From Haloterrigena alkaliphila (GTDB lineage Archaea > Halobacteriota > Halobacteria > Halobacteriales > Natrialbaceae), in contig NZ_CP071462.1 in NCBI RefSeq assembly GCF_017352155.2, positions 2,666,001-2,730,000 of the forward strand: DNA of 64,000 bases. Direction: 5' to 3'. The notes beneath the pieces were generated by a model. That model did not search any database and was not told the DNA's origin. It saw only the letters and a list, made by a program, of their open reading frames with translations. This document shows positions 1-64,000 of this stretch, in pieces. Position numbers and translations under genes: made by a program. Numbering within the stretch: position 1 is the first letter of the stretch; the number at the start of each line of letters is the position of its first letter.

Positions 1-828
1 GTCGTGGTTCGCGCCCAGCGGAAGCGAATCGAAGATGATCACGTCCCCGCCATCGGACCGCGTGACGAGCGCGGCGACGGGACGGTCGTCGCGGGTGGCC
101 ACGTACGCGGTGTGGTCGAGGGACGGTGCGTCGAGCAGCCAGCGGTAGTACTGCGCTTCGCGGTAGGCGTGGAACGCTCGCGGGACCTCCGACTCGTAGA
201 TCGACTCGAGGAGGTCCGGCGGCGGCGATGCGTACCGTTTGATGTCGTACGTTCCGTCGAAGGGTGCGAGTCGATCGCACAGCTCAAGTCCGCCCCGCGA
301 GGCGGCGTTCGTCACCCGCTCGATCGGCCCGGAGGCGATTTCGTCCGGAAGCTCGCTGCCCGGCCGTTGTACCCGGTTGTACGTCGACACGACCGTTACT
401 TCCGACCAGCCGAGTTTCTCCTGTGCGCCCAGCGACGCGCCGTTCGGGAAATTGAAGAAACACGCCGACTCTCGATCCTCGTAGCGACTGATCCCCAGTT
501 CGGTAATCCGAGAGTACAGCCCCTGTCGACGGTGATCGGGGTGGACGACCGCGTCGACCGGTTTGAGCGCCAGGGCAACGTCCGCACCGCGGCGGAGCCG
601 ACAGGGCACGTATCCCTGTACGGCGACGATCTCGTCGTCCCGTTCGGCGAGCGTGATCGGAACGTGCGAGAGGTACGGATCGTCGACGTACTTCCAGTCG
701 AACCACTCGGTGCTCGGCCGAGTACCCCACTCGGTCTCGAACAGCGTCAGAATTCCCTCGCGATCCCCCGAATCGAACGTCCGGACGCTGTACTCGTCCG
801 AACTATCCGTCTGTGTCTCGAGCGCCAT
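1..828 (-). CDS. GNAT family N-acetyltransferase (3' end outside window)
   Basis: The frame runs from an ATG at 828 to the left edge without a stop (276 codons), so the C-terminus is missing. The N-terminal half holds a GNAT acetyl-CoA-binding core: a stretch around residues 65-110 ends in HPDHRRQGLYSRI, which matches motif A (R-x-x-G-x-G/A) of acetyltransferases, followed by a conserved aromatic/asparagine segment (FFNFPN). The length beyond 270 residues fits the larger two-lobed GNAT proteins found in archaeal surface-polysaccharide and small-molecule modification loci. Substrate unknown. It is followed by a 229-bp gap and then an exporter operon on the other strand, so it is transcribed away from its neighbours. 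Confidence 0.8.
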   Translation of the reverse strand, partial: MALETQTDSSDEYSVRTFDSGDREGILTLFETEWGTRPSTEWFDWKYVDDPYLSHVPITLAERDDEIVAVQGYVPCRLRRGADVALALKPVDAVVHPDHRRQGLYSRITELGISRYEDRESACFFNFPNGASLGAQEKLGWSEVTVVSTYNRVQRPGSELPDEIASGPIERVTNAASRGGLELCDRLAPFDGTYDIKRYASPPPDLLESIYESEVPRAFHAYREAQYYRWLLDAPSLDHTAYVATRDDRPVAALVTRSDGGDVIIFDSLPLGANHD

Positions 829-1057
829 TCGATCGGAAATCGACGGAACAATCCTTCGTTAAGGGGATACATCAGTCAATAGCATGATACGAACGACTGA
901 AACCGGTTTTCTCTCGTTCCGTACCGACGAAAACGCGGCGAGTAAACACCTCCTACTTCCGGGAACGCCGGCGAATCAGGCCGTTAAGTCCGGGGGACGA
1001 GACCGTCCGTGACGGCAAACCGAACCCCTTACGCCCGGCCGACCGAAATCGGCCCGT

Positions 1058-2050
1058 ATGACAGCCGTAGTCGACGCGACTGCTCTCGAGAAGACCTACG
1101 GCGAGACGACGGCGCTGTCGGGGGCGTCGATCGCCGTCGGGGGCGGCGAGGTCTTCGCGCTGATCGGTCCGAACGGCGCCGGAAAGACGACGCTCGTCCG
1201 CGCGTTGACGGGGACCACCGAACCCGATTCGGGAACGGCACGCGTGCTCGGCGAGTCGCCGACGGCCATCGACCGGGACCGCCTCGGCGTGCTGCCACAG
1301 GACTTCTCGCCGCCGGATCGCCTCAGCGCGCGCGAACTCCTCGAGTACTACGCGGGCCTCTACGACGATCCGCGCGACCCCGACGACGTCCTCGCCGACG
1401 TCGGCCTCGCGGACGCCGGCGACACCTGGTACGAGGACCTCTCGGGCGGCCAGCAACGACGCGTCTGCGTCGGTTCCACGCTGGTCAACGACCCCGACGT
1501 CCTCTTTCTGGACGAGCCGACGACCGGCATCGATCCCGCCGGCCGGCGGACCGTCTGGCGCCTGATCGAGGACCTCGCCGCGGCCGGGACGACCGTCGTC
1601 CTCACCACCCACGACATGGCCGAGGCCGAACGCCTGGGCGACCGCGTGGGTCTGCTGGCCGACGGCGCCGTCGTCGCCCGCGGCACCCCCGCGGAACTCG
1701 TCGCCGAACACGGCGGCTCGAGTCGGCTTACAATCGAGACGACGGCCTCGCTCGAAGCCTTCGCCGACCTCGAGTATCCGGCCGACCGCCCGGCGACCGG
1801 TCGCCGTCACGGCCGGCCGTCGGAAACGGTCGTCGTCCGCGACGTCGATCCCGCCGAAATCGGGACCGTCGTCGACTACCTCGAGGACCGCGGAATCGAA
1901 TACACCGGCCTGACGTGGGCCGAACCCGACCTCGAGGACGTCTACCTGGCGCTGGCGGACCGGACGGAACTCGAGCGGACCGGTCGGGGGGGTAGCGGTG
2001 ACGGCGCTGCGGACGAATCGGACCTCGCTCGCGCGGGTGAGACGGCGTGA
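1058..2050 (+). CDS. ABC transporter ATP-binding protein (ABC-2 type exporter)
   Basis: 330 residues. Walker A GPNGAGKTT lies at residues 37-45, the signature LSGGQ at 128-132, Walker B VLFLDEP at 148-154, and a switch histidine in TTHDMAE follows. The C-terminal roughly 100 residues form the accessory region seen in drug/Nod-factor type ABC-2 ATPases. It should energise export through the membrane protein encoded directly downstream. The start at 1058 gives the standard N-terminus just ahead of the first beta strand. A 15-bp direct repeat covers the stop codon and recurs 38 bp later. The substrate cannot be read from the sequence. Confidence 0.92.
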   Translation: MTAVVDATALEKTYGETTALSGASIAVGGGEVFALIGPNGAGKTTLVRALTGTTEPDSGTARVLGESPTAIDRDRLGVLPQDFSPPDRLSARELLEYYAGLYDDPRDPDDVLADVGLADAGDTWYEDLSGGQQRRVCVGSTLVNDPDVLFLDEPTTGIDPAGRRTVWRLIEDLAAAGTTVVLTTHDMAEAERLGDRVGLLADGAVVARGTPAELVAEHGGSSRLTIETTASLEAFADLEYPADRPATGRRHGRPSETVVVRDVDPAEIGTVVDYLEDRGIEYTGLTWAEPDLEDVYLALADRTELERTGRGGSGDGAADESDLARAGETA

Positions 2051-2088
2051 TCCGAACTCGACGCCGGAGACGGGGTGAGACGGCGTGA
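2036..2088. repeat. 15-bp direct repeat across the ATPase/permease junction
   Basis: GGTGAGACGGCGTGA occurs at 2036-2050 and again at 2074-2088. The first copy contains the ATPase stop, and the second contains the GTG start of the permease. A GTGA stop/start overlap is usual for such pairs; here the second copy sits 38 bp on, which separates the genes by 34 bp and leaves a 13-codon mini-frame opened by the first GTG. Confidence 0.75.
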
Positions 2089-2858
2089 CTCGCGTCGGCC
2101 GCGTCCGCGCGGCGACGGGCGCCGGGTGGCGATCGTTCGTCCGCCGCCGGACGGCGGTCTTCTTCACCTTCTTCTTCCCGGTGATCCTGATCGCCATCTT
2201 CGGCGCGCTCGTCCAGACGGATCCGACGGGCGGGGGATTGTTCACCGAGCCGGCGGCCTACTACGTACCGGGCTATCTCGCCGTCGTCGTCCTCTTTACG
2301 CCCCTCTCGCGGATGGGCAGCGAGGTCGCGCGCCACCGCGAGGGCAACCGCTTCGAGAAGCTCGCGACGACGCCGCTGACCCGGGGGGAGTGGCTGCTCG
2401 CCCAGACCGCCGTCAACGCCGCGATCATCGGCCTCGCGAGCCTGCTGATCCTCGGAATGGTGATCGTCCTGACGGGCGCCGAGATCGCGTTCTCCCCGCT
2501 GCTGGTTCCGTACGTCCTCGTCGGCGTCGTCTGTTTCTGCGGCGTCGGCGCGATGCTCGGCAGCTACACCGACTCCCAGGACGGCGCCGTCGCCGCCAGC
2601 AACGCCATCGGCCTCCCCTTGCTTTTCCTCTCTGAGACGTTCGTCTCGCTCGAGCAGCTTCCGGGCTGGTTCGAGCCGCTGGTGAACCTCTCGCCGCTGA
2701 CGTACTTCGCCCGCGGCGTCCGTGCGGCGACGTATCCCGAGGCCGGCGGTTCCGCAGTGGCCGGCGTCGATCCGGCGCTGGCGAACCTCGGAATTCTGAC
2801 CGCGGTCGCCGTGATCGCGTTCACACTCGGCGCGCGGTCGATTCCGCGGACGGACTGA
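2085..2858 (+). CDS. ABC-2 type transporter permease
   Basis: 257 residues starting at a GTG. About six membrane segments are visible: near residues 25-42, 60-78, 105-130, 140-160, 170-190 and 230-250. A short conserved loop (EVARHREGNRFEKLATTPL) before the third segment is typical of ABC-2 (DrrB/NodJ-like) permeases, where it contacts the ATPase. It follows the ATP-binding gene on the same strand with a 34-bp gap, so the two form a two-gene exporter operon. No other subunit is present. No substrate can be inferred. Confidence 0.9.
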   Translation: MTRVGRVRAATGAGWRSFVRRRTAVFFTFFFPVILIAIFGALVQTDPTGGGLFTEPAAYYVPGYLAVVVLFTPLSRMGSEVARHREGNRFEKLATTPLTRGEWLLAQTAVNAAIIGLASLLILGMVIVLTGAEIAFSPLLVPYVLVGVVCFCGVGAMLGSYTDSQDGAVAASNAIGLPLLFLSETFVSLEQLPGWFEPLVNLSPLTYFARGVRAATYPEAGGSAVAGVDPALANLGILTAVAVIAFTLGARSIPRTD

Positions 2859-2902
2859 GTCGCGCGGCGTCGCGGTTGCCGTCCAGTGCGGTCTCGAGCT
2901 CG

Positions 2903-3382
2903 TCAGTCGGTATCGCTCATTCGATCCGTGAAGTCCCAGCCGTACACGACGGCCGGATCGATCGTGATCGTCACCTCCTCGCGCTCGGCTCGGAGCAGAT
3001 TCCGCGCCAATCCCGACTCCGTGTCGCCGAGATACCGCTCGAGGAGGTCCCGGAGCGTCTCCTTCTCCGGATCGGAATCGATCGTTGCGGTCCCGCGGCC
3101 CCTGACGCCGGTGTAGGGCGGGTCGTTCGTCGATATTTCGAAGGCGATCTCGGGGTCGCTCTCGAGAAACGAGACGATATCCGCGCTCGCGGCCGTCGCA
3201 CACCGGAGTCGCCAGTCGTGGTCGCTCGGTCCGTCGTCCACGGCCGTCGTCTCGAGTCGGTACCACAGCGAACACATCCAGAGGTGGTCGGCGGACGTTC
3301 GACAGGCGAGTCGGACCGGAATCGTCGCGTCCTCGAGAAAGCTCGTGATCGCCGTCGGTGAGAGGCTCCCGCGTACCTGCAT
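2903..3382 (-). CDS. Pyridoxamine 5'-phosphate oxidase-like flavin-binding protein
   Basis: 159 residues. The layout is that of the split-barrel FMN/F420-binding fold: an N-terminal segment PVRLACRTSADHLWMCSLWY with alternating strands, a dimerisation region around DPEIAFEISTNDPPYTGVRGRGTA, and a C-terminal arginine/valine strand pair. Members bind FMN, F420 or haem; which one applies here cannot be told. It is convergent with the ABC permease gene (44 bp between stops) and stands alone, with no partner gene. The start at 3382 gives a compact family-length protein. Confidence 0.75.
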   Translation of the reverse strand: MQVRGSLSPTAITSFLEDATIPVRLACRTSADHLWMCSLWYRLETTAVDDGPSDHDWRLRCATAASADIVSFLESDPEIAFEISTNDPPYTGVRGRGTATIDSDPEKETLRDLLERYLGDTESGLARNLLRAEREEVTITIDPAVVYGWDFTDRMSDTD

Positions 3383-3443
3383 ACCGTCGGTACGACCGCG
3401 ACGCCCAAAATACTGACACGGAGTGCACCGTTCAGGCTATCGC

Positions 3444-4046
3444 TCAGACCAGCGGAGCGAGCATACCCGCGAACTCGTAGCCGTAGATGTGATTGAGCAG
3501 CAGGTTGGTGACGACGCCCAGCACGAGACTCAGGATCCACGCGCCGGCGGCGATGCGGCCGATCCGCGCGTGGGCGGTGGTCCGGAGTTCCGCGGGCGTG
3601 TGCGTCAGGCCGAGGATCAGCGCGTACAGCACGACCGGGACCGAGACGATCGAGAGGAGAATGTGGATCGCGAGCATGAGCAGGTAGCCGTATCTCACCA
3701 GTTGCGGTCCGACGAACTCCTTCGTGCCGCCCCCGCCGACCTTGAGGAGGTAGAGGACCAGAAACACGAGTATCAGTCCGAAGGCGGTGATCATCGCGAG
3801 TCGATGCTTCGCGATCTCACCGGCTCGAATCCAGTACCAGCCCGCGATCAGGAGGAGGGTCGCGATCGCGTTGTTGACCGCGATCAGATCCGTGAGCAGG
3901 TTGACCTGCTCGAGGCTGAGATCGGGGTAGATCGGGACGTCGAGGAGAAAGGTCCCGATGACGAGCGCGTAGCCGACGATCGTGAGGACGATCGTGGCCC
4001 CGATCGGCTGCTCTCGAAGCCGTCGTCTCGCGTCGGCGGTTGCCAT
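3444..4046 (-). CDS. DUF420 family membrane protein
   Basis: 200 residues from the ATG at 4046; an upstream ATG at 4106 would add 20 basic residues that do not look like the family start. Five to six membrane helices are seen. The helix LAIHILLSIVSVPVVLYAL and the motif LTHTPAELR followed by HARIGR match the DUF420 family, which in haloarchaea often lies near haem-copper oxidase genes and is thought to assist oxidase assembly. No oxidase subunit gene is adjacent here, so that role is only by family association. Confidence 0.85.
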   Translation of the reverse strand: MATADARRRLREQPIGATIVLTIVGYALVIGTFLLDVPIYPDLSLEQVNLLTDLIAVNNAIATLLLIAGWYWIRAGEIAKHRLAMITAFGLILVFLVLYLLKVGGGGTKEFVGPQLVRYGYLLMLAIHILLSIVSVPVVLYALILGLTHTPAELRTTAHARIGRIAAGAWILSLVLGVVTNLLLNHIYGYEFAGMLAPLV

Positions 4047-4125
4047 TGTCGGCGATTCGAAGCAATCCCGTATCTGTCTTGCCTTTCGGGGTCGTCGGGC
4101 AGGCAACGGGTGTCGCCGGCGACCG

Positions 4126-4923
4126 TCAGTCGCGGAACGGCAGCCGATTCAGTCGCTCGCGCACGAGCGGTCGGAGTTCGAAGAGGTAGCGCTCGGTGTC
4201 GTCGCCCGCGTCGGGACCGTGCTGGGTGTAGAGCACCTTCTCGACGGCGACGTCGGCGGGCATCTCCTGGGCGATGACGATCGCGTCGAGCGCCCGGCCG
4301 GGCGGGATCTCGACGTCGGTGCCACACCACCGCTCGGGCAGGCGGTCGGCGTGGGGCGCGACGATACGCGACCCCTCGTAGAGGAAGCCGTCGTCGCCGA
4401 TGAAACTCGTATTGGCTTCGCCCCGCCAGGGGAGGTGGTGGGAACTCGTGTTGTGGACCCGAAAGAACGCGACCGTTCGGTCGGTCACTGCGGGGACGTG
4501 GCCGTCGACGAGGTTGTCGAGGGAGACGTCGTGAACCAGCGCCGAGAGCGTGAGCGTGAGATTCTCACCGGTGACCGTCAGCGTCTCGTGATCGGCGCCG
4601 ATAGCCTCGCGGTCGTCGGGATCGTACGTCGGGGCCTCGGGTCGAGGGGGCGGCCCGTCGCCGGACGAAATCGACCGGCCGTCGAGCAGGGGATCGTCCG
4701 CCGGCCGGTCACCGACGATCTCCTCGTAGGCCTCCTTGATCCGGAGGAACCGTTCTCGAGAGCCACCCTGGTCGGGATGGTGTTCCTTCAGCAGCGTCCT
4801 GTAGGCTCGCCGTACCTCCTGCTCGTCGGCGGTCGGCGAGAGCCCGAGGACTTCGTAGTGGCTCTCCACGATCCGTACTACCGTACCTCGACGAAAAGAG
4901 TCTTTCCGTCCGGCTATCGCCAT
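4126..4923 (-). CDS. J-domain protein with a haloarchaeal C-terminal domain
   Basis: 265 residues. Residues about 19-70 form a J domain: HYEVLGLSPTA, then helix II, the HPD tripeptide in KEHHPDQGG, and helix III ending in EAYEEIVG. The HPD motif stimulates the ATPase of DnaK/Hsp70. There is no G/F region or zinc-binding cysteine region, so it is not DnaJ itself. The remaining 190 residues are acidic, beta-rich and not recognised; they may be a client-binding or separate domain. No chaperone gene is adjacent. A start slightly inside, near the V-R-I-V-E segment, is possible. Confidence 0.8.
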   Translation of the reverse strand: MAIAGRKDSFRRGTVVRIVESHYEVLGLSPTADEQEVRRAYRTLLKEHHPDQGGSRERFLRIKEAYEEIVGDRPADDPLLDGRSISSGDGPPPRPEAPTYDPDDREAIGADHETLTVTGENLTLTLSALVHDVSLDNLVDGHVPAVTDRTVAFFRVHNTSSHHLPWRGEANTSFIGDDGFLYEGSRIVAPHADRLPERWCGTDVEIPPGRALDAIVIAQEMPADVAVEKVLYTQHGPDAGDDTERYLFELRPLVRERLNRLPFRD

Positions 4924-4984
4924 CGAACTGGCGGAGTCGGTCCGTCCGTGCCCGCCGACCGACCGGTCGTCACCTGGCGATCGA

Positions 4985-5272
4985 TCAGTCGGGTGATTCG
5001 TCGACCGAGACCGACCCGTCGGACTCGATGGTCACCTCGTACTCGCAGAACCGGAACGAGAGTTCACCGCCAGGTCGCGGCGTTCCGTCGCCCCGTTGTG
5101 CGAACAGTGCGTCGAGTGCCTCCGGATCGACGACGGCGTAGAGCGATTCGTACGTCGGCGGACGCAACTCGGCGGGCGAAACGTCTTCGGCCGCGGCGAC
5201 GGCTTCGATGACCGTCTGGCTTGGCGTTTTCCGGCACCACGAGTCGACGCTGTCGCCGTCCCCATCGGTCAT
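4985..5272 (-). CDS. Stand-alone HalOD1 output domain protein
   Basis: 95 residues. The whole protein is one HalOD1 domain: an amphipathic helix (TVIEAVAAAEDVSPAEL), the near-invariant VVDPEALDALF, then a short beta pair ending in an acidic tail. HalOD1 is a haloarchaeal output module usually found after response-regulator receivers; single-domain versions are common and of unknown partner. A paralogue is at 48511-48798. It is divergent from nothing close and lies between the J-domain gene and leuS on the same strand. Confidence 0.82.
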   Translation of the reverse strand: MTDGDGDSVDSWCRKTPSQTVIEAVAAAEDVSPAELRPPTYESLYAVVDPEALDALFAQRGDGTPRPGGELSFRFCEYEVTIESDGSVSVDESPD

Positions 5273-5462
5273 ATTCCACTGTACCGAAGCCGATGGAATA
5301 AAACTGTCCTTCCCGGTCGAGTTTCTGACAGTACAGGTTCAGTTCCGGGGCGATACAGAATGCCGCGTTGTGGGCCGCTACTAGGGCAATATCGGCGTTA
5401 TCAGGCCTCGATTTCGTTCTCACTGCCTCTTGTTGTAGTAGTGCTGACAACGCAACGAGTGA

Positions 5463-8225
5463 TTAACTGATGTGGATCCCGGGCTTGCCCGGGCGGGCGG
5501 CCCCCGCCAGGTCGTCGCCTTCGGCGGCCCGCCTGACGGTGACCTCGGCGTCGAACTCGTCGGTAACGAGCCAGGCCCCTCGCTCGAGAATCGATCGTTC
5601 CGTCGCGGGCGCGAGGACGCCGTCGAGTTCCGTGTGGCTCCCCCGCTCGAGCAGGCCGGCGACGAAGGTCGCGACGGTCTCGCGGTCGACGTCGGCCTCG
5701 AGGTCGGCCTCGAGCACGCGGTCGACGAGCGTTCCGGTATCGGCGTCGGCCGGTTCGTCGACGAGGTCGGCCAGCAGTCGGACGACCTCGTACTTCCAGT
5801 CCTGCGCGACGACGAGTTCGATCCGCTCCGGATCGTCGATCGCCGCGGTGTCGACGATATCGCGGACGTCCGCGAGGGTGGTTTCGACGAGTCGGCGCTC
5901 CCGGCGGTAGTCGGCGACGTCGCCCTCGGGATCGGGCCAGTCGGCTTCGACGACCAGTCCCTCGCCGCGGAGTTTGTTCCAGCACTCCTCGCCGAGGTGT
6001 GGGGCCATCGGCGCGATCAGCGCCGCCAGCGTCAGCAGTCCGCGCCGATAGACCTCTTCGTGCGGACGGTCGTACTCGCGGTAGCGCCGGAGCAGCCGCG
6101 CCAGTTCCTGAATCTCCGTCGCCGCGCGGTGGAACCGGAACCGCTCGTACTCCTCGGTGACCGCGGCGATCGTTCGGTCGATCTCCCGGGCGAGGTACTC
6201 GTCGCTGGGCCGGCGCTCGAGCCGGGTATCGCCCGCCTCGACGAAGTCGGCCGCCATGCCGTAGAGGGTCTGCTGGAGGTCGTAGGCGCCGCGGACGTTG
6301 TTCGCGGTCCACTCGAAGTCCTGTTCCGGGTGGGCCGCCGAGAGGACGAACAGCCGGGTCGTCTCCGCGCCGTACTCCCGCGGGGCGACGACGTTGCCCT
6401 TCGAACTCGACATCTTCTCGCCGTCGTAGAGCACCGTCCCCTGGCTCTTGAGTTCCCGAATGGGTTCGCGCTCGGAGAGCAGCCCAAGATCGGCCAGCGC
6501 CTTCGTGAAGAAGCGCGTGTAAAGCAGGTGGAGGATGGCGTGTTCCTCGCCGCCGACGTAGACGTCGACGGGGAGCCACTCGTCGGCCAGATCGGCGTCG
6601 AACGGCGCGTCCGCGAGGCCGGGCGAGAGGAAGCGCAGGAAGTACCAGGAGGAGTCGACGAAGGTGTCCATCGTGTCCGTCTCCCGCTCGGCCGGCCCGC
6701 CGCAGTCGGGACACGTGGTCTGCTTCCACTCCTCGGCGGCGTCTAACGGATTCCCCGTCGTCCGGACGAACTCGGGCAACTCGATGGGCAACTCCTCGTC
6801 GGGCACCGTCACGGGACCGCAGTCGTCGCAGTGGACGACCGGGATCGGCGTCCCCCAGTAGCGTTGCCGGGAGATCAGCCAGTCGCGCAGGCGGTAGGTG
6901 ACGTCGTCCTCGATTGACGCGCTCTCCTCGAGGAGCCGGTCGCGGGCGGCCTCGCTCTCGAGGCCGTCGTACTCCCCGCTGTCCTCGAGGATGCCCTCGC
7001 CCGTGTACGGGTCCGCCGCGAGGTCGACCTCGACGCTCGCGTTCTTCGGCGCGATCACGCCCTCAATCGGCAGGTCGTGCTCGAGCGCGAACGCGTGGTC
7101 GCGCTCGTTGTGCGCGGGGACGCCCATCACGGCGCCGGTACCGACGTCCTCGAGGACGTAGCCGGCGACGTAGACGGGGAGTTCGTCGCCCGTGAGCGGA
7201 TGCCTCGCGGTCGCGTCGGTCTCGACCCCCGCGAAGCCGACCTCGCCGGGGTCTCGCTCGCGGACGTCCTCGACGTAGTCGGCGACCGCCGGATCGCTCT
7301 CGGCGAGCTCGTCGGCCAGTTCGTGGCCCGGCGAGACGGCGAGATAGGTCGCGCCGTGGATCGTCTCCGGGCGAGTGCTGAAGACGTCGACGGTGCCGTG
7401 CTCCCGCGGCTCGGTACCCTCGCCGCGTCCGTTCGAGGCGCTACGCGCCTCGCTCACTTCGAACGTGATCCGCGCGCCCTCCTGCCGGCCGATCCAGTTG
7501 CGCTGGATCTCGCGGACGCCCTCGGGCCAGCCTTCGAGGTCCTCGAGCCCGTCGTGGAGTTCCTCGGCGTAGTCGGTGATCGTGAAGAACCACTGGTCGA
7601 GCTCGCGGCGGCCGACCGGCGTTTCGCAGCGCCAGCAGACGCGTTCGACGTCACTGCTCGCGGCGTCGTCACTCCCTCGACCCGTGGACTCACTACGTCC
7701 GACCTCGCGTTCCTCGACCTGTGCAGCAGCGAGCACGGTCTCGCAGTCGGGACACCAGTTGACCGAGGCCCCCTCGTACTCGACGAGGCCCTCCTCGTAG
7801 AACCGCTTGAAGAACCACTGGTTCCACCGGTAGTACTCCGGTTCGCAGGTGGTGATCTCGCGGGACCAGTCGTAGCCGAAGCCCATCGTCTCGAGTTCCT
7901 CGCGCATCCGCCGAATGCACGCCTCCGTCCAGGACCGGGGGTCGGTCTTGCGCTCGAACGCGGCGTTTTCGGCGGGGAGGCCGAACGCGTCCCACCCCAT
8001 CGGATGGAGGACGTCGTCGCCCCGCATCCGCCGGTAGCGGGCGTAGGCGTCGGTGATCGCGTAGTTGCGGACGTGACCCATGTGGAGCGTCCCCGACGTG
8101 TAGGGGAACATCCCGAGGACGTATGTCGGGTCGGCGGCGTCGTCGTCGAGTTCGTAGACGTCGTCGCGCTCCCAGACGTACTGCCAGAACTCCTGGACCT
8201 GTGCGTGATCGTAGTGATTGGTCAT
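5463..8225 (-). CDS. leuS: Leucyl-tRNA synthetase
   Basis: 920 residues. Class I signature HMGHVRNY sits at residues 48-55 and KMSSSKGN near 603-610. A zinc-type CxxC pair (CDDCG, CPDCGG) lies in the middle, and a CP1 editing insertion occupies roughly 230-440. The segment DTFVDSSWYFLRFLSP and the KMSSS form resemble bacterial-type LeuRS rather than the classical archaeal form, which fits haloarchaeal LeuRS as far as I recall. A C-terminal anticodon-binding helical domain follows residue 660. A hydrophilic tail region ends in PGKPGIHIS. It is a single gene, with a 184-bp gap to the divergent oxidoreductase gene. Confidence 0.96.
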   Translation of the reverse strand: MTNHYDHAQVQEFWQYVWERDDVYELDDDAADPTYVLGMFPYTSGTLHMGHVRNYAITDAYARYRRMRGDDVLHPMGWDAFGLPAENAAFERKTDPRSWTEACIRRMREELETMGFGYDWSREITTCEPEYYRWNQWFFKRFYEEGLVEYEGASVNWCPDCETVLAAAQVEEREVGRSESTGRGSDDAASSDVERVCWRCETPVGRRELDQWFFTITDYAEELHDGLEDLEGWPEGVREIQRNWIGRQEGARITFEVSEARSASNGRGEGTEPREHGTVDVFSTRPETIHGATYLAVSPGHELADELAESDPAVADYVEDVRERDPGEVGFAGVETDATARHPLTGDELPVYVAGYVLEDVGTGAVMGVPAHNERDHAFALEHDLPIEGVIAPKNASVEVDLAADPYTGEGILEDSGEYDGLESEAARDRLLEESASIEDDVTYRLRDWLISRQRYWGTPIPVVHCDDCGPVTVPDEELPIELPEFVRTTGNPLDAAEEWKQTTCPDCGGPAERETDTMDTFVDSSWYFLRFLSPGLADAPFDADLADEWLPVDVYVGGEEHAILHLLYTRFFTKALADLGLLSEREPIRELKSQGTVLYDGEKMSSSKGNVVAPREYGAETTRLFVLSAAHPEQDFEWTANNVRGAYDLQQTLYGMAADFVEAGDTRLERRPSDEYLAREIDRTIAAVTEEYERFRFHRAATEIQELARLLRRYREYDRPHEEVYRRGLLTLAALIAPMAPHLGEECWNKLRGEGLVVEADWPDPEGDVADYRRERRLVETTLADVRDIVDTAAIDDPERIELVVAQDWKYEVVRLLADLVDEPADADTGTLVDRVLEADLEADVDRETVATFVAGLLERGSHTELDGVLAPATERSILERGAWLVTDEFDAEVTVRRAAEGDDLAGAARPGKPGIHIS

Positions 8226-8409
8226 TGTAGCGATCGGTCTTGCCGAATACTGGGCGTGCGGGCCATATCATTGTTCGGTCGCCCGCCGAGCGGGTCGACG
8301 ACGGCGAACAGGCCGTTCGAACGGCGGCGTCGCGCCCCCTCGCGGAATCGAGAGTCGGGAGCGGCTCGGATCGAAAGCTCGAAACCGATTCCGCCGCGAG
8401 TCGGGGATA

Positions 8410-8841
8410 ATGAGCGCGTTCGAAACGCACAGCGGACGGATCCCCGAATCGCACCGAGACATCCTCGAGAAGCGATCGTTCGGGCACCTCGCGACGATCG
8501 GTTCGGACGACCATCCGCACAGCAGTCCCGTCTGGGTCGACCACGACGACGGCGAGGCCGTGCTGATAAACACGGTCCGGGGCCGCACCAAGGAGCGCAA
8601 CATCCGAGCGAACCCGGCGGTCTCGATCTCGGTCGTCGACCCCGACGATCCGTACCGCTACGTGGCCGTTCGCGGGAGCGCGACGCTCTCGGAGGAGGGA
8701 GCCGTCGAGCACATCGACGAACTGGCCCGCCAGTACCTCGACGTCGAGGAGTACCCCCACCACGACGAGGAGGACGACCCGCGCGTCATCGTTCGGATAC
8801 CCGCCGAACACGTCGTCGCCCGCGGACGCGAATACGAGTAG
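8410..8841 (+). CDS. PPOX-class F420/FMN-dependent oxidoreductase
   Basis: 143 residues from the ATG at 8410; upstream sequence in frame lacks family features. The split-barrel core begins with FGHLATIGSDDHPHSSPVWVDHDDGEAVLINT, and the motif GRTKERNIRANPAVSISV is diagnostic of PPOX-type F420-binding oxidoreductases (Rv1155-like). The product probably uses F420 or FMN to reduce a small substrate; the substrate is unknown. It is transcribed divergently from leuS and stands alone. Confidence 0.88.
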   Translation: MSAFETHSGRIPESHRDILEKRSFGHLATIGSDDHPHSSPVWVDHDDGEAVLINTVRGRTKERNIRANPAVSISVVDPDDPYRYVAVRGSATLSEEGAVEHIDELARQYLDVEEYPHHDEEDDPRVIVRIPAEHVVARGREYE

Positions 8842-8928
8842 CGAGTCCGATCACCGTCCTCGAGCGACGACGGCGGCTGTGGGCGGTCATTAACAAAGCG
8901 TATCGGGCTGAAAGAAACGGCTACCTGA

Positions 8929-9846
8929 ATGTCTCGTTCACGCGATGATTCGATGCCGACCGGGTCGACGCTCCTCGTGACAGTTCTCGTCGTCTCGCTG
9001 ACGTTCGCGCTTCTCGCGGTGGTCGTCGCGCCGGGTATCGGTCTGTCACCGCTCGGACCGGATGACGGCGGCGACGGCAACGACTCCTCGAGTAGTGCAC
9101 CGTCGACGGCCGCGAGCGACGACAACGATACCGACGCCGAGGCGACCGACAGTCAACCAGCCGACGCCGATGCGGCCAACAGTCAGCCGGCCGACGACGA
9201 CAGCACCGACGAATCCGGCGACGAGTCCGGCGCGGATCCGTCGTCGGCCGATGAGGACGACGGTCCGTCGGCGAACGCCGAGGACGGGTCGCCCGAGGAG
9301 GACCGATCAGCGGAACCCGACGAGACTCCGGACGAGGAGGACCGATCGACGGACGATGACGAGGGACCGTTCGGAGACGACTTCCCTGGGGAATCGGAGG
9401 ACGACCCGTTCGACGATGATCAATCGGAAGGACCCGACGACACCGACCAACCAGAGGAACCTGACGACACCGACCAACCAGAGGAACCTGACGACACCGA
9501 CCAACCAGAGGAACCTGACGACACAGACCAACCAGAGGATTCTGACGAGGATAATCAAGCAGAGGAATCCGACGAGGGTGACCAAGCAGAGGAATCTGAC
9601 GAGGACGACCAAACAGAGGAGTCCAACGAGGACGACCAAACAGAGGAATCCGACGAGGGCGACCAAGTAGAGGAGTCCGACGAGGATGACCAAGCAGAGG
9701 AATCCGACGAGGGCGACCAAGTAGAGGAATCCGACGAGGGCGACCAAGTAGAGGAGTCCGACGAGGATGATTCAGACGGCTCCGACGGCCAGTCCGACGA
9801 CGAGGACGATTCGCCGGACGGGAACGACTCGCCCGACGACGGCTGA
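8929..9846 (+). CDS. Membrane-anchored acidic nonapeptide-repeat protein
   Basis: 305 residues. Residues about 13-35 form a single hydrophobic helix (LLVTVLVVSLTFALLAVVV), a signal anchor with no clear cleavage site. Everything after it is Asp/Glu/Ser-rich and without hydrophobic stretches; residues 166-282 are about 13 copies of a nine-residue unit. No enzymatic fold or cysteine is present, and no C-terminal sorting signal is seen. It probably extends into the cell surface as a highly charged spacer. A second ATG at 8953 could be the true start. Function unknown. Confidence 0.7.
   Translation: MSRSRDDSMPTGSTLLVTVLVVSLTFALLAVVVAPGIGLSPLGPDDGGDGNDSSSSAPSTAASDDNDTDAEATDSQPADADAANSQPADDDSTDESGDESGADPSSADEDDGPSANAEDGSPEEDRSAEPDETPDEEDRSTDDDEGPFGDDFPGESEDDPFDDDQSEGPDDTDQPEEPDDTDQPEEPDDTDQPEEPDDTDQPEDSDEDNQAEESDEGDQAEESDEDDQTEESNEDDQTEESDEGDQVEESDEDDQAEESDEGDQVEESDEGDQVEESDEDDSDGSDGQSDDEDDSPDGNDSPDDG
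9424..9774 (+). repeat. 27-bp coding tandem repeat (about 13 units)
   Basis: The units encode PEEPDDTDQ (three near-identical copies after SEGPDDTDQ) and then variants of AEESDEGDQ. The first copies are almost identical at DNA level, while the later ones drift, alternating GDQ and DDQ endings and Ala/Thr/Val first residues. The exact 27-bp period keeps the reading frame, so copy number may change by slippage without breaking the gene. Confidence 0.9.
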
Positions 9847-10115
9847 CCGCCCGAGGGCGACGGTCCCTCGTAACGCCGGCGTTCTCCGGTGTGGGGGTTA
9901 GGGGCCCGGTGTCGATCGGAACAGGACTTCCTCGTGAGCGTCCGGTTACGACACGATTACCGCCGCCTCGAGCGGTGCCCGAGCCCTCCTCGGTCTGCTG
10001 CCCGTCGCGGCGGTCTCACGAGACGAGAGGTCCGCTCCGGATTTATTCGCGCCCGTGACGTACCAGTCGTCACGAGTATGGACGCACGAGCGACCGTTAG
10101 ACGGGTGTGTCGACC

Positions 10116-11141
10116 ATGAGCGCGATTCGCCCCCTCGCGAACCGGCTTCGATCCGCGGGGACCAGTACCGAGCGAATCGCACAGTACGTCCGCCTCGAGG
10201 CGCAAAAACTCGGCTGTCTGCTGCGGATGCGCCGTCCCGGCGCGTTCGTCGGCTCCGTCGCGGAACTCCTGACCGGACGGAACCCATACTACGCCGCTCG
10301 GCTGGAGAACGGGCGCTACCAGCGGGTCGACGTGAAGGGGTACGAACTGGTCGTCGACACGGCCGACGCCGGCATCTCGCGGACGCTGCTGGCCTACGGC
10401 GTCCACGAGTACCGCTCGACGCGGGCGTTCGAACGCGAACTCGAGCGCCTCGCCGCCGTCGTCGACGGGCCGGTCCGGATCCTCGAGGTCGGCGCGAACA
10501 TCGGCTACTTCGCCCTGGTCGAGGCGGCCGCGCTGGACGAGCGGGTGCGGATCCACGCGGTCGAACCCGTCCCCTCGAACGTCGACCTGCTCGAGCACAA
10601 CCTCGAGCGCAACGATCTCGACGGCTGCGTCGACGTCGACCGGCTCGCCTTCGGCGCCGAACGGGCGACCGTCGAGATGGATCTGAGCACTCACTCGAAT
10701 CAGCACCGGGTTCGCGATTCGGGCCCGTCCGACGGTGCCGGGAGCGACGACACGGTCACCGTCGAGCAGACGACCGGCGACCGGTACCTCGCCGAGCGAG
10801 ACGTCGACCCCGCGTCGGTCAACGTCGTCCGGTTCGACGTCGAGGGGTACGAACGCGAGGTGCTCGAGGGGCTGTCCGACGTGCTGGCGGCTCCCGGCCC
10901 GACGGTCGTCTTCGTCGAACTCCACCCGCTCGAGTTGTCCCCGGAGTCGCGAACAGCCATCGTGGATCGCTTCGTCGACCACGGGTTCGAGGTCGTCTCC
11001 GCGGTCCGTACCGACGCGGCGGCCGGCGTCGACGACGAGCGGCGCTGGCACGGTCTCGAGTGCGGCGTCGACGACTTCGACGACCTCCGGCGGGCGATGG
11101 CCGAGAGCGATCACTCGATCGAACTCGTCGCGCGGAAGTAG
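10116..11141 (+). CDS. FkbM family methyltransferase
   Basis: 341 residues from the ATG at 10116; a GTG at 10107 in frame is an alternative. The S-adenosylmethionine fold starts near residue 115 with ILEVGANIGYFALV (motif I, E/DxGxNxG), followed by an acidic motif II in HAVEPVP and the strand FDVEGYEREVLEGL, which is typical of the FkbM methyltransferases that modify sugars or polyketides. A Glu-His pair appears later in VFVELHPLEL. It opens a group of glycosyltransferase genes, so O-methylation of a surface glycan is the likely role. Confidence 0.88.
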   Translation: MSAIRPLANRLRSAGTSTERIAQYVRLEAQKLGCLLRMRRPGAFVGSVAELLTGRNPYYAARLENGRYQRVDVKGYELVVDTADAGISRTLLAYGVHEYRSTRAFERELERLAAVVDGPVRILEVGANIGYFALVEAAALDERVRIHAVEPVPSNVDLLEHNLERNDLDGCVDVDRLAFGAERATVEMDLSTHSNQHRVRDSGPSDGAGSDDTVTVEQTTGDRYLAERDVDPASVNVVRFDVEGYEREVLEGLSDVLAAPGPTVVFVELHPLELSPESRTAIVDRFVDHGFEVVSAVRTDAAAGVDDERRWHGLECGVDDFDDLRRAMAESDHSIELVARK

Positions 11142-11157
11142 CGGTGCGGTCCGTTCC

Positions 11158-12117
11158 TCAACTCGGGTTCCGTCGCCGGCGCAGCGATTCTTCGATCCGA
11201 CCGACGCCGTTCCAGACCTTGCGGCCGTACGAGAGTAGATAGAAGCCGACCTTTTCGCGGCGCGTCAGCTCCGCCCAGCCGTCCATTTCGCGGTGCGTTT
11301 CGAGTCGCGGCGGGAGGTACGGCGACGGGTTGAGCGCGACCGGCAGCCGGTCGTCGTAGCGGTCCGGGTGGAACAGCCGAAGCTGGTAGATTCCGCGGCC
11401 GATTCGGCGCGACTTTCGCAGTATCGCGTCGGTCGTCGACCGCGTGGGGTGGTACATCGTCACGTCCGGCGCGAAGTGTAGCTCCCGTCCGGAGTCGCGG
11501 ACCCGGTGGCCGAACTCCCGGTCGCCGCCGGAGACCAGTCGCGGATCGAACGCGCCGACGTCCTCGAGTACGCTTCGGCGGACGACCAGGCAACACGTCG
11601 GCGCGAACCCGATGGTCTCGATGAAGCGCTCGATCGGGAACCCGCTCAGCAGATTGTACCGCTCGGCGAGGGAGTCGCCGCCGTTCGAGGGGATCATCTC
11701 GACGTTACAGCCCATGTACTCGGCGTCTTTTCGCTCGAACGTCCGGATGGCGTCGACGAGCCACTCCGCCTCGACGAGCATGTCCGCGTCGACGAACGCG
11801 AACACCTCGCCGCTCGCCGCGGCGATGCCCGTGTTGCGCGCCGAGTAGGAACTCTGCCGGTCGTCTTCGAGGAGGTACGTGACCGTCTCGTAGTCGTCGG
11901 CGTAGGATCGGGCGACCGCCGGGGTGTCGTCCGTCGAATCGTTGTCGACGACCAGGATCTCGTGGGCGTCGTCCGGGTACGTCTGAGCCGTGAGCGAGTC
12001 GAGCGTCTCCCGGAGTCCCTCGGGGTCGTTGTAGACGGGCACGATCACCGAAACGTCGGGCCACTCGTCTCCGTCCGCGTCGTTCACCTGCTCTGCGCGT
12101 GTGTCGTATTCGTTCAT
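11158..12117 (-). CDS. Glycosyltransferase family 2
   Basis: 319 residues. A GT-A fold begins with VSVIVPVYNDPEGLRETLDSL, then VVDNDSTDDT, the DxD-type FVDADML near residue 110, and the acceptor-side motif GGDREFGHRV, which holds the catalytic-base acidic residue. No membrane helices are seen, so it acts at the cytoplasmic face on a nucleotide-activated sugar. The stop is 16 bp from the convergent FkbM gene. The product is similar in type to, but not a duplicate of, the next glycosyltransferase. Donor and acceptor are unknown. Confidence 0.9.
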   Translation of the reverse strand: MNEYDTRAEQVNDADGDEWPDVSVIVPVYNDPEGLRETLDSLTAQTYPDDAHEILVVDNDSTDDTPAVARSYADDYETVTYLLEDDRQSSYSARNTGIAAASGEVFAFVDADMLVEAEWLVDAIRTFERKDAEYMGCNVEMIPSNGGDSLAERYNLLSGFPIERFIETIGFAPTCCLVVRRSVLEDVGAFDPRLVSGGDREFGHRVRDSGRELHFAPDVTMYHPTRSTTDAILRKSRRIGRGIYQLRLFHPDRYDDRLPVALNPSPYLPPRLETHREMDGWAELTRREKVGFYLLSYGRKVWNGVGRIEESLRRRRNPS

Positions 12118-12441
12118 AGTACCTCGAAAGCGCGACGTCGTCGGTCCCGTCTCCGTCTCTCGAGGCTGACAGTGAAAAGTAGCGACACCATTCCGCGAGT
12201 GACTGACGGCGAGAATCGACTGTAACCGAATCGAAACCGACCTGAATCGTCGCGAACGGGGCTACCGGGATGGATTTCAAGAAAGTGGACGGGGACCTCC
12301 AGTATGGATACGTAAACGTCGGTATCTCTCGATAATCCTGTTTATAGATAAGTACCTCTCGGTGATCGGTCGCCGTATGTGCATCGGTGAGTGGTGGTGG
12401 ACGACCGTTCGCTGGAGGCGACTCCCGAGTAGATTGCGATC
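12118..12441. other. Divergent promoter region between two glycosyltransferase genes
   Basis: 324 bp without a gene. The sequence is AT-richer than its surroundings around 12320-12360 (CTGTTTATAGATAAG near 12338), a fair candidate TATA element for the rightward gene, although it lies about 95 bp before that start. No repeat or RNA gene was recognised. Confidence 0.4.
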
Positions 12442-13470
12442 ATGACGCTCGTCAGTGCGATCGTCCCGACCTACGACCGACCGTCGTTCATCGACGGCGC
12501 AGTCGAGACCGCACTCGCCCAGACCCACGACGAGATGGAAGTGGTCGTCGTCTGTGATCCGCCCGTCGAGGAGACGCGCGCCGTCCTCGAACGGTACGCC
12601 GACGACGAGCGCGTCCGGGCGGTCTACAACGACGAGCGAGTCGGTATCGCCGCGAGCCGCAACCGTGCGGTCGAACTAGCCCGCGGGGAGTACGTCTGCA
12701 TCCTCGACGACGACGACCGCTGGGGGCCCCAGAAGGTCGAAAAACAACTCGAGGTCATGGAGGCCAATCCCGGCTGCGGCGCCGTCTACACCGGCGGTCT
12801 CGTCCGGAAGGACGGCCGCATCGTCGGCAGGTACCAGCCCTCGATGTCCGGCGACATCTACCCGGAAATCCTCGCCCGATTCGGCCTCAAACCGTACTCG
12901 GGACACATGATCCGCGCCGAGTGCTTCGAGACGGTCGGCGGCTACGACACCGACTTCGACTGCGGCGAGGACTGGGACCACGCGATCCGGGTCGCTCGAG
13001 AGTACGAGTACGAGTACGTCCCGGAACCCCTCGTCGTCCGTCAGTTCCACGACAGTAACGCCTCGGAACAGGCCGTCGACCAGGTCGACAGGCTCCAGTT
13101 GGATCTCGAAGAGTCCATGGACATCGCCGGGCGGATCTGGTCGAAGTACCGCGAGGAACTCGAGCGTCACCCGGACGTCCAGCGGCGGTTACGGCACGGA
13201 CGTCACGTCTCCTACGGCTGGACGGAGATCGAACGGAACAACAGACGGCGGGCGTTCCGGTACGGCTGGGAAGCCGCGAAATACGGGCCGACGATCGCCA
13301 GTTTCGCGGTGTGTTGTTTCGCCCTCCTCGGGCCGTCCGTGCTCGACCTCGTGCGCTCCGTCCGAGATACCGTCACGGACTCTCATATCGATCGTTCTGC
13401 GGTCGACTGGCAGCGCGAGACACGGACCGAACCGACGACCGACGAAGCGGAGCCCCTCCCTCGAGCGTAA
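12442..13470 (+). CDS. Glycosyltransferase family 2
   Basis: 342 residues. The N-terminus VSAIVPTYDRPSFIDGAVETAL, the nucleotide-binding VVVCDPP, and the DDDDRW metal-binding motif near residue 90 identify a GT-A glycosyltransferase; GEDWDHAIRV is the later catalytic segment. The C-terminal 80 residues include one hydrophobic stretch (SFAVCCFALLGPSVLDLV) that may attach it to the membrane. It diverges from the first glycosyltransferase and faces the fused ABC exporter convergently, all consistent with assembly and export of a surface glycan. Confidence 0.9.
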   Translation: MTLVSAIVPTYDRPSFIDGAVETALAQTHDEMEVVVVCDPPVEETRAVLERYADDERVRAVYNDERVGIAASRNRAVELARGEYVCILDDDDRWGPQKVEKQLEVMEANPGCGAVYTGGLVRKDGRIVGRYQPSMSGDIYPEILARFGLKPYSGHMIRAECFETVGGYDTDFDCGEDWDHAIRVAREYEYEYVPEPLVVRQFHDSNASEQAVDQVDRLQLDLEESMDIAGRIWSKYREELERHPDVQRRLRHGRHVSYGWTEIERNNRRRAFRYGWEAAKYGPTIASFAVCCFALLGPSVLDLVRSVRDTVTDSHIDRSAVDWQRETRTEPTTDEAEPLPRA

Positions 13471-13770
13471 CGTCCGAACCCACCGTTCGCTCGGTCACAA
13501 TCGGTTTCTCGCCTTGTTTCTCAGCCGTTCGCGTTCGCTACCGGCTCGCGTCACGGCCCGCATTACGGTCCGTTTTCTCGTCGCGGCACGTCGATCCCGA
13601 CCGCTGTTGATTTCGCGCCAGCAGCTTCGAAAGCCGTCGCGATCTACGTTCCATACGAGACTGTACCCGATTCGTCTCGCTTTCCCACTGGCTACTGACC
13701 ATCGTCGTCGATAGAAAACCGAGTCGACGATTCAGGACCCGCTTTCGCCGGTCACGACGGCGCCGCGTCG
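13471..13770. other. Convergent intergenic region
   Basis: 300 bp between the stop codons of the glycosyltransferase and the ABC exporter. No plausible gene, RNA or strong hairpin was seen; short arginine-rich frames here have the composition of non-coding GC-rich DNA. Confidence 0.5.
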
Positions 13771-15561
<1,791 letters not shown>

Positions 15562-15703
15562 TAATCCGGCTCGACGGACGGGGACGAACGTTATTGTTAT
15601 CGAAAGATTACCGCAGGGAAGGTAGTCGTATCCGGGTCTCAGACCGACCGCTTCGGGGTGGAGGGCCGCGTCTCGAGTTGGAGCCCAGTCCGCGAGACGT
15701 CGG

Positions 15704-16219
15704 TCAGTCGTCCCGATCCGACGCCGTCATCCGCTCGGCCAGCAATTCCGAGATCGGATCGAGCGATACGTACAGCCGTGCCGCGAGGATCGCCAGCGGC
15801 GGCAGCGCGAGCGCGAGGAAGAGGACGTCGTAGACCCAGGTCGCCCCGCCGAGCAGCGGGACGGTCGCCGCCGCCAGCCCGCGGTGGGCCACCAGCACGG
15901 CGATCAGGACCACCAGCAGGTTGACGATCGACGCGACGTCGTTCACGACGCCTTCGGGTCCCTCGAGCGTCGACCGGACGAGTTCGGCGAGCGTCGGCGC
16001 CAGGTACAGCAGCAGGGCGACCGTCGCGACCGTCACCACCGCGCCGACGAGGGCGGCGAACGTCACGGGCGTCCCGGGGACGAGCCGATCGATTCCGGGC
16101 AGCAGCGAGACGAGCCACAGCAGCGCGAGCAGCGACAGCGTCGCCACTAGGAGTTTGCTGATGGACTTCACCGTCTCGTACTCGAGCGATGCCGGGAGAG
16201 TCTGTTTCGGTTCAGTCAT
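15704..16219 (-). CDS. Four-helix membrane protein of unknown function
   Basis: 171 residues from the ATG at 16219; the upstream in-frame extension is not protein-like. Four hydrophobic segments lie near residues 20-38, 50-70, 88-108 and 120-142, followed by a short charged tail with SELLAERM. No known motif was recognised. It lies upstream of the ABC exporter on the same strand with a 142-bp gap, so they may share a transcript, but a functional link is only suggested by position. Confidence 0.7.
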   Translation of the reverse strand: MTEPKQTLPASLEYETVKSISKLLVATLSLLALLWLVSLLPGIDRLVPGTPVTFAALVGAVVTVATVALLLYLAPTLAELVRSTLEGPEGVVNDVASIVNLLVVLIAVLVAHRGLAAATVPLLGGATWVYDVLFLALALPPLAILAARLYVSLDPISELLAERMTASDRDD

Positions 16220-16514
16220 GATGCACTCGAGGCTGTCGCATGATCGATTAAATAAGCGTACGTTCATCCAGAGCGGATCAACTCGATTTTCGACGGTTTA
16301 GGATGGTTTCTCTCTGCTGGGTGTCGGTCGTCGTTCGGTCGGTACTCGAGAGGGTGTAGTGATTCGAGCAGAGGGAACCCGGATACGTACCAATCCGCAA
16401 ATAATAGTCTTGGGTAATCCGAGGGTTTGAGTGTCGAATCCTCCGTACTCTCACCCCGCCCACACCGATCGGAACGAAGAAAGAGTTAACCGATAACACT
16501 CACGATGTACACAC

Positions 16515-16832
16515 ATGAGCTCCGAAGGTAAAAAGCGAGTTCAGTTCCGCGCTCCTCGAGGGTTAGTCGAGCGAGCGGATGCGCTCGCAACTGTCCTCGA
16601 AACCGATCGCACGGACATCCTCACCAACGCACTGCGCGAGTACCTCCGTGACGCATCTCACGATGACGACATCACTCAGGAGATCGCTGGAGCGTACTAC
16701 GAGAACGACATTACCTTCCAGCAGTTGAAGGACCTCGTCGGACACGAGGAGGCAGCGAACTTTCGCGTCCTGAAGAACCAACTAAGCGACGAATTCCTCG
16801 AAGAGACTGCGGAGGAACTGGCGGACTCGTAG
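16515..16832 (+). CDS. Ribbon-helix-helix antitoxin-like protein
   Basis: 105 residues. Residues 8-45 form a CopG/Arc-type ribbon-helix-helix: a beta strand (RVQFRAPRG), helix A (LVERADALATVL) and helix B (RTDILTNALREYL). The C-terminal half (YYENDITFQQLKDLVGHEEAANFRVLKN) resembles the toxin-binding part of antitoxins that accompany PIN proteins. The stop codon abuts the ATG of the next gene, a tight toxin-antitoxin arrangement in which the RHH protein usually represses its own promoter. GC content is visibly lower than in neighbouring genes. Confidence 0.82.
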   Translation: MSSEGKKRVQFRAPRGLVERADALATVLETDRTDILTNALREYLRDASHDDDITQEIAGAYYENDITFQQLKDLVGHEEAANFRVLKNQLSDEFLEETAEELADS

Positions 16833-17351
16833 ATGGCGTTACTCGTCGCAGACACGTCCGCTCTCGTTAGTCTCGGGACTGTTGCAACTCACGAGAAGAC
16901 GCCCCTCAGTATTCTTCTCGACACCCATCTGGTCTGTATTCCAGAACAGGTGGTGTCTGAGTTGCAAAAAACGGCCCCGTACGAAGACCGTTCGGGAAAC
17001 GCCGCACAGGCCGTTCTCGACCGTCGTTCGGAGTTCAGCGTCCGAGCCGCGAAACTCGAGGAGGACCTTCCACTCGACGATGGTGAGAATGCCGCGGTTT
17101 CGCTGGCCAACGACCTCGATGCGACGCAGTTTCTCTGCGATGAATTCAATCAACTCGCGCTTATTCACGCCTCCTTAGCTGACACCCGACTCGTGACGAC
17201 ACCGTCACTCTTGACAGCGTTAGTTCGCAACGAGCACCTCGCCCCGGTAGACGCGGAAGAGCTGTTGTCGAAGATAAGCGAAGCCCGAAGCTGGGAAACT
17301 AACACGTACGTCGCGCAGGCAGAGGTGACTCTCCAACGGCAGATGCAGTGA
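16833..17351 (+). CDS. PIN-like domain toxin
   Basis: 172 residues. The N-terminus LLVADTSALVSLG gives the first conserved Asp (residue 7) of a PIN nuclease, an acidic pair lies in LDDGENAAVSLAND, and a third acidic site follows in FLCDEFN. These fit the metal-binding acidic cluster of VapC-type RNases, although the family looks divergent (closer to the DUF3368-like PIN proteins). It starts directly after the antitoxin stop. It probably cleaves RNA; target unknown. Lower GC and a position next to a tRNA gene point to horizontal transfer. Confidence 0.78.
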   Translation: MALLVADTSALVSLGTVATHEKTPLSILLDTHLVCIPEQVVSELQKTAPYEDRSGNAAQAVLDRRSEFSVRAAKLEEDLPLDDGENAAVSLANDLDATQFLCDEFNQLALIHASLADTRLVTTPSLLTALVRNEHLAPVDAEELLSKISEARSWETNTYVAQAEVTLQRQMQ

Positions 17352-17378
17352 TTGGTCCACTACCAATACTCCGGTAGT
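17351..17378 (+). terminator. Overlapping hairpins after the toxin gene
   Basis: ATTGGT-(5)-ACCAAT at 17351-17367 and ACTACC-(8)-GGTAGT at 17359-17378 share the ACTACC segment, so only one can form at a time. Both lie directly on the toxin stop codon. The position suggests a transcript end, but there is no T-run. Confidence 0.35.
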
Positions 17379-17382
17379 ATAG

Positions 17383-17437
17383 GGCGGATTCGAACCGCGA
17401 GGACTCGAATCCTCTCGTCCTCTGGGTTCGAACCGCC
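17383..17437 (-). repeat. Palindrome containing copies of the tRNA-Gln T-arm
   Basis: On the tRNA strand this segment starts with an inverted T-arm (GGCGGTTCGAACCC) and ends with a direct copy (GCGGTTCGAATCCGCC) that is identical to the T-arm of tRNA-Gln 40 bp away. A small hairpin (GAGGA-6-TCCTC, 17399-17414) lies between them. The same arrangement recurs 3' of tRNA-Gly and of the orphan tRNA half. Confidence 0.8.
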
Positions 17438-17444
17438 GAGGATA

Positions 17445-17474
17445 TTTCGCGCTCACGGAACTGTTCGCGCGAAA
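17445..17474 (-). repeat. Hairpin touching the 3' end of tRNA-Gln
   Basis: TTCGCGC (17446-17452) pairs with GCGCGAA (17467-17473) around a 14-base loop, one base from the tRNA discriminator position. It occupies the same place as the hairpins at 56826-56861 and 58458-58493. It could stop transcription or guide 3' processing. Confidence 0.7.
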
Positions 17475-17475
17475 A

Positions 17476-17578
17476 TAGTCCCGGGCGGATTCGAACCGCC
17501 GTCATGGGCTCGCTTCCGTGACGGCCGGAACCGAACACGTCCAAAGGCCCATATGATTGGCCACTACACCACGGGACT
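17476..17578 (-). tRNA. tRNA-Gln (anticodon UUG) with a 30-base intron
   Basis: Acceptor strands AGTCCCG (5', ending at 17578) and CGGGACT plus discriminator A (17476) pair fully. The anticodon stem TGGGC/GCCCA encloses loop CTTTGGA with anticodon TTG. The T-arm is GGCGG-TTCGAAT-CCGCC. A 30-base intron (17511-17540) interrupts the loop between positions 37 and 38, the canonical archaeal site cut by the splicing endonuclease; tRNA-Gln introns are known in haloarchaea. The mature length is 73 bases, and CCA is not encoded. The D-arm is short with a G-U closing pair. Confidence 0.93.
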
Positions 17579-17594
17579 CTTCGTTTCACTCATC

Positions 17595-17770
17595 GTCCCG
17601 TGTCGCTCGCAAACCCATCGGGTTTGCTCGCCACCACGGGACTTCTCACTTCGTTCGAAGCCCCGTGAGGCTCGTAAATCCAGTGGATTTACTCACCACC
17701 ACGGGACTCCTCGTTTCGCACGCCCCGGATACCTCGCAGTTCCGTCGAAACTGCTCACCACCACGGGACT
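17595..17770 (-). repeat. Array of three acceptor-mimic hairpins upstream of tRNA-Gln
   Basis: The first 12 bases of tRNA-Gln (AGTCCCGTGGTG, minus strand) recur with 5' ends at 17643, 17708 and 17770, spaced 65, 65 and 62 bp from the tRNA start at 17578. Each copy pairs with a downstream CACGGGAC-like segment and encloses an inner stem (GCAAACCC/GGGTTTGC, GTAAATCC/GGATTTAC, GCAGTTTC/GGAACTGC). The inner stems differ in sequence but keep pairing. Where pairs are imperfect they are G-U when read on the tRNA strand. Confidence 0.85.
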
Positions 17771-17986
17771 TCACTCGTAGGATAGACTACCGTCGCACAA
17801 TAGTGTTACTTTTCGTCGCTGGTGAACACCGCCTTCGGGCTTGGATATCATACGAATTAGTACCGCGTACCGAGTGTGAGATAGCCCGTTCTCACGGTAC
17901 TGGCAACGATTATCCGTGACAGCTCTCAACGTTGAGAACAACTTTTGGATCGGTTACCGAAGAGCCGCTCGAGCCGACGACGACGC
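17771..17986. other. Intergenic region upstream of the tRNA-Gln array
   Basis: 216 bp, AT-richer than average, between the first hairpin unit and the aminotransferase stop codon. It presumably holds the promoter of a leftward precursor that includes the hairpins and tRNA-Gln. No gene was recognised. Confidence 0.35.
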
Positions 17987-19135
17987 CTACAGGTACCCTT
18001 CCTCGGCCAGCCGATCGATCCCTTCCTCGAGTCGCTCCTCGCTCGCGGCGTAGGAGATCCGCGCGTAGCCGGGCGTCCCGAACGCGCTGCCGGGGACGGT
18101 CGCGACGTGGGCGTCCTCGATGGCTCCTTCGCACCACGCCTGATCGTCGTCATCGACTGGCAGCATCATGTAGAACGCGCCCTCGGGAACCGCGACGTCG
18201 ACGCCGTGGTCCTCGAGCAGGCCGACGACCAGATCGCGGCGGTCTTCGAAGGCCTCGGTCATCTCTTCGACGGCCTCGTCGGTGTTCTCGAGCGCCTCGA
18301 TACCGGCGTGCTGGACGAAGTTGACGGCCGAGGAGACGGAGTGGCTGTGCAGTTTGCCGGCCTGATCGATCAGTTCCTCGGGGCCGGCGAAGTAGCCCAG
18401 CCGCCAGCCGGTCATCGAGTAGGCCTTCGAGAAGCCGTTGACCGTGATCGTGCGGTCGGCCATCCCCTCGAACGTGCCTAGACTCGTCGGTTCGACGCCG
18501 TAGGTAATCTCCTTGTAGATCTCGTCGCTGATGACGGTGATGTCGTGCTCGACGGCCAGATCGCGGACGCCCTCGAGCGCGGCGTCGGAGTAGACCGCGC
18601 CGGTCGGGTTCGACGGCGAGTTGACGATCAGCAGCTTCGTTTCGTCCGAGACGGCGTCCGCGAGGTCGTCGAGCGCGGGCTCGAGCAGAAAGTCGGTCTC
18701 GGAGAGGTCGACGCGGGTCAGGTCGCCGCCGGCCATCTTCACCATCGCCTCGTAGGAGACCCACGCGGGGTCCAGCAGGGCGACCTCGTCGCCGTCGGCG
18801 ATCAGCGCCTGGACGATCTCGTAGAGGGCCTGCTTCGCGCCGGGGGTGACGATGATCTCTTCGGAGCCGTGATCGAGGCCGTCGTCGGCGAGTTTCTCGG
18901 AGATCGCCTCGCGGAGGTCGATGATGCCGGCGGAGGGGGTGTAGCCGGTGTGGCCGGCGTCCATCGCCGCCTGGCCGGCGTCGACGATGTTCCGGGGCGT
19001 CGGGAAGTCGGGTTCGCCGACGCTCAGGTCGACGACGTCGGCCCCCTCGTTCTCGAGTTCGGTCGCGAGCGCGGAGATGGCGAGCGTTGCGGACGGTTCG
19101 ACTCGGGTCAGGCGATCGGTGAATTCCATGGACAT
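17987..19135 (-). CDS. PLP-dependent aspartate-type aminotransferase (class I/II)
   Basis: 382 residues. Features of fold-type I aminotransferases are all present: substrate motif SVGEPDFPTP, the coenzyme-binding YEIVQAL/ALLDPAWVSY region, NSPSNPTGAVY, and the Schiff-base lysine in NGFSKAYSMTGWRLGY near residue 235, with a C-terminal arginine in ARISYAASEE. The family converts aspartate or aromatic amino acids with 2-oxoglutarate; the exact substrate is unresolved. An in-frame ATG at 19129 is an alternative start. It follows ribH on the same strand with an 18-bp gap, suggesting a shared transcript. Confidence 0.92.
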   Translation of the reverse strand: MSMEFTDRLTRVEPSATLAISALATELENEGADVVDLSVGEPDFPTPRNIVDAGQAAMDAGHTGYTPSAGIIDLREAISEKLADDGLDHGSEEIIVTPGAKQALYEIVQALIADGDEVALLDPAWVSYEAMVKMAGGDLTRVDLSETDFLLEPALDDLADAVSDETKLLIVNSPSNPTGAVYSDAALEGVRDLAVEHDITVISDEIYKEITYGVEPTSLGTFEGMADRTITVNGFSKAYSMTGWRLGYFAGPEELIDQAGKLHSHSVSSAVNFVQHAGIEALENTDEAVEEMTEAFEDRRDLVVGLLEDHGVDVAVPEGAFYMMLPVDDDDQAWCEGAIEDAHVATVPGSAFGTPGYARISYAASEERLEEGIDRLAEEGYL

Positions 19136-19153
19136 TGTGCTGAGTTGGTCGCG

Positions 19154-19585
19154 TTACGCTGAATCTGGGTCTCCGTCCGAATCGGGAAGTTCGTCCACGA
19201 GGTCGAGCGCCCCGTCGACGGCTTTCGCCGCGTTCTCGACGCGTTCACGAGATTCGGCGGCGGACATGCCGGGGCCCGTCACGCCGAGCGTCACCGGAGT
19301 GTCACGCTCGAGACTGACGTCGGAGAGCCGCTGGGCGGTCGCGTCGGTGATCACCTGATCGTGGTCGGTGTCGCCGGTGATGACCGTCCCGATCACGGCC
19401 ACCGCGTCGACGGTCTCGAGGCGGGCGAGTCGGTCCGCCGCGAGGGGCGCGTCGTAGACGCCCGGAACGGTGACCGTCTCGTACACCTCGGCGCCCGCGG
19501 CTTGGGCCGCCTCGAGTGCCTCCTGCTCCATCTGCTCGGTGATCGGACGGTTGAACTCCGCGACCACCAGTCCGAGCGTGGTCAT
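19154..19585 (-). CDS. ribH: 6,7-dimethyl-8-ribityllumazine synthase
   Basis: 143 residues from the ATG at 19585. The enzyme condenses 3,4-dihydroxybutanone 4-phosphate with the ribityl-aminouracil to form lumazine, the penultimate step of riboflavin synthesis. Visible family features are the N-terminal VAEFNRPITEQM, the VPGVYDAPLAA substrate loop, the AVIGTVITGDTDHDQVIT region with the catalytic His, and VTLGVTGPGMS. Archaeal forms have a shorter C-terminus, as here. The acidic C-terminal tail (DELPDSDGDPDS) is typical of halophilic adaptation. It is transcribed together with the downstream aminotransferase. Confidence 0.92.
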   Translation of the reverse strand: MTTLGLVVAEFNRPITEQMEQEALEAAQAAGAEVYETVTVPGVYDAPLAADRLARLETVDAVAVIGTVITGDTDHDQVITDATAQRLSDVSLERDTPVTLGVTGPGMSAAESRERVENAAKAVDGALDLVDELPDSDGDPDSA

Positions 19586-19887
19586 ACGCCAGCGGTGGAG
19601 AGGGTGAGTAAAAGAGGTACCGTTCTCGCGTGGCCAGTCTCCCGCCGAGTTGGTTCCGTCACGCTTCGTCACGCAGCGATTGCTCCCGATGCGATCGGCG
19701 GCACCGACGCGATGCGGTCGACTATACTGATGGTACCACCGCGAACACCCCGCCGCGCTCGCCCGGACCGGACGCCGGCGCTCTCGGAGGGTCCTCGCCC
19801 CTGATCGGGTTCGGTGTCCTCGAACGTGATCAGATCTGGAGCGACCACTCCGTGTGGTAGGCACGATCGTGTGCGAAAGTGAGAACG

Positions 19888-19893
19888 CTTAAG
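19888..19893 (+). promoter_or_regulatory. TATA box of purK
   Basis: CTTAAG within ACGCTTAAGCGG is centred about 29 bp before the purK ATG, the usual archaeal spacing for a nearly leaderless transcript. Confidence 0.5.
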
Positions 19894-19918
19894 CGGGGCC
19901 GTAGACAAGCGGCGCGCA

Positions 19919-21082
19919 ATGACAACGCTCCAGACGCCGGGACCGACGCTCGGGGTCGTCGGCGGGGGACAGCTCGGACGGATGCTCGCCGAGGCGGCCG
20001 CACCGCTGGGGGTAGAGGTCGTCGTGCTCGATCCGACGCCCGACTGTCCGGCGACGCCGGTCGCCCGCGACCAGATCGTCGCGGATTTCGACGACGAAGC
20101 CGGAATCCGCGAGCTCGCCGCGCGCGCGGACGTGCTCACCTTCGAGATCGAACTGGCCGACCAGGACGTCCTCGAGCGCGTCGGAGAGGACTCGGGGACG
20201 CCGGTCCACCCGAAGCCGTCGACGCTGCGGACGATCCACGACAAGCTCGTTCAGAAACGCGAACTCGAGGCCGCGGGCGTCCCGGTGCCGCCGTTCCGTG
20301 AGGTCGCGGACGCCGACGATATCCGCGACGCCATCGACGACTGCGGCGCGCCGGTGATGCTCAAAGCGCGAACGGGCGGCTACGACGGCCGGGGGAACGT
20401 CCCCGTCGAGTCGAAAGCCGACGCCGAGGAGGCGCTCGAGTCGGTCGCCGGCCCCGCGATGGTCGAGTCGTTCGTCGACTTCGCGCGCGAGGTGTCGGTC
20501 ATCGCGGTCAAGGGCGAGGACGAAGTCGCCACGTTCCCGCTGGGGGAGAACGTCCACGTCGACGAGATCCTTCGGGAGACGATCGTGCCCGCGCGCTCGA
20601 GCGAGGCGGCCGCGGAACGCGCCTACGACGTTGCTCGGGACGTCCTCGAGGTGATGGACGGCCGCGGCGTCTACGGGATCGAACTTTTCGAAACGCCCGA
20701 GGAGGAAATCCTGCTCAACGAGATCGCGCCGCGCCCGCACAATTCGGGCCACTGGACCATCGAGGGGGCCCAGAGCTCGCAGTTCGAACAGCACGCCCGC
20801 GCCGTGTTGGGCTGGCCGCTCGGGTCGACCGAACTGCGCTCGCCGACCGTGCTGACGAACCTGCTGGGCGACGTCGACGAGGAGCAGCGCGCGGAGTTGG
20901 GAGACATCGACCGCATCCTCGAGACGCCGGGCGCGCACCTCCACTGGTACGGGAAGCGCCAGGTCCGGCCGCTGCGCAAGATGGGGCACGTGACGGTCTC
21001 CGGCGAACGCGAGGGCGCCGACGTCGAGGACTTGCTCGAGACCGCGCGCGACCTCGAGGACGCGGTGACGTTCCGAAACTGA
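19919..21082 (+). CDS. purK: 5-(carboxyamino)imidazole ribonucleotide synthase
   Basis: 387 residues. PurK uses ATP and bicarbonate to carboxylate AIR to N5-CAIR in purine synthesis. The N-terminal Rossmann-like domain starts GVVGGGQLGRMLAEAA, the ATP-grasp core includes VMLKARTGGYDGRGN and the metal/nucleotide segment GVYGIELFETPEEEILLNEIAPRPHNSGHWTIEG, and the C-terminal domain contains the hydrophobic hinge. All key blocks are intact. It is followed 57 bp downstream by purE, its pathway partner, and preceded by a clear TATA box. Confidence 0.95.
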   Translation: MTTLQTPGPTLGVVGGGQLGRMLAEAAAPLGVEVVVLDPTPDCPATPVARDQIVADFDDEAGIRELAARADVLTFEIELADQDVLERVGEDSGTPVHPKPSTLRTIHDKLVQKRELEAAGVPVPPFREVADADDIRDAIDDCGAPVMLKARTGGYDGRGNVPVESKADAEEALESVAGPAMVESFVDFAREVSVIAVKGEDEVATFPLGENVHVDEILRETIVPARSSEAAAERAYDVARDVLEVMDGRGVYGIELFETPEEEILLNEIAPRPHNSGHWTIEGAQSSQFEQHARAVLGWPLGSTELRSPTVLTNLLGDVDEEQRAELGDIDRILETPGAHLHWYGKRQVRPLRKMGHVTVSGEREGADVEDLLETARDLEDAVTFRN

Positions 21083-21139
21083 GCTACTGGCCGTCCCGTT
21101 TGCCACCGTTTCAAGTCATCCGCCCGCACATCATCACCC

Positions 21140-21772
21140 ATGAGCGACAGCGTTAGCGACCTCATCGACCGGCTTCGCCGCGAGGCCGAGCAGGACCGCC
21201 CGGACGAGGAGACGCCCGACGTCGGCATCGTCATGGGCAGCGACTCCGACCTCGAGACAATGATGACCGGCGGCCGCCGTCGCGGGGCCTACGACGCCTT
21301 CGTCGACGAACTCGGGTTCGCCGAGCAGACGGACTACGAGAACCCGCCCGAAGCGCGGTTCACGTTCGAGACGTACGTGACATCGGCCCACCGAACGCCG
21401 GACTTAATGACCGCTTACGCCGAGACCGCCGAGGATCGGGGCCTCGAGGTGATCATCGCCGGCGCGGGCGGCAAGTCGGCGGATCTACCGAACATGACCG
21501 CCTCGATCGCCTACCCGCTGCCCGTAATCGGCGTGCCGGTCCAGGAGAAGTCCGTCGACAGCGTCATCGGGATGCCGACCGGGGCGCCGCTGGTCGCCGT
21601 CGACGCGGGGAAGTCGTTCAACGCGGCGCTCTCCGCGGCCCAGATCCTCGCGCGCCAGCACGAGGCCGTCCGCGAGGCGCTCGTCGACTACCACGAGGAC
21701 CTCCGCGAGGGCGTCGGCGACGTTTCACGGCGGCTTCACGATCGGGGAACCGCGGCGTTCTCGAGCGAATAG
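21140..21772 (+). CDS. purE: N5-carboxyaminoimidazole ribonucleotide mutase
   Basis: 210 residues. It rearranges N5-CAIR from PurK to CAIR. The GIVMGSDSDLETM phosphate loop, the catalytic His in TSAHRTPDLM, and the segments IIAGAGGKSADLPNMTAS and GVPVQEKSVDSVIGMPTGAP are diagnostic of class I PurE. Compared with the roughly 160-residue bacterial enzyme it carries a 25-residue N-terminal lead and an insertion between the first loop and the His motif (GGRRRGAYDAFVDELGFAEQT), which is seen in haloarchaeal forms. It forms an operon with purK. Confidence 0.94.
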   Translation: MSDSVSDLIDRLRREAEQDRPDEETPDVGIVMGSDSDLETMMTGGRRRGAYDAFVDELGFAEQTDYENPPEARFTFETYVTSAHRTPDLMTAYAETAEDRGLEVIIAGAGGKSADLPNMTASIAYPLPVIGVPVQEKSVDSVIGMPTGAPLVAVDAGKSFNAALSAAQILARQHEAVREALVDYHEDLREGVGDVSRRLHDRGTAAFSSE

Positions 21773-22082
21773 CACCCCCTTCGGGCGATTACTGTCCGTT
21801 CGCTCCGTCGGGCTCACGGCGACGAGAACTGGTCATTCGGTCGGTTGCGGATATCGGGGACGTCGACTGCAACCCGTCGACCGGACCGCAGTAACGCGAT
21901 TTATCGCTCGTAGTAATCGCGCGATACCGAATTCGATACTCCTGAAACGGACATATATCGTATAAGGCGATTATTCAGGAGGGATTGATCTCCCGGAAGT
22001 CGCCGCTGTAGCCCGTCTGCGGCCGCAAATCGAACAATCAACCCTTATATGCGTGCGGTAAGAACCTCCGAACGTTACGGAG
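21773..22082. other. Intergenic region ahead of the complex I operon
   Basis: 310 bp, with an AT-rich stretch from about 21895 to 22060. It contains two TATA-like sequences (ATATATCGTATAAGG near 21952 and TTATAT at 22045). No coding sequence or RNA gene was recognised. Confidence 0.45.
22045..22050 (+). promoter_or_regulatory. TATA box of the nuo operon
   Basis: TTATAT in ACCCTTATATGCG lies 33-38 bp before the nuoA ATG, which predicts a start of transcription about 10 bases ahead of the start codon. Confidence 0.5.
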
Positions 22083-22499
22083 ATGAACGACTGGATCGCT
22101 ATCGGGGCGCTGGCGCTCGTGGGGTTGCTGATACCGCTGGGAATGATGGCGGTATCGTACCTCTTGCGGCCGACCGTCCCCGAAACGAGTAAACGCGCCA
22201 CCTACGAGAGTGGCGAGATTCCCACCGGCGGGACCCGAGTCCGGTTCAACATCCAGTACTACACGGTTGCACTTCTGTTCCTCGTCTTCGATATCGAAAC
22301 CGTCCTCCTGTTCCCGTGGGCGGTCGTGTACCTGGATGCCGTCGAATCGGACGACATCGCCCTGCTCGAGATACTCGGGCCGATGTTGCTGTTCGTCGCC
22401 ATCCTGCTGGTCGGACTCGCGTGGGCGTGGCGCAACGGCGCAGTACAGTGGGCACAGACACCCCGTCAGGCAGCGGCCGACTCTGACCGACATGAGTAG
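22083..22499 (+). CDS. nuoA: NADH-quinone oxidoreductase subunit A
   Basis: 138 residues with three membrane helices: near 7-28, 63-85 and 95-118. The conserved acidic loop YESGEIPTGGTRVRFNIQYYTVALLFLVFDIETV between helices 1 and 2 is the family signature. NuoA is part of the membrane arm at the junction with the peripheral arm. It is the first gene of an 11-gene complex I operon in which most junctions overlap by 1-8 bp. The last 8 bases overlap nuoB. Confidence 0.95.
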   Translation: MNDWIAIGALALVGLLIPLGMMAVSYLLRPTVPETSKRATYESGEIPTGGTRVRFNIQYYTVALLFLVFDIETVLLFPWAVVYLDAVESDDIALLEILGPMLLFVAILLVGLAWAWRNGAVQWAQTPRQAAADSDRHE

Positions 22500-23199
22500 C
22501 AACAATCCACGGCAATCGATCCACGACAGCACCGCACCGTCGACGGACACTCGCGACTCCCGGATCGGCGAGGGTCCCGACGACCGGTTCAACTCCAAGC
22601 TTCGGGAGGCGTTCGGCTCGACGCCGTTCATTCTCACGAAGTTCGACAAGTTCATGAACTGGGTCCGGGGCAACTCGATGTTCATGCTGCAGTTCGGGAT
22701 CGCCTGTTGCAGCATCGAGATGATGCACACGTACGCGATCAAGCACGACCTCGATCGCTTCGGTGCCGGCGTTCCCCGCGCCTCGCCGCGACAGGCGGAC
22801 GTGATGATCGTTCCCGGGACGATCGTCTCCAAGTTCGGGCCCCGCATGAAACGCGTCTACGACCAGATGCCCGAACCGAAGTTCGTCGTCGGGATGGGGT
22901 CGTGTACGATCTCCGGCGGCCCCTTCCAGGAAGGGTACAACGTCGTCAAGGGTGCCGAGGAGATCATCCCGATCGACATCCACGTCCCGGGCTGTCCGCC
23001 CCGGCCCGAGGCGCTGGTCTACGGCATCGCCAAACTCCAGGAGCGGATCCGCAACGGCGAGTCGTCCCCGGTCGTCGTCAAACCGTACGAACTCGAGGAG
23101 TTCGGCGACCTGCCGGAGGACGAACTCGTCCAGAAACTGGCGAGCGAGATCGACGAGGACGACCTCGTCATGCGCTACAACTGGGCTGATTCGCCATGA
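22492..23199 (+). CDS. nuoB: NADH-quinone oxidoreductase subunit B
   Basis: 235 residues from the ATG at 22492, which overlaps the nuoA stop. It carries the terminal cluster N2: Cys72 and Cys73 in FGIACCSIEMM, Cys138 in VVGMGSCTISGG and Cys168 in VPGCPPRPEAL. An extra acidic N-terminal lead of about 40 residues and an acidic C-terminal tail (DEDDLVMRYNW) reflect halophilic lineage. It sits on the peripheral arm next to the quinone site. It overlaps nuoCD by 4 bases. Confidence 0.96.
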   Translation: MSSNNPRQSIHDSTAPSTDTRDSRIGEGPDDRFNSKLREAFGSTPFILTKFDKFMNWVRGNSMFMLQFGIACCSIEMMHTYAIKHDLDRFGAGVPRASPRQADVMIVPGTIVSKFGPRMKRVYDQMPEPKFVVGMGSCTISGGPFQEGYNVVKGAEEIIPIDIHVPGCPPRPEALVYGIAKLQERIRNGESSPVVVKPYELEEFGDLPEDELVQKLASEIDEDDLVMRYNWADSP

Positions 23200-24860
23200 G
23201 CACGGGACTCGAGCGCGGACGGCGACGGCCACCGGTCGAGGTCTCCGAGGACGACCTCGAAGCGCTGATCGGTGATCGCGCGCTCGCGCGAGACGATCAC
23301 CTGAACGCGCCGGGCTTCGTCGTCCGGCCGGACGACGTCCGGGACGTCCTCTCGGACCTCAAGGAGGAGGCCGGGTTCGACCACCTCTCGAACCTGACCG
23401 CCCAGCAGTACGAGGACCGGTACGAGTCGATCTACCACCTGACCAAGTACGCCGACCGGACCCAGGAGGTGTCGATCGTCGTTCCGACGTCGATCGACGA
23501 TCCCGTCAGCGAGTCGGCCGCGTCGGTGTTCTCCACCGCCGACTGGCACGAGCGAGAGGCGTTCGACCTCGTCGGGATCGACTACGAGGGCCACCCCGAT
23601 CCCCGGCGGATCCTCCTGCCCGAAACCTGGCAGGGACACCCGCTCTCGCTCGAGTACGACCAGGAGAAGCCCCAGGTCGTCACCCTCACGGAACACGCCA
23701 ACCCGATCCAGCCGGACCACCACGACGACGAATCGGACACGATGTTCCTCAACATCGGTCCCCACCACCCGGCGACCCACGGCGTGCTCCACCTCGAGAC
23801 GGTGCTGGACGGCGAGACGGTCGTCGACGTCGATCCCGACGTCGGCTACCTGCACCGCTGCGAGGAACAGATGTGCCAGAACGGGACCTACCGCCACCAG
23901 ATCATGCCCTATCCCGACCGCTGGGACTACGTCTCGGCGGGCCTGCTCAACGAGTGGGCCTACGCGCGCGTCGCGGAGGATCTGGCCGACATCGAGGTCC
24001 CCGACTACGCCCAGGTGATCCGGACCATGGGCGCCGAGTTCTGTCGGATCGCCTCCCACATGCTCGCGCTGGCGACGTTCGCGCTGGACGTCTACGGCGA
24101 CTTCACCGCCATCTTCCAGTACGGGATGCGCGATCGGGAGGTCGTGCAGGACATCCTCGAGGACCTCACGGGACAGCGGCTGATGTTCAACTACTTCCGA
24201 CTCGGCGGGGTCGCCTGGGACCTCCCCGAACCCCGCGCGGAGTTCATCGAGAAGTGTCGGGACTTCCTCGACGAACTCCCCGCCAAGGTCGACGAGTACA
24301 ACGACCTGCTCACCGGCAACGAGATCTTCCAGGTTCGAACGCACGACACCGGCGTCCTCGAGCCCGAGGTCGCGAAGGATTACGGCTGTACCGGCCCCGT
24401 CGCTCGCGGCTCCGGGATCGAGTACGACCTCCGACGGGACGACCCCTACGGCTACTACGACGAACTCGAGTGGGACGTCGTCACCGAACCGGGCTGTGAC
24501 AACTACAGCCGCGTCCTCGTGCGGATGCAGGAGGTCGAGGAGTCGGCCAAGATCATCGAGCAGTGTCTCGAGCTCATCGAGGACTGGCCCGAAGACGAGC
24601 GGGAGATCCAGGCCAACGTCCCCCGCACCCTCAAGCCGGACGCGGACACGGAGGTCTATCGGGCCGTCGAGGGGGCGAAGGGCGAACTCGGGATCTACAT
24701 CCGATCCGACGGGACTGACAAGCCCGCACGGTTCAAGATCCGTAGCCCGTGTTTCCACAACCTCTCGGCGCTGCCGGAGATGTCCAACGGAGAGTACGTC
24801 CCCGACCTGATCGCGTCGCTGGGTAGTCTCGACATCGTGCTCGGGGAGGTGGACCGATAG
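23196..24860 (+). CDS. nuoCD: NADH-quinone oxidoreductase fused subunits C and D
   Basis: 554 residues. The NuoC (30-kDa) part covers about 1-175 and ends in DYEGHPDPRRILLPETWQGHPLSLEYD; the NuoD (49-kDa) part begins near 185 with MFLNIGPHHPATHGVLH and carries the quinone-site histidines in GPHHPATHG and the EQMCQNGTYRHQ loop. C-D fusion is known in several lineages, including haloarchaea. The NuoD C-terminus ends in the conserved LGSLDIVLGEVDR. The start ATG overlaps the nuoB stop. Confidence 0.95.
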   Translation: MSTGLERGRRRPPVEVSEDDLEALIGDRALARDDHLNAPGFVVRPDDVRDVLSDLKEEAGFDHLSNLTAQQYEDRYESIYHLTKYADRTQEVSIVVPTSIDDPVSESAASVFSTADWHEREAFDLVGIDYEGHPDPRRILLPETWQGHPLSLEYDQEKPQVVTLTEHANPIQPDHHDDESDTMFLNIGPHHPATHGVLHLETVLDGETVVDVDPDVGYLHRCEEQMCQNGTYRHQIMPYPDRWDYVSAGLLNEWAYARVAEDLADIEVPDYAQVIRTMGAEFCRIASHMLALATFALDVYGDFTAIFQYGMRDREVVQDILEDLTGQRLMFNYFRLGGVAWDLPEPRAEFIEKCRDFLDELPAKVDEYNDLLTGNEIFQVRTHDTGVLEPEVAKDYGCTGPVARGSGIEYDLRRDDPYGYYDELEWDVVTEPGCDNYSRVLVRMQEVEESAKIIEQCLELIEDWPEDEREIQANVPRTLKPDADTEVYRAVEGAKGELGIYIRSDGTDKPARFKIRSPCFHNLSALPEMSNGEYVPDLIASLGSLDIVLGEVDR

Positions 24861-24862
24861 GT

Positions 24863-25951
24863 ATGGTCGGCGGACTCACCGCGGTTCCGCTGCAGAGCGA
24901 CGACACCGTCTTGCTCCCCGAGCGGATCGGCGACCTGACGGGACTGGACGGCTTCGGCGTCGGGGGCGAACTGCTCGCGACGTTCATCGCGGCGTTCATC
25001 ATCGGAAACCTGATGCTCGCGATGACCGGCGTCGCCGGCCCGTGGGCCAAACGGAAGATCACCGCCGCGTTCACGGACCGCATCGCGGTCAACCGGCTCG
25101 GGCCAGCGGGACTGTTCATCATCGTCGCAGACGCCGTTCGGCTGCTGTCGAAGGAGCTGATCGTTCCCGAGAACGCCGATCGACCGGCGTACGACCTCGC
25201 GCCGATCGTCGTCGCCGGCTCGGCCCTGCTGGGCTTCGCCGTCATTCCGATGGGCAGCGGGATCCACCTCGCCGACCCGGAAGTCGGGCTGGCGTACGTC
25301 TTCGCCGTCGCCGGCATCGCGAGCCTCGGACTGGTGATGGCCGGCTACGCGTCCGCGAACAAGTACTCGATGCTCGGCGGCCTCCGCGCGGTGGCACAGA
25401 ACATCGCCTACGAGATCCCGCTGGTCGTCACCGGGATGTCGGTCGTGATCTTCGCCGGGTCGTTGCAGACGAGCGAGATCGTCGCGGCACAAGCCGAGCC
25501 CCTGTTCGACCTCGGCATCGTGGCGATTCCGGCGTGGTACGCGCTGGTCAACCCGTTCGCGTTCGTCCTCTTCCTGGTGGCGAACTTCGCGGAGGTCGGC
25601 CGCAACCCCTTCGACACGCCGGAGGCGCCGACCGAGATCGTCGCCGGCTACCAGACCGAGTACTCCTCGGTCTACTTCGTGTTGATCTACCTCGGGGAGT
25701 TCCTCCACATCTTCCTCGGCGGCGCGATCATCGCGACCATCTTCCTCGGCGGCCCGGCCGGACCACTCCTGCCGGGAATCGTCTGGTTCCTCATCAAGAT
25801 CTGGGCGATATTCCTCCTGACCCAGTGGCTCCGCTCGGCGGTGCCCCGGGTCCGGATCGACCAACTGATCGAGATCGGCTGGAAGGGACTGCTCGTCCTT
25901 TCGTTCGCCAATCTCGTCCTGACCGCGGTAATTGTGGGGCTGATAGCATGA
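24863..25951 (+). CDS. nuoH: NADH-quinone oxidoreductase subunit H
   Basis: 362 residues with eight or nine membrane helices. Diagnostic loops include KRKITAAFTDRIAVNRLGPAGL between helices 1 and 2, AQNIAYEIPL, and NPFDTPEAPTEIVAGYQTEYSS, which carries acidic residues lining the quinone channel. The motif RQRxGPxxxG of bacteria appears here as the TDRIAVNRLGPAGL variant. NuoH couples the quinone cavity to the membrane arm. It starts 2 bp after nuoCD and overlaps nuoI by 4 bp. Confidence 0.95.
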   Translation: MVGGLTAVPLQSDDTVLLPERIGDLTGLDGFGVGGELLATFIAAFIIGNLMLAMTGVAGPWAKRKITAAFTDRIAVNRLGPAGLFIIVADAVRLLSKELIVPENADRPAYDLAPIVVAGSALLGFAVIPMGSGIHLADPEVGLAYVFAVAGIASLGLVMAGYASANKYSMLGGLRAVAQNIAYEIPLVVTGMSVVIFAGSLQTSEIVAAQAEPLFDLGIVAIPAWYALVNPFAFVLFLVANFAEVGRNPFDTPEAPTEIVAGYQTEYSSVYFVLIYLGEFLHIFLGGAIIATIFLGGPAGPLLPGIVWFLIKIWAIFLLTQWLRSAVPRVRIDQLIEIGWKGLLVLSFANLVLTAVIVGLIA

Positions 25952-26409
25952 TCGGAATCCTGAAATCCATGGCCACGACGATGAAGCACGCGCTGGACGG
26001 CTCCACCTTCACGGTGGAGTACCCCGAGACCGCACCGGACGTCTCCCCGCGGTTCCGGGGCGTTCACAAGTTCAGCCAGGAGCGGTGTATCTGGTGTCGC
26101 CAGTGCGAGAACGTCTGTCCGAACGACACGATCCAGATCGTCACGAACGACCAGCGAGAGGGCGAACAGTACAACCTCCACATCGGGCAGTGCGTCTACT
26201 GCCGGCTCTGCGAGGAGGTCTGTCCCGTCGACGCCATCCTGCTCACCCAGAACTTCGAGTTCACCGCGGACACGAAACACGACTTCGTCTACAACAAGGA
26301 GCAGCTGAAGGCGGTCCCGTGGTACAAGGACATCGACCCGCTCGAGTCGCGCGAACCCGACCGGGGCGCGTGGATCGGCGAGGGCGAAGGGGAGGTCGAT
26401 TACCAGTAA
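25948..26409 (+). CDS. nuoI: NADH-quinone oxidoreductase subunit I (2x[4Fe-4S])
   Basis: 153 residues from the ATG at 25948, which overlaps the nuoH stop. Two ferredoxin motifs bind clusters N6a and N6b: Cys47/50/53/57 (CIWCRQCENVCP) and Cys82/85/88/92 (CVYCRLCEEVCP). It passes electrons toward NuoB. Since nuoE, nuoF and nuoG are absent from the operon, electrons must enter from a donor other than the usual NADH module; ferredoxin or F420H2 type input is a common proposal. Confidence 0.96.
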   Translation: MIGILKSMATTMKHALDGSTFTVEYPETAPDVSPRFRGVHKFSQERCIWCRQCENVCPNDTIQIVTNDQREGEQYNLHIGQCVYCRLCEEVCPVDAILLTQNFEFTADTKHDFVYNKEQLKAVPWYKDIDPLESREPDRGAWIGEGEGEVDYQ

Positions 26410-26411
26410 CC

Positions 26412-26681
26412 ATGTTGGAGACGATCGCGTTCGCGGCGTTCGCGCTCGTGACGTTGCTCAGCGCGCTGGGCGTGGTCCTGCTAGAGGACCCGTGGCACTC
26501 TGCGCTCATGCTCGGCGTCGCGCTGCTGAGCATCGCGGTGCACTTCGTGATGCTGGCGGCCGAGTTCGTCGCCATGATGCAGATCCTCGTCTACGTCGGC
26601 GGGGTGCTCGTCCTCATCACGTTCGCCGTCATGCTCACCCAGCTCGAGTCGGACGATAGCGAGGGGGTGACGCAGGCGTGA
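26412..26681 (+). CDS. nuoJ1: NADH-quinone oxidoreductase subunit J, N-terminal half
   Basis: 89 residues with three membrane helices. The segment EDPWHSALMLGVALLSIAVHFVMLAAEFVAMMQILVYVGGVLVLITFAVML includes the conserved Glu and the YVGGVLVL helix with the pi-bulge known from NuoJ. The rest of NuoJ is encoded by the next gene, so the subunit is split in two, as in other haloarchaea. The stop overlaps the next start by 4 bases. Confidence 0.92.
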   Translation: MLETIAFAAFALVTLLSALGVVLLEDPWHSALMLGVALLSIAVHFVMLAAEFVAMMQILVYVGGVLVLITFAVMLTQLESDDSEGVTQA

Positions 26682-27166
26682 CGACCGGACCGCGACTCCG
26701 CCTCGGCAAGACGCTCGTTCCCGGACTGCTCGCCGTCGCCCTCTTCGGGCTGATGGCGCTGATCGCCCTGAACACGTCGTTCGGCGAGATGACCGGCTTC
26801 CCGGACGGCATCGCGATCACGTCCGAAATCGGCTACGCGCTGTTCGACCTGCCGGAACTGGCGTCGACCGACGGCGGGATGTCGGCCACCGAACCGTTCC
26901 TCGCCGCGTTCCTGCTGATCGCGATCGCACTGGACGCGGCGCTGGACGCCTCGCTCGTCCTCGCGAAGCGCGAGGAGGAGGGCGAACCCGTCGGCCCGCT
27001 GTCCAGTTCGCGCTCCAAGAACCCCGATACGGGCGCGCGTCCGGCGGTCGACTCGAGCGGCTTCGGTCGCTCGGAGTCGACGGCGACCGACGGCGGTACG
27101 GCCGGGACCGAGACGACCGCCGCTGGCGATTCCGATGCGGACTCGAGCGGGGGTGAGGACCGATGA
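26678..27166 (+). CDS. nuoJ2: NADH-quinone oxidoreductase subunit J, C-terminal half
   Basis: 162 residues from a GTG at 26678. Two membrane helices are seen: near residues 12-30 (PGLLAVALFGLMALIALN) and 75-92 (FLAAFLLIAIALDAALDASLV). The C-terminal 65 residues form a charged, low-complexity cytoplasmic tail rich in Ser, Thr and Asp that has no counterpart in bacterial NuoJ. It overlaps nuoJ1 and nuoK by 4 bases each, so the three are likely translated in a coupled way. Confidence 0.85.
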   Translation: MTTGPRLRLGKTLVPGLLAVALFGLMALIALNTSFGEMTGFPDGIAITSEIGYALFDLPELASTDGGMSATEPFLAAFLLIAIALDAALDASLVLAKREEEGEPVGPLSSSRSKNPDTGARPAVDSSGFGRSESTATDGGTAGTETTAAGDSDADSSGGEDR

Positions 27167-27468
27167 CGGTCGCCGTCGAGTACTACGTGTTGCTCTCGAT
27201 GGCGATGTTCTGCATCGGCCTCTTCGGGGTGCTGACGCGTCGTAACGCACTGCTGTTCCTGATGTCCGTCGAACTCATGCTGAACGCGGCGAACGTCAAT
27301 CTGATCGCGTTCGCGTTCTACCACGGCAACCTCACGGGGCAGGTGTTCGCGCTGTTCACGATGGCGCTCGCCGCCGCCGAGGTGGCCGTCGGACTCGGGA
27401 TCATCCTGGTGCTGTACCGCAACTTCCGTGACGTCGACGTCACGGTTCCGACGACGATGAGGTGGTAA
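27163..27468 (+). CDS. nuoK: NADH-quinone oxidoreductase subunit K
   Basis: 101 residues, three helices. MFCIGLFGVLTRRNALLFLMSVELMLNAANVNLIAFA contains the two membrane glutamates of NuoK (in SVELML and, in helix 3, AAAEVAVGLGI), which are part of the central proton pathway. Size and layout match the family exactly. It lies 3 bp ahead of nuoL. Confidence 0.95.
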   Translation: MTVAVEYYVLLSMAMFCIGLFGVLTRRNALLFLMSVELMLNAANVNLIAFAFYHGNLTGQVFALFTMALAAAEVAVGLGIILVLYRNFRDVDVTVPTTMRW

Positions 27469-27471
27469 CCA

Positions 27472-29511
27472 ATGGCAGACGCATTCGCATACGCTCCGGC
27501 GATCGCGGTGTTCCCGCTCGTGGCGTTCGTCGTCGCCCTGGTCTTCGGGACGTACATGCCGAAGAAGGGCGCGTTCGCGGGCATCATAGCGACGGGCGGC
27601 TCCCTGCTGCTCTCGCTGTGGATGCTCGTCACCGTCGCGGGCGGCGAAGTGAGACACAATTCGGAACCGCTCTACGAGTGGACGGCCGGTTCGGCCGCGG
27701 CCGAGGCCGGCGCCGAGGGGATCAGTTTCAGCTTCGGGCTGCTGATCGACCCGCTCTCGGCGCTCATGCTGGTCATCGTCTCGCTCGTGGCCTTCCTCGT
27801 CCACGTGTTCAGCCTCGGCTACATGAACGACGAGGGCGAGACCGGGCTCCCGCGGTACTACGCCAGCCTCGGTCTGTTCACCTTCAGCATGCTCGCGTTC
27901 GTCGTCGCGGACAACCTGCTGATGGCGTTCATGTTCTTCGAACTCGTCGGCCTCTGTTCGTACCTGCTGATCGGGTTCTGGTTCCGCACGAAATCTGCCC
28001 CCTCGGCCGCGAAGAAGGCGTTCCTGGTCACCCGCTTCGGTGACTACTTCTTCCTGATCGGGGTCGTCGCCATCGCGGCGACGTTCGGCACGGTCGGCTT
28101 CGCCGGCGAGGACTCGTTCGTCGTCGCCGCCGAGGCGGCCATCGACGACGGCGCGACGCTGTTCGGCTTCGACGCCCAGACGTGGGTGACGATCACCGGA
28201 CTGCTCGTGCTCGGCGGCGTACTGGGCAAATCCGCGCAGTTCCCCTTCCACACCTGGCTACCCGACGCCATGGAAGGCCCGACGACCGTCTCCGCGCTCA
28301 TCCACGCGGCGACGATGGTCGCGGCCGGCGTCTACCTCGTGGCGCGGATGTTCGGCTACTACGCGCTCAGCCCGACCGCGCTCGCGATCATCGCGTTCGT
28401 CGGCGGCTTCACCGCGCTGTTCGCGGCCACGATGGGCGTCGTCAAGGACGACATCAAGCAGGTGCTGGCGTACTCGACGATCAGCCAGTACGGCTACATG
28501 ATGCTGGGGCTGGGCGTCGGCGGCTACGTCGCCGGGGTCTTCCACCTCATGAACCACGCCTTCTTCAAGGCCCTGCTGTTCCTCGGCTCCGGCGCCGTCA
28601 TCGTCCTCATGCACCACGAACAGGACATGTGGGAGATGGGTGGCCTGAAGGACAAGGCGCCGGTCACCTACTACACGTTCCTCGCCGGCGCGCTCGCGCT
28701 CGCGGGGATCGTGCCGTTCTCCGGCTTCTGGTCGAAAGACGAGGTGCTGTTCGACGCGCTGATCGTCGGCCTCGAGCAGCCCGTGATCCTCGCGGCGTAC
28801 GCGATGGGGCTGCTCGCCGTCTTCTTCACCGGCTTCTACACGTTCCGGATGGTCTTCCTGACCTTCCACGGCGAACCCCGGACGGAGACCGCGGAAGACC
28901 CCCACGGCGTCGGCTGGTCGATCAAGGCGCCGCTGGTCGTCCTCGGCGTCCTCGCGGCCGTCGCCGGCTTCGTGAATCTCGCGCCGATCGCCCACATCGC
29001 GGGGTGGGACATCGCGTTCCTCGAGCACTGGCTCGACGGCGAGTACGGCTCCGTCGAGGGGCTGACCTACCACGCGTACCACGAGACGGTCGCCTTCGAG
29101 GAGGGCTACGTCGGCTCGGAGACTATCACCATGCTCCTGAGCGCGGGCCTGTCGCTCGGGCTGGCGCTGGCCGGCGCGTTCGCGGCCCACACGCTCTACA
29201 ACGTGCCCGAACCGGAACGGCACGCGACGAAACTCGGCGGCGCGTACAGCGTCCTGCGGGACAACTACTACCAGGACGAGTACCAGGTCTGGCTCGCCGA
29301 GGGGCTGACGCTGCCGCTCGCTCGAGCGGCCGATCTGTTCGATCGGACCGTCGTCGACGGCGCCGTCGACGGCGTCTCGACGGGCAGCCTGTTCGGTAGT
29401 AGCTGGGTCAAACGCATCCAGACCGGACTGGTGACGAACTACGCGGCGCTGCTGGTGGCCGGATTCGTCGCCCTGCTTGCGGCGCTCGGACTCTACGGAG
29501 GGTGGTTCTAA
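27472..29511 (+). CDS. nuoL: NADH-quinone oxidoreductase subunit L
   Basis: 679 residues with about 16 membrane helices. This is the distal antiporter-like proton pump. Landmarks are FFELVGLCSYLLIGFWF with the key Glu, a lysine helix in GKSAQFPFHTWLPDAMEGPTTVSALIHAATMVAAGVYL, the broken helix segment LAYSTISQYGYMMLGLG, and a C-terminal lateral-helix region after residue 520. Length fits the family, although the lateral helix is less hydrophobic than in bacteria. Its stop TAA shares one base with the nuoM ATG. Confidence 0.96.
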   Translation: MADAFAYAPAIAVFPLVAFVVALVFGTYMPKKGAFAGIIATGGSLLLSLWMLVTVAGGEVRHNSEPLYEWTAGSAAAEAGAEGISFSFGLLIDPLSALMLVIVSLVAFLVHVFSLGYMNDEGETGLPRYYASLGLFTFSMLAFVVADNLLMAFMFFELVGLCSYLLIGFWFRTKSAPSAAKKAFLVTRFGDYFFLIGVVAIAATFGTVGFAGEDSFVVAAEAAIDDGATLFGFDAQTWVTITGLLVLGGVLGKSAQFPFHTWLPDAMEGPTTVSALIHAATMVAAGVYLVARMFGYYALSPTALAIIAFVGGFTALFAATMGVVKDDIKQVLAYSTISQYGYMMLGLGVGGYVAGVFHLMNHAFFKALLFLGSGAVIVLMHHEQDMWEMGGLKDKAPVTYYTFLAGALALAGIVPFSGFWSKDEVLFDALIVGLEQPVILAAYAMGLLAVFFTGFYTFRMVFLTFHGEPRTETAEDPHGVGWSIKAPLVVLGVLAAVAGFVNLAPIAHIAGWDIAFLEHWLDGEYGSVEGLTYHAYHETVAFEEGYVGSETITMLLSAGLSLGLALAGAFAAHTLYNVPEPERHATKLGGAYSVLRDNYYQDEYQVWLAEGLTLPLARAADLFDRTVVDGAVDGVSTGSLFGSSWVKRIQTGLVTNYAALLVAGFVALLAALGLYGGWF

Positions 29512-31034
29512 TGATGATCGAAGCACTGATCGCAGTCGCACTGGTCGGCGCGCTCGTCACGTTCGTCGTGCCGAATCGCTACGCGGGCAAACTGGCCTTC
29601 GCGATCAGCCTGGTGCCCGCCGCGCTCAGCCTGTGGCTGTTCGCGGCCTTCGACGGCAGCGGCAACGCCCTGCTCGGCGGCGACCTCGCCTTCGAATCCC
29701 GCGTTGAGTGGATTCAGCTGGGCGAGTACTCGATCTCGTGGGTCGTCGGTCTCGACGGCATCAGCCTGCCGCTGGTGGTGTTGACGACGATCCTCTGTTC
29801 GCTGGCGATCCTGAGTTCGTGGACGCCGATCGACCGCCGCGAGTCCCAGTTCTACGGGCTCGTCCTGTTCATCGAGGCGAACCTGATCGGCGTCTTCGCG
29901 GCGCTCGACTTCTTCGTCTGGTTCATCTTCTGGGAGGCCGTGCTGATCCCGATGTACCTGCTGATCGGGATCTGGGGCGGTCCGGACCGGAAGTACGCCG
30001 CCATCAAGTTCTTCGTCTACACGAACGTCGCGTCGCTGCTGATGTTCGGCGCGTTCGTGACGCTCGTGTTCGCCCTCGGCGACGCGGTGACGTCGTTCGC
30101 GCTCCCCGAGATCGCGTCGGCGATGATCGAGACCGGCCCCGAAGGGGTCTTCGGCCTCGAGGGAACCACCCTCGCCTCGATCGTCTTCGTCGCGATGTTC
30201 CTCGGCTTCGCCGTGAAAGTCCCGGTGGTGCCGTTCCACACGTGGCTCCCCGACGCTCACGTGCAGGCGCCGACGCCGGCCTCCGTGTTGCTGGCGGGCG
30301 TCCTGCTGAAGATGGGGACCTACGCCCTGCTCCGGTTCAACTTCACGATGTTCCCGGAGCAAGTCGAGGCGTTCGCGGTCCCGATCGCCGCCATCGCGGT
30401 GATCAGCGTCATCTACGGCGCGATGCTGGCGCTGGCCCAGACCGACCTGAAGCGGATCGTCGCTTACTCCTCGGTGTCGTCGATGGGGTACGTCATCCTC
30501 GGCCTGATCGCCTACACCCAGTTCGGGGTCGGCGGCGCGACGTTCCAGATGGTCTCCCACGGCCTCATCTCGGGGCTGATGTTCATGGCGGTCGGCGTCA
30601 TCTACAACGCGACCCACACCCGCAACGTCGGCGACATGTCGGGGCTGGCCGATCGGATGCCGGTCGCGGCGGGGATCCTCGTCGCCGGCGCCTTCGGCTA
30701 CATGGGGCTGCCGCTGATGAGCGGCTTCGCGGCGGAGTACTTCATCTTCTTCGGCGCGTTCGGCGCGGACTTCCCCTACGCGCCCGTCTTCACCGCGCTG
30801 GCGATGTTCGGCATCGTCCTCGTCGCCGGCTACCTGCTGTTCGCGCTCCAGCGGACCATCTTCGGCCCGTACCGACTCGAGACCGACTACGACGTGGGCG
30901 CGGCGCCGCTGCACGACCTCGCACCGATGTTCGTGTTGCTGGGCATCATCATCGCCCTCGGCGTCGCCCCCGACCTGTTGTTCGAGATGATAACCGACGC
31001 AGTCGATCCGATCCTGACCGGAGGTGAACTGTGA
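29511..31034 (+). CDS. nuoM: NADH-quinone oxidoreductase subunit M
   Basis: 507 residues from the ATG at 29511 (in-frame GTG 9 bp upstream is less likely). Fourteen helices. Pump landmarks: FFVWFIFWEAVLIPMYLLIGIWGG with the membrane Glu, VPFHTWLPDAHVQAPTPASVLLAGVLLKMGTYALLRF with the conserved Lys, and LKRIVAYSSVSSMGYVILGL. It is the second antiporter-like subunit of the membrane arm. The stop TGA overlaps the nuoN ATG by one base. Confidence 0.96.
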   Translation: MMIEALIAVALVGALVTFVVPNRYAGKLAFAISLVPAALSLWLFAAFDGSGNALLGGDLAFESRVEWIQLGEYSISWVVGLDGISLPLVVLTTILCSLAILSSWTPIDRRESQFYGLVLFIEANLIGVFAALDFFVWFIFWEAVLIPMYLLIGIWGGPDRKYAAIKFFVYTNVASLLMFGAFVTLVFALGDAVTSFALPEIASAMIETGPEGVFGLEGTTLASIVFVAMFLGFAVKVPVVPFHTWLPDAHVQAPTPASVLLAGVLLKMGTYALLRFNFTMFPEQVEAFAVPIAAIAVISVIYGAMLALAQTDLKRIVAYSSVSSMGYVILGLIAYTQFGVGGATFQMVSHGLISGLMFMAVGVIYNATHTRNVGDMSGLADRMPVAAGILVAGAFGYMGLPLMSGFAAEYFIFFGAFGADFPYAPVFTALAMFGIVLVAGYLLFALQRTIFGPYRLETDYDVGAAPLHDLAPMFVLLGIIIALGVAPDLLFEMITDAVDPILTGGEL

Positions 31035-32488
31035 TGGCGGTGTACCAACTGCCCGAGTGGGCCGCGCTGGCGCCGCCGTTGATCCTGGCGCTGACCGGGC
31101 TGGTGCTGTTCCTCGTGGACAGCATCTCGCCGCGATCGACGAACCGCGCGCTGCTCGCGGGGACCGCGGCGACGGGCGCGCTCGCGTCGCTGGCCGTCGC
31201 GGTCTGGTACACCGCCGCCGGCGTCGGCGTACCGACGATCGACGGCGGTCGCGGCGTGGTCGAGCCGATTCACGGCCTCGTCGTCGACCAGCTGGCGCTG
31301 TACTTCATGATCGTCGTCGCCATCGTGACGGCGCTGGTCGTGGTCGCCAGCTACGACTACCTGGAGGGCCACACCTACCAGGCCGAGTACTACTCGCTGG
31401 TCGTGCTGGCCGCGACCGGGATGTCGACGGTCGCCGCCGCCGACAGCCTCGTGACGATCTTCATCGCGCTCGAGTTGACGAGCCTACCGTCGTACGCCCT
31501 CGTGGCGATCCTCAAGGACAACCGCGGCAGCGTCGAGGCCGGCCTGAAGTACTTCCTGATCGGCGCGCTCTCGTCGGCGATCTTCGTCTACGGGATCTCG
31601 CTGGTCTACGGCGCGACCGGCTACCTGGACCTGGCGGCCATCGCGGACGTCATCGGGAACGACGACGTCGAGGTCCACGGCGGCCTCCTCGGGCTCGGCA
31701 TCCTGATGCTGCTCGGGGGGATCGCGTTCAAGACCGCCAGCGTCCCGTTCCACTTCTGGGCGCCCGAGGCCTACGAGGGCGCGCCCGCGCCGATCAGCGC
31801 GTTCCTCTCCTCGGCCTCGAAGGCCGCCGGCTTCGTGATCGCCTTTCGCGTGTTCAACGTGGCCTTCCCGCTCGAGGAGATCGGCGGCGCGATCGGCTTC
31901 GACTGGACGGTCGCGTTCATCGTGCTCGCGATCGTTACCATGACGGTCGGCAACTTCGCGGCGGCGACCCAGGAGAACGTCAAGCGGATGCTCGCTTACT
32001 CGTCGATCGGCCACGCCGGCTACGCCCTGATCGGGTTGGCGGGCCTGTCGGCCGACGGCGGCGAACTCGTGATGGGGGCGGCGCTGATGCACCTGCTCGT
32101 CTACGGCTTCATGAACACGGGCGCGTTCCTGTTCGTCGCGCTGGCCGAACACTGGGGCGTCGGTCGCACCTTCGAGGACTACAACGGCCTCTCGACGCAG
32201 GCGCCGGTCGCCTGCGCGGCGATGGCCGTCTTCCTCTTCAGCCTCGCCGGCATCCCGCCCTTCGGCGGCTTCTTCAGCAAGTACTTCCTGTTCGTCGGGG
32301 CGCTCGAGGCGGCAGCCGCGAACACGGCGATGCTGGCCGTCGCCGGCGCGCTCGTGGTCAACAGCGCGCTCTCGCTGTACTACTACTCGCGGCTGGTCAA
32401 GGCGCTGTGGATCGAGGAGCCGCCGATGACCCGCGATCGACTCGCCAGCCGACCGGGCTCTACGCCGCGATCGTCGCGGCCGCGGTGA
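31034..32488 (+). CDS. nuoN: NADH-quinone oxidoreductase subunit N, frameshifted near the 3' end
   Basis: 484 residues as read. Helices and pump motifs are intact up to about residue 465: VTIFIALELTSLPSYALVAIL, FKTASVPFHFWAPEAYEGAPAPISAFLSSASKAAGF and VKRMLAYSSIGHAGYALIGL. After the segment WIEEPPMTRDRLAS near 32446 the frame runs into a short basic tail and a stop at 32486-32488. The expected last helix is encoded one frame over (to 32565). Loss of one base in the AGCC run near 32447-32452 would explain this. Either a sequencing error or a real loss of the last membrane helix; see findings. Confidence 0.85.
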   Translation: MAVYQLPEWAALAPPLILALTGLVLFLVDSISPRSTNRALLAGTAATGALASLAVAVWYTAAGVGVPTIDGGRGVVEPIHGLVVDQLALYFMIVVAIVTALVVVASYDYLEGHTYQAEYYSLVVLAATGMSTVAAADSLVTIFIALELTSLPSYALVAILKDNRGSVEAGLKYFLIGALSSAIFVYGISLVYGATGYLDLAAIADVIGNDDVEVHGGLLGLGILMLLGGIAFKTASVPFHFWAPEAYEGAPAPISAFLSSASKAAGFVIAFRVFNVAFPLEEIGGAIGFDWTVAFIVLAIVTMTVGNFAAATQENVKRMLAYSSIGHAGYALIGLAGLSADGGELVMGAALMHLLVYGFMNTGAFLFVALAEHWGVGRTFEDYNGLSTQAPVACAAMAVFLFSLAGIPPFGGFFSKYFLFVGALEAAAANTAMLAVAGALVVNSALSLYYYSRLVKALWIEEPPMTRDRLASRPGSTPRSSRPR

Positions 32489-32565
32489 TGACGATCGTCA
32501 TCCTGCCCGGCTTCGGCCCGGTCGTCGACGCCGCCCTCGAGACCGCCGCGTCGATCGTGGGCTGA
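32446..32565 (+). other. Out-of-frame 3' end of nuoN (last membrane helix)
   Basis: This frame encodes QPTGLYAAIVAAAVMTIVIL followed by a short amphipathic end and a stop at 32563-32565. It has the hydrophobicity and length of the final NuoN helix and joins the upstream frame after restoring one base. Confidence 0.75.
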
Positions 32566-32719
32566 GACGGTCTGCTGTACCGATTTACCGGAGCAACCAC
32601 AGGACGATCGAGGTTGCTCCGGAAACGACTTACAGCGGTCCGTACGAGACTGACGGACGACGGCAGCGGCGCCGAGCCGACCCGGTAGTTTTTCCCCGTC
32701 GGGTTGCAAAGCGCGATAC

Positions 32720-34264
32720 ATGGTTTTCCGGCTCGTGCTCGGGTGCGGAACGGTGGGACGGCAGGTCGTCGAGGAGCTGCCCGAGCGCGACGGAGGCGAC
32801 GCCAACCGACTGCTCGTCGTGACCGACGACCAGAGCATCGTCGAGACGCTCCGGGACGAGAGCATTCCGGCCCGGTTCGGGGACCCGACGGATCCGTCGG
32901 TGATCGCGAGCCTCGACGCGCCGGACGTGATCTTCGTCGCCAGCGACCGCACCGACGTCAACCGGACCGCTCTCGAGCGCGCCCGGGATCGGTTCCCGAC
33001 GGCGTCGATCGTGGCTTACATGGGCGGCAACGCGACCGAGGCCAACAGAACGCGGTTCGAGGAGCTCGCCGACCACGTCGTCGACGCGCGGGGGGCGATG
33101 GTCGATCACGTGCTCGACGGCATCGTGAGCCCGTCGGCCGACGCCGCCATCGGGCTCCGGAAGCGACTCGCGGGGATCGACGGCCGGCTGGCGGTCGTCA
33201 TGCACGACAACCCCGATCCGGACGCGATCGCCAGCGCCGTCGCGCTGGTCGACATCGCCACGGAGGTGGGCGTCGACGCCGACGCCTGTTACTTCGGCGA
33301 GATCTCCCACCAGGAGAACCGCGCGATGGTCAACCTGCTCGATCTCGACCTGCGGAACCTCTCGCCGACGGACTCCATCGAGGAGTACGCCGCGTTCGCG
33401 CTGGTCGATCACTCCCGGCCCGGGGTCAACGATCAACTTCCCGAGGATCTGCACGTCGACATCGTCATCGACCACCATCCGCCCCGCGGCCCGGTGCCCG
33501 GCGAGTTCGTCGACCTGCGCGAACACGCCGGCGCGACCAGCACCGTCCTGACCGACTACCTCCACCGGTTCGGCCTCGAGCCCCGGCGCGCGACCGCGAC
33601 GGCGCTGTTGTACGGCATCCGGATCGACACGAACGACTTCACGCGGGAGGTCTCCGCGGCGGACTTCAACGCCGCGTCGCTCCTGTGGCCCTACGTTGAC
33701 GCGTCGGTCATGAGCCAGATCGAACAGCCGACGGTCGAGGGCGAGACCTTAGAGACGATCGCCCGGGCGATCAAGAACCGCATCCAGCGGGAGTCGGTGG
33801 CCGTCGCGAGCGTCGGGATGATGAGCGACCGCGACGCATTGCCGCAGGCGGCCGACCAACTGCTGTTGATGGAGGGGGTCGAGACGACGCTGGTGTTCGG
33901 ATTCCGCGACGAGATGGTGTTCCTCTCGGCGCGCTCGCGGGCGAGCGACGTCGACCTCGGGGAGGCCCTCCGGGACGCCTTCGACCGGATCGGCAGCGCG
34001 GGCGGCCACGGCGACATGGCCGGCGCGCAACTCGAGATCGGCATCCTCGGCAGTGCCGACGACGAGGACGAGGTGGAATCGATCGTCAGCGTCGTCGAGG
34101 AGGTCATCACCAACCGGTTCTTCGAGGCGATCGACACCCGTCCGGGGGTCCCGGTCGGCACCTACACCCAGACCAGCGAGTGGCTGTTCGACGTCGACGA
34201 CGAGGAGGCCACGCCCGCGAGCGAGCGGGTCGCGTCCGAGGACGAGGGCGAGGAATCGGCGTAG
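32720..34264 (+). CDS. RCK/TrkA-N domain fused to DHH phosphoesterase
   Basis: 514 residues. Residues 1-115 form a Rossmann RCK domain (VLGCGTVGRQVVEEL). From about 150 a DHH module follows: VVMHDNPDPDAIASAVAL (motif I), the DHH motif in IVIDHHPPRG, and a DHHA1 domain with GSAGGHGDMAGAQ near 430. DHH-DHHA1 proteins include nanoRNases and cyclic-di-AMP phosphodiesterases; RCK domains bind nucleotides. The same fusion is common in haloarchaea. A role in c-di-AMP or short RNA breakdown is plausible but not proven. An acidic tail of about 25 residues ends the protein. Confidence 0.88.
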   Translation: MVFRLVLGCGTVGRQVVEELPERDGGDANRLLVVTDDQSIVETLRDESIPARFGDPTDPSVIASLDAPDVIFVASDRTDVNRTALERARDRFPTASIVAYMGGNATEANRTRFEELADHVVDARGAMVDHVLDGIVSPSADAAIGLRKRLAGIDGRLAVVMHDNPDPDAIASAVALVDIATEVGVDADACYFGEISHQENRAMVNLLDLDLRNLSPTDSIEEYAAFALVDHSRPGVNDQLPEDLHVDIVIDHHPPRGPVPGEFVDLREHAGATSTVLTDYLHRFGLEPRRATATALLYGIRIDTNDFTREVSAADFNAASLLWPYVDASVMSQIEQPTVEGETLETIARAIKNRIQRESVAVASVGMMSDRDALPQAADQLLLMEGVETTLVFGFRDEMVFLSARSRASDVDLGEALRDAFDRIGSAGGHGDMAGAQLEIGILGSADDEDEVESIVSVVEEVITNRFFEAIDTRPGVPVGTYTQTSEWLFDVDDEEATPASERVASEDEGEESA

Positions 34265-34362
34265 CGGCGGGGGGTCCGACTCGACCCGGAGTGACGACCG
34301 CAGCGGATCGTCGACTCCCTCGCGAAGACACGTTTTTGCGCCCGGAGGCCGTTGACTCGCGT

Positions 34363-35169
34363 ATGGACGTCGTGTCGGACAGGACCAAACCCCGGGTCGA
34401 GGAGTACATGACGCGCGACGTGGCGACGGTCGCCCCCGACGAGACCGTCGGCGAGGTCGCGGCCCGGATCGCCGAAAGCGACGAGCACAGCGGCTTTCCC
34501 GTCTGCGAACGCCGCCGCGTGGAGGGGTTCGTCAGCGCCCGCGACCTGCTGCTGGCCGACGACGACGATCCCCTGTTCAAGGTGATGACGACGGACCTCC
34601 TCGTGGCCCACCCCGAGATGAAGGTGACCGAGGCCGCCCGCGTCATCCTCCGCTCGGGGATCCAGAAACTGCCCGTCGTCGACGACGCCGGCAACCTCGT
34701 GGGCATCATCTCCAACGCCGACGTCATCCGGAGTCAGATCGAGCGCGCGACGCCCGAGAAGGTCGGCAAACTGATGCGCACGCTCGAGGAGATCCACGAC
34801 ACCGACCTCGATCAGGCGCGGCGGACGGTCGCGCTCGCGGACCTGACGCCCACGCAGGGCCGGGTCTACGCCGACGAACTCGAGGGCCGGCGCTACGAAC
34901 TCGAGCACGGGCTGGCCGAACCGCTGGTGGTCATCGACAACGACGGCACCCTGTTGCTCGCCGACGGTCACCACCGCGTCCTCGCCGCGGATCGACTCGG
35001 GATCGACGAGATGGACGCCTACGTCATCGTCGTCGACCGCGAGATCGACCTCGGAATGGCCAAGACGGCCGAAAAGGAGGAACTCGAGCGGATCGACGAC
35101 ATCGACGTCGTCGACTACGCCCGGCACCCGCTCGTCCAGACGACCAAACGGCTGCAGACCGACGAATGA
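34363..35169 (+). CDS. CBS-domain protein with ParB-like nuclease fold
   Basis: 268 residues from the ATG at 34363. Two CBS domains lie at about 12-65 (VEEYMTRDVATVAPDETVGEVA) and 75-130 (VMTTDLLVAHPEMKVTEAARVILRSGIQKLPVVDDAGNLVGIISN). A ParB/sulfiredoxin-like domain fills 155-245, with LADGHHRVLAADRLG resembling the ATP/DNA-binding motif GxHRxxA. CBS pairs bind adenine nucleotides. It follows the RCK-DHH gene by 98 bp on the same strand, which suggests a common nucleotide-sensing task. This domain combination is known in haloarchaea with unknown function. Confidence 0.85.
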   Translation: MDVVSDRTKPRVEEYMTRDVATVAPDETVGEVAARIAESDEHSGFPVCERRRVEGFVSARDLLLADDDDPLFKVMTTDLLVAHPEMKVTEAARVILRSGIQKLPVVDDAGNLVGIISNADVIRSQIERATPEKVGKLMRTLEEIHDTDLDQARRTVALADLTPTQGRVYADELEGRRYELEHGLAEPLVVIDNDGTLLLADGHHRVLAADRLGIDEMDAYVIVVDREIDLGMAKTAEKEELERIDDIDVVDYARHPLVQTTKRLQTDE

Positions 35170-35348
35170 GGGGTGCGCCGAGCGCGTCGCACTCGCCTCC
35201 GTTCCGACCGGCACTCACTCGGCCCAACTCGCATCCGCGATCTCGAGGGGCCGTACTCGCTTCTCTCGAGGCGACCGCGTTCGGATCGACTATCAGCAAT
35301 GATAATCGCGCCTGAATAGTTACAAGCGGGCGTCGACAACCCCTCCGT

Positions 35349-35756
35349 ATGTCGAGGACGGTACTCGAACGGAGCGACGACTACACGATCGAACGAGACG
35401 ACGAGTCGGGGGTAGCGATCTTCACGTACACGCAGTACGTCTCCGGGGAGCAACTCCGCGAGGTCCTCGACGAGTGGGCGGCGGTCCTCGAGGCGGCGGA
35501 CGCCGACCGGTACGTGGTGAACGCCGAGGCGTTTATGGCGCATCCGGAGGAGGACAAGCGCTGGATCGCCGACACCTGGGTACCGAGGCTGATCGATCAG
35601 GGCGTCGGGATGGGGGCCGGCGTCCACGCGGACTCCGCGGTCGCGCGCCTGGATATGGAGGAAATCGAACGGATGGTGAACGAACCCGATTCCGGCTTCA
35701 CGTACCGCACGTTCGAGAGCGAATCCGACGCGCTGGAGTGGCTGGCGGAGCGGTAG
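35349..35756 (+). CDS. STAS/SpoIIAA-like protein
   Basis: 135 residues. The alternating strand-helix layout (IFTYTQYVSGEQLREVLDEW, then RYVVNAEAFM, then a C-terminal YRTFESESDALEWLAE) resembles the SpoIIAA-like STAS fold, especially the last segment, in which an aromatic strand precedes a helix with the WL pair. There is no phosphorylatable DS pair as in anti-anti-sigma factors. Function unknown. It is a single gene with its own 179-bp upstream region. Confidence 0.65.
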   Translation: MSRTVLERSDDYTIERDDESGVAIFTYTQYVSGEQLREVLDEWAAVLEAADADRYVVNAEAFMAHPEEDKRWIADTWVPRLIDQGVGMGAGVHADSAVARLDMEEIERMVNEPDSGFTYRTFESESDALEWLAER

Positions 35757-35861
35757 TCCCACCGCCGGCGCCGACGCTCCGGTCGATGCGCACGGTTTTG
35801 GCCCCTCGTCCCACTGTACGTTGGGAACGGATTCAACACGTCATCGGCCGTTCAGATTAGT

Positions 35862-36017
35862 ATGGCACGAACCCAGACCCAGCGAAAGACCGCCGTGCGC
35901 TGTGCGGACTGCCAGTCCATCTTCACCGCCGAGATCGAAGCCGACGGGGACGTCTTCCTGATCGGACTGGGCGACCGCTGTGACTGCGGGGGTACCGAGT
36001 TCAGCCGGTTCGCCTGA
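35862..36017 (+). CDS. Small zinc-ribbon-like protein (51 residues)
   Basis: Short gene with an ATG at 35862 and TGA at 36015-36017. The product contains CADC near residue 14 and CDCGG near residue 40, a CxxC/CxC arrangement expected to bind one zinc ion, and a central beta hairpin (EIEADGDVFLIGLGD). Haloarchaea encode many such one-domain zinc-finger microproteins, some of which regulate biofilm or swarming; the role of this one is unknown. Acidic composition and codon use match the neighbours. It lies 105 bp after the STAS-like gene. Confidence 0.75.
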   Translation: MARTQTQRKTAVRCADCQSIFTAEIEADGDVFLIGLGDRCDCGGTEFSRFA

Positions 36018-36134
36018 TCGGTTCGTCGCCGCTCGCGGAGCCGGCGAAGACGTCCCTCGAGCCGACGGCTGACCTTCGTCACGGGCTACCAATCCCCGGA
36101 ATCCTTAATGCCGCGTTCGGCAAATATTGCACCC

Positions 36135-37835
36135 ATGTACGACGACGAGGAGCTCGCGGCGATCCGGGAGGCCACCGACGAGTGGGAGGCGGAAACGCTC
36201 GAGCCCACCCTCAACGCCCACGGGGAGCGCAAGGACCGGTTCGCGACCGTCTCGAATCTCGACGTCGATCGGCTCTACACCCCCGAGGACGTCGCCGACC
36301 TCGACTACCTCGAGGATCTGGGCTTCCCGGGGGAGGAGCCGTACACCCGCGGGCCGTACCCGACGATGTACCGCGGGCGGACGTGGACGATGCGCCAGTT
36401 CGCGGGCTTCGGAACCGCCGAGGAGACCAACGAGCGCTTTCACTACCTGATCGACGAGGGCCAGACCGGCCTCTCGGTGGCCTTCGACATGCCGTCGCTG
36501 ATGGGTCTCGACTCGGACGACCCGATGAGCCAGGGGGAGATCGGCACGGAGGGGGTCGCCGTCGACACGCTCCGTGACATGGAGATCCTCTTCGACGGGA
36601 TCGATCTCGAGGAGATCTCGACGTCCTTCACGATCAACCCCTCCGCGCCGGTGATCTACGCGATGTACGTCGCGCTGGCCGACCAGCGAGGCGTTCCGCG
36701 CGAGAATCTCCGCGGGACCCTCCAGAACGACATGTTCAAGGAGTTCATCGCCCAGAAGGAGTGGGTGATCCCCCCGGAGCCCTCGCTGGATCTCGTCACG
36801 GACGTCGTCGAATTCAGCACCGAGGAGACGCCGAAGTTCCACCCAATCTCCGTCTCCGGGTATCACATCCGCGAGGCCGGGTCGACGGCGGTGCAGGAAC
36901 TCGCCTTCACCCTCGCGGACGGCTTCGCCTACGTCGAGGACGCCCTCGAACGTGGCCTCGCGGTCGACGAGTTCGCGCCGCGGCTCTCCTTCTTCTTCAA
37001 CTGCCACAACGCCTTCTTCGAGGAGATCGCGAAGTACCGCGCTGCGAGACGGATCTACGCCCGCGTGATGGACGACTGGTACGATGCGGAGGTCGACGAG
37101 TCGAAGCGACTCAAGTTCCACACGCAGACGGCGGGCCAGTCGCTGACGGCCCAGCAGCCGCTGAACAACGTCGTTCGGGTGACGATCCAGGCGCTCGCCG
37201 GCGTGCTGGGGGGCACGCAGTCGCTGCACACTAACAGCTTCGACGAGGCGCTGGCGCTGCCCAGCGAGAAGGCCGTCCGGGTCGCCCTGCGCACCCAGCA
37301 GATCATCGCCGAGGAGTCCGGCGCGGCGGACATCGTCGACCCGATGGGCGGGAGCTTCGCGGTCGAGGCGCTCACCGACGAGACCGAGCAGCGGGTGATG
37401 GGCTACCTCGAGGAGATCCGCGAGATGGGCGACGGCTCCGTCCGCGACGGGGTCCTCAAGGGCATCGAGGACGGCTACTTCCTCCGGGAGATCCAGGAGG
37501 CCTCCTACGAGTACCAGGAGCGCGTCGAGCGCGGCGAGGAGGTCGTCGTCGGCGTCAACGAGTACACGCTCGAGGAGGACACCAGTCCCGAGATCCTCCA
37601 GATCGACGAGACGACGGCCGAGCGGCAACTGGCCCGCCTCGAGGACGTGAAGGCGGATCGAGACGACGCGGCCGTCGAGGACGCGCTCGAGGCGCTCCGC
37701 GAGGCGAGCGAGCGCGGCGAAAATACGATCCCGTACATCGTCGACGCCGTGAAGGCGTACGCGACGATGGGCGAGATCATGGGCGTCTTCGAGGAGCAGT
37801 ACGGCGCCTACAGCGAAGAGATCGGCCTGGCGTGA
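36135..37835 (+). CDS. mcmA: Methylmalonyl-CoA mutase large subunit, catalytic domain
   Basis: 566 residues from the ATG at 36135. It interconverts succinyl-CoA and (R)-methylmalonyl-CoA with adenosylcobalamin. The substrate-binding barrel shows [31 protein letters not shown], the active-site [26 protein letters not shown] and [12 protein letters not shown], all diagnostic. The C-terminal B12-binding domain is absent, as in archaea where it is a separate small protein (not in this window). The protein fits the archaeal alpha-1 subunit length. No mcmB or epimerase lies next to it. Confidence 0.95.
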
Positions 37836-37854
37836 GGCGGCGACCGGTCACCGA

Positions 37855-38208
37855 TTAGCTCGTGGCGCAACCGCTGGCCTCGAGGTGTGCTCGAAGCTGC
37901 TCGGAGCGCTCGCTGTGTTCCCGGAGGGTGACCGTATCCCGTTCCTGACTGTAGTCGACGTACTCCGCGGCCGCCAACTTCGGAACGTGCGTGTGGTACA
38001 GCGTGAGATAGATCCGTCTCACCTCCTCGGGTGGGATCTCCGTGATCGGCGCGTCGTGCTCCCGGACGGCGACCTCGTCGGCGAGATCGGCCAAGGGGAG
38101 CGGGTTCTCGTACTCCCGAAGACACTCGAGGGCGTACCGACGGCGGCGGTGTGAGAGCATTTCGAAGACGGTGCTGACGGATTCGTGCGACTGTTGTGGC
38201 CCAACCAT
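37855..38208 (-). CDS. Winged-helix DUF7344-type regulator
   Basis: 117 residues from the ATG at 38208; an upstream in-frame ATG at 38259 would add a basic lead that looks non-coding. The core is a winged helix: VFEMLSHRRRRYALECLREYENPLPLADLADEVA, then VRRIYLTLYHTHVPKLAAAEYVDYSQERDTVTL as recognition helix and wing. This matches the haloarchaeal DUF7344 family, thought to act as DNA-binding regulators. A TATA-like ATGTTGTATACA lies near 38243. A related protein is encoded at 52941-53306. Confidence 0.8.
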   Translation of the reverse strand: MVGPQQSHESVSTVFEMLSHRRRRYALECLREYENPLPLADLADEVAVREHDAPITEIPPEEVRRIYLTLYHTHVPKLAAAEYVDYSQERDTVTLREHSERSEQLRAHLEASGCATS

Positions 38209-38488
38209 ACACGGATAACGCACCTCTTTGCGGAAGAGGGGATATGTTGTATACACCACCCAGAGTGGGGCGTGCGGAGGTGGAACGGAGATGACGTCAC
38301 TCTCCGCCCTGATGCGTGACCGTCACCGTGCTCGCGACGAGGTTCTCGTACGCGGCGCAGACTCTCGTGCGCGGTGCAGAACCGCTTCGAGAGGGGCTGC
38401 CACCCTGGCGTTCACCGTTCCGTCGGTACGGTCCCCGGATCGTTCCACCCACGCTTCCCCGATCGATCGGAACGACGCGAGGATCGGG

Positions 38489-39316
38489 TCACAACACGAG
38501 CGTCGACACCAGCCCGACGATTCCGGCGAGCGTGAACCCCAGTCCCGGAACCGCGAGCAGTCCGCCGAAGATCACGTAGAGGGAGCCGGAGCGCTGCCGG
38601 TCGGGGATCACCGTCGGCCGGTCGCCGACCGACACTTCGAACCAGTCGTCGCCGGCGACGGTGACCGGCGCGTCGGGATCGGACGCGCGGTCGGCCCCGT
38701 CGGTGACGGTGCCGCCGTAGACGTGGACGTCACCACCGGGCTCGAGGCGGTATTCGCGGTACTCTCGGTGTTCCCGGTACTCGCGGAGGTCGTCGCTCGA
38801 GTCGGCGCCGTCGCCGTCGGTCGCCGCGTTCGGAAGGCCGATCCCCGCGAGCCGATCGCGGACGTCGGCCGAGAGGTCGGCCCGGTCCGTCCAGGCCGTC
38901 GCGGCTGAGGGACGGTCTGTCAGCGAGAGGACGGCGCTCGCGGGGTCGACTCTGACGCGGTCCGTGCCCTCGTCGACGACGAACGGAACGCCGGCCGACA
39001 CCGCCGCGTCGTGGGTCCACGTCGCGTCCGGCCGCGTTTCGTCGCGGGAGCGAGACTGCACCGTGTACGCCAGACAGGCAGTGCCGGAGACCGGCGCCTC
39101 GAGGGTTCCCTCGTCGCTCGCTCGAGCGGTTCCCGCGAACTCGACGAGCCGGTTCGCGTCGGGAACCTCGCGGAGCGGTATCGGCCCGGCCGCACGGAGC
39201 CGTCGGGCGAGTCGAATCCGGCCGACACCCATCGACGCGATGATCACTCCGGCGGCGAGGACCGCGAGCCCGAACAGCAGCGCGGCCCCCATGACGAGCA
39301 GGTTCGTCGGCGGCAT
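38489..39316 (-). CDS. GIDE-domain (E3 ligase-like) membrane protein
   Basis: 275 residues from the ATG at 39316. An N-terminal helix (LLVMGAALLFGLAVLAAGVIIA) and a C-terminal helix pair (LYVIFGGLLAVPGLGFTLAGIVGLVSTLVL) bracket a soluble domain. That domain starts with RLVEFAGTARASDEGTLEAPVSGTACLAYTV, the hallmark of the GIDE fold first named from the mitochondrial ubiquitin ligase MUL1. Archaeal members lack a RING finger, so ligase activity is not expected. Function unknown. A short repeat, EYREHREYREYR, is conspicuous in the middle. Confidence 0.8.
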   Translation of the reverse strand: MPPTNLLVMGAALLFGLAVLAAGVIIASMGVGRIRLARRLRAAGPIPLREVPDANRLVEFAGTARASDEGTLEAPVSGTACLAYTVQSRSRDETRPDATWTHDAAVSAGVPFVVDEGTDRVRVDPASAVLSLTDRPSAATAWTDRADLSADVRDRLAGIGLPNAATDGDGADSSDDLREYREHREYREYRLEPGGDVHVYGGTVTDGADRASDPDAPVTVAGDDWFEVSVGDRPTVIPDRQRSGSLYVIFGGLLAVPGLGFTLAGIVGLVSTLVL

Positions 39317-39484
39317 ACGGGCCGGTTGCGTGCCGGAGAGGATAATTCCCGCGGGATACCGCTCGCGAACGGTCGACCTCGGGGCCGTGAGTGTGCCCCT
39401 CGATTGACGTCCCGGCGTCGAAACCGCCGGACGAAGTGACCGACGACGGGTTCGAAGCGGAGTGGCCCGCGGCACCCGTCGCAG

Positions 39485-39751
39485 TCAGACCGCGTCGTCG
39501 TCGAACCGCGACAGCACCGTGACGACCAGCAGAAAGGCACCCAGCACGAGCGCGACCGCGACGCCGCCGTAGAGAGCGAACGTGATCGGCGTGGCGGGAA
39601 TCGACCGCTCGAGGACGGTGATCGTCTCGAGGCCGCTCCACGCGGGGAGGGCGTAGCCGAGGACGGCGCCGAAGGCGGCGGTCGCGGCGCTCAGCGCGAG
39701 GACGAGGCCACCCACCACGCGGCGCCCGCCGAGTCGGCGATCACCAGTCAC
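39485..39751 (-). CDS. Small three-helix membrane protein
   Basis: 88 residues with three hydrophobic stretches near 13-35, 55-70 and 62-82, a basic N-terminus (GDRRLGGRRV) and an acidic C-terminus. No family is recognised with certainty. It precedes the GIDE-domain gene on the same strand (168-bp gap) and may be co-transcribed with it. Confidence 0.6.
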   Translation of the reverse strand: MTGDRRLGGRRVVGGLVLALSAATAAFGAVLGYALPAWSGLETITVLERSIPATPITFALYGGVAVALVLGAFLLVVTVLSRFDDDAV

Positions 39752-39874
39752 GCCCGTCGGTTCACCGCGCGGATACGAGGCCGTTGCGGTTTCACGTCCG
39801 CGCTCGAGCGGGCCGATTCCGCCAGATTCGCGCCGCCTCGAGGGGAACCAAATTTGTTTGGGGCCACTGATATC

Positions 39875-39958
39875 GAGGATGCCGTCCTACGTGTACGTAC
39901 GGCAGGGTCGTCGGCACTGGACCCGGTCCTGTCACCCTGCCGTTGCACCCCCATCCTC
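39875..39958. repeat. Nested-hairpin element (candidate structured RNA)
   Basis: Three helices are nested: GAGGATG (39875-39881) with CATCCTC (39952-39958), ACGGCAGGGT (39899-39908) with ACCCTGCCGT (39934-39943), and an inner GGAC-ccg-GTCC (39919-39929). An alternative pairing, GCCGT at 39881-39885 with ACGGC at 39899-39903, competes with the middle helix. Confidence 0.6.
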
Positions 39959-39994
39959 TCCGTCGGTTACTCGACGGCCGTCTCCCGCCCGCTA

Positions 39995-40074
39995 TAGTAG
40001 CGACTGAAAGTCAGTGCACATCCGATCGCATAATTGTCGTGCGATCGGTGTGTGAACAGTTTCAGTTGGTACTA
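39995..40074. repeat. 80-bp inverted-repeat element, copy 1
   Basis: Ends TAGTAGCGACTGAAA and TTTCAGTTGGTACTA form 15-bp imperfect terminal inverted repeats. Inside, CCGATCGCA and TGCGATCGG pair perfectly. A second copy with an enlarged centre is at 43607-43727. This looks like a MITE-type or extragenic palindromic element. Confidence 0.8.
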
Positions 40075-40133
40075 CTGGCGCGCGACTCCGCGTCGGTTTT
40101 TTGCCCGCTCACGTCGTAGCGTCGCAGGTAGCC

Positions 40134-40268
40134 GTGCACTCCGAGACCACCGACTCCGACGGCGCGGACTCGCGGCGACGGTTCGCCGAGAAAGAGCTGT
40201 TCCTGCTGTTACTCGTGGGAATCGCGGTACTGATGTCGCTGACGGGGTACGTCCTGATCGTCACCTGA
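40134..40268 (+). CDS. 44-residue single-helix membrane protein
   Basis: A GTG at 40134 opens a frame to the TGA at 40266-40268. Residues 1-20 are polar and charged (SETTDSDGADSRRRFAEKE), and 21-43 form one hydrophobic helix (LFLLLLVGIAVLMSLTGYVL), which ends at the C-terminus. Coding potential is supported by the codon use and by position: it converges on two small genes typically found near haem-copper oxidase loci. It could be a tiny oxidase-associated subunit, but that is inference. Confidence 0.55.
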   Translation: MHSETTDSDGADSRRRFAEKELFLLLLVGIAVLMSLTGYVLIVT

Positions 40269-40284
40269 CGGCGGCGGCGGGCGG

Positions 40285-40548
40285 TCAGTGCTCCTCCAGT
40301 TCGGGTTCCGCGACGTCGTGGTGGGTCCGCTCGTCGCCCTCGATCACGCGCGCCGCGTAGTAGGTGACGAACCCGAGCGTGGCGATCATCGACAGCAAGA
40401 TCGCGAACTGAATCGTCGACTGCAGTATCGCGACGCCCCAGGGGTTGAACACCGCGAAGAGGGCGACGAAGAAGACCATGATCGCCAGCGGGATCAGGTT
40501 GACTGCCAGGTCGAGCGTGATTTCCGAGTCGAAAGCGGCTCTACTCAT
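40285..40548 (-). CDS. Two-helix membrane protein (DUF6684-like)
   Basis: 87 residues. Two hydrophobic helices lie at about 14-34 (AVNLIPLAIMVFFVALFAVF) and 42-66 (STIQFAILLSMIATLGFVTYYAARVI), ending in an acidic, His-containing tail. The pattern FNPWGVAILQSTIQFAIL resembles the haloarchaeal DUF6684 family found beside cytochrome oxidase genes. It is 12 bp downstream of the next small membrane protein gene on the same strand, so they form a pair. Confidence 0.72.
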   Translation of the reverse strand: MSRAAFDSEITLDLAVNLIPLAIMVFFVALFAVFNPWGVAILQSTIQFAILLSMIATLGFVTYYAARVIEGDERTHHDVAEPELEEH

Positions 40549-40560
40549 GAGTGGGTGGAG

Positions 40561-40956
40561 TTAGCGGGTGGATCGTCTTCGAGCGCGAACGAGGACCGTC
40601 CCGGCGACCGTGACGACGCCGGCGACGGCGATCGCGAGGCCGCGGGTCGCCAGTCCCGTGAGTCCCTCGAGCGCGGCGACCGAGAGGACACCGGTACCGA
40701 GCGCGTACAGCAGGGCACCCGCGACGACGAACAGGGCGCCCAGTCCCGTCGCGAGCGGCCACGGACTCTCGACGTGGCCGGACTCGGCGAGGATCCCGGC
40801 GACGCTCGCGGCGAACAGCACGAGGCCGCCGACCGCGACCGGGAAGAGGTCGACGACGATCCCGACCTCCGAGCCGACGAGCCCGAGCGCGACCATGAGG
40901 GGCCACGGGCTCGCCGTCGGCTGCTCCCTGTCGTTCGCGCGCGAGTGGTCGGCCAT
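40561..40956 (-). CDS. Four-helix membrane protein (DUF7541-like)
   Basis: 131 residues from the ATG at 40956. After a polar lead with ASPWPLMVALGLVGSEVGIVVDLFPVAVGGLVLFAASVAGIL come two further helices (LATGLGALFVVAGALLYALG and LAIAVAGVVTVAGTVLV). The repeated SPWPL at the start of both halves suggests an internal duplication. It resembles haloarchaeal DUF7541 proteins that accompany oxidase genes. It is followed closely by the DUF6684-like gene. No catalytic residues are evident. Confidence 0.7.
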   Translation of the reverse strand: MADHSRANDREQPTASPWPLMVALGLVGSEVGIVVDLFPVAVGGLVLFAASVAGILAESGHVESPWPLATGLGALFVVAGALLYALGTGVLSVAALEGLTGLATRGLAIAVAGVVTVAGTVLVRARRRSTR

Positions 40957-41075
40957 TCGATTCGGGGCTACCACGTCCCCCCAGTAGTAGCTAGGGCCGT
41001 TCGTCCGTTCTCGAGACAGTGGTCGACCGGTGACTGTTGGTTAATCGAGTACTTAGCGCGGCTCGTCGCCGTCCG

Positions 41076-42140
41076 TCACGCCTCGCGTTCGATGACGAAC
41101 TCGGTGAACTCGTGGAGCTTCCGGGTCGTCTCGTCGTCGAATGCGAGTCGGTCGATCTCCTCGCGGGCCGTCGCGGCGAGGTCGAGGGCGAACTCGCGGG
41201 CGTACTCGAGGCTGCCGGCGTCCTCGATGATCGCGAGGGCCTCGGCGATCTCCTCGTCGGTGTTCGAGTCGGCGCCGAGGATCGCCTGGAGTCGCTCGGC
41301 CCGCTCGGGCGGGCTCTCCTCGATCGCGTGGATGACCAGCAGCGTCTTCTTCCCCTCGCGGATGTCGTTGCCGAACTCCTTGCCGAAGTCGCCGGCCCGA
41401 CCCAGCGAGTGTTCGACGTCTAAGATGTCGTCGCCGATCTGGAAGGCGACCGCGGTCAGTTCCGCGTACGTCGCGACGGCTTGCTCCACGTCGTCGGGTT
41501 GGCCGGTGATGATGGCCGCGAGGCGCCCGACGATCCGGGCGAGACAGCCCGTCTTGCACGCGCACATCTCGAGGTACTCGTCGACGCCGACCCGGACCGC
41601 CCGTTCGTTGTGCCAGCAGATGTCCATCCCCTGGCCGAGGTGGGTCCGGTTGAGTTCGTACATCAGCATCTCGTAGGCGGCCAGTCGCCGCTCGGCCGGG
41701 AGGTCGCCGGGGTCCTCGGTCAGCACTTTCAGCGGCAGGAAGTACATCGCGTTGCCGGCGTTGAGCGCGATGTCATGTCCGTAGACGTGGTGGAGGGCGC
41801 GCTCGCCGCGTCGAATCGTGGCGCCGTCTTCGACGTCGTCGACGATGATCGTCCCGTTGTGGAGGATCTCCGGGATACAGGCGTAGTGGACGTAGTCGGC
41901 GGGGTCCTCGCCGAACCCCTCGACGAAGACGAGAAAGAGCACCGCGCGCCACCGTTTCCCGCCCCGATCGAGGAGGTCCCACAGCGGCGTCGACAGCGCC
42001 CGCTGGATCCCCCCGGAATCGTACTCGTAGGTCGGATCACCGAAGAACGACTCGAGATAGTCGGCGTCGACGTCGCGTGGGACCAGGTCGGCGATCGCCT
42101 CGTCGATGGCCGGTCGCCAGTCGGCAAGCGTCTCCCGCAT
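41076..42140 (-). CDS. Polyprenyl (geranylgeranyl-type) diphosphate synthase
   Basis: 354 residues. Both aspartate-rich motifs of trans-prenyltransferases are present: DDVED in ILHNGTIIVDDVEDGATIRRG near residue 99 and GDDILD near 237. The chain-length region ahead of the first motif (VHYACIPEILHN) has small residues, as for C20 or longer products. It elongates allylic diphosphates with isopentenyl diphosphate for membrane lipids. The protein is longer at the N-terminus than typical GGPP synthases, forming a distinct haloarchaeal subfamily; product length cannot be fixed from sequence. Confidence 0.9.
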   Translation of the reverse strand: MRETLADWRPAIDEAIADLVPRDVDADYLESFFGDPTYEYDSGGIQRALSTPLWDLLDRGGKRWRAVLFLVFVEGFGEDPADYVHYACIPEILHNGTIIVDDVEDGATIRRGERALHHVYGHDIALNAGNAMYFLPLKVLTEDPGDLPAERRLAAYEMLMYELNRTHLGQGMDICWHNERAVRVGVDEYLEMCACKTGCLARIVGRLAAIITGQPDDVEQAVATYAELTAVAFQIGDDILDVEHSLGRAGDFGKEFGNDIREGKKTLLVIHAIEESPPERAERLQAILGADSNTDEEIAEALAIIEDAGSLEYAREFALDLAATAREEIDRLAFDDETTRKLHEFTEFVIEREA

Positions 42141-42305
42141 ACTCGTCCCGTGCGTGGGGGGCGTGAAAAAGTTTCCCAGTTTATGTTGTCAGTTGCGATT
42201 AATTGGATCGCTCTCGTTTTCCGTGCCCCGCGACTCCGGTTTCGAGCCCCGGTACCGCCGTTCGCGAGCGGTACAGTTACCCGGCCGTCGCCCCACGCTG
42301 TCGGT

Positions 42306-43619
42306 ATGAGCGACTGGATCGGTGACGTCTTTACGAGCGACGTCGGCTGGAGCCACCTCGAGGAACTGGTCGACGTCGGGAACCGGATGGCCGGCAGCGA
42401 TGGCGAGCGCGAGGCCGCCGAACTGACTCGCGACGCGCTGGCCGACGCCGGTGCCCGAAACGCCCGCCTCGAGTCCGTCGAGATTCAGGGCTGGACGCGC
42501 GGCGACAGTTCGATCGCGGCCGGCGAGACGACCCAGGACTGCATCGCCCTGCCGCGCAGTCCGTCCGAACGCGCGACCGGGCCGCTGGTCGACCTCGGCT
42601 ACGGGCTCCCGGCGGACTTCGAGGAGGCCGATCTCGAGGGGGCGATCGTTCTGGTCCGCAGCGACATCCCCGACTACGCCGACCGCTACGTCCACCGGCG
42701 GGAGAAGTACTACCACGCCGTCGACGCGGGCGCCGCCGGCTTCGTCTACCGGAACCACGTCGAGGGCTGTCTGCCCCCGACTGGAAGCGTCGGAACGGAC
42801 GAGGATCCGATCGGCGAGATTCCGGCCGTCGGCGTCTCGAGCGAGGTCGGCGCCCGGTTATCCCGTCGGTTCGCGGGGGAGAAGATCGAACTGACGGTCG
42901 AGGCCGACGTTCACTCGGCCCGGAGTCAGAACGTCCACGCCGAACTCGGCCCCGATACCGAGGAGCGCGTCCTCGTGACCAGCCACGTCGATGCCCACGA
43001 CATCGCCGAGGGTGCCATGGATAACGGCGCGGGAACGGCGCTGGTGGTCGAACTCGCGAACGCGCTCGCGACGCGGGCGGACGACCTCGAGACCCGCGTC
43101 GAGTTCGTCGCCTTCGGCGCCGAGGAGGTCGGACTGGTCGGTTCCTCGCGCTACGCCGAGTCGACCGACCGCGAGACGATCAAGGCAATCGTCAACAACG
43201 ACGGCGTCGTGCGCGGTCGAACGCTCTCCGTGACGACCCACGGCTTCGACGTCCTCGAGGCCGTCGCGGACGAAATCGCGGACCGACACGGCCACCCGAT
43301 CGAGACGGATCCGACGCTCGGTCCCCACAGCGACCACTGGTCGTTCGTCCAGTGGGGCGTTCCCGGCGCGTACGTCAACTCGACCGCGGACGACGTCGGC
43401 CGCGGCTGGGGCCACACCTCCGCCGACACCATCGAGAAACTCGAGAAACGGACGCTCCGGGAGCAGGCGATCCTCCTGACCGACCTCGTCGTCGAACTCG
43501 CCCGCGAGGAGACCTCCGTCGAGCACCGCGATCCCGAGGCAATCGCCGCCGACCTCGAGGCCCAGGACCTGGCGGACGGCATGCGGATCACCGGCGACTG
43601 GCCCTATAGTAGCCACTGA
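42306..43619 (+). CDS. M28 family zinc aminopeptidase
   Basis: 437 residues from the ATG at 42306. A protease-associated domain occupies about 100-200 (DFEEADLEGAIVLVRSDIPDYADRY). The metallopeptidase core has the zinc ligands in SHVDAHDIAEGAMDNGAGTA (His, Asp), FGAEEVGLVGS (catalytic Glu-Glu), NNDGV (Asp) and PHSDHWSFVQWGVPGAYVN (His). No signal peptide is seen, so it is probably cytoplasmic. The last four codons and the stop (TAT AGT AGC CAC TGA) belong to an inverted-repeat element, so insertion has set the C-terminus. Confidence 0.9.
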   Translation: MSDWIGDVFTSDVGWSHLEELVDVGNRMAGSDGEREAAELTRDALADAGARNARLESVEIQGWTRGDSSIAAGETTQDCIALPRSPSERATGPLVDLGYGLPADFEEADLEGAIVLVRSDIPDYADRYVHRREKYYHAVDAGAAGFVYRNHVEGCLPPTGSVGTDEDPIGEIPAVGVSSEVGARLSRRFAGEKIELTVEADVHSARSQNVHAELGPDTEERVLVTSHVDAHDIAEGAMDNGAGTALVVELANALATRADDLETRVEFVAFGAEEVGLVGSSRYAESTDRETIKAIVNNDGVVRGRTLSVTTHGFDVLEAVADEIADRHGHPIETDPTLGPHSDHWSFVQWGVPGAYVNSTADDVGRGWGHTSADTIEKLEKRTLREQAILLTDLVVELAREETSVEHRDPEAIAADLEAQDLADGMRITGDWPYSSH

Positions 43620-43727
43620 AAGTCAGTGCACACCCGATCGCACGACAGGAGCGCGGTTCGGAGCGAGCGAAGCGAGTGAGAACCGCGGATAGTGCGATCG
43701 GTGTGTAAACAGTTTCAGTTGGTACTA
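43607..43727. repeat. 121-bp inverted-repeat element, copy 2
   Basis: Same ends as at 39995-40074 (TAGTAGCCACTGAAA and TTTCAGTTGGTACTA) and the same inner arms (CCGATCGCAC, GTGCGATCGG), but the centre is expanded by about 40 bp that is itself palindromic (CGCGGTTC ... GAACCGCG). TATA flanks both ends (43605 and 43726). It supplies the stop codon of the M28 peptidase gene. Confidence 0.82.
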
Positions 43728-43781
43728 TACGACGAGTAGGGAACCCAACGGCTTTTTTCGGCCCCGCGCCAACGGGCGGAC

Positions 43782-44633
43782 ATGGACGCCGCGTGGTCCG
43801 CGGACGAGCGACCGGTCGTCGGCATCGTCGACCCGAACGTCGAGGCGGGACCGAGCGACGGCGCCGAGTCGCTCGAGGACGCGCTCCGGCCGACGCTGGA
43901 CGCCCACGACGCCACGGCCGTCGGCGGCGACGCGGCCGACGTGCTCGCGGGGTCGCCGTCTGTTCTCGTGGTAGCGGGCGAGGACGCCCTCTCGGCGGTC
44001 GCTCGACGGCGACCCGACGTGCCGGTTCTCCCCGTCGGCGACGTGACCGGGATCGACGCGGTCGATCTCGATCGGCTACCGGCGGCGCTCGAGGCCGTCC
44101 TCGAGGGAGACGCGAGGATCCACCGGCACCCGATACTGGGACTCGAGGTCGAGGACCGCGGCGACGCGGCCGGACGTGGATCGACTGGTGACGCAGCCGA
44201 CTCGGTCGAGCGCGACGGCGCTCGGGAGTACGCGCTGTTCGACGCCACGCTCGTCACCGACGAACCGGCACGCATCTCCGAGTACGGCGTCTCGAGTCGC
44301 GGCGAGTCGGTCGCGACGTTCCGGGCCGACGGCGTCGTGATCGCGACGCCGGCCGGCAGTCACGGCTACGCCAGCGCCGTCGACGCACCTCACCTCTCGG
44401 CAGCCGTCGACGCCGTCGCCGTCGCCCCCATCGCCCCCTTCGTCACGCAGACCCGGCGGTGGGTGCTCCCGGACGACGACCTCGCGGTGACGGTCGAACG
44501 CGACGAGGGCGACGTCAGACTGGTCGCCGACGGGCGGTCCGTGGCGACGGTCGACGTCGATTCCCGTGTGACGATCGCTGTAGACGGCGCGCTCGAGACG
44601 CTGTCCGTTCCGGATGGGGTACTCGAGTCGTAA
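43782..44633 (+). CDS. NAD kinase-like protein lacking the GGDG motif
   Basis: 283 residues. The C-terminal half has the NAD kinase nucleotide-binding segment DGVVIATPAGSHGYASA (usual form TPTGSTAY), the later VAPIAPFVTQTRRWVLP and a beta-sandwich. The N-terminal catalytic motif GGDGT is replaced by VVAGEDALSAV, so the residue acting as base is questionable. It is likely a degenerate paralogue, possibly regulatory, or one binding a different substrate. It starts 55 bp after the palindromic element; three 23-bp repeats follow its stop. Confidence 0.75.
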   Translation: MDAAWSADERPVVGIVDPNVEAGPSDGAESLEDALRPTLDAHDATAVGGDAADVLAGSPSVLVVAGEDALSAVARRRPDVPVLPVGDVTGIDAVDLDRLPAALEAVLEGDARIHRHPILGLEVEDRGDAAGRGSTGDAADSVERDGAREYALFDATLVTDEPARISEYGVSSRGESVATFRADGVVIATPAGSHGYASAVDAPHLSAAVDAVAVAPIAPFVTQTRRWVLPDDDLAVTVERDEGDVRLVADGRSVATVDVDSRVTIAVDGALETLSVPDGVLES

Positions 44634-44689
44634 TGAGTAGTCAACTCGAGTCGTAATGGGTGGTCGACTCGAGTCGTAACGGGCGACGT
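44621..44689 (+). repeat. Three tandem 23-bp units over a stop codon
   Basis: ACTCGAGTCGTAATG recurs at 44621, 44644 and 44667 (the third with AACG). The first unit contains the TAA of the NAD kinase-like gene. Each unit carries the palindrome ACTCGAGT. Confidence 0.85.
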
Positions 44690-44735
44690 TCGCGGAGAAA
44701 AAGCCAGTCGTCACCGAAGCGCCGGGCGTCGCAGT

Positions 44736-45176
44736 TCAGGCCCGGGTGCCGACGTGGTCGGGCGCGTCGGCCTTCTTGTTCGCGTAGGCGTTGTACGCCG
44801 AGAGGGCGGCGATGGCCGCCCCGGAGGCGGCCGTCCCGGTCGCGAGGGTCTCGCTGCCCATGTCGATTACGCTGGGCGCAATGAGTAGCCAGAGGCCCAG
44901 CAGGGCGGCCAGCGATGCGACGCCGACGCTCGCCAGCCGATCGCGCGACAGGCGGACGAAGTTGTAGCCCGCCAGCAGGAAGACGCCCGTTCCGACGAGC
45001 GTGTCGTTCCAGATGGCCTGGTCCGTGGCCTCGAAGATGAACGGCGAGGCCACGACGTAGAGGCCGATCAGCGCGACGAGGGCGCTGAGCCACTGCATCA
45101 CGTCGGTGTTGAGGGTGTTTCTGTTGCGGTCGGCTCTAGTCGTGTTCGAGTCGGTATCCGTCGGTGTTTCGCTCAT
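44736..45176 (-). CDS. SPW-repeat membrane protein
   Basis: 146 residues with four hydrophobic helices after a 27-residue polar lead. Two copies of a unit are visible: WLSALVALIGLYVVASPFIFE followed by AIWNDTLVGTGVFLLAGYNFVRL, and ALLGLWLLIAPSVID followed by a second helix pair. This is the SPW repeat layout, here with the SPF and APS variants. Function unknown; members are often near stress or regulator genes. It faces the NAD kinase-like gene convergently, with 102 bp between the stops. Confidence 0.8.
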   Translation of the reverse strand: MSETPTDTDSNTTRADRNRNTLNTDVMQWLSALVALIGLYVVASPFIFEATDQAIWNDTLVGTGVFLLAGYNFVRLSRDRLASVGVASLAALLGLWLLIAPSVIDMGSETLATGTAASGAAIAALSAYNAYANKKADAPDHVGTRA

Positions 45177-45436
45177 GTCTTCACCGGTCGTAGCCGGGTC
45201 TCAGGGAAAGCGGTCGTGCCTGCGGTTGTAGGGCTACTCACAGAAGGTCGTACGGCACTCGAGAGCGGCGTAATTCGGGGGTGTACGAACCGAGGCTGTC
45301 GCGACTCGAGGGCAGAGTGACGACTTCGAACGTCGTGACTCGAGGGTGGTGAAAAACGAAAATCGCGAGCGCCGGCGTGGACGGCGGGCCGTCGGCAGCG
45401 GAGTCGTTCGAGCGGTCGCAAGCGCTCGAGCGTCGA

Positions 45437-45679
45437 CTAGCTGTTGTACGGCTCCTCGTCGCGGTGACTGTCCGGGTTCTCCTGCTCGAGGGCGTCGTTG
45501 ACCCGCTCGTCGGACTTGTGTTCGATGTCCTGTCGGCGCTGTTCCTCGTCCTGGCGCTCTCGCGCCTCCATCTCCTCTTCCGTGAGTTCGTCCTCGGCCT
45601 CGGCGTCCGTGTCTTCGTGCGCCAGTTCGACGTCCCGCCCGTGTTCGTCTTTGCCGGTCTCGTCAGTGTTGTCGGACAT
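45437..45679 (-). CDS. Small acidic coiled-coil-like protein
   Basis: 80 residues, more than a third Asp/Glu, with a helix-forming centre (EDELTEEEMEARERQDEEQRRQDIEHK) of alternating charges and no hydrophobic core. No family is recognised. Codon use and acidity fit a real haloarchaeal gene, and the region upstream (257 bp) could carry a promoter. Low-complexity proteins of this kind are often hypothetical. Confidence 0.5.
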   Translation of the reverse strand: MSDNTDETGKDEHGRDVELAHEDTDAEAEDELTEEEMEARERQDEEQRRQDIEHKSDERVNDALEQENPDSHRDEEPYNS

Positions 45680-46003
45680 ACTGATCCCGTGTCCGGGTAC
45701 CGTCGAACCGTGAAAAGGCGTTGGGCTTGCGAAGGTCGGCTAGAACGAAATTCCCAGTTCGTCTGCAGTCGTCTCGTTGATCGTTCGGCTGCTCGAGTGA
45801 GTCGTCTCGTGGATAAATCGAGCGTTCTGCTACCGTGGCAACGGTGATTGCCACACCCTCCCCAGCCGATTCGCTCACTCACTCCGTTCGTTCACTCATC
45901 CCTCGCACGGTGTCATCGGCCGCCCTCACTGTCGTTCGGTCGGCCGACAGCGCGCACCACCGTACGGCGGTAAGTCGGCCCGGAACGATTCTCGTTCGAC
46001 CGA
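45680..46003. other. Intergenic region with repeat copy A
   Basis: 324 bp between the small acidic gene and nth. Apart from the 80-bp repeat at 45827-45906, no gene or RNA was recognised. Confidence 0.5.
45827..45906 (+). repeat. 80-bp palindrome-headed repeat, copy A
   Basis: Begins CTGCTACCGTGGCAACGG, contains a GTGGC...GCCAC hairpin, then CCACACCCTCCCCAGCCGAT and an ACTC-rich stretch ending CATCCCTCGC. The same sequence is present at 51877-51957 (inverted) and 52074-52156. Confidence 0.85.
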
Positions 46004-46687
46004 TTACCAGGGGTCGCCCGAGGCCAGATCGATCTCGCCGTAGCCCTTTTCCGAGGGGCAGATGTCCGCGAGCACGCAGTCGCTGCAGTCGGGATTGCGG
46101 GCGGTACAGGTCGCCCGGCCGTGGTCGATACAGAGGTGGGTGAACTGCTGCCAGTAGCCCTCGGGGACGATCCCCATCAGATCCTGTTCGATCGCCTCGG
46201 GGCGCTCCTCCTCGGTGAGTCCGAGTCGCCGCGAGAGTCGCTGGACGTGCGTGTCGACGACGATCCCCTCGACGACGTCGTGGCCGTGCTGGAGGACGAC
46301 GTTGGCCGTCTTCCGGCCGACGCCCGACAGTTCGGTCAGTTCGTCCATCGTGTCCGGCACCTCGCCGTCGTGTTCCTCGAGGATCGTCCGACAGGAGCTC
46401 TTGATGTAGCCCGCCTTGCTGTTGTAGTAGGTGATCGAGTTCAGGTCCTCCGCGAGTTCCTCCTGGGGCGCGTTGGCGTACTCTTCGGGCCCGTCGTACT
46501 TCTCGAAGAGGTGCTTCGTTTCCTCGTTGACGCGCTCGTCGGTACACTGCGCCGAGAGGATCACCGCGATCAGCAACTCCAGGCGATTCGAGTACCGAAG
46601 CGAGATCGTCGAGTCCGGATACGCCTCCTCGAGTCGGTCGACGACTTCCTCGGCCTGCGCGGCGCGGCTCTCGAGCGGGGTTCCCAT
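46004..46687 (-). CDS. nth: Endonuclease III (DNA glycosylase/AP lyase)
   Basis: 227 residues. It removes oxidised pyrimidines and nicks abasic sites in base excision repair. The helix-hairpin-helix LSGVGRKTANVVLQ (near 115-128) with the catalytic Lys region (ILSAQCTDERVNEET) and the Asp in VVDTHVQRLSRRLGL are present. The C-terminal [4Fe-4S] loop has the exact spacing C-x6-C-x2-C-x5-C (CTARNPDCSDCVLADIC). The start at 46687 gives a normal length. It is convergent with no gene nearby, and its stop is close to the repeat region. Confidence 0.95.
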   Translation of the reverse strand: MGTPLESRAAQAEEVVDRLEEAYPDSTISLRYSNRLELLIAVILSAQCTDERVNEETKHLFEKYDGPEEYANAPQEELAEDLNSITYYNSKAGYIKSSCRTILEEHDGEVPDTMDELTELSGVGRKTANVVLQHGHDVVEGIVVDTHVQRLSRRLGLTEEERPEAIEQDLMGIVPEGYWQQFTHLCIDHGRATCTARNPDCSDCVLADICPSEKGYGEIDLASGDPW

Positions 46688-46822
46688 GGGGCGTTCGTTG
46701 CGAGAGCGTCCATTTGAGCGTATCGGTCACGGGCGACGACGGTACGAGCGACGACGGCTCGACCCGGGCGCGCGGAACCGACGCGCCGGTGACAGCACCC
46801 CGTCCGTTCGGATGCCGTGACC

Positions 46823-46828
46823 TTTAAG
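46823..46828 (+). promoter_or_regulatory. TATA box of mvaD
   Basis: TTTAAG in GACCTTTAAGCGG lies 25-30 bp before the ATG at 46853, predicting an almost leaderless transcript. Confidence 0.5.
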
Positions 46829-46852
46829 CGGTCGTCATCCGGCTATTCGGGT

Positions 46853-47836
46853 ATGAAAGCCACCGCCATGGCCCACCCGATTCAGGGGTTGGTCAAGTAC
46901 CACGGGATGCGCGACGAGATCGAGCGACTCCCCTATCACGACAGCATCAGCCTCTGTACGGCGCCGAGCCACACCCGCACGACCGTCGAGTTCTCGATGG
47001 ACTACGAGGAGGACACCTTCGTCGTCGACGGCGAGGAACTCGACGGCCGGGCTTACGAGCGCGTCGAGGCCGTCGTCGAGAAGGCCCGCGAGAAGTCCGA
47101 CGCCGCCCACACCGTCTACCCGGTCCGCCTCGAGAGCGAGAACAGTTTCCCGTCGAACGTGGGTCTGGGCTCCTCGTCGTCCGGCTTCGCCGCCGCCGCG
47201 ATGGCGCTGGCCGACGCTGCGGAGATCGACGCCTCGCGGCAGGAGATCTCGACGATCGCTCGGGTCGGGTCGGCTTCGGCGGCCCGCGCCGTCACCGGCG
47301 CGTTCTCGCAACTGCACACCGGCCTGAACGACGAAGACTGTCGCTCCCGGCGCATCCCGACCGATATCCACGAGGACCTGAAGATCGTCGTCGGCCTCGT
47401 CCCCTACCACAAGGAGACCGAGGACGCCCACGAGGAGGCCGCCGACAGCCACATGTTCGAGTCGCGGATGGCCCACATCCACGGCCAACTGTCCGACATG
47501 CGCGACGCACTGCGGAACAACGAGTTCGACCGCGCGTTCGAACTCGCCGAACAGGACTCCCTCTCGCTGGCCGCGACCACGATGACCGGCCCCTCGGGGT
47601 GGGTCTACTGGCAGCCGGCGACGCTGAAGATCTTCAACACGGTGCGCAAACTCCGCGAGGAGGAGGATATCCCCGTCTACTTCTCGACCGACACCGGCGC
47701 CAGCGTCTACGTCAACACCACCGACGAACACGCCGACGAGGTCGAGGAAGCGATCTCGGACTGTGGCGTCTCCACGACCGTCTGGGACGTCGGCGGCCCC
47801 GCCAAGCTACTCGACGAGGACAAACACCTCTTTTAG
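46853..47836 (+). CDS. mvaD: Phosphomevalonate decarboxylase (haloarchaeal mevalonate pathway)
   Basis: 327 residues from the ATG at 46853. A GHMP kinase fold: AHPIQGLVKYHGMRDEIERLPYHDSISLC at the start, the ATP loop SNVGLGSSSSGFAAAAMAL near 105-120, and the catalytic Asp region TGLNDEDCRSRR. The long family is annotated as diphosphomevalonate decarboxylase, but the enzyme characterised in Haloferax acts on mevalonate 5-phosphate, giving isopentenyl phosphate for the modified pathway. The start is supported by the TATA spacing. The product feeds the prenyl synthase encoded at 41076. Confidence 0.92.
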   Translation: MKATAMAHPIQGLVKYHGMRDEIERLPYHDSISLCTAPSHTRTTVEFSMDYEEDTFVVDGEELDGRAYERVEAVVEKAREKSDAAHTVYPVRLESENSFPSNVGLGSSSSGFAAAAMALADAAEIDASRQEISTIARVGSASAARAVTGAFSQLHTGLNDEDCRSRRIPTDIHEDLKIVVGLVPYHKETEDAHEEAADSHMFESRMAHIHGQLSDMRDALRNNEFDRAFELAEQDSLSLAATTMTGPSGWVYWQPATLKIFNTVRKLREEEDIPVYFSTDTGASVYVNTTDEHADEVEEAISDCGVSTTVWDVGGPAKLLDEDKHLF

Positions 47837-47875
47837 GGTTCTGACCCCGTCGGAATCGATTCCGCTGGGCGACTC

Positions 47876-47881
47876 TTATAG
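47876..47881 (+). promoter_or_regulatory. TATA box of the Lrp/AsnC gene
   Basis: TTATAG lies 30-35 bp ahead of the ATG at 47911. Confidence 0.4.
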
Positions 47882-47910
47882 TGGCGCCGCTCGTAGTCGT
47901 TGTCCATCCA

Positions 47911-48387
47911 ATGGCCGATCTGGACAGGGACGATATGGCGATCCTCCACGTCCTGCAAGACGACGCGCGCAACACGACGACCGAGACGATCGGGGAGCGG
48001 GTCGACCTCGCCTCTAGCACCGTCGCCTCGCGGATCAACGACCTCGAGCGACGCGGCGTCATCACGGGCTACGCACCGGCGATCGATTACGAGAAGGCCG
48101 GGTTCGAGCAGCGGCTGATCCTCCTGGGAACCGTCCGTCCCGAGACCGACGACGAAGGGGTCGTCACGAAGGTGAGCGAGATCGAGAACGTGATCAGCGT
48201 CAGACGGTTGCTGGCCGACGAAGACGACCTCCACATCGAACTCGTGATTCGATCACAGGAGCGAGCGGAGGCGGTCGCGGACGAACTCCACGCACTCGGC
48301 GTCGAGATCACGAAGACGAGCGTCGTCGTGGAAGAGACCACCCGCGTCTTCGACCACTTCGGGGAGAAGTACACGAGCGACGGCTAA
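47911..48387 (+). CDS. Lrp/AsnC family transcriptional regulator
   Basis: 158 residues from the ATG at 47911. The N-terminal helix-turn-helix (LDRDDMAILHVLQDDARNTTTETIGERVDLASSTVASRINDLERRGVITGY) is a classic AsnC start, followed by a RAM ligand-binding domain in residues 70-150 (RLILLGTVRPETDDEG, VSEIENVISVRRLLADEDDLHIELVIRS). It should form octamer or dimer rings on DNA and respond to amino acids. It is followed by an unrelated HalOD1 gene. Its target is unknown; Lrp-type genes often regulate themselves. Confidence 0.92.
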   Translation: MADLDRDDMAILHVLQDDARNTTTETIGERVDLASSTVASRINDLERRGVITGYAPAIDYEKAGFEQRLILLGTVRPETDDEGVVTKVSEIENVISVRRLLADEDDLHIELVIRSQERAEAVADELHALGVEITKTSVVVEETTRVFDHFGEKYTSDG

Positions 48388-48510
48388 TTTCGGAACGATT
48401 CCGCAAAAATCCGATCGCGTTCCGGCCAGTGTTGCGACGGGTTGAAAGGGACGACGGAAACTGTTCGGTGAGCGACGTTTTTTAGGCCTTTAAAGCGATA
48501 CCCGTACTCG

Positions 48511-48798
48511 ATGCCCGATCAGACTCACCCACCAGACGACCGCCGCGCACCGAGCGAGCGAGTCGTCGAGGCCGTCGCCACCGCATCCGGGACGTCACCG
48601 CTGGACTTCGAACCCACGCTCTACGATGTAGTCGACCCCGAGGCGCTGGACGCCCTCGTTCGATCCGGGACGGAGAACGTTCGGATCCAGTTTCGATACG
48701 GGGATCGGTCCGTCGTGGTTACCGGTACCGGTCACGTGGAGGTCTCGGCGTCGACTGAGGAGATTCCCTCGAGCGAGTGGCTCTCGCCTGACGAGTGA
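48511..48798 (+). CDS. Stand-alone HalOD1 output domain protein
   Basis: 95 residues with an N-terminal polar lead of 12 residues, then the helix RVVEAVATASGTSPLDF, the family-defining VVDPEALDALV, and a beta pair (IQFRYGDRSVVVTGTGHVEV). It is a paralogue of the protein at 4985-5272. The upstream sequence TTTTTTAGGCCTTTAAAGCG (48478-48497) offers a TATA box with 15-30 bp spacing. No receiver or histidine kinase gene is next to it. Confidence 0.82.
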   Translation: MPDQTHPPDDRRAPSERVVEAVATASGTSPLDFEPTLYDVVDPEALDALVRSGTENVRIQFRYGDRSVVVTGTGHVEVSASTEEIPSSEWLSPDE

Positions 48799-48893
48799 CG
48801 GATATCTACCGAGTTCCGTCGTGAGAGACGTACTACTCTGATTTGATCTGCAGTCGGCGTGCTACTATACCGCTCGCGCCCGTAGCCGCCGCT

Positions 48894-50045
48894 ATGCACG
48901 TCGTCGTCTGCGGCGCGGGCTACGCCGGGCTGACCCTGACGAAGCTACTCGAGTCCGACCTCCCGGCCGACGTCGCCCTCACGCTGGTCGACGAGTCGCC
49001 GGACCACCTCGTGCAGCACGAACTCCACCGCGTGATCCGGCGGCCGGCGCTGGCCAACGAGATCACGGTGTCGCTCCCCGCGGCCCTCGAGCGCGCGACG
49101 GTCCGGGTCGCCCGCGTCGAGAGTATCGACCGAAATCGACGGCTCGTGTCCCTGTCGGACGGCACGCTCGAGTACGATCTCCTGGCGATCTGTCTGGGCG
49201 CGCAGACCGCGTACTACGGCCTCGAGGGCGTCCCCGAGCACGGGTTTCCGTTGAAGCGGCTGGCCGACGCCCGTCGAATCCGGCGACGAGCGCTCGGGGC
49301 GCTTCGGGAGGACGACGGTCGGATCGTCGTCGGCGGTGCCGGTCTCTCCGGCGTTCAGGTCGCCGGCGAACTCGCGGCGCTGGCCCGCGAGGAGCACGGA
49401 TCGGCGTCGATCACGCTCCTCGAGCAACTGGATCGCGTGGCGCCGGGGTTCCCCGACCCCTTCCAGCGCGCGGTCGAACGCGCGCTCGAGGACTCCGGGA
49501 TCGAGATTCGAACGGAGACCGCCGTGGTCGGCGCCGACGAGGGCGGCGTTCGCCTCGAGTCGGGCGAGCGACTGCCAGCGGACCCCTTCGTCTGGACCGG
49601 CGGCATCCGCGGGGCCGACGCGTTCGACGGCGAGCGACCGGCCGTCGGGGCCGACCTCCGACTCGACGACCGGACGTTCGCGCTCGGCGACGCCGCGCGG
49701 GTGACCGACGCCGACGGGGAGGCGGTCCCGCCGAGCGCGCAAGGGGCCGTCCGCGAGGCCCGAACGGTGGCCGAGAACATCGAGCGACTCGTCGAGGCGC
49801 GGCGCGACGGCGTCGAACCGTCCGAACCGGACCTCGAGCAGTTTCGCTTCGACTCTCCGGGCTGGGCCGTCAGCGTCGGCGACGACGCGGTCGCCACGGT
49901 CGGCTCGCGAGTCCTAACGGGACGGGCCGCGAAGGCCCTCAAGGCGAGCGTCGGGGTGGGCTACCTCTCCGGCGTCGGCGGCGCCGGGAACGCGGCCGGC
50001 TTCGCCTACCGGGAGTTCGTTCCGGAGCGGTTCAGGCGGCGGTAG
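48894..50045 (+). CDS. NDH-2 type NAD(P)/FAD-dependent oxidoreductase
   Basis: 383 residues from the ATG at 48894. FAD-binding GAGYAGLTLTKLLES at the N-terminus, a second dinucleotide motif VVGGAGLSGVQVAGELAAL near 145-160 for NAD(P)H, and the late FAD motif FALGDAARV near 262. The overall layout is that of type II NADH dehydrogenases, which reduce menaquinone without pumping protons. It could supply the NADH oxidation that the complex I lacking NuoEFG does not. No membrane helix is seen; attachment may be by the C-terminal amphipathic part. Confidence 0.85.
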   Translation: MHVVVCGAGYAGLTLTKLLESDLPADVALTLVDESPDHLVQHELHRVIRRPALANEITVSLPAALERATVRVARVESIDRNRRLVSLSDGTLEYDLLAICLGAQTAYYGLEGVPEHGFPLKRLADARRIRRRALGALREDDGRIVVGGAGLSGVQVAGELAALAREEHGSASITLLEQLDRVAPGFPDPFQRAVERALEDSGIEIRTETAVVGADEGGVRLESGERLPADPFVWTGGIRGADAFDGERPAVGADLRLDDRTFALGDAARVTDADGEAVPPSAQGAVREARTVAENIERLVEARRDGVEPSEPDLEQFRFDSPGWAVSVGDDAVATVGSRVLTGRAAKALKASVGVGYLSGVGGAGNAAGFAYREFVPERFRRR

Positions 50046-50219
50046 TCACTCTAGCCACTCGAGCGAGACGTCGAGTCCCTGATGCTCGCCGGCCTTCTGT
50101 AGTCGACGGCGTCCTCGGTCCGGGCGCCGTAGCTATCATCGGCGGGTGTCGTTCACGCGAAGAAAATAGGGTGTGTCCACGCGACGTCAGGAACCGAACG
50201 CGACCGGGGTCGTCCCGGC

Positions 50220-50531
50220 TCAGGGCGTTCGAGCGTAGCGGACCGCTCGCATCGCCGCGCTCATGGCGACGAGCGCGACGACGGCGATCGCGATCCACTG
50301 GCCCGTCTGAGTCGCGAGCGCGGCGGCGGTCCTGCCGAGGAGATCGACGCCGAACGCGCGACTCAGCGCGTAGAGGACGACGACGAGCCCGACGACGGCG
50401 ACGACGGTCTGCAACACGGTTGACAGCAGCCATCGTCCGGGCGCGGGTGCGGGCTCACCCGGTCGATCGGCCGGCGGCCGCGACTCTCGAGCGCCGTCTC
50501 GGGATCGGTCGCTACCGGACTGTCGTGGCAT
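50220..50531 (-). CDS. Two-helix membrane protein of unknown function
   Basis: 103 residues. A polar, Pro/Arg-rich lead (about 30 residues) precedes helices at 34-58 (WLLSTVLQTVVAVVGLVVVLYAL) and 78-95 (GQWIAIAVVALVAMSAAMRAV). No family is recognised. It stands alone between the NDH-2 gene (174-bp gap, convergent) and fen1. Confidence 0.5.
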   Translation of the reverse strand: MPRQSGSDRSRDGARESRPPADRPGEPAPAPGRWLLSTVLQTVVAVVGLVVVLYALSRAFGVDLLGRTAAALATQTGQWIAIAVVALVAMSAAMRAVRYARTP

Positions 50532-50712
50532 GGGTGGTCACCCGTTTCGTCGGAGTCCGCGGTCGGCATTTACTATTCGGTGCGTATCCGACGGGACGCT
50601 CGAGCGGCGGTGCACCGGTGTCCGTTCCGGCGGTTTACTAGGTACTGTACGCGACGCTTATCAGAATATGGGGGAGGGTTCGACCGGCGGTGGGTCCGGC
50701 GATCCAACGACG

Positions 50713-51690
50713 TCAGGTCCAGCGATCCAGTCCCGTCTGCGTGACGCTCTCCTCGATGCGCTCGAAGCCGCGTTCGACTTCGCCCTCGTCGACGCTCCAC
50801 TCCTCGCAGACGTACGCCCGGGCGGCCTCGAGGTCCGGGTCGAGATCCGTCTCGAACTCGTAGTCGTCGGTCACGTCGGGGTCTCGGAACAGTTGCCGGA
50901 CGCGGTCGCCGTACTCGACGTGGTCGCCGCGGGCTTCGAGGACGCTCCAGAGGTCACCGTGTTCGGTGATCGCTTTGATGGCGGTTTTGGGACCGATTCC
51001 CGAGACGCCCTCGTTGAAGTCCGTCCCGATGAGGATCGCCGCGTCGATGAGTTGCTCGAGCGTGAGGTCGTGGTGGGCGAGCGTCGCCTCGAGATCCATC
51101 AGTTCGGGGTCGCCCTTGCTCGTTAGCTGGCGCAACGTCAGCGGAGCGCCGAACAGGAGGGCGTCGTAGTCCTCCGACCCCACGTAGTCGGCGTCGCCGC
51201 GGCGGACCATGTGGGCCGCCTGCGCCTCACCCTCCGCCGGCGCTTCGACGATCGGCACGTCGAGCAGTCGGAGGAGTTCGCGGCTGGTCTCCTGGATCGT
51301 CGGCGTCAGCCGCTGGGTCCGGGACTCGAGTTGCGCGATGGCGACCTCGTCGCCCTCCTCGCGAGCGGTCTCGAGTTGCTCCTCGTAGCTCCGGCGCTGC
51401 TCGCGCCGTGACTCGATTTCGTCTTCCTTCAGGTCGGAGGGACCGCCGTCGAAGACCATCACCGGCGTGATGTCGTTCTCGAAGAACTTGGGCAGGCCCT
51501 GGACGATCCCCACGAGGTTGGCGACCTCGGTGCCGTCAGCGGTCGTGTACGTCGCGCTGTCGGTCCACTTGACCGTCGTCGTCAGGTATCGGTAGAGCCA
51601 GTTGTGCGCGTCGACGGCGACGATGCCCTCGATCTCGGAGAAGGGTATCTCCTCGATGACGGCGATGTCCCGGAGTGCAGCGTTTCCCAT
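50713..51690 (-). CDS. fen1: Flap endonuclease 1
   Basis: 325 residues. It removes 5' flaps during lagging-strand processing and repair. The metal-site acidic residues appear in [14 protein letters not shown] (N domain), [47 protein letters not shown] (I domain) and [23 protein letters not shown] with its helix-hairpin-helix. The C-terminus TQTGLDRWT is a PCNA-binding box of the QxxLxxWF type in which the last aromatic residue is replaced by Thr. The single gene is divergent from the repeat-rich region after 51690. Confidence 0.95.
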
Positions 51691-51876
51691 TACCGCTTCC
51701 TTGGGCGGACTGGGATTTGTATCATTGGCTTCTTCGGTGACGACTGCTCGGTACGGTCGTTCACACGTCGTTCAACTCTGATTTCCGTGCAGATATCGTT
51801 TCAGTTGACTCGTCCGATATGCGGTGGCGCGCCCTGGACTGCGGTGAGCGAATAGCGAACCGCGGTCCGAAACCGT

Positions 51877-51957
51877 GCGAGGGATGAGTAAACGAACGAA
51901 GTGAGTGAGCGAATCGGCTGGGGAGGGTGTGGCGACTCCTTGCCGCCACGTTAGCAG
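51877..51957 (-). repeat. 80-bp palindrome-headed repeat, copy B (inverted)
   Basis: Reverse complement of copy A: CTGCTAACGTGGCGGCAAGG head with GTGGC/GCCAC hairpin, shared CCACACCCTCCCCAGCCGAT core and the CATCCCTCGC end. Confidence 0.85.
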
Positions 51958-52073
51958 GACACCATTCTGTTTTCCGTTTCGTTCCGCTCCGGTTTCCCGT
52001 CCGGTCCGAGAAGCTACGGACGAATTAGTCGGAAAACTACGGCGAAACCAACCGATAGGAACCGCTCGCTACT

Positions 52074-52156
52074 CTGTGCTACCGTGGCAACGGGGAGTTT
52101 CCACACCCTCCCCAGCCGATTCGCTCGCTCCCTATGGTCGCTCACTCATCCCTCGC
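52074..52156 (+). repeat. 80-bp palindrome-headed repeat, copy C
   Basis: Head CTGTGCTACCGTGGCAACGG, core CCACACCCTCCCCAGCCGAT, end CATCCCTCGC. The hairpin arms are shorter here (GTGG/CCAC). It faces copy B. Confidence 0.85.
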
Positions 52157-52222
52157 GATTCGTGCTGCGTCTCGCTCCCGCTCGCCGCAGCACCGCGCGC
52201 CGAGGGTGAGGTGTTCCGTTCC

Positions 52223-52804
52223 CTAATCGCGCGGTCCGAATTCCGGCGGGTCACTCCCTTCGCGTGACTCGAGGAACTCCTCCTCCTCGTCGGAGAGGTC
52301 GCGCTCGCGAAATTCCTCGAGTCCCGACTGATAGCGCTCGCGCACATCCAGTTCGCCGCTGCGGTCGTCTCCGTCGTCGACGGGCGCCGGATGCTCGAGG
52401 ACCAGTTCGGCGATGCCGGTCGTCTCGCCGGTGTAGCCGAAGTCGGTCCGGTAGAGGGCCTCGTAGGCGAAGGGGTTGTTGACGGCGATTCGAAGGCGAT
52501 CGTAGCCGCGCTCGAGCGCGCGGTCGCGGACCCGCCGGAGGAGTTCGGGCCCGATTCCCTCGCCGCGCCGGTCGCGGGCGACGGTGACGTAGCGAAGCCA
52601 CAGCGTCGTCTCGTCGGTGCGATCCTCGTTGAACGCGACGGCGGCGACGATCTCGCCGTCGTCGGTCCGCGAGACCGCCTTTCCCGTGTTCGTCATGACG
52701 AACTTGCCGGCGTAGCTGAACCGCTCGTGGTCGAGCCGGAGTTTCGGGCCGTCGGGCGGCCAGCCGAGCAGGTCGTACTCCACGCTCGGTCGTTCGGACG
52801 CCAC
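52223..52804 (-). CDS. GNAT family N-acetyltransferase
   Basis: 193 residues. The acetyl-CoA core is clear: LWLRYVTVARDRRGEGIGPELLRRVRDRALERGY (motif A with R-x-x-G-x-G) near 70-105, then RIAVNNPFAYEALYRTDFGYTGETTGIAELVLEHP (motif B). A strongly acidic C-terminal tail of about 45 residues (EFRERDLSDEEEEFLESREGSD) has no counterpart in the basic fold. Substrate unknown. It is a single gene preceded by a 136-bp gap to the divergent winged-helix gene. Confidence 0.85.
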   Translation of the reverse strand: MASERPSVEYDLLGWPPDGPKLRLDHERFSYAGKFVMTNTGKAVSRTDDGEIVAAVAFNEDRTDETTLWLRYVTVARDRRGEGIGPELLRRVRDRALERGYDRLRIAVNNPFAYEALYRTDFGYTGETTGIAELVLEHPAPVDDGDDRSGELDVRERYQSGLEEFRERDLSDEEEEFLESREGSDPPEFGPRD

Positions 52805-52940
52805 CGACTAAGATTCCGGCGACTGCGCTGTCGATGCCGTGATCCGGCACGGGTCGCCGTTGGGCCCCTCCGTCCACAATTACCGTCGGCGAATGAAGGG
52901 GAAAGGGCTAACACCGCGGTATCGAGTAGGAACCGTGAGA

Positions 52941-53306
52941 ATGGATCCCGAACAGTCGTCGACCGAGCCGACCGCGAACCCGGACGCCCTCGACGACGCC
53001 TTTCTGGCGCTTCGCGACCGCGACCGTCGGTTCGCCCTCTACTTCCTGCTCGAGCACGAGACGGCATCGGTCGCGGAACTCGCGGACGTCGTCACCGCCT
53101 GGAGCCACGCGGCCGACGGCGGGGTCATCGAACCCCAGTGTCGGAACCAGCGGTACCGCCGGCTCCTGCAAACGCACGTCCCGAAGCTGGCCGACGTCGG
53201 CGTCGTCGCCCACGACGAGGAGGCCGACCGGGTGTCGCTGGCGCCCTGTCCCGAGCCGATCCGTGAACTGGCGGCGCGAGCCTGCGCCGCGGAGACCGGC
53301 TCGTGA
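52941..53306 (+). CDS. Winged-helix DUF7344-type regulator
   Basis: 121 residues from the ATG at 52941. Core: DDAFLALRDRDRRFALYFLLEHETASVAELADVV, an insertion with TAWSHAADGGVIEPQC, then RRLLQTHVPKLADVGVVAHDEEADRVSLAP as recognition helix and wing. The motif THVPKLA is shared with the paralogue at 37855-38208. It likely binds DNA. It lies 76 bp ahead of a DICT-domain gene on the same strand, a regulator/sensor pairing. Confidence 0.82.
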   Translation: MDPEQSSTEPTANPDALDDAFLALRDRDRRFALYFLLEHETASVAELADVVTAWSHAADGGVIEPQCRNQRYRRLLQTHVPKLADVGVVAHDEEADRVSLAPCPEPIRELAARACAAETGS

Positions 53307-53382
53307 CCGGCCGGCCGACTGCCGACGGGATCGCGACCGATCGGACCCGAACGGACCGGCGACCGACGGTCGAGCGCAACCG

Positions 53383-54117
53383 ATGACGCTCTCCGAGTAC
53401 TTCGATCGACTCGAGGCGCCCGCGCGGACGGTCACCGTCTACGCGCCCCCGCCGCGGCCCGATCTCGTCGACCGGATCGCGACCGAGACGGGGATCGACG
53501 CCGTCGACTACCGGGAACTTCCGGAAGCGACGCGGGACGATCAGGGATTTCTCGTCGTTCGCGAGGACGACGCGTTCGTCGCCGCGATCGGCCTGCCGGC
53601 CGTCCGGGAGTTCCTCGAGCCGCCGATCGTCGCCCCCTGGGCGGAGGGTGGCGACGACTCGTCGTATCGGCGCGTGATCGAGGTCTTCGAGACGACGGTG
53701 TGGAGCGCGCTCGAGCGGCGACAGCTGCTCGCGATCAGCCGCGAGATCGAGTCCCGCGCGTGGCGCGTGGGTAGCGGAACCCTCCGGGTCGGCTTCCAGC
53801 GGGCGGCGGCGCTCGAGGCGATGGTACCGGTGTACGTCCGCCTCGCGGGGGAGTCGTCGCTGGACGTCCACGTCTACATCGCCGACGACTGGGACCGACC
53901 GTCGGTCCCGGGCGTGACGATCCACGCCGACGCCGGGAGCGAAATCGGCGGCTACTGGTTTCTCACCTTCGATGGGAGCGGCGACCAGCTCTGGAACAGC
54001 GCCCTCCTGGCGAGAGAGCGCGATGCGGACAGCTTCGAGGGCTACTGGACCGACGACGCGCATCTCGTCGCGACTCTCGAGCGAGCGATCCTCGAGTGCG
54101 CGACCGACGGCGCGTAA
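53383..54117 (+). CDS. DICT sensory domain protein
   Basis: 244 residues from the ATG at 53383. The start TLSEYFDRLEAPARTVTVYAPPP and the later WSALERRQLLAISREIESRAWRVG match the DICT domain, found beside diguanylate cyclases and two-component proteins, and the end carries ARERDADSFEGYWT, the conserved closing motif in haloarchaeal copies. The domain is predicted to sense a ligand or light. It follows the winged-helix gene closely, so the pair may form a one-component switch split over two proteins. Confidence 0.82.
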   Translation: MTLSEYFDRLEAPARTVTVYAPPPRPDLVDRIATETGIDAVDYRELPEATRDDQGFLVVREDDAFVAAIGLPAVREFLEPPIVAPWAEGGDDSSYRRVIEVFETTVWSALERRQLLAISREIESRAWRVGSGTLRVGFQRAAALEAMVPVYVRLAGESSLDVHVYIADDWDRPSVPGVTIHADAGSEIGGYWFLTFDGSGDQLWNSALLARERDADSFEGYWTDDAHLVATLERAILECATDGA

Positions 54118-54247
54118 CGGCCGGGCCCGTGGATCTCAAAACCGATTGCGCCACCGACGGGTCCGCAGCACCTCGTCTTTCATCGCCGAACAGTGGTCCC
54201 GCGCGCTCCTCGTCGAACTCGTCGGCCAACACCTCGGCGCACTCTTC

Positions 54248-54508
54248 TCAGGAGACGTCGATCGACGACCAGTACTCGAGGACGCTGTCGCGGTCCCACC
54301 CTTCGGAGAGGTCGTCCAGGCCGTTCACGTCCTCGTCGACGACGCCGGTCAACCGATCGCCGTCGGCCGATTCCGTCGCGTCGTCCTCGAGGTCGCTGGA
54401 CGTCAGGCTCGAGGTGCGGTAGACGGCCGAGCCGACCGCCCCGAGACCGACGACGTACGCCGGTCGGTCGTCGCCGGCCTCGACGTATCTGGTCGCGGTT
54501 TCGCTCAT
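54248..54508 (-). CDS. Small acidic hypothetical protein
   Basis: 86 residues from the ATG at 54508. One weak hydrophobic stretch (PAYVVGLGAVGSAVYRT) near residues 15-31, then an acidic tail with LSEGWDRDSVLEYW. No family recognised. Acid-rich composition supports a real gene. It is convergent with the DICT gene and divergent from the protease gene. Confidence 0.5.
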   Translation of the reverse strand: MSETATRYVEAGDDRPAYVVGLGAVGSAVYRTSSLTSSDLEDDATESADGDRLTGVVDEDVNGLDDLSEGWDRDSVLEYWSSIDVS

Positions 54509-54659
54509 ACGCGACGGTCGGGCCGTCACGTCGGAAGGGACAGCGCAAGAATTCGCAAGGAGGAGTCGCGTCGGATCGAAACCGCTGTCGATGCCGCTCG
54601 CCGCTCGAGTCGGTTCTCCCGTCACCTCCGCCCCACCGGGAAATTTCGAGACCGAGAGT

Positions 54660-54679
54660 GGCGGCGGATCTCCGCCGCC
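54660..54679. promoter_or_regulatory. Perfect palindrome upstream of the protease promoter
   Basis: GGCGGCGGATCTCCGCCGCC has 9-bp perfect arms around TC. It sits about 30 bp before the TATA box of the protease gene in a divergent intergenic region, a fitting place for a regulator to bind. Confidence 0.45.
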
Positions 54680-54708
54680 GATACTCTCGATATTCTTATG
54701 GTCAATTA

Positions 54709-54718
54709 TTTTTATATA
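54709..54718 (+). promoter_or_regulatory. TATA box of the subtilisin gene
   Basis: TTTTTATATA lies 25-34 bp before the ATG at 54743, in a strikingly AT-rich island (54690-54718). A transcript would be almost leaderless. Confidence 0.65.
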
Positions 54719-54742
54719 CCCCGGTCATAGACAGTGTGTCGC

Positions 54743-56131
54743 ATGACAGACTACAGCAGACGAACGGTTCTCACTGTCAGCGGTGGCGTCCTCGGCGGAC
54801 TCGCGACCGGAACCACGGTCACGGCGGCCGCGCGGCGTGACCGATTCGTCGTCGAGACCCGCGGCGACGCCGACCTCGGCGGCCTCGAGGTCGTCCACGA
54901 GATGCCCGGCGTGACGTTCGCGGTCGTTCGCGGCGACGAATCCGAGCTGCGGCGGGCAGACGCCGTTCGGGACTACGCACCCGACATCGAACTCGAACTG
55001 GAGGAGCCGACCGTCAACGAGGCGGCGCCGACGGTCGACGCCGCGGACGCTCCGGACGACCCGCTGTACCCGTACCAGTGGGACAAACAGGCGCTGGACG
55101 TGCCGACGGCCCACGAGACGACCCGGGGCGAGGGGACTCGCGTCGCGATCATCGACACGGGAGTCGCCGCCGACCATCCCGACCTCGAGGTCGACGAGGA
55201 GCTCTCCCGGAACTTCACGGCCGACGAATTCGGCGCGGCGAACGCCGCGGGCGGCTATCACGGCACCCACGTCGGGGGAATCGTCGCCGCGGAGACCGAC
55301 AACGGGAAGGGGGTCACCGGCACGGCGCCGGCGACCGACCTCGTCGACTGTCGGGTCTTCTCGCCGGACGCGACGGCGCTGTTCGGCGACATTCTCGCGG
55401 CGATGGTCTACAGCGCGACCATCGATGCCGACGTGGCGAACCTCAGCCTCGGCGCGTATCCGGTGCCGCGAAACGCCTACCGGGACGAGGACGGCGAGTT
55501 GGTGACCGGCCACGGGGACTTCTACGGGAAGGTCCTCACTAGCACGACGACGCACGTGAACCGCGAGGGCACGCTGCTCGTGATGGCCGCCGGGAACGCC
55601 GACGCGGACCTCCAGCACGACGGGAACGTCATCAGCCTCCCGAACGAGGCCGCCAGATCGTTCTCGGTCTCGGCGACCGGGCCGATCGGGTTCGGGCACG
55701 CGTTGGCCGACGACGCGCCCCTGCAGGCACCGCCGGAGAGTCCGGCGACCTACACGAACTACGGGACGAACGCGGTCGCGATCGGAGCCCCAGGCGGCGA
55801 TTTCGACCAGTCCCTCGAGGAGGTGATCGGCGGGCTACCCGCGTTGTACTACGATCTGGTGTTCAGTACCATCTCCGAACCGGTGTACGAGCGGGACGAG
55901 GACGGCGAGTTGGTCGATATCGCCGACTACGAGCACTCCTACTCGTGGGCCGCCGGGACGTCCATGGCCGCCCCGCAGGTCGCGGGCGCCGCCGCGCTCG
56001 TCAAGAGCGTCAATCCGGAGTACGGCGCCAATCAGGTTCGATCGGCGCTCACGGAGGCGGCCGAGGTTCCCGACGGCTATGACAAGGAATTCTACGGCTC
56101 TGGATTCCTGAACATCCTCGACGCGCTATAG
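54743..56131 (+). CDS. Tat-exported subtilisin-like serine protease (halolysin type)
   Basis: 462 residues from the ATG at 54743. The N-terminus SRRTVLTVSGGVLGGLATGT is a twin-arginine signal with a double Arg at 6-7. A propeptide covers about 30-105. The catalytic triad is visible: Asp138 in IIDTGV, His173 in HGTHVGG and Ser407 in GTSMAAPQ; the oxyanion Asn lies in MAAGNADADL. Unlike halolysins R4 and 172P1 it has no long C-terminal extension, so it ends with the catalytic domain. It is expected to be folded in the cytoplasm and exported by Tat. Confidence 0.93.
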   Translation: MTDYSRRTVLTVSGGVLGGLATGTTVTAAARRDRFVVETRGDADLGGLEVVHEMPGVTFAVVRGDESELRRADAVRDYAPDIELELEEPTVNEAAPTVDAADAPDDPLYPYQWDKQALDVPTAHETTRGEGTRVAIIDTGVAADHPDLEVDEELSRNFTADEFGAANAAGGYHGTHVGGIVAAETDNGKGVTGTAPATDLVDCRVFSPDATALFGDILAAMVYSATIDADVANLSLGAYPVPRNAYRDEDGELVTGHGDFYGKVLTSTTTHVNREGTLLVMAAGNADADLQHDGNVISLPNEAARSFSVSATGPIGFGHALADDAPLQAPPESPATYTNYGTNAVAIGAPGGDFDQSLEEVIGGLPALYYDLVFSTISEPVYERDEDGELVDIADYEHSYSWAAGTSMAAPQVAGAAALVKSVNPEYGANQVRSALTEAAEVPDGYDKEFYGSGFLNILDAL

Positions 56132-56270
56132 GGCGTCCCGGAACTCTCCTTGTGGCTGCCGCTCCGTCTTTCGAACTCGTTGCCGCCTCGCGAGCAGTCG
56201 CTCTCGAGGACGTGCTGCCGTAGAAAACGAAGTTACGCGACGCCGCTATCCGCGACGGTGCGAACCCGTA

Positions 56271-56465
56271 TCAGTTCCGAACGACGTTCGTCGCTCGGGG
56301 GCCCTTGGGGGCCTGTTCGATGTCGAATTCGATCTCCGTGCCTTCCTCGAGGTCCGGACCGCCAACGTCTTCCATGTGGAAGAAAACGTCCTCGTCCGCG
56401 TCGTCAGTCTCGATGAAACCGTAGCCGCCAGTGTCGTTGAAGAAGTCGACCTTACCGTTTGCCAT
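56271..56465 (-). CDS. cspA: Cold-shock domain protein
   Basis: 64 residues. The five-stranded OB-fold has RNP1 GGYGFIE and RNP2 DVFFHM at the usual positions, beginning ANGKVDFFNDTGGYGF. It binds single-stranded nucleic acid. The start region shows TATA-like ACTTATCCGTATATG on the minus strand (near 56490). The size matches bacterial CspA with extra acidic residues. It is convergent with the protease gene, with about 140 bp between them. Confidence 0.95.
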   Translation of the reverse strand: MANGKVDFFNDTGGYGFIETDDADEDVFFHMEDVGGPDLEEGTEIEFDIEQAPKGPRATNVVRN

Positions 56466-56742
56466 TGCGATTGAATCGTGACTGCATATACGGATAAGTG
56501 TTCCGCATCTGTATAGCTGAGCCAGGGTTTTCGAGACGAATGTTTCTCAAGTCCACTACTTTATGGATATTTAGATATATACGTGGGATATCTCACCGAA
56601 TCAGTGCCCGACCCGTCACAACGAGCGAGGTATTTCGTCGTATCCATAGTTCTCCCTCAGTGGTCTATCGTGTTCGCTTATGATTTGGTCATGTGCCACA
56701 CGGAATGGTTCGTTTCCGAACTCTTCATCCATGGTGGGTTCC
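56466..56742. other. AT-rich intergenic region before the tRNA-derived islet
   Basis: 277 bp, clearly lower in GC than the surroundings. It presumably includes the cspA promoter; apart from short frames without family features nothing else was recognised. Confidence 0.4.
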
Positions 56743-56880
56743 TGCGCGGAGCGGGATTTGAACCACTCCCGAGAACCTGCTCGCTACGCTCGCAGAACCT
56801 CGGTATAATTCAAATCCCTCGTACGATTGCTGTCGCTCGCGGAGTTGCTCGCGACAGCAATGCGCGGAGCGGGATTTGAA
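56743..56880 (-). repeat. 138-bp tRNA-3'-end cassette, copy 1
   Basis: Bounded by two copies of TGCGCGGAGCGGGATTTGAA (56743-56762 and 56861-56880), the complement of a tRNA 3' end. Inside: GGGATTTGAA (56753-56762) inverted at 56809-56818, and the hairpin ATTGCTGTCGC/GCGACAGCAAT (56826-56861). A nearly identical cassette lies at 58375-58512. Confidence 0.88.
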
Positions 56881-56895
56881 CCCGGGCCATTGGCT
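56861..56895 (-). pseudogene. Orphan 3' half of a tRNA (tRNA-Gly-like end)
   Basis: On the minus strand the sequence reads anticodon-stem 3' strand AGCCAA, variable TGGC, T-arm CCGGG-TTCAAAT-CCCGC and acceptor TCCGCGC plus A. The 5' half is absent nearby. Just before it, ACGGAAGCA matches the end of the tRNA-Gln intron (ACGGAAGCG) at the same distance from the 37/38 splice position. The T-stem has one mismatch. Either a broken tRNA, an integration scar, or a separately transcribed half. Confidence 0.6.
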
Positions 56896-57047
56896 TGCTT
56901 CCGTATTCGAGGACGAGTCGGATGAGACCTATCGACGGCTATAGAATGGTCGCTACGAGCATCGATATGAGTCCGAATTTCCTCGAATCGGGCGAATCGA
57001 CCATACGGGCGTGATAGCTCCGATTTTAGTATGCGAGTTAGAATGAC

Positions 57048-58040
57048 TTACTCGTACTGCTGTGTATCGAGTTCGTACCGTTTTACTCCATCTGACTCGC
57101 TGATCACAACGCGATTCTCATCTTCTAAGAGGTCGAGGTGGCCTATCACCTCGGACATTCCGGGGAACATTTCAGTCGCTGGAAGATCCGGAAACATCTC
57201 CTTCATAATTTGATACGCCGTCGTCGGCTCGTGGTCGGCTACGAGATCCGCGATTCGTTCTTTCCGCTCTTGATGATGAGTGATCGTCTCTCGCGCTCGA
57301 TTCTGAAGAGTCGAGATAGGGTCGCCATGGCCGCCGTACCCGAACGGGACCTCGGTATCGAGCACTTTTCGTAGTGACTCGAGATATGTCGGCAAGCTTC
57401 GCGTTCGTTCGTCTTCGGAGCCGGGTGCGAGCGTAAGTAACGGATTCGGCGTAATATCGGGCAAGACATGGTCGCCAGCAAACATGATGCCTTCCGTTTT
57501 TGCGAGATAACAGAGTGAACCAGGGGCATGACCCGGTGTCGAAAGGCACTCTAACTCTACGCCGACATCGATAGTGTCTCCCTCAGCTAATTCGTGGGAG
57601 ACAGTGACCGGATCCTGATACTCGGTGTACGGTTCCGGCAACTCGAGGACTGTATCCACCGTATCCATAGGCATTCCCATCGAGAGTAAGAACGGTCGGA
57701 AGTACTCCTGCTCCTTCTCGAAGTATCCAATTGGGTCAGACAACTGCTCGACGGCATCCTCGTGGGCGAATACATGGGCATTCGATTCCGCTACGAGCCG
57801 GTGTGCAAGACCGAAATGATCCATGTGAGGATGAGTAATAAGTACGCGATCGATATCGCTACTACTGTACCCGAAGCGAGCGAGAGAGCGTTCTAACTCC
57901 TCGTAGGCCTCCTCAGTTGCGGGTCCAGGATCGAGGACGGTCAGACCGTTCTTTGTAAAGAGATAGCAGTTTACCCGCCCGACGCTGAACGGTGTCGGAA
58001 TCGAGATCCGTTCCATTCCTTCCATAGCCACAACATTCAC
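57048..58040 (-). CDS. Metallo-beta-lactamase fold hydrolase
   Basis: 330 residues; in-frame ATGs at 58025 and 58016 are possible starts. The metal motif HPHMDHFGLAH (HxHxDH) near residue 70, later GHAPGSLCYL and a third His in FAGDHVLPDITPNP define the fold. A C-terminal winged-helix-like domain of about 75 residues (HHQERKERIADLVADHEPTTAYQIMKEMF) follows, as in the LACTB2-like subgroup. Its codon use and GC are lower than in all neighbouring genes, and it lies between tRNA-derived repeats, so it is probably acquired. Substrate unknown. Confidence 0.88.
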   Translation of the reverse strand: MNVVAMEGMERISIPTPFSVGRVNCYLFTKNGLTVLDPGPATEEAYEELERSLARFGYSSSDIDRVLITHPHMDHFGLAHRLVAESNAHVFAHEDAVEQLSDPIGYFEKEQEYFRPFLLSMGMPMDTVDTVLELPEPYTEYQDPVTVSHELAEGDTIDVGVELECLSTPGHAPGSLCYLAKTEGIMFAGDHVLPDITPNPLLTLAPGSEDERTRSLPTYLESLRKVLDTEVPFGYGGHGDPISTLQNRARETITHHQERKERIADLVADHEPTTAYQIMKEMFPDLPATEMFPGMSEVIGHLDLLEDENRVVISESDGVKRYELDTQQYE

Positions 58041-58353
58041 ACTTCAATTACTTATAGTGCTCACCAACGCCGTAATTCGGGTTCGGGTTATTGGCATACC
58101 TATCTCATGATAAGGCAGTACGATCGTTTATGACGGATCATAGTCTACTCGAAGCACGGTTCCTCCGGTAGAAGATCGGCGATCGCTTCTTGAATGGCGG
58201 GAACCCACTCGTCTTCTTCGACGGTCCGTTGCGCCCAGGGTAGCGAGGTCACGATTTTTGAAATCGCTGTACGACGGTAGGGTCGTTAGTTGAACCCGGA
58301 CTATGAGCTGTGACCCACATCTTTTGTTCACCTATAATGTGTGGGAAACCTGC
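58041..58353. other. AT-rich region with a gene remnant
   Basis: 313 bp between the hydrolase start and the second tRNA cassette; it holds the pseudogene fragment at 58145-58285 and an AT-rich promoter-like stretch near 58040-58070. Confidence 0.5.
58145..58285 (-). pseudogene. 3' remnant of a protein-coding gene (46 codons)
   Basis: A frame without a start codon of its own, opened just after a TAA, encodes IVTSLPWAQRTVEEDEWV, AIQEAIADLLPEEPCFE and a stop. The composition is protein-like and acidic, unlike the other frames here. It looks like the truncated end of a former gene, cut on the 5' side. Not identified. Confidence 0.35.
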
Positions 58354-58372
58354 GAGACAGCTCTGCTGTCTC
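58354..58372. repeat. Perfect hairpin next to the tRNA cassette
   Basis: GAGACAGC-TCT-GCTGTCTC, an 8-bp perfect stem with a three-base loop, two bases outside the second 138-bp cassette. Confidence 0.7.
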
Positions 58373-58374
58373 CA

Positions 58375-58512
58375 TGCGCGGACCGGGATTTGAACTACTC
58401 CCGAGAACCTGCTCGCTTCGCTCGCAGAACCTCGGTATAATTCAAATCCCTCTTGCGATTTCTGCTGCTCGCGAAGTTGCTCGCAGCAGAAATGCGCGGA
58501 CCGGGATTTGAA
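58375..58512 (-). repeat. 138-bp tRNA-3'-end cassette, copy 2
   Basis: Bounded by TGCGCGGACCGGGATTTGAA at 58375-58394 and 58493-58512. Inside: inverted GGGATTTGAA/TTCAAATCCC (58385-58394, 58441-58450) and the hairpin ATTTCTGCTGC/GCAGCAGAAAT (58458-58493). Same length and order as copy 1, with stem changes that are matched on both arms. Confidence 0.9.
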
Positions 58513-58563
58513 CCCGGGCCATGAGCTTGGAAGGCTCAGGTCCTACCACTAGACCATCCGCGC
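58493..58563 (-). tRNA. tRNA-Gly (anticodon UCC)
   Basis: 71 bases with acceptor GCGCGGA/TCCGCGC and discriminator A. The anticodon stem TGAGC/GCTCA encloses CTTCCAA with anticodon TCC. The T-arm is CCGGG-TTCAAAT-CCCGG, and the D-arm contains the conserved AGTGGTAGGAC. There is no intron and no encoded CCA. The 3' terminal 20 bases recur 98 bp downstream in the palindromic cassette. Confidence 0.95.
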
Positions 58564-58587
58564 GCACCAGCCGATTTTCCCTCCACG

Positions 58588-58595
58588 GTTAAGGC
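58588..58595 (-). promoter_or_regulatory. TATA box of tRNA-Gly
   Basis: CCTTAACC on the minus strand lies 25 bp ahead of the first tRNA base at 58563, the standard archaeal spacing. Confidence 0.5.
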
Positions 58596-58649
58596 TCTTG
58601 CTTTTCGGGGCAGCGCGTCGGGGTCGAGCGATTCTCCCTATTCGAGCCC

Positions 58650-59360
58650 TCACCCCGAGTCGCCTCCCGGTGCCGTCACCTCGGCGTAGCAGTTCCCGCT
58701 CGAGAGTTCCCACTCGAGGAGTTCGAGTTCGCTCGCCTCGAGTTCGGCCTCGAACTCGTCGGGCGCGTAGATGTGGTAGAAGCGATCGACGGTCTCGCCG
58801 CCGGGGAGGGTCCACTCGACGGTGGTGTCGAACCCCTCGGACTCCTCGAAGCGGTCGTGGGCGGTCGACCACGCGCTGACGAGCGCGCGGCCGCCGGGGG
58901 CGAGGACGCGGGCGAGTTCGTCGAGGCTGGCCCGTCGCGCCCGCGAGGTCGGCAGGTGGTGGAGCGTCGCGACGTAGACCGCGAGGTCGACGCTGTCCTC
59001 GGCCAGCGGGAGCCGCGCGGCGTCGCCCTGATAGAGCGCGACGTCGAAGCCGCGCTCGAGCGATCGCTCCCGACCCGTCTCGAGGAGACCGCGACTGACG
59101 TCGACCCCGACGACGGTGACGCAGTGGTCGGCCAGGAGTTCGGCGTGGCGGCAGTTGCCGCAGCCGAGGTCGAGTCCGACCGGACGCTCGCTCGTGCCGG
59201 ACTCGAGGTCCCCCGCGGCCGTCTCGACGAACGCCTCGACTTCGGGCCAGGCGTACTCCCGCGTCGACGCGAAGTGCGAGGCGATTCGGTCGTAAGTGTC
59301 GCGAACGGCGGCGCGTCGGTCGGAGTCGGCGGCCTCGTCTCGGTCCCCGTGATCGGCCAT
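58650..59360 (-). CDS. Class I SAM-dependent methyltransferase
   Basis: 236 residues from the ATG at 59360. Motif I GLDLGCGNCRHAELLAD, motif II VVGVDVSRGLLE, motif III YQGDAARLPLAEDSVDLAVYVATLHHLPT and a following RVLAPGGRALVSAW define the fold. The GCGN form of motif I and the LHHL segment are like the Trm9/ABH8-type tRNA methyltransferases, but also occur in other subfamilies, so the substrate is open. It ends 86 bp from tRNA-Gly and is transcribed toward it. Confidence 0.85.
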   Translation of the reverse strand: MADHGDRDEAADSDRRAAVRDTYDRIASHFASTREYAWPEVEAFVETAAGDLESGTSERPVGLDLGCGNCRHAELLADHCVTVVGVDVSRGLLETGRERSLERGFDVALYQGDAARLPLAEDSVDLAVYVATLHHLPTSRARRASLDELARVLAPGGRALVSAWSTAHDRFEESEGFDTTVEWTLPGGETVDRFYHIYAPDEFEAELEASELELLEWELSSGNCYAEVTAPGGDSG

Positions 59361-59405
59361 TGGCGGAGTTCCTCGCGGGGCGCGCAAAAAGCGTTCGCAA
59401 CGGGG

Positions 59406-61514
59406 TCAGAGCAGCACGGCGAACAGGGTGACCGACAGCGCGACCATCAAGGCGGCGTGTTTCGCGCCGCCCCTGACGTTTCCGCTGCTCAACTGGCCGG
59501 CGATCAGCCCCGAGAGCAGTCCCTGCAGGAGCGTCGCGTGGTAGAACAACGTCCCGTAGGCCGCGCTGTCGGACTCGGAGAGGCCGCCGAGTCCCTCGAC
59601 GGCGGTGCCGGCGTCGGCGCCGACCGCCTCACCGGCCCCGCTCGCGGGCAGACTCGGGAGGAGATACCCCGCGAGTACCGCGATGATAAACAGGAAGACC
59701 AGAAACGAAACGTAGACGACGATCATGTACTCGACCATCGCCTGGGCGCGCTCGCGCTCGAGTCGGCGGTCGGCCGCGGCCTGCCGGGCCGCGATCCGGA
59801 GGACGGTCGCGAGGTTCCCGCTGGCGTTCATCGCCTCGGTCAACAGCGTGACCACGCGCGAGGTCGATCGCGTCCGGACGCGCGTCTCGAGGCGGCCGAA
59901 CGCGGTCTGCAGGTCGGCGCCCCACTGGACGTCCGCCCAGACCCGGTCGAGTTCGACGCCGAGCGGGCCCAGATCTGAGCCGCGGACGTGGTCGACCGCC
60001 GAGACGATGGACATCCCGGCCTCGTTGACGCTCGCGAGTCGATCGAGCAGGTCCGGGATCGCCGCCTCGATGGCGGTGATGCGCCGGCGGTGGAATTCGT
60101 AACAGATCGCAAAGCCGGTGAGAACGACCAGCAGCCCCAGCGCCGCGGCGTCGTCGACCGCCGAGATATCGAAGCCACCCTCGAGGGCGCCCGGCAGTTG
60201 CCACAGGACGCCCGCGAGCGCGACGGGGACCGTGAGCCCCAGCGACAGGACCGGCCGATCGAGCAGCGTCCGCACGGGGTTGCCGAACCGCTCGCGCAGC
60301 CCCCGGAGCCGGCGGTAGATCCGAAGGCGTTCGACGTTGGGATGGGGAGTCGATTCGGCGTCGAGTGGCCCACTATCGGCGGTCCTCCCGCCGTCGGCGC
60401 GGGTCGCTCGAGCGGCCTCGCTCTCGATCGAGGGGGCGTCGCTCGAGGAGTCGCCACTCACCTCGCCGGGGGTGAGTTTGTCGGTGACGGCGCTCAGGTA
60501 GACCACGAACGCGAGGTTGCCGAAGGGGACGATCAGGTAGATCACCGCCCGCAGCGGCTCGATCGTGTCGCCGCCGGAGATGCCGATGACGACGAGGATC
60601 GTGATGAGAAAGAGGGGGCCGGCGACGAGCACCGTCACGTAAGCCTCCGCGAGCGTCGCCAGCAGGTCGAGGGTCCGCTCCTGCTGGGATTCGGCCTCCT
60701 CCTGGTAGTCGTGGTACTGACGCTCGAGGAAGTTCGAGAGGTTGTGGCCGCTCTGGAGGACGCTGACGAGGTTCTCGGTGAACTCGCGGAACTGCGGACT
60801 GGGGGAGCGCCGCCCCATCTGCTGGAGGGCCGAGACGACGTCCTGCCCGAAGGTGTCCATGCTGCGGACCGCGACGTCGAACTCCGCGGCGGCCTCGCCG
60901 TAGGTCTCCTCGTGGGCGGCGACGATCCGGATCACCTTCGGGAAGGCCATCCCGCTGCGGGAGAGCGCGTAGACGAAGGCGACCGTCGAGGGCAGCGCGG
61001 CCTCGATGCGCCGGGCGCGGTTGTCGGCGACGTAGCCCGGGTACCACCAGCGGAGCCAGTAGCTGGCGCCGCCGGCGACGGCGCCGAGCGTGAGACAGGA
61101 GGCGAAGAGCAGGCCGAACAGTTCGACGGGCGACAGCGCGGGGACGCCGCCGAGGTTCGCGAGAAACGCGAGGGCGCTTGGCAGCGCCTCGCGGAGGGTG
61201 CGGGGATCGATCGAGAGCACGAACAGCAAGGCCCAGATGACGTAGATCCCCAGCACCGAGCCGAGCATCGCGAACAGGCCCGCGTACAGAACCGTCTTCG
61301 CGCCGTACTCGCGGTAGGTCACGGGCGTGTGGGCGGCCCGGAGGGCCGCCTGCCTGTCGGAGTGTTCGGAACGGAACTCGTCGACGTAGCCGCCGAAGAG
61401 GCCGACCGCGGCGCGGGTCAGCGCGCGGTCGACCCCGTCGTGGTACCGCGCGACGACGACGGGAGCACAGCAACAGAGTGCGACGACCAGCGGCAGAAAG
61501 TTCGAGAGGTTCAT
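59406..61514 (-). CDS. Type II secretion/type IV pilus F-family membrane protein (PilC-like)
   Basis: 702 residues, twice the length of the bacterial GspF, because it holds two T2SSF domains (about 170-340 and 500-640). Roughly nine or ten membrane helices. The repeated MDTFGQDVVSALQQMGRR and ASVNEAGMSIVSAVDHVRGSDLGPLGVELDRVWADVQWG segments are the cytoplasmic helical bundles that contact the ATPase. It is the platform protein of an archaeal adhesion pilus. It follows the ATPase gene with 6 bp between stop and start. No pilin gene is in the window. Confidence 0.9.
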   Translation of the reverse strand: MNLSNFLPLVVALCCCAPVVVARYHDGVDRALTRAAVGLFGGYVDEFRSEHSDRQAALRAAHTPVTYREYGAKTVLYAGLFAMLGSVLGIYVIWALLFVLSIDPRTLREALPSALAFLANLGGVPALSPVELFGLLFASCLTLGAVAGGASYWLRWWYPGYVADNRARRIEAALPSTVAFVYALSRSGMAFPKVIRIVAAHEETYGEAAAEFDVAVRSMDTFGQDVVSALQQMGRRSPSPQFREFTENLVSVLQSGHNLSNFLERQYHDYQEEAESQQERTLDLLATLAEAYVTVLVAGPLFLITILVVIGISGGDTIEPLRAVIYLIVPFGNLAFVVYLSAVTDKLTPGEVSGDSSSDAPSIESEAARATRADGGRTADSGPLDAESTPHPNVERLRIYRRLRGLRERFGNPVRTLLDRPVLSLGLTVPVALAGVLWQLPGALEGGFDISAVDDAAALGLLVVLTGFAICYEFHRRRITAIEAAIPDLLDRLASVNEAGMSIVSAVDHVRGSDLGPLGVELDRVWADVQWGADLQTAFGRLETRVRTRSTSRVVTLLTEAMNASGNLATVLRIAARQAAADRRLERERAQAMVEYMIVVYVSFLVFLFIIAVLAGYLLPSLPASGAGEAVGADAGTAVEGLGGLSESDSAAYGTLFYHATLLQGLLSGLIAGQLSSGNVRGGAKHAALMVALSVTLFAVLL

Positions 61515-61520
61515 AGTGGC

Positions 61521-63389
61521 TCAGTCGTGGTCGTCCCCTCGGGTCGGCGGATCCTCGTGCCCAGCATCGACTGTCGGATTCTCATGCCCACCATCGACCG
61601 TCGAGTCCTCGAACTCGAGGGATTCGGTCGTCGACTCGTCTCCCTCGTCCTCGAGACCGTTCGGACGCGTCGCTTCGGTCGTCTGGTCGTCCATTTCGAG
61701 GTCGGCTGCGTCGGTCGTCTCGCCGTCCATCTCGAGGTCGGCCGCCTCGATCGTCTCGAGGACGCCCTCGCGGTCGGTGTAGTACTCGTTGACCAGCGCG
61801 GTGAACCGGCGGTAGTCGGCGATACCGTTCGTCCGGAGGTACTCGAGGAACCGCTGGCGGTTCTCGAGTTCGTCCAGGAGTTCGGCCCGACTCCAGCCGC
61901 GTTCGTCGCGGATCTCCTCGAGCAGCCGGCTGCCACTGGACCGGAACGTGTCGGTGTCGCCGTCCCAGGTGAACGCCGTCGAGTAGTCGAGTTCGCCGGT
62001 TCGCTGGTCGATACCGTCGATCTCGGCGAGCACCTTGTTTCGGCGGACGCGACCGTCCTCGAGTCGGGTCAGCGTCTGGACCGAGAGGATGTCGAGGCTC
62101 TGGACCATCGGCCGGGGAACGTTGATCGGGTCGTTCTCGAGGCGATTGATCGCCGTCTGGACCGAATCGGCGTGCATCGTCGAGTAGGTCGTGTGGCCCG
62201 TGTTCATCGCCTGGAAGAGGGTGATCGCCTCCTCGCCGCGGACCTCGCCGACGACGATGTACTCGGGGCGGTGGCGCAGGGCCGAGCGCAGGAGGTCGTA
62301 CATTGTCACGTCCTTGCCTTCGTGAATGCGCTCGCGCGTGACCGAGGAGAGCCAGTTGTCGTGGTGTAGCTGCAGCTCGCGGGTGTCTTCGATCGTCAGG
62401 ACCTTCGCGCGCGGCGGGATGAACATCGAGACGGCGTTCATGCTCGTGGTCTTCCCCGAGGCGGTCCCGCCGGCGAAGATGAGGCTCTTGTTGTGCTCGA
62501 TCGCCAGCCAGAGGTACGCCAACTGCTCGACGTTGAACGTCCCGTACTCGAGCAGGTCGATCGGCGTGAACGGCTCGTCGGCGTACTTACGGACGGTGAA
62601 GGCCGAGCCGCGGGGAGTGACCTCCTCGCCGAGGGCCAGTTCCGCGCGCGAGCCGTCGGGGAGGGTCGTTTCGACCATCGGATCGCCGATCGAGATGTGC
62701 CGGCCCGAGTGCTGGGCGAGGCGGACGACGAAGCCGTCGAGGTCCGCCTTCGCGAAGGCGACGTCCGTCGCCACGTCCGCGTACTCGTCGTGGTAGACGA
62801 AGATCGGCAGGTCGTAGCCGTCACAGGAGATGTCCTCGACGTGGGGGTCGTGCATGATCGGCTCGAGGCGGCCGTAGCCCCGGAAGTCCCGGTGGATGTA
62901 GTAAAACAGGCGGTAGAACGTCGCCATGTCGATCTCGGCGCCGTAGCGCTCGAGGTACTCGTGGATCGTCTCCCGCAGGAGCGTCTCGACGTCGGCCGGC
63001 TCGTCCTCGCGGTACAACAGCGGATCGCGGATATCGTCGAACAGGGTCTCGAGCAGGGCCGCCTCGTCCTCGCGGAGCGTCGGCTCGACGGTGTGATACC
63101 GGTACTGGTTCGTGTCGGGATCGTGGCCGATCGTAACGAACGAGAAGGGGGCGTCGACCCAGTAGCGCTCGGCTTCGTCGACGCCGTCGATGCCGTCGAA
63201 CTCGAGCAGCGGGCCGTGGGCTCCCGGGTCGTAGTTCGTGACCTCGATCTCCGAGCCCTGGAGCGTCTCGCGGACCCGGCGGATCGTCCGGCGGGCGGTC
63301 GCGATCGTCGACTCGAGTCGGCCGCCGGCGTCGGCGTCGTCGCCGACTGGGGGTCGGTCGGCCGTTCCTGCGTCGATCTGGTCTGACAT
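61521..63389 (-). CDS. Type II/IV secretion system ATPase (PilB-like)
   Basis: 622 residues from the ATG at 63389; a longer in-frame start at 63590 would add about 67 basic residues and is unlikely. It powers pilus assembly. An N-terminal domain ([24 protein letters not shown] region near 165-185) precedes the RecA-like core with Walker [17 protein letters not shown], the Asp box [10 protein letters not shown] and the Walker B/His boxes [31 protein letters not shown]-terminal low-complexity tail contains imperfect repeats ([20 protein letters not shown]). Partner gene is directly downstream. Confidence 0.93.
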
Positions 63390-63575
63390 CTGTGAGGATC
63401 TCCGAGGCGAAGTCGTTCTCGTGGCATGTCGCGCGCGAACCGCCATAAGTGAGATGGCCGATCGATCGGCGACGCGCCGGTCCGCGTATCGACAACGACG
63501 CGCTCGAACTGACCGGATCGTTGATTCGTTGTGCGTTACGTTGATACGGTGTGAGTGCGAAGCCACCGGTACGGA

Positions 63576-64000
63576 ATGAGGCGCGAGCATTTCACGCTAG
63601 ACGTCAGCAACGTCGACTGGGTCGAGACCGACGGCGAACCGAGTAAACCCTCGGTATCGATCGACTTTACCGGCCCGGCGACGATGCTTCGCGAGCGCCT
63701 TACCGGTCCCGACGGCGACGTTCTCGAGGCGGGGGAAACCGACGTCGCCCTCCGTCTGCAGGGACCGCTCGGGGAAGATACCGACGGCGTCGTCAGCGTC
63801 ACGAACCGGGTTACCGGCGAGTTCATTCTCGAACTCAACGAGCCGGCCCAGGACGTCCTGACCTTCATCCAGGCCGCGCGAGGGTACGGAGAGGACGCGA
63901 CGGAGGACGACGGCCGCTACGAGGTCGAAATCACGCTCGACGGCGACGGGTTCGTCTCCTACGACAAACGGACCTTCCTCGTCTACGACGAGGAGGGGAA
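63576..64000 (+). CDS. DUF5793-like protein (3' end outside window)
   Basis: From the ATG at 63576 the frame is open to the right edge, giving 141 complete residues. It has a beta-rich, acidic sequence: RREHFTLDVSNVDWVETDGEPSKPSV-type start, then FTGPATMLRERLTGPDGDVLEAGETDVALRLQGPL and DVLTFIQAARGYGE. This resembles the haloarchaeal DUF5793 family, of unknown function. It is divergent from the pilus ATPase gene with 186 bp between the starts. Confidence 0.75.
   Translation, partial: MRREHFTLDVSNVDWVETDGEPSKPSVSIDFTGPATMLRERLTGPDGDVLEAGETDVALRLQGPLGEDTDGVVSVTNRVTGEFILELNEPAQDVLTFIQAARGYGEDATEDDGRYEVEITLDGDGFVSYDKRTFLVYDEEG

Follow-up and report, generated by a model that had tools for sequence, protein, structure and literature searches.

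Bacterial REP/BIME palindromes are tagged by GTAG or CGTC and linked to RAYT transposases (PMC3733652). They are short, imperfect, gene-free and extragenic, and they are strand-specific and have a conserved foot, all of which they share with the repeat units described here. REPs are, however, dispersed and their arms are not copied from a neighbouring gene, whereas the outer arms of the present units are rewritten for each target. The PATEs and SMRs of Haloquadratum, transposase-free palindromic mobile repeats (the mobilisation of SMRs is called enigmatic), resemble the units in being haloarchaeal palindromic repeats without a transposase, but they reportedly insert without duplicating the target and have other mobile elements as their targets, SMR-A is about 110 bp in length, and none is described as a copy of a tRNA end (PMC3119063). 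The target segment, hereafter X, is duplicated in the units, in contrast to the absence of target duplication in PATE/IS605-derived elements. MITEs are likewise non-coding and short with inverted arms, and a target-site duplication was found for the units, both where they adjoin tRNA ends and at the two sites away from tRNAs, with X ranging from 8 to 22 nt. The terminal repeats of MITEs are, however, fixed by the transposase, whereas the unit arms change with the target gene (GTCCCG, GCGCCG, GCGGCG, GTGCCG or GCACCG).

Archaeal tRNA-targeting integrative elements (PMC8371274) also duplicate the tRNA 3' end and leave the gene intact, but these carry genes and an integrase, whereas the units are about 60-120 bp in length, often stand in tandem, and copy 5' ends as well. 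A kink-turn, as bound by L7Ae, has a similar tandem G.A pair beside a short unpaired stretch; its C-stem does not appear to be conserved in the units, because the bases that separate the GA pair from the basal stem on the 3' side vary (GGTA, GCCT, TCCT, ACGA); the GA pairs are kept in the unit sets. Repeats of the present kind were not found described in the open-access literature.

The tRNA-Gln locus and its upstream array

The window, the whole stretch of 64,000 nucleotides under analysis, carries on its minus strand an intron-bearing tRNA-Gln(TTG) gene (Table 1) that scores 50.7 bits with Rfam and is missed by ARAGORN. Upstream on the same strand, AGTCCCGTGGTG is repeated three times (5' ends 17770, 17708 and 17643) at spacings of 62, 65 and 65 nt, the last one reaching tRNA-Gln, and the three copies of the tRNA 5' end recognised in the initial annotation are real. 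They belong to three units of about 48 nt (17769-17595), each consisting of X, a palindromic core and an inverted copy, X'. These units score 60-69 bits with the covariance model R1, which was trained on 25 units drawn from several genera, the three window units included. In each unit, X (GTCCCGTG, tRNA positions 2-9) is followed by GTGGYGAG, a 7-bp inner stem with a 3-nt loop, CGA, about four variable bases and X' (CACGGGAC), and the two GA dinucleotides are opposed, forming a tandem G.A mismatch that flanks the core. Damage is seen in the 3' arm of the distal unit (TCCGGGGC). The array had been taken for a series of acceptor-stem mimics. A pairing stem copied from the tRNA end is indeed present, but GTCCCGTG/CACGGGAC pairs positions 2-9 and not the acceptor positions 1-7, indicating that the unit copies the tRNA end and not the geometry of the acceptor stem.

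Table 1. Positions of the repeat units and associated features in the window
Feature	Position	Strand	Description
tRNA-Gln(TTG)	17476..17578	-	73 nt plus ~30-nt intron at about 17510-17539; Rfam RF00005, intronless relatives
Unit 1 (distal)	17722..17769	-	X GTCCCGTG; core GAG-CAGTTTC-GAC-GGAACTG-CGA; degenerate X' TCCGGGGC; R1 60.5 bits
Unit 2	17660..17707	-	X GTCCCGTG; core GAG-TAAATCC-ACT-GGATTTA-CGA; X' CACGGGGC; R1 67.0 bits
Unit 3 (proximal)	17595..17642	-	X GTCCCGTG; core GAG-CAAACCC-GAT-GGGTTTG-CGA; X' CACGGGAC; R1 69.3 bits
Linker between units 2 and 3	17643..17659	-	tandem-GA mini-hairpin CTTC-GA-AC-GAA-GT-GA-GAAG; GA-hairpin scan
Remaining linkers of tRNA-Gln array	17708-17721 and 17579-17594	-	
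Promoter-like conserved motif GAAAAGTAACACTATTG	17798..17814	-	upstream of array
Trailer hairpin h1 of tRNA-Gln	17445..17474	-	TTTCGCGC-GA-AC..GT-GA-GCGCGAAA; GA-hairpin scan
Inverted partial copy of tRNA-Gln T-arm (X')	17425..17437	-	sequence
Trailer hairpin h2 of tRNA-Gln	17399..17422	-	GAGGAC-GA-..-GA-GTCCTC; GA-hairpin scan
Decayed direct copy of tRNA-Gln 3' end	17375..17395	-	21 nt, 3 mismatches
Trailer unit behind tRNA-Gly(TCC)	58375..58492	-	h1, X', h2, exact 21-nt copy of tRNA 3' end
Second X-h1-X'-h2-X block of tRNA-Gly 3' end	56743..56890	-	1.5 kb farther downstream

The pairing is supported by covariation. In a set of 30 tRNA-Gln units that spans several families, 96.7% of the pair cells are paired and cells with double changes number 44 as against 14 in shuffles, while a mixed set of 25 Gln and Gly units gave 98.7% paired cells and 78 double changes as against 29 (a level reached in 0 of 500 shuffles); these loci came from exact-pattern searches that fixed part of X and the GA bases, and those found by the palindromic-core search had the arms, five of the seven inner-stem pairs and the loop left free. 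The inner stem thus varies while staying paired, as the initial annotation proposed, and does so widely. With distinct stems counted, wobbles exceed C.A mismatches by 14 to 4 on the strand of the 30 tRNA-Gln units, in agreement with the earlier remark that G-U pairs appear on the tRNA strand. Behind tRNA genes, however, the wobble side tracks the unit's own strand, antisense to the tRNA (8 versus 3). Folded together, the leader and tRNA-Gln are far more stable than shuffled controls (z = -6.8 for the tRNA strand and -5.0 for the opposite strand). In an Rfam scan of the window and eight loci, tRNA was the sole known RNA family above the gathering score.

When up to two mismatches are allowed, the 4.27-Mb genome contains just three occurrences of the palindromic core, two of them in the tRNA-Gln array and one before a tRNA-Gly. 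A tandem array of core units of about 50 bp was observed elsewhere in this genome (C1:3484868-3485010; L389 369-511, minus strand), distant from any detected tRNA. Two neighbouring ORFs of 105 and 172 aa (16515-17351, plus strand) end beside the tRNA-Gln trailer; by eye they look like an antitoxin/PIN-type toxin pair, and a Pfam search of the two gave no match.

Units at other genes and in other genomes

The general layout of the family is X-core-X'-linker-X(gene), in which X repeats 8-16 bases from the end of the gene, the palindromic core is short (GTGAG-C[AG]NNNCC-GNN-GG...-GCGA) and a second tandem-GA mini-hairpin usually serves as the linker. When 292 genomes of the class were searched by pattern, 48 palindromic matches were followed up, all co-directional with the downstream tRNA. 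Among these, 47 lie just upstream of a tRNA detected by ARAGORN, namely Gly(TCC), Gly(CCC), Gln(TTG) or Thr(CGT), and the 48th lies upstream of an intron-bearing tRNA-Gln recognised by reading the sequence. By covariance-model search of 295 genomes of the phylum, at least 24 were positive, every one in a single order; this count is a lower bound because the filters were strict. The search of other haloarchaeal genomes that had been suggested thus detected units across Halobacteria, with their pairing supported by covariation. Many genomes, including same-genus relatives of positive ones, are without units.

Inspection of about 30 tRNA-Gln loci of relatives gave roughly a dozen with one to three units and others with none, a patchy occurrence among close relatives accompanied by tandem expansion. 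The distance from GAAAAGTAACACTATTG to the first X equals the distance from this motif to the tRNA in unit-less relatives. At loci with GTAACACTATT, the first X is most often 26 nt downstream, and in most unit-less relatives the tRNA starts 26-33 nt away. Since the promoter-to-X distance is within the promoter-to-tRNA range, the units take the place of the tRNA end and displace the tRNA downstream. At two tRNA-Gln loci (L019 and L084) the leader unit is interrupted by a different set of hairpins (among them CTCGCC-GA-AC..GT-GA-GGCGAG), which is what would be expected if one hairpin element could insert into another. Directly upstream of tRNA-Gln in many Natrialbaceae stands a zinc-finger/HNH-like gene, so named from a motif and not from a profile (L007 446-1456, L009 717-1466). 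It was dropped as a candidate partner of the units, being present in the unit-less L009 as well. Viral carriers of the tRNA-Gln 3' end were also considered and dropped; two viral contigs match, both with an intact host-like tRNA-Gln and no units.

R1 also matches downstream of tRNA-Arg(CCT), tRNA-Ala and tRNA-Gly, on the opposite strand, where X is the reverse-complemented tRNA 3' end (5-16 nt, mostly 8-16). Of the 47 tRNA-linked R1 matches checked, 26 are upstream-sense and 21 downstream-antisense, and all face into the gene; apart from weak palindrome echoes, no outward-facing unit was found among them. The orientation is therefore set by the gene end that the unit faces and not by transcription. 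A few R1 matches lie away from intact tRNAs and show the same duplication of X, 22 nt for a unit pair before a tfe-like (transcription factor E) gene and 11 nt for a unit before a menB-like gene, both genes being named from their translated starts, which makes the duplication a property of the unit and not of the tRNA. A regulator specific to tRNA-Gln is ruled out as the general account, because the unit is found also at Gly, Thr, Arg and Ala genes and at both ends.

The arms follow each tRNA. For tRNA-Gly genes starting with GCGCCG, GCGGCG, GTGCCG and GCACCG, the counterparts of GTCCCG in tRNA-Gln, X is identical and X' complementary, and perfect agreement of tRNA, X and X' was found in 17, 12, 2 and 1 units, respectively, the other units differing by at least one base. 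Among 13 genomes of genus g46, all with units at the same tRNA-Gly(TCC), the pairwise difference is 0.05 for X, 0.00-0.03 for X' and 0.00-0.10 for the inner stem (0.00-0.03 within one stem type), as compared with 0.35-0.49 for the loop, 0.39 for the variable tail and about 0.5-0.61 for the leader further upstream. Because the flanks are saturated over the same span, the stems of these units are maintained, and they are under purifying selection. Stem-breaking changes in related genomes, which the initial annotation regarded as evidence against such selection, occur in some tRNA-Gln units (unit 1 of L004, unit 2 of L005, and L147) but not in the tRNA-Gly(TCC) units of g46.

Trailers downstream of tRNA genes

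A related second layout, tRNA-hairpin 1-X'-hairpin 2-X, is found behind many tRNAs, with X being a 21-nt copy of tRNA positions 53-73 (T-loop to discriminator) about 100 bp downstream. In four genomes such copies follow 23/46, 10/30, 13/30 and 5/30 tRNAs, or 51/136 in total (up to three mismatches, within 300 nt), as against 0.08% of mismatched tRNA-flank pairs. Of the tandem-GA hairpins behind tRNAs, 36 lie on the sense strand and 3 on the opposite one, and other mismatch motifs are nearly absent. The presence of trailers varies within a genus, and old copies are decayed; in one comparison of a trailer unit with an empty site (G000 versus G004), the flanks are too diverged for a clean reading.

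The trailer of tRNA-Gly(TCC) in the window is followed by a second block, and the stretch of about 1.5 kb between the two (within 56743-58492, minus strand) holds a metallo-beta-lactamase-fold gene (57048-58040; PF00753, E = 5e-25), an arrangement that resembles the integration of a small element at the 3' end of the tRNA. This is the one exception among 20 tRNAs of the home genome for which 12 kb downstream was searched for a distal copy with element genes in between; all other copies are local, and integron-like gene cassettes behind tRNAs were for this reason dropped.

Origin of the units

The same core at unrelated gene ends implies that it has moved, and the match of the arms to each new end implies that the target served as their template, either at their formation or in constant renewal. 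The tandem G.A mismatch and the G.T-tolerant pairing of one strand are the requirement of a folded single strand, RNA or DNA. On these three grounds we prefer, with belief and doubt in equal measure, a family of strand-specific haloarchaeal hairpin elements that copy the end of their target, are kept folded, and are homogenised with the tRNA. The elements would be mobile and would depend on a mobilising enzyme. The core would spread between gene ends as a single-stranded hairpin, and insertion would produce one direct and one inverted copy of the target end. If the hairpin primed fold-back synthesis, X-core-X' would result, and X would be regenerated when the strand folded back once more by way of the linker; later exchange among the repeats would keep X, X' and the tRNA end matched, and selection would keep the hairpin folded. 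Being located between promoter and tRNA, the units in 5' leaders are probably part of the transcript and are then probably removed when the leader is trimmed. Of the three ideas put forward in the initial annotation, a mobile palindrome family fits best, while a regulatory leader and a decoy for RNase P or a synthetase are weakened by the antisense units behind other tRNA genes and by the two non-tRNA sites.

Several observations count against the target-copying element. Among very close strains no insertion was observed; the presence of units in genus g46 is steady with the stems fixed, which looks like a benefit to the host rather than a passing element; X begins within about one base of the mature tRNA end, which is odd for a purely DNA-level element unless it is merely the limit of conserved sequence; and the GA hairpins of the 3' trailer class show the sense-strand preference given above.

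A less probable account is birth in place, in which GA mini-hairpins beside tRNA genes trigger fold-back template switching during replication, producing X-h-X'-h-X arrays that are then homogenised while nothing transposes. Two successive fold-backs would yield exactly this layout, which is seen with several unrelated hairpins (the R1 core, CTTGCC-GA-..., GACGGAC cores and the h1/h2 trailers), and the patchiness and tandem expansion of tRNA-Gln units are in agreement with it. Local duplication alone is, however, insufficient for one specific core at unrelated genes in many genera, and a fresh fold-back would produce perfect palindromes and not conserved tandem GA mismatches.

Still less likely is an RNA-level leader element of the pre-tRNA, such as a switch in which X/X' exchange strands with the acceptor and tune tRNA folding or RNase P cleavage. 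The location between promoter and tRNA, the preference for G.U over A.C on the unit strand and the conservation of stems are all consistent with such an element. When the leader is folded alone, every X pairs with its own X' (7.6 expected pairs), and at the predicted equilibrium of the full pre-tRNA the native form stands against a swapped form, X:tRNA-3' plus X':tRNA-5'. Natural leaders give a predicted native acceptor pairing of 0.35 and shuffled ones 0.55 (p = 0.001, 47 loci), from folding energies that disregard high salt, tRNA tertiary structure and base modification. Leader units may thus compete with the acceptor stem, and the strand swap may matter in the cell. Scrambling of X', however, had no consistent effect and gave no consistent loss of native folding, leaving unsupported the idea that X' insulates the tRNA from X. 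A structured cis RNA leader would always be on the transcribed sense strand, whereas 21 R1 matches are antisense downstream of tRNAs and others precede protein genes, and the units are absent from many genomes and same-genus relatives. The strand swap cannot account for the antisense units behind genes.

The T-loop-to-discriminator block is typical of integrase att sites. The 3' class copies this very block, and tRNA-Gly in the window has two blocks with a gene between, but that the copies are att scars of tRNA-targeting integrative elements, with hairpins as integrase arm sites, is improbable, because apart from this one no further cassette-bearing copy was found in the 12-kb search of 20 tRNAs, the copies lie consistently 80-220 bp away in a fixed hairpin layout, and the 8-12-nt copies of 5' ends form no att block.

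Returning to the target-copying element, we propose only tentatively that the units form a new category of selfish DNA, in which an inserting hairpin rewrites both of its arms to the target end, direct and inverted, thereby rebuilding and co-evolving with the gene, and in which the leader of a pre-tRNA could swap acceptor strands. The tRNA genes are classic landing sites of mobile DNA, and if this reading is true, it would represent a distinct use of them, by tiny gene-free elements that leave the tRNA intact through copying of its end. The units supply concrete candidates for the source from which haloarchaeal tandem-GA palindromes arose. Many haloarchaeal tRNA genes gain long structured leaders and trailers, with which tRNA annotation and RNA-seq mapping must cope, and the arrays offer a natural system in which to study concerted evolution and DNA synthesis by fold-back.

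Follow-up and report, generated by a model that had tools for sequence, protein, structure and literature searches.

Cassettes behind haloarchaeal tRNA genes resemble a new type of small recombining element

Behind about half of the tRNA genes in three haloarchaeal genomes lie short palindromic cassettes, apparently a novel sort of very small recombining element tied to tRNA genes. In our preferred reading, to which we assign a probability of roughly 0.4, they are small, gene-less recombining DNA elements that use the tRNA T arm as attachment site, with a palindrome of T arm and hairpin B that resembles the attC hairpin of integrons. The original prediction knew of no described family with this layout, and we found neither a named repeat nor any other description of the element in Rfam or in the open-access literature searched. 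A covariance model matches it in 50 of the 53 genomes listed for its order.

Cassettes in the window and the general unit

The window, a stretch of 64,000 nucleotides from Haloterrigena alkaliphila (genome G000), contains the following features; the support for each is given in brackets, anti-T denotes an inverted T-arm piece and T copy a direct copy of the tRNA 3' end.

58493..58563, minus: tRNA-Gly(TCC), intact (ARAGORN; RF00005, 70.8 bits)
58375..58492, minus: cassette 2, complete 118-bp unit directly 3' of tRNA-Gly(TCC) (sequence; covariance-model matches)
58458..58493, minus: cassette 2 hairpin A, including tRNA A73, with a tandem GA/GA mismatch in the stem (sequence, fold, covariation)
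58440..58451, minus: cassette 2 anti-T (sequence)
58396..58439, minus: cassette 2 hairpin B, tip C-GAA-G (sequence)
58375..58395, minus: cassette 2 T copy of tRNA-Gly nt 53-73, 21/21 identical (sequence)
57048..58040, minus: ORF between cassettes 1 and 2, by eye a putative metallo-beta-lactamase-fold hydrolase (ORF list)
56861..56897, minus: truncated tRNA-Gly, anticodon loop to 3' end, attachment-site-like (sequence, alignment)
56743..56860, minus: cassette 1, complete unit 3' of the truncated tRNA-Gly (sequence, alignment, covariance-model matches)
56826..56861, minus: cassette 1 hairpin A (sequence)
56808..56819, minus: cassette 1 anti-T (sequence, alignment)
56764..56807, minus: cassette 1 hairpin B, tip C-GTA-G (sequence, alignment)
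56743..56763, minus: cassette 1 T copy of truncated tRNA-Gly nt 53-73 (sequence, alignment)
17476..17578, minus: tRNA-Gln(TTG), 103 nt, read as intron-containing (RF00005 match at contig 2683476-2683578)
17376..17475, minus: third cassette, 3' of tRNA-Gln(TTG), hairpin B reduced (model match 8.1e-9, or 4.8e-9 with a natural-rows-only model; matched region 17376-17476)

Cassettes 1 and 2 share one order of parts on the minus strand, at 56743-56880 and 58375-58512 as originally predicted: the tRNA 3' end is followed by hairpin A, whose foot includes the tRNA's own last base (A73), by the inverted T-arm piece, by hairpin B and by a direct repeat of the tRNA's final 21 nt. The arms of hairpin A read ATTGCTGTCGC/GCGACAGCAAT in cassette 1 (56826-56836 and 56851-56861) and ATTTCTGCTGC/GCAGCAGAAAT in cassette 2 (58458-58468 and 58483-58493); as had been noticed, they differ at three positions, with every change matched on the opposite arm, and the loops differ in a single base. 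The two tRNA loci of that prediction reduce to one, the intact tRNA-Gly(TCC), as the second is a displaced truncated copy of the same tRNA (56861-56897). For this reason cassettes 1 and 2 are probably a duplicated pair, and the two copies alone are thus weak evidence of covariation. The proposed 36-base element in two copies likewise proved to be part of one far larger and far commoner. The ORF between the cassettes was rejected as a cassette gene, since a tblastn comparison with 23 loci gave no match.

In general, a unit consists of hairpin A, anti-T, hairpin B and a T copy corresponding to nt 53-73 of its own tRNA. Units in the three haloarchaeal genomes are about 100-180 bp long, with a median of 126 bp, and each occupied tRNA carries one to five of them. 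As evidenced by a strict count, which demands at least 17 of 21 matches to the own tRNA end plus the inverted piece, own-tRNA copies follow 66 of the 134 tRNAs. With the end of another tRNA only 1 of 665 tests was positive under the same criteria, and neither the 5' flanks (0/88) nor shuffled 3' flanks (0/134) gave any hit, so that a chance origin can be rejected. Note that a loose cut-off yields 28, 24 and 23 tRNAs with units in the three genomes but lets foreign tRNA ends score as well (82/665), and some of these units, such as that at Leu-CAA of G000, are spurious; the strict counts were used instead. The tRNA search overlooked one gene, tRNA-Pro(CGG), which the covariance model recovered, and a low-scoring tRNA-search match at 2865958 is probably no tRNA.

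Each unit is tailored to the tRNA that it follows. Nucleotides 62-73 of the T copy match the own tRNA best in 86 of 89 units, and the copy has a sharp beginning at G53, which immediately precedes the T loop (identity 0.99, versus 0.63 at nt 52 and 0.29 at nt 51), and ends near nt 73 (0.84). Where the tRNA has an unusual T loop, the anti-T is the exact local variant in 26 of 30 units and the majority form in none of the 30. Scored over its full 12 nt, the anti-T fits its own tRNA at least as well as any other in only 48 of 89 units, because T loops hardly differ among most tRNAs. Complementarity between linker and acceptor end is not claimed, with 2.83 of 9 positions versus a shuffled mean of 2.40 and a maximum of 3.02 in 2000 shuffles.

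Distribution, covariation and turnover

The suggested covariance-model search for copies 3' of other tRNAs uncovered a large family. In a scan of the phylum with 12 candidates scored per genome, the model matched 50 of 294 genomes, all 50 of them in the window's own order; that the 224 unlisted genomes without a match include no member of this order is read from the order of the list. G004 and G012 gave 32 and 26 matches, respectively, and G033, G135 and G155, also of the order, none. Judged from the sequences, the same hairpin B recurs behind different tRNAs with an anti-T and a T copy that are those of the local tRNA. One hairpin B of 38 nt was found 39 times in 28 of the 101 genomes of the family; of 30 fetched loci, the 29 that could be parsed all lie behind a tRNA, with eight kinds of amino acid represented, and the T copy is the local one in 28. 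The mean likeness of hairpins B hardly differs between different tRNAs within a genome (0.587) and between genomes (0.570), and the argument for recent spread therefore comes from individual near-identical cases.

Outside tRNA loci, a B-like hairpin is present on one plasmid. A 1,649-bp Halomicrobium plasmid was considered as an excised circle and rejected, as it holds a generic hairpin only. Neither circles nor other products of excision were observed, which speaks against a recombining element. Virus-borne cassettes were rejected as well: for the few hairpin types tried, blastn matches in phages either covered the tRNA part, with no more than 37% of the query, or were unrelated, in one comparison among the 20 records listed of 22, and one 18-base pattern had no match in viral contigs. 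When 56500-58700 was compared with all Rfam 15 families up to an E-value of 5, the five matches all lay outside the cassettes.

The stems change in matched pairs. In the family structure, 18 of 30 pairs show changes on both sides, and a comparison of the tRNA-Gly(TCC) locus across several species gives 27 cells changed on both sides, where shuffling predicts 9.6. With 92-97% of cells remaining paired, the many copies with unpaired changes that would have spoken against the original prediction did not appear, and its view that this is not decayed sequence is borne out. The strand with the stable loops is the tRNA-sense strand: in 89 units, mini-hairpin motifs of the form RC-GNA-GY occur 108 times on this strand and 8 times on the other. 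GNA loops are extraordinarily stable in DNA, according to an earlier report (PMC4686876). RNA energies favour the tRNA-sense strand too, and do so more than DNA energies. No clean terminator signal emerged from T-runs of at least four, present in 21 of 75 cases in the first 100 nt of cassettes, in 17 of 75 after arrays and in 18 of 59 after tRNAs that lack a cassette.

Cassettes turn over between related species. Filled and empty sites differ by exactly one unit at Ala-CGC (empty in G003, filled in G000) and at Leu-CAA (empty in G003, filled in G016); for His-GTG, alignment to the empty locus of G003 gave shifted starts only. The set of tRNAs that bear cassettes differs between congeners. Tandem arrays reach five units, with exact or nearly exact duplicates, at Pro-TGG one pair of A hairpins shared by two congeners stands in opposite order in them, and at Ser-TGA hairpin B is inverted; the G003/G004 alignments behind the hairpin swaps and co-changing arms were covered in part. 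At Pro-TGG, Arg-TCG and Gly-TCC, displaced cassettes lie at the distal ends of putative elements. Two displaced cassettes of the window's genome are preceded by tRNA pieces that start near nt 59 and 61, and a crossing within the T loop therefore seems to occur at cassette loci. In G004, the bare tRNA-Gly(TCC) is closely followed by an integrase gene, and in some cases of apparent absence an inserted element may have pushed the cassette away. The truncated tRNA-Gly beside cassette 1 is a mark of an integrated element. Natronolimnohabitans innermongolicus also carries a displaced cassette resembling cassette 1.

A folded recombination site and its alternatives

How a unit would move can be outlined as follows. 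The sense strand would fold in single-stranded DNA, with the hairpin of anti-T, B and T copy as recombination site. A tyrosine recombinase would cut beside the T loop (G53/T54) and join the hairpin to the T arm of a tRNA, or to its copy in a unit already present, so that the tRNA would stay complete at its 3' end, its former end becoming the distal direct repeat. The logic would be that of the integron (attC hairpin x attI), with the tRNA T arm as landing site. At a new tRNA the matching anti-T would likely be copied from the neighbouring T copy by hairpin-templated repair, or arise by selection for pairing. A wider version, distinctly speculative, is an archaeal, tRNA-anchored counterpart of the integron: across the order, a host-encoded recombinase would exchange tiny cassettes by way of hairpins folded from single strands, with the universal T arm as landing site and a re-tailoring of the sites to each tRNA.

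No enzyme could be linked to the cassettes with the PF00589 profile in 14 genomes with and without them, as all 14 contain it, including three without a model match. In G000, three arrays or displaced cassettes (Lys-TTT, Pro-TGG and Arg-TCG) do have integrase genes nearby, but with PF00589 in every genome tested the large elements were rejected as a pointer to the enzyme. The median unit of 126 bp is itself too short to hold an integrase gene. Hairpins with adjoining base-pairing guides are a hallmark of the IS200/IS605 family, and the units might be conceived as palindromes of this or a REP-like type, moved by a Y1 transposase with the anti-T as guide. Palindromic mobile elements of the IS200/IS605 type do exist in haloarchaea, as one report has it (PMC3119063). 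The Y1_Tnp profile, however, had no match in the cassette-rich G004 and G012 and was present in G033, G135 and G155, where the model finds nothing. A Y1 transposase is thus not needed for the cassettes and such a mover, although a distant Y1 protein may be missed, is largely refuted; we consider this the least probable of the readings.

The original prediction had left the choice between a functional RNA and a recombination signal, and the latter fits better, because of the turnover between congeners, the empty sites, the hairpin swaps and the DNA-type loops. As an RNA, the cassette would be a run-on of the tRNA transcript, with hairpins that steer 3' processing, termination or turnover and an anti-T that selects either the true T arm or the copy. 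The strong covariation of pairs, the sense-strand folding, more marked with RNA energies, and the location directly after the tRNA end all speak for this, but about half of the tRNAs in three genomes manage without a cassette, the occupied set varies between congeners, GNA loops, a type stable in DNA, close many of the hairpins, and a possible pairing of the anti-T with the true T arm should harm the tRNA. We hold this reading to be improbable, and marginally less credible than one without any dedicated enzyme, itself doubtful. Here, at tRNA ends, polymerase template switching and homologous recombination would copy the T arm both ways and spread the hairpins by conversion, and palindrome correction would keep the arms complementary. 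This would account at once for the local anti-T, the co-changing arms, the tandem repetition of units that are identical or almost so and the inverted hairpin B, yet leaves unexplained the sharp start at G53, the restriction to one order in the sample and the presence of one B sequence at eight kinds of tRNA. Quite unlikely, finally, are left-over attachment sites of ordinary tRNA-integrating proviruses and plasmids. The displaced cassettes at Pro-TGG, Arg-TCG and Gly-TCC, cassette 1 among them, and the similar case in N. innermongolicus would suit such an origin, but a scar would not bear two conserved hairpins and an inverted T arm at 20 or more places per genome in many relatives, and the displaced cassettes look passively moved or carried by a larger element.

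If the cassettes are a recombination system, they illustrate how hairpin recombination of an integron-like kind could originate at a tRNA T arm, with a bearing on the reasons that make tRNA genes hot spots of integration; if they are RNA, they form a large unknown class of tRNA trailers. Either reading can be tested directly in genetically tractable haloarchaea.

Relation to known elements

Integron attC sites have a core GTTRRRY and its inverse RYYYAAC at the foot of the hairpin. The cassettes share with them the short repeat starting with GTT that bounds the element, the pair of inverted and direct copies at the hairpin foot, the tandem arrays with reordering and the folding of one strand, and the strand-biased GNA loops would agree with an integron-type recombination of folded single strands. 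In contrast, the haloarchaeal copy reads GTTC and departs from the GTTRRRY core at position 4, the unit has no gene, no linked IntI was found in a general PF00589 search, and the landing site is a tRNA T arm to which each site is tailored.

Elements that integrate into tRNA genes by a tyrosine recombinase, such as archaeal proviruses and plasmids, leave a direct repeat from a tRNA loop to the 3' end and an intact tRNA. The repeat of nt 53-73 and the two exact empty sites correspond to this, but the haloarchaeal unit measures only about 100-180 bp, has no integrase and combines two conserved hairpins with an internal inverted T arm. The E. coli tyrT repeats, with rtT RNA (RF00391), are also tandem repeats behind a tRNA, each with a copy of the tRNA 3' end. 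They occupy one locus in a bacterial group, however, whereas the cassettes lie at many tRNAs in an archaeal order; we know of no inverted T arm in the tyrT repeats, and rtT RNA has no Rfam match in 56500-58700.

Among haloarchaeal repeats, the PATEs, small mobile repeats and MITEs of Haloquadratum are likewise short, gene-less, palindromic and mobile, but in the available part of their description they are neither tied to tRNAs nor credited with tRNA copies (PMC3119063). In Methanopyrus kandleri, a palindrome reported as species-specific lies about 10 bp after some half of the tRNAs (PMC5217627); it differs in its length of about 19 nt and, in the available part of that report, by having no tRNA copy mentioned, and it shares with the cassettes a fixed place behind many archaeal tRNAs.

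Palindromic cassettes behind tRNA genes of the window

Both cassettes claimed in the original prediction are present in the layout it gave, as evidenced by sequence and alignment, and a third unit follows tRNA-Gln. The window lies in a 4.27-Mb haloarchaeal genome, probably of the Natrialbaceae, since a protein encoded nearby has its best named matches in Haloterrigena salina (80%) and Natronorubrum texcoconense (78%).

Cassettes and neighbouring features (window positions)
58493-58563, minus strand: intact tRNA-Gly(TCC), with a 118-bp unit directly 3'
58375-58492, minus strand: cassette 2, 118 bp, directly after tRNA-Gly(TCC)
57048-58040, minus strand: ORF of 330 aa between the two cassettes, by eye of metallo-beta-lactamase fold
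56861-56897, minus strand: truncated tRNA-Gly(TCC) copy of 37 nt, starting at the anticodon loop, ~1.5 kb beyond cassette 2
56743-56860, minus strand: cassette 1, 118 bp, directly after the truncated tRNA-Gly
17376-17476, after tRNA-Gln: third unit, matched by the covariance models, including the one from natural rows

One open reading frame separates cassette 2 from the truncated tRNA copy. A unit has four parts: hairpin A, a short linker and an inverted T-arm piece complementary to about nt 53-64, hairpin B, and the T copy, which directly repeats nt 53-73 of the tRNA, all in standard tRNA numbering. The stem of hairpin A frequently holds a tandem GA/GA mismatch, and at tRNA-Gly its foot includes the last base of the tRNA. 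The inverted piece pairs with the T copy to form the foot of hairpin B, commonly tipped by a GNA triloop (50 of the 99 loops computed). Among 89 units from the window's own genome (G000), a congener (G003) and a member of another genus (G016), selected for a T copy of at least 17/21 and a length of at most 260 bp, the T copy sets in sharply at G53 (identity 0.99, versus 0.63 at nt 52 and 0.29 at nt 51), its other end lying near nt 73 (0.84); the median unit length is 126 bp (5th-95th percentile 102-180).

The three compensatory stem changes that had first drawn attention turn out to be a small part of a widespread pattern, since covariation is found both family-wide and at tRNA-Gly(TCC). RNAalifold on 13 natural cassettes yielded 30 pairs, and in 18 of them both partners have changed. 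An earlier 14-row alignment, one row of which was shortened by hand, had 92.3% of cells paired versus 77.9% in shuffles and both-side changes in 69 cells versus 23.2, and the pairing signal was lost when partners were slid. In hairpin A of tRNA-Gly(TCC) (15 sequences from G000, G003 and named species) 96.9% of pairs were kept, with 27 double changes versus 9.6; note that five pairs show such a change, a count that 28 of 500 shuffles also reached. We found no description of the family, either in Rfam, where nothing matched inside the window's cassettes, or among the open-access papers that the literature searches listed.

Distribution and fit to the local tRNA

At the strict cut-off (T copy at least 17/21), a copy of the own tRNA end plus inverted piece stands behind 66 of 134 tRNAs (24/46 hits in G000, 20/48 in G003, 22/41 in G016; one of 135 was set aside because its T arm could not be placed), versus 1/665 for ends of other tRNAs, 0/88 for 5' flanks and 0/134 for shuffled 3' flanks. 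A looser cut-off (15/21) gives 28, 24 and 23 tRNAs in the three genomes; as foreign ends then score in 82/665, the strict counts are preferred.

A covariance model built from G000 cassettes matched 38 of 41 genomes (relatives and G000 itself; E 0.01), two of the three others being just 76-78% complete. In a phylum sample it matched 50 of 294 genomes at E 1e-4; all 50 are among the 53 genomes listed for the window's order and, as far as the list goes, none lies outside it, and a model rebuilt from natural rows only gave the same 50/294. All 32 matches in G000 at E <= 1e-4 belong to tRNA 3' ends by comparison with the tRNA list: 29 lie within 150 nt behind a tRNA or behind a preceding unit of their array, one of these on the opposite strand, and three are displaced. 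Of 13 weaker matches three were inspected, and those three had no tRNA link. Among 22 named loci, 14 include tRNA-Gly(TCC) in the fetched stretch, and 13 of these have a match directly behind it, the exception being Halovivax sp. KZCA124. On a Natrinema thermotolerans plasmid (CP031304.1; locus L298, 2250-2572) a cassette follows a tRNA-Glu-like gene that ARAGORN does not call and that has a palindromic stretch inserted ahead of the anticodon region.

The units are tailored to their tRNA. Scored over nt 62-73, the T copy fits its own tRNA best in 86 of the 89. Taken over all 12 nt, the inverted piece discriminates poorly (its own tRNA came first or shared first place in 48/89), since T loops are mostly alike, yet of 30 units at tRNAs with an unusual T loop 26 have precisely the variant that matches and not one has the common form, and at nt 61-64 its fit to the own tRNA exceeded every one of 2000 shuffles.

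Hairpins, in turn, are shared. A 38-nt hairpin B, differing in one triloop base, is common to Val-GAC and His of G000 and Ser-TGA of G003, and a pattern search that allowed up to 3 mismatches located 39 occurrences, spread over 28 of 101 genomes of the family. Thirty loci were fetched (nine matches had no locus of their own) and 29 parsed, one at a contig edge being filtered out; all 29 stand behind tRNAs, which represent eight amino acids, and in 28 the T copy agrees with the local tRNA end at 17/21 or better. The contrary case is a B-like hairpin alone on a Halomicrobium urmianum plasmid (L297, 2497-2545), with neither tRNA nor T copies. Mean likeness of hairpin A is 0.600 for the same tRNA in different genomes versus 0.528 for different tRNAs; for hairpin B the values hardly differ (0.608 for the same tRNA, versus 0.587 for different tRNAs within and 0.570 between genomes).

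Strand preference and turnover

The tRNA-sense strand of the 89 units has 108 RC-GNA-GY motifs and the other strand 8 (9.1 versus 0.67 per kb; window background ~0.7); with flanking GA steps the counts are 59 versus 1. A usual choice in RNA is the GNRA tetraloop, whose motif occurs 10 times in the units. GNA loops of this kind form extraordinarily stable mini-hairpins in DNA, according to one report (PMC4686876). Taken together, this points to the tRNA-sense strand, and the type of loop suggests single-stranded DNA as the molecule. Computed energies of the B part are not decisive by themselves, as RNA parameters (-34.8 sense versus -30.6) and, with a smaller preference, DNA parameters (-18.6 versus -16.7) both favour the sense strand.

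Congeners differ in which tRNAs carry units. At Ala-CGC the G000 DNA past the T copy runs on like the G003 DNA past the bare tRNA, at the same distance, and at Leu-CAA, filled in G016 and bare in G003, the flanks continue likewise; in other such comparisons flanks were too divergent to judge or tRNAs duplicated, and the His-GTG alignment starts shifted. Some absences may reflect displacement by an inserted element; in G004, a congener of G003, the bare tRNA-Gly(TCC) is closely followed by an integrase gene. The longest array has five units (Gly-TCC of G016), and there are exact (Arg-CCT) or nearly exact repeats (Gly-CCC) within arrays. G003 and G004 share two A hairpins at Pro-TGG, in reversed order, and at Ser-TGA of G000 hairpin B lies inverted between the repeats that flank it. 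The Gly-TCC loci of G000, G003, Natronorubrum bangense and most named species have similar A hairpins and differing B hairpins; the first hairpin A is a different one at two loci (L112, L117), and the T copy is worn at some (L120, L121). G000 also has a pair of identical tRNA-Asp genes at a distance of 386 bp (C1:1711724-1712182), the duplication taking in parts of a cassette, and G003 has a similar Gly-GCC pair.

A possible recombination site in the T arm

As the best of the readings, we tentatively consider the cassettes to be recombining DNA with the T arm as attachment site, at a probability of about 0.4. The hairpin of inverted T piece, B and T copy would serve as a folded site, like attC of integrons. 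According to a review of archaeal tyrosine recombinases (PMC8371274), the core-site layout is matched by the anticodon loop together with the palindromic stem on either side of it, and we infer that the T arm would fit likewise.

Crossing in the T loop is suggested by tRNA pieces starting at nt 59 and 61 ahead of displaced cassettes in G000, with integrase genes nearby. One such cassette is preceded by nt 59-73 of Pro-TGG and lies ~19 kb from that tRNA (C1:1647835-1667359); the stretch between them, whose far end has an integrase gene, is presumably an integrated element that crossed over in the T loop. The other follows 13 nt identical to the 3' end (61-73) of Arg-TCG, an assignment made by eye, and lies ~54 kb from that tRNA (C1:2514695-2569218), two integrase genes being near the far end; its T copy matches Arg-TCG at 16/21 and Leu-CAG at 17/21. 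No enzyme could be tied to the family, as the tyrosine recombinase domain PF00589 was found in all 14 genomes tested, cassette-bearing or not. A Y1 transposase is not needed for the cassettes, none having been found in G004 and G012, which are rich in model matches. Genomes of the window's order without a model match exist; one (G135), which might be Haloquadratum, carries several disrupted genes for Y1 transposases.

The arrangement of the window's two cassettes recurs in Natronolimnohabitans innermongolicus (L113, 8603-11359), where tRNA-Gly, cassette, ~2.4 kb of different inserted DNA, a tRNA-Gly half and a cassette follow one another. Both would be remnants of elements integrated at the anticodon loop, with an attachment site carrying the tRNA half plus cassette. 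The two stretches of tRNA-Gly and cassette in the window are 90% identical and may thus originate from different hosts. A tRNA-Gly fragment on a Natronococcus sp. AD-5 plasmid (L200, 3001-3058) ends at the T loop.
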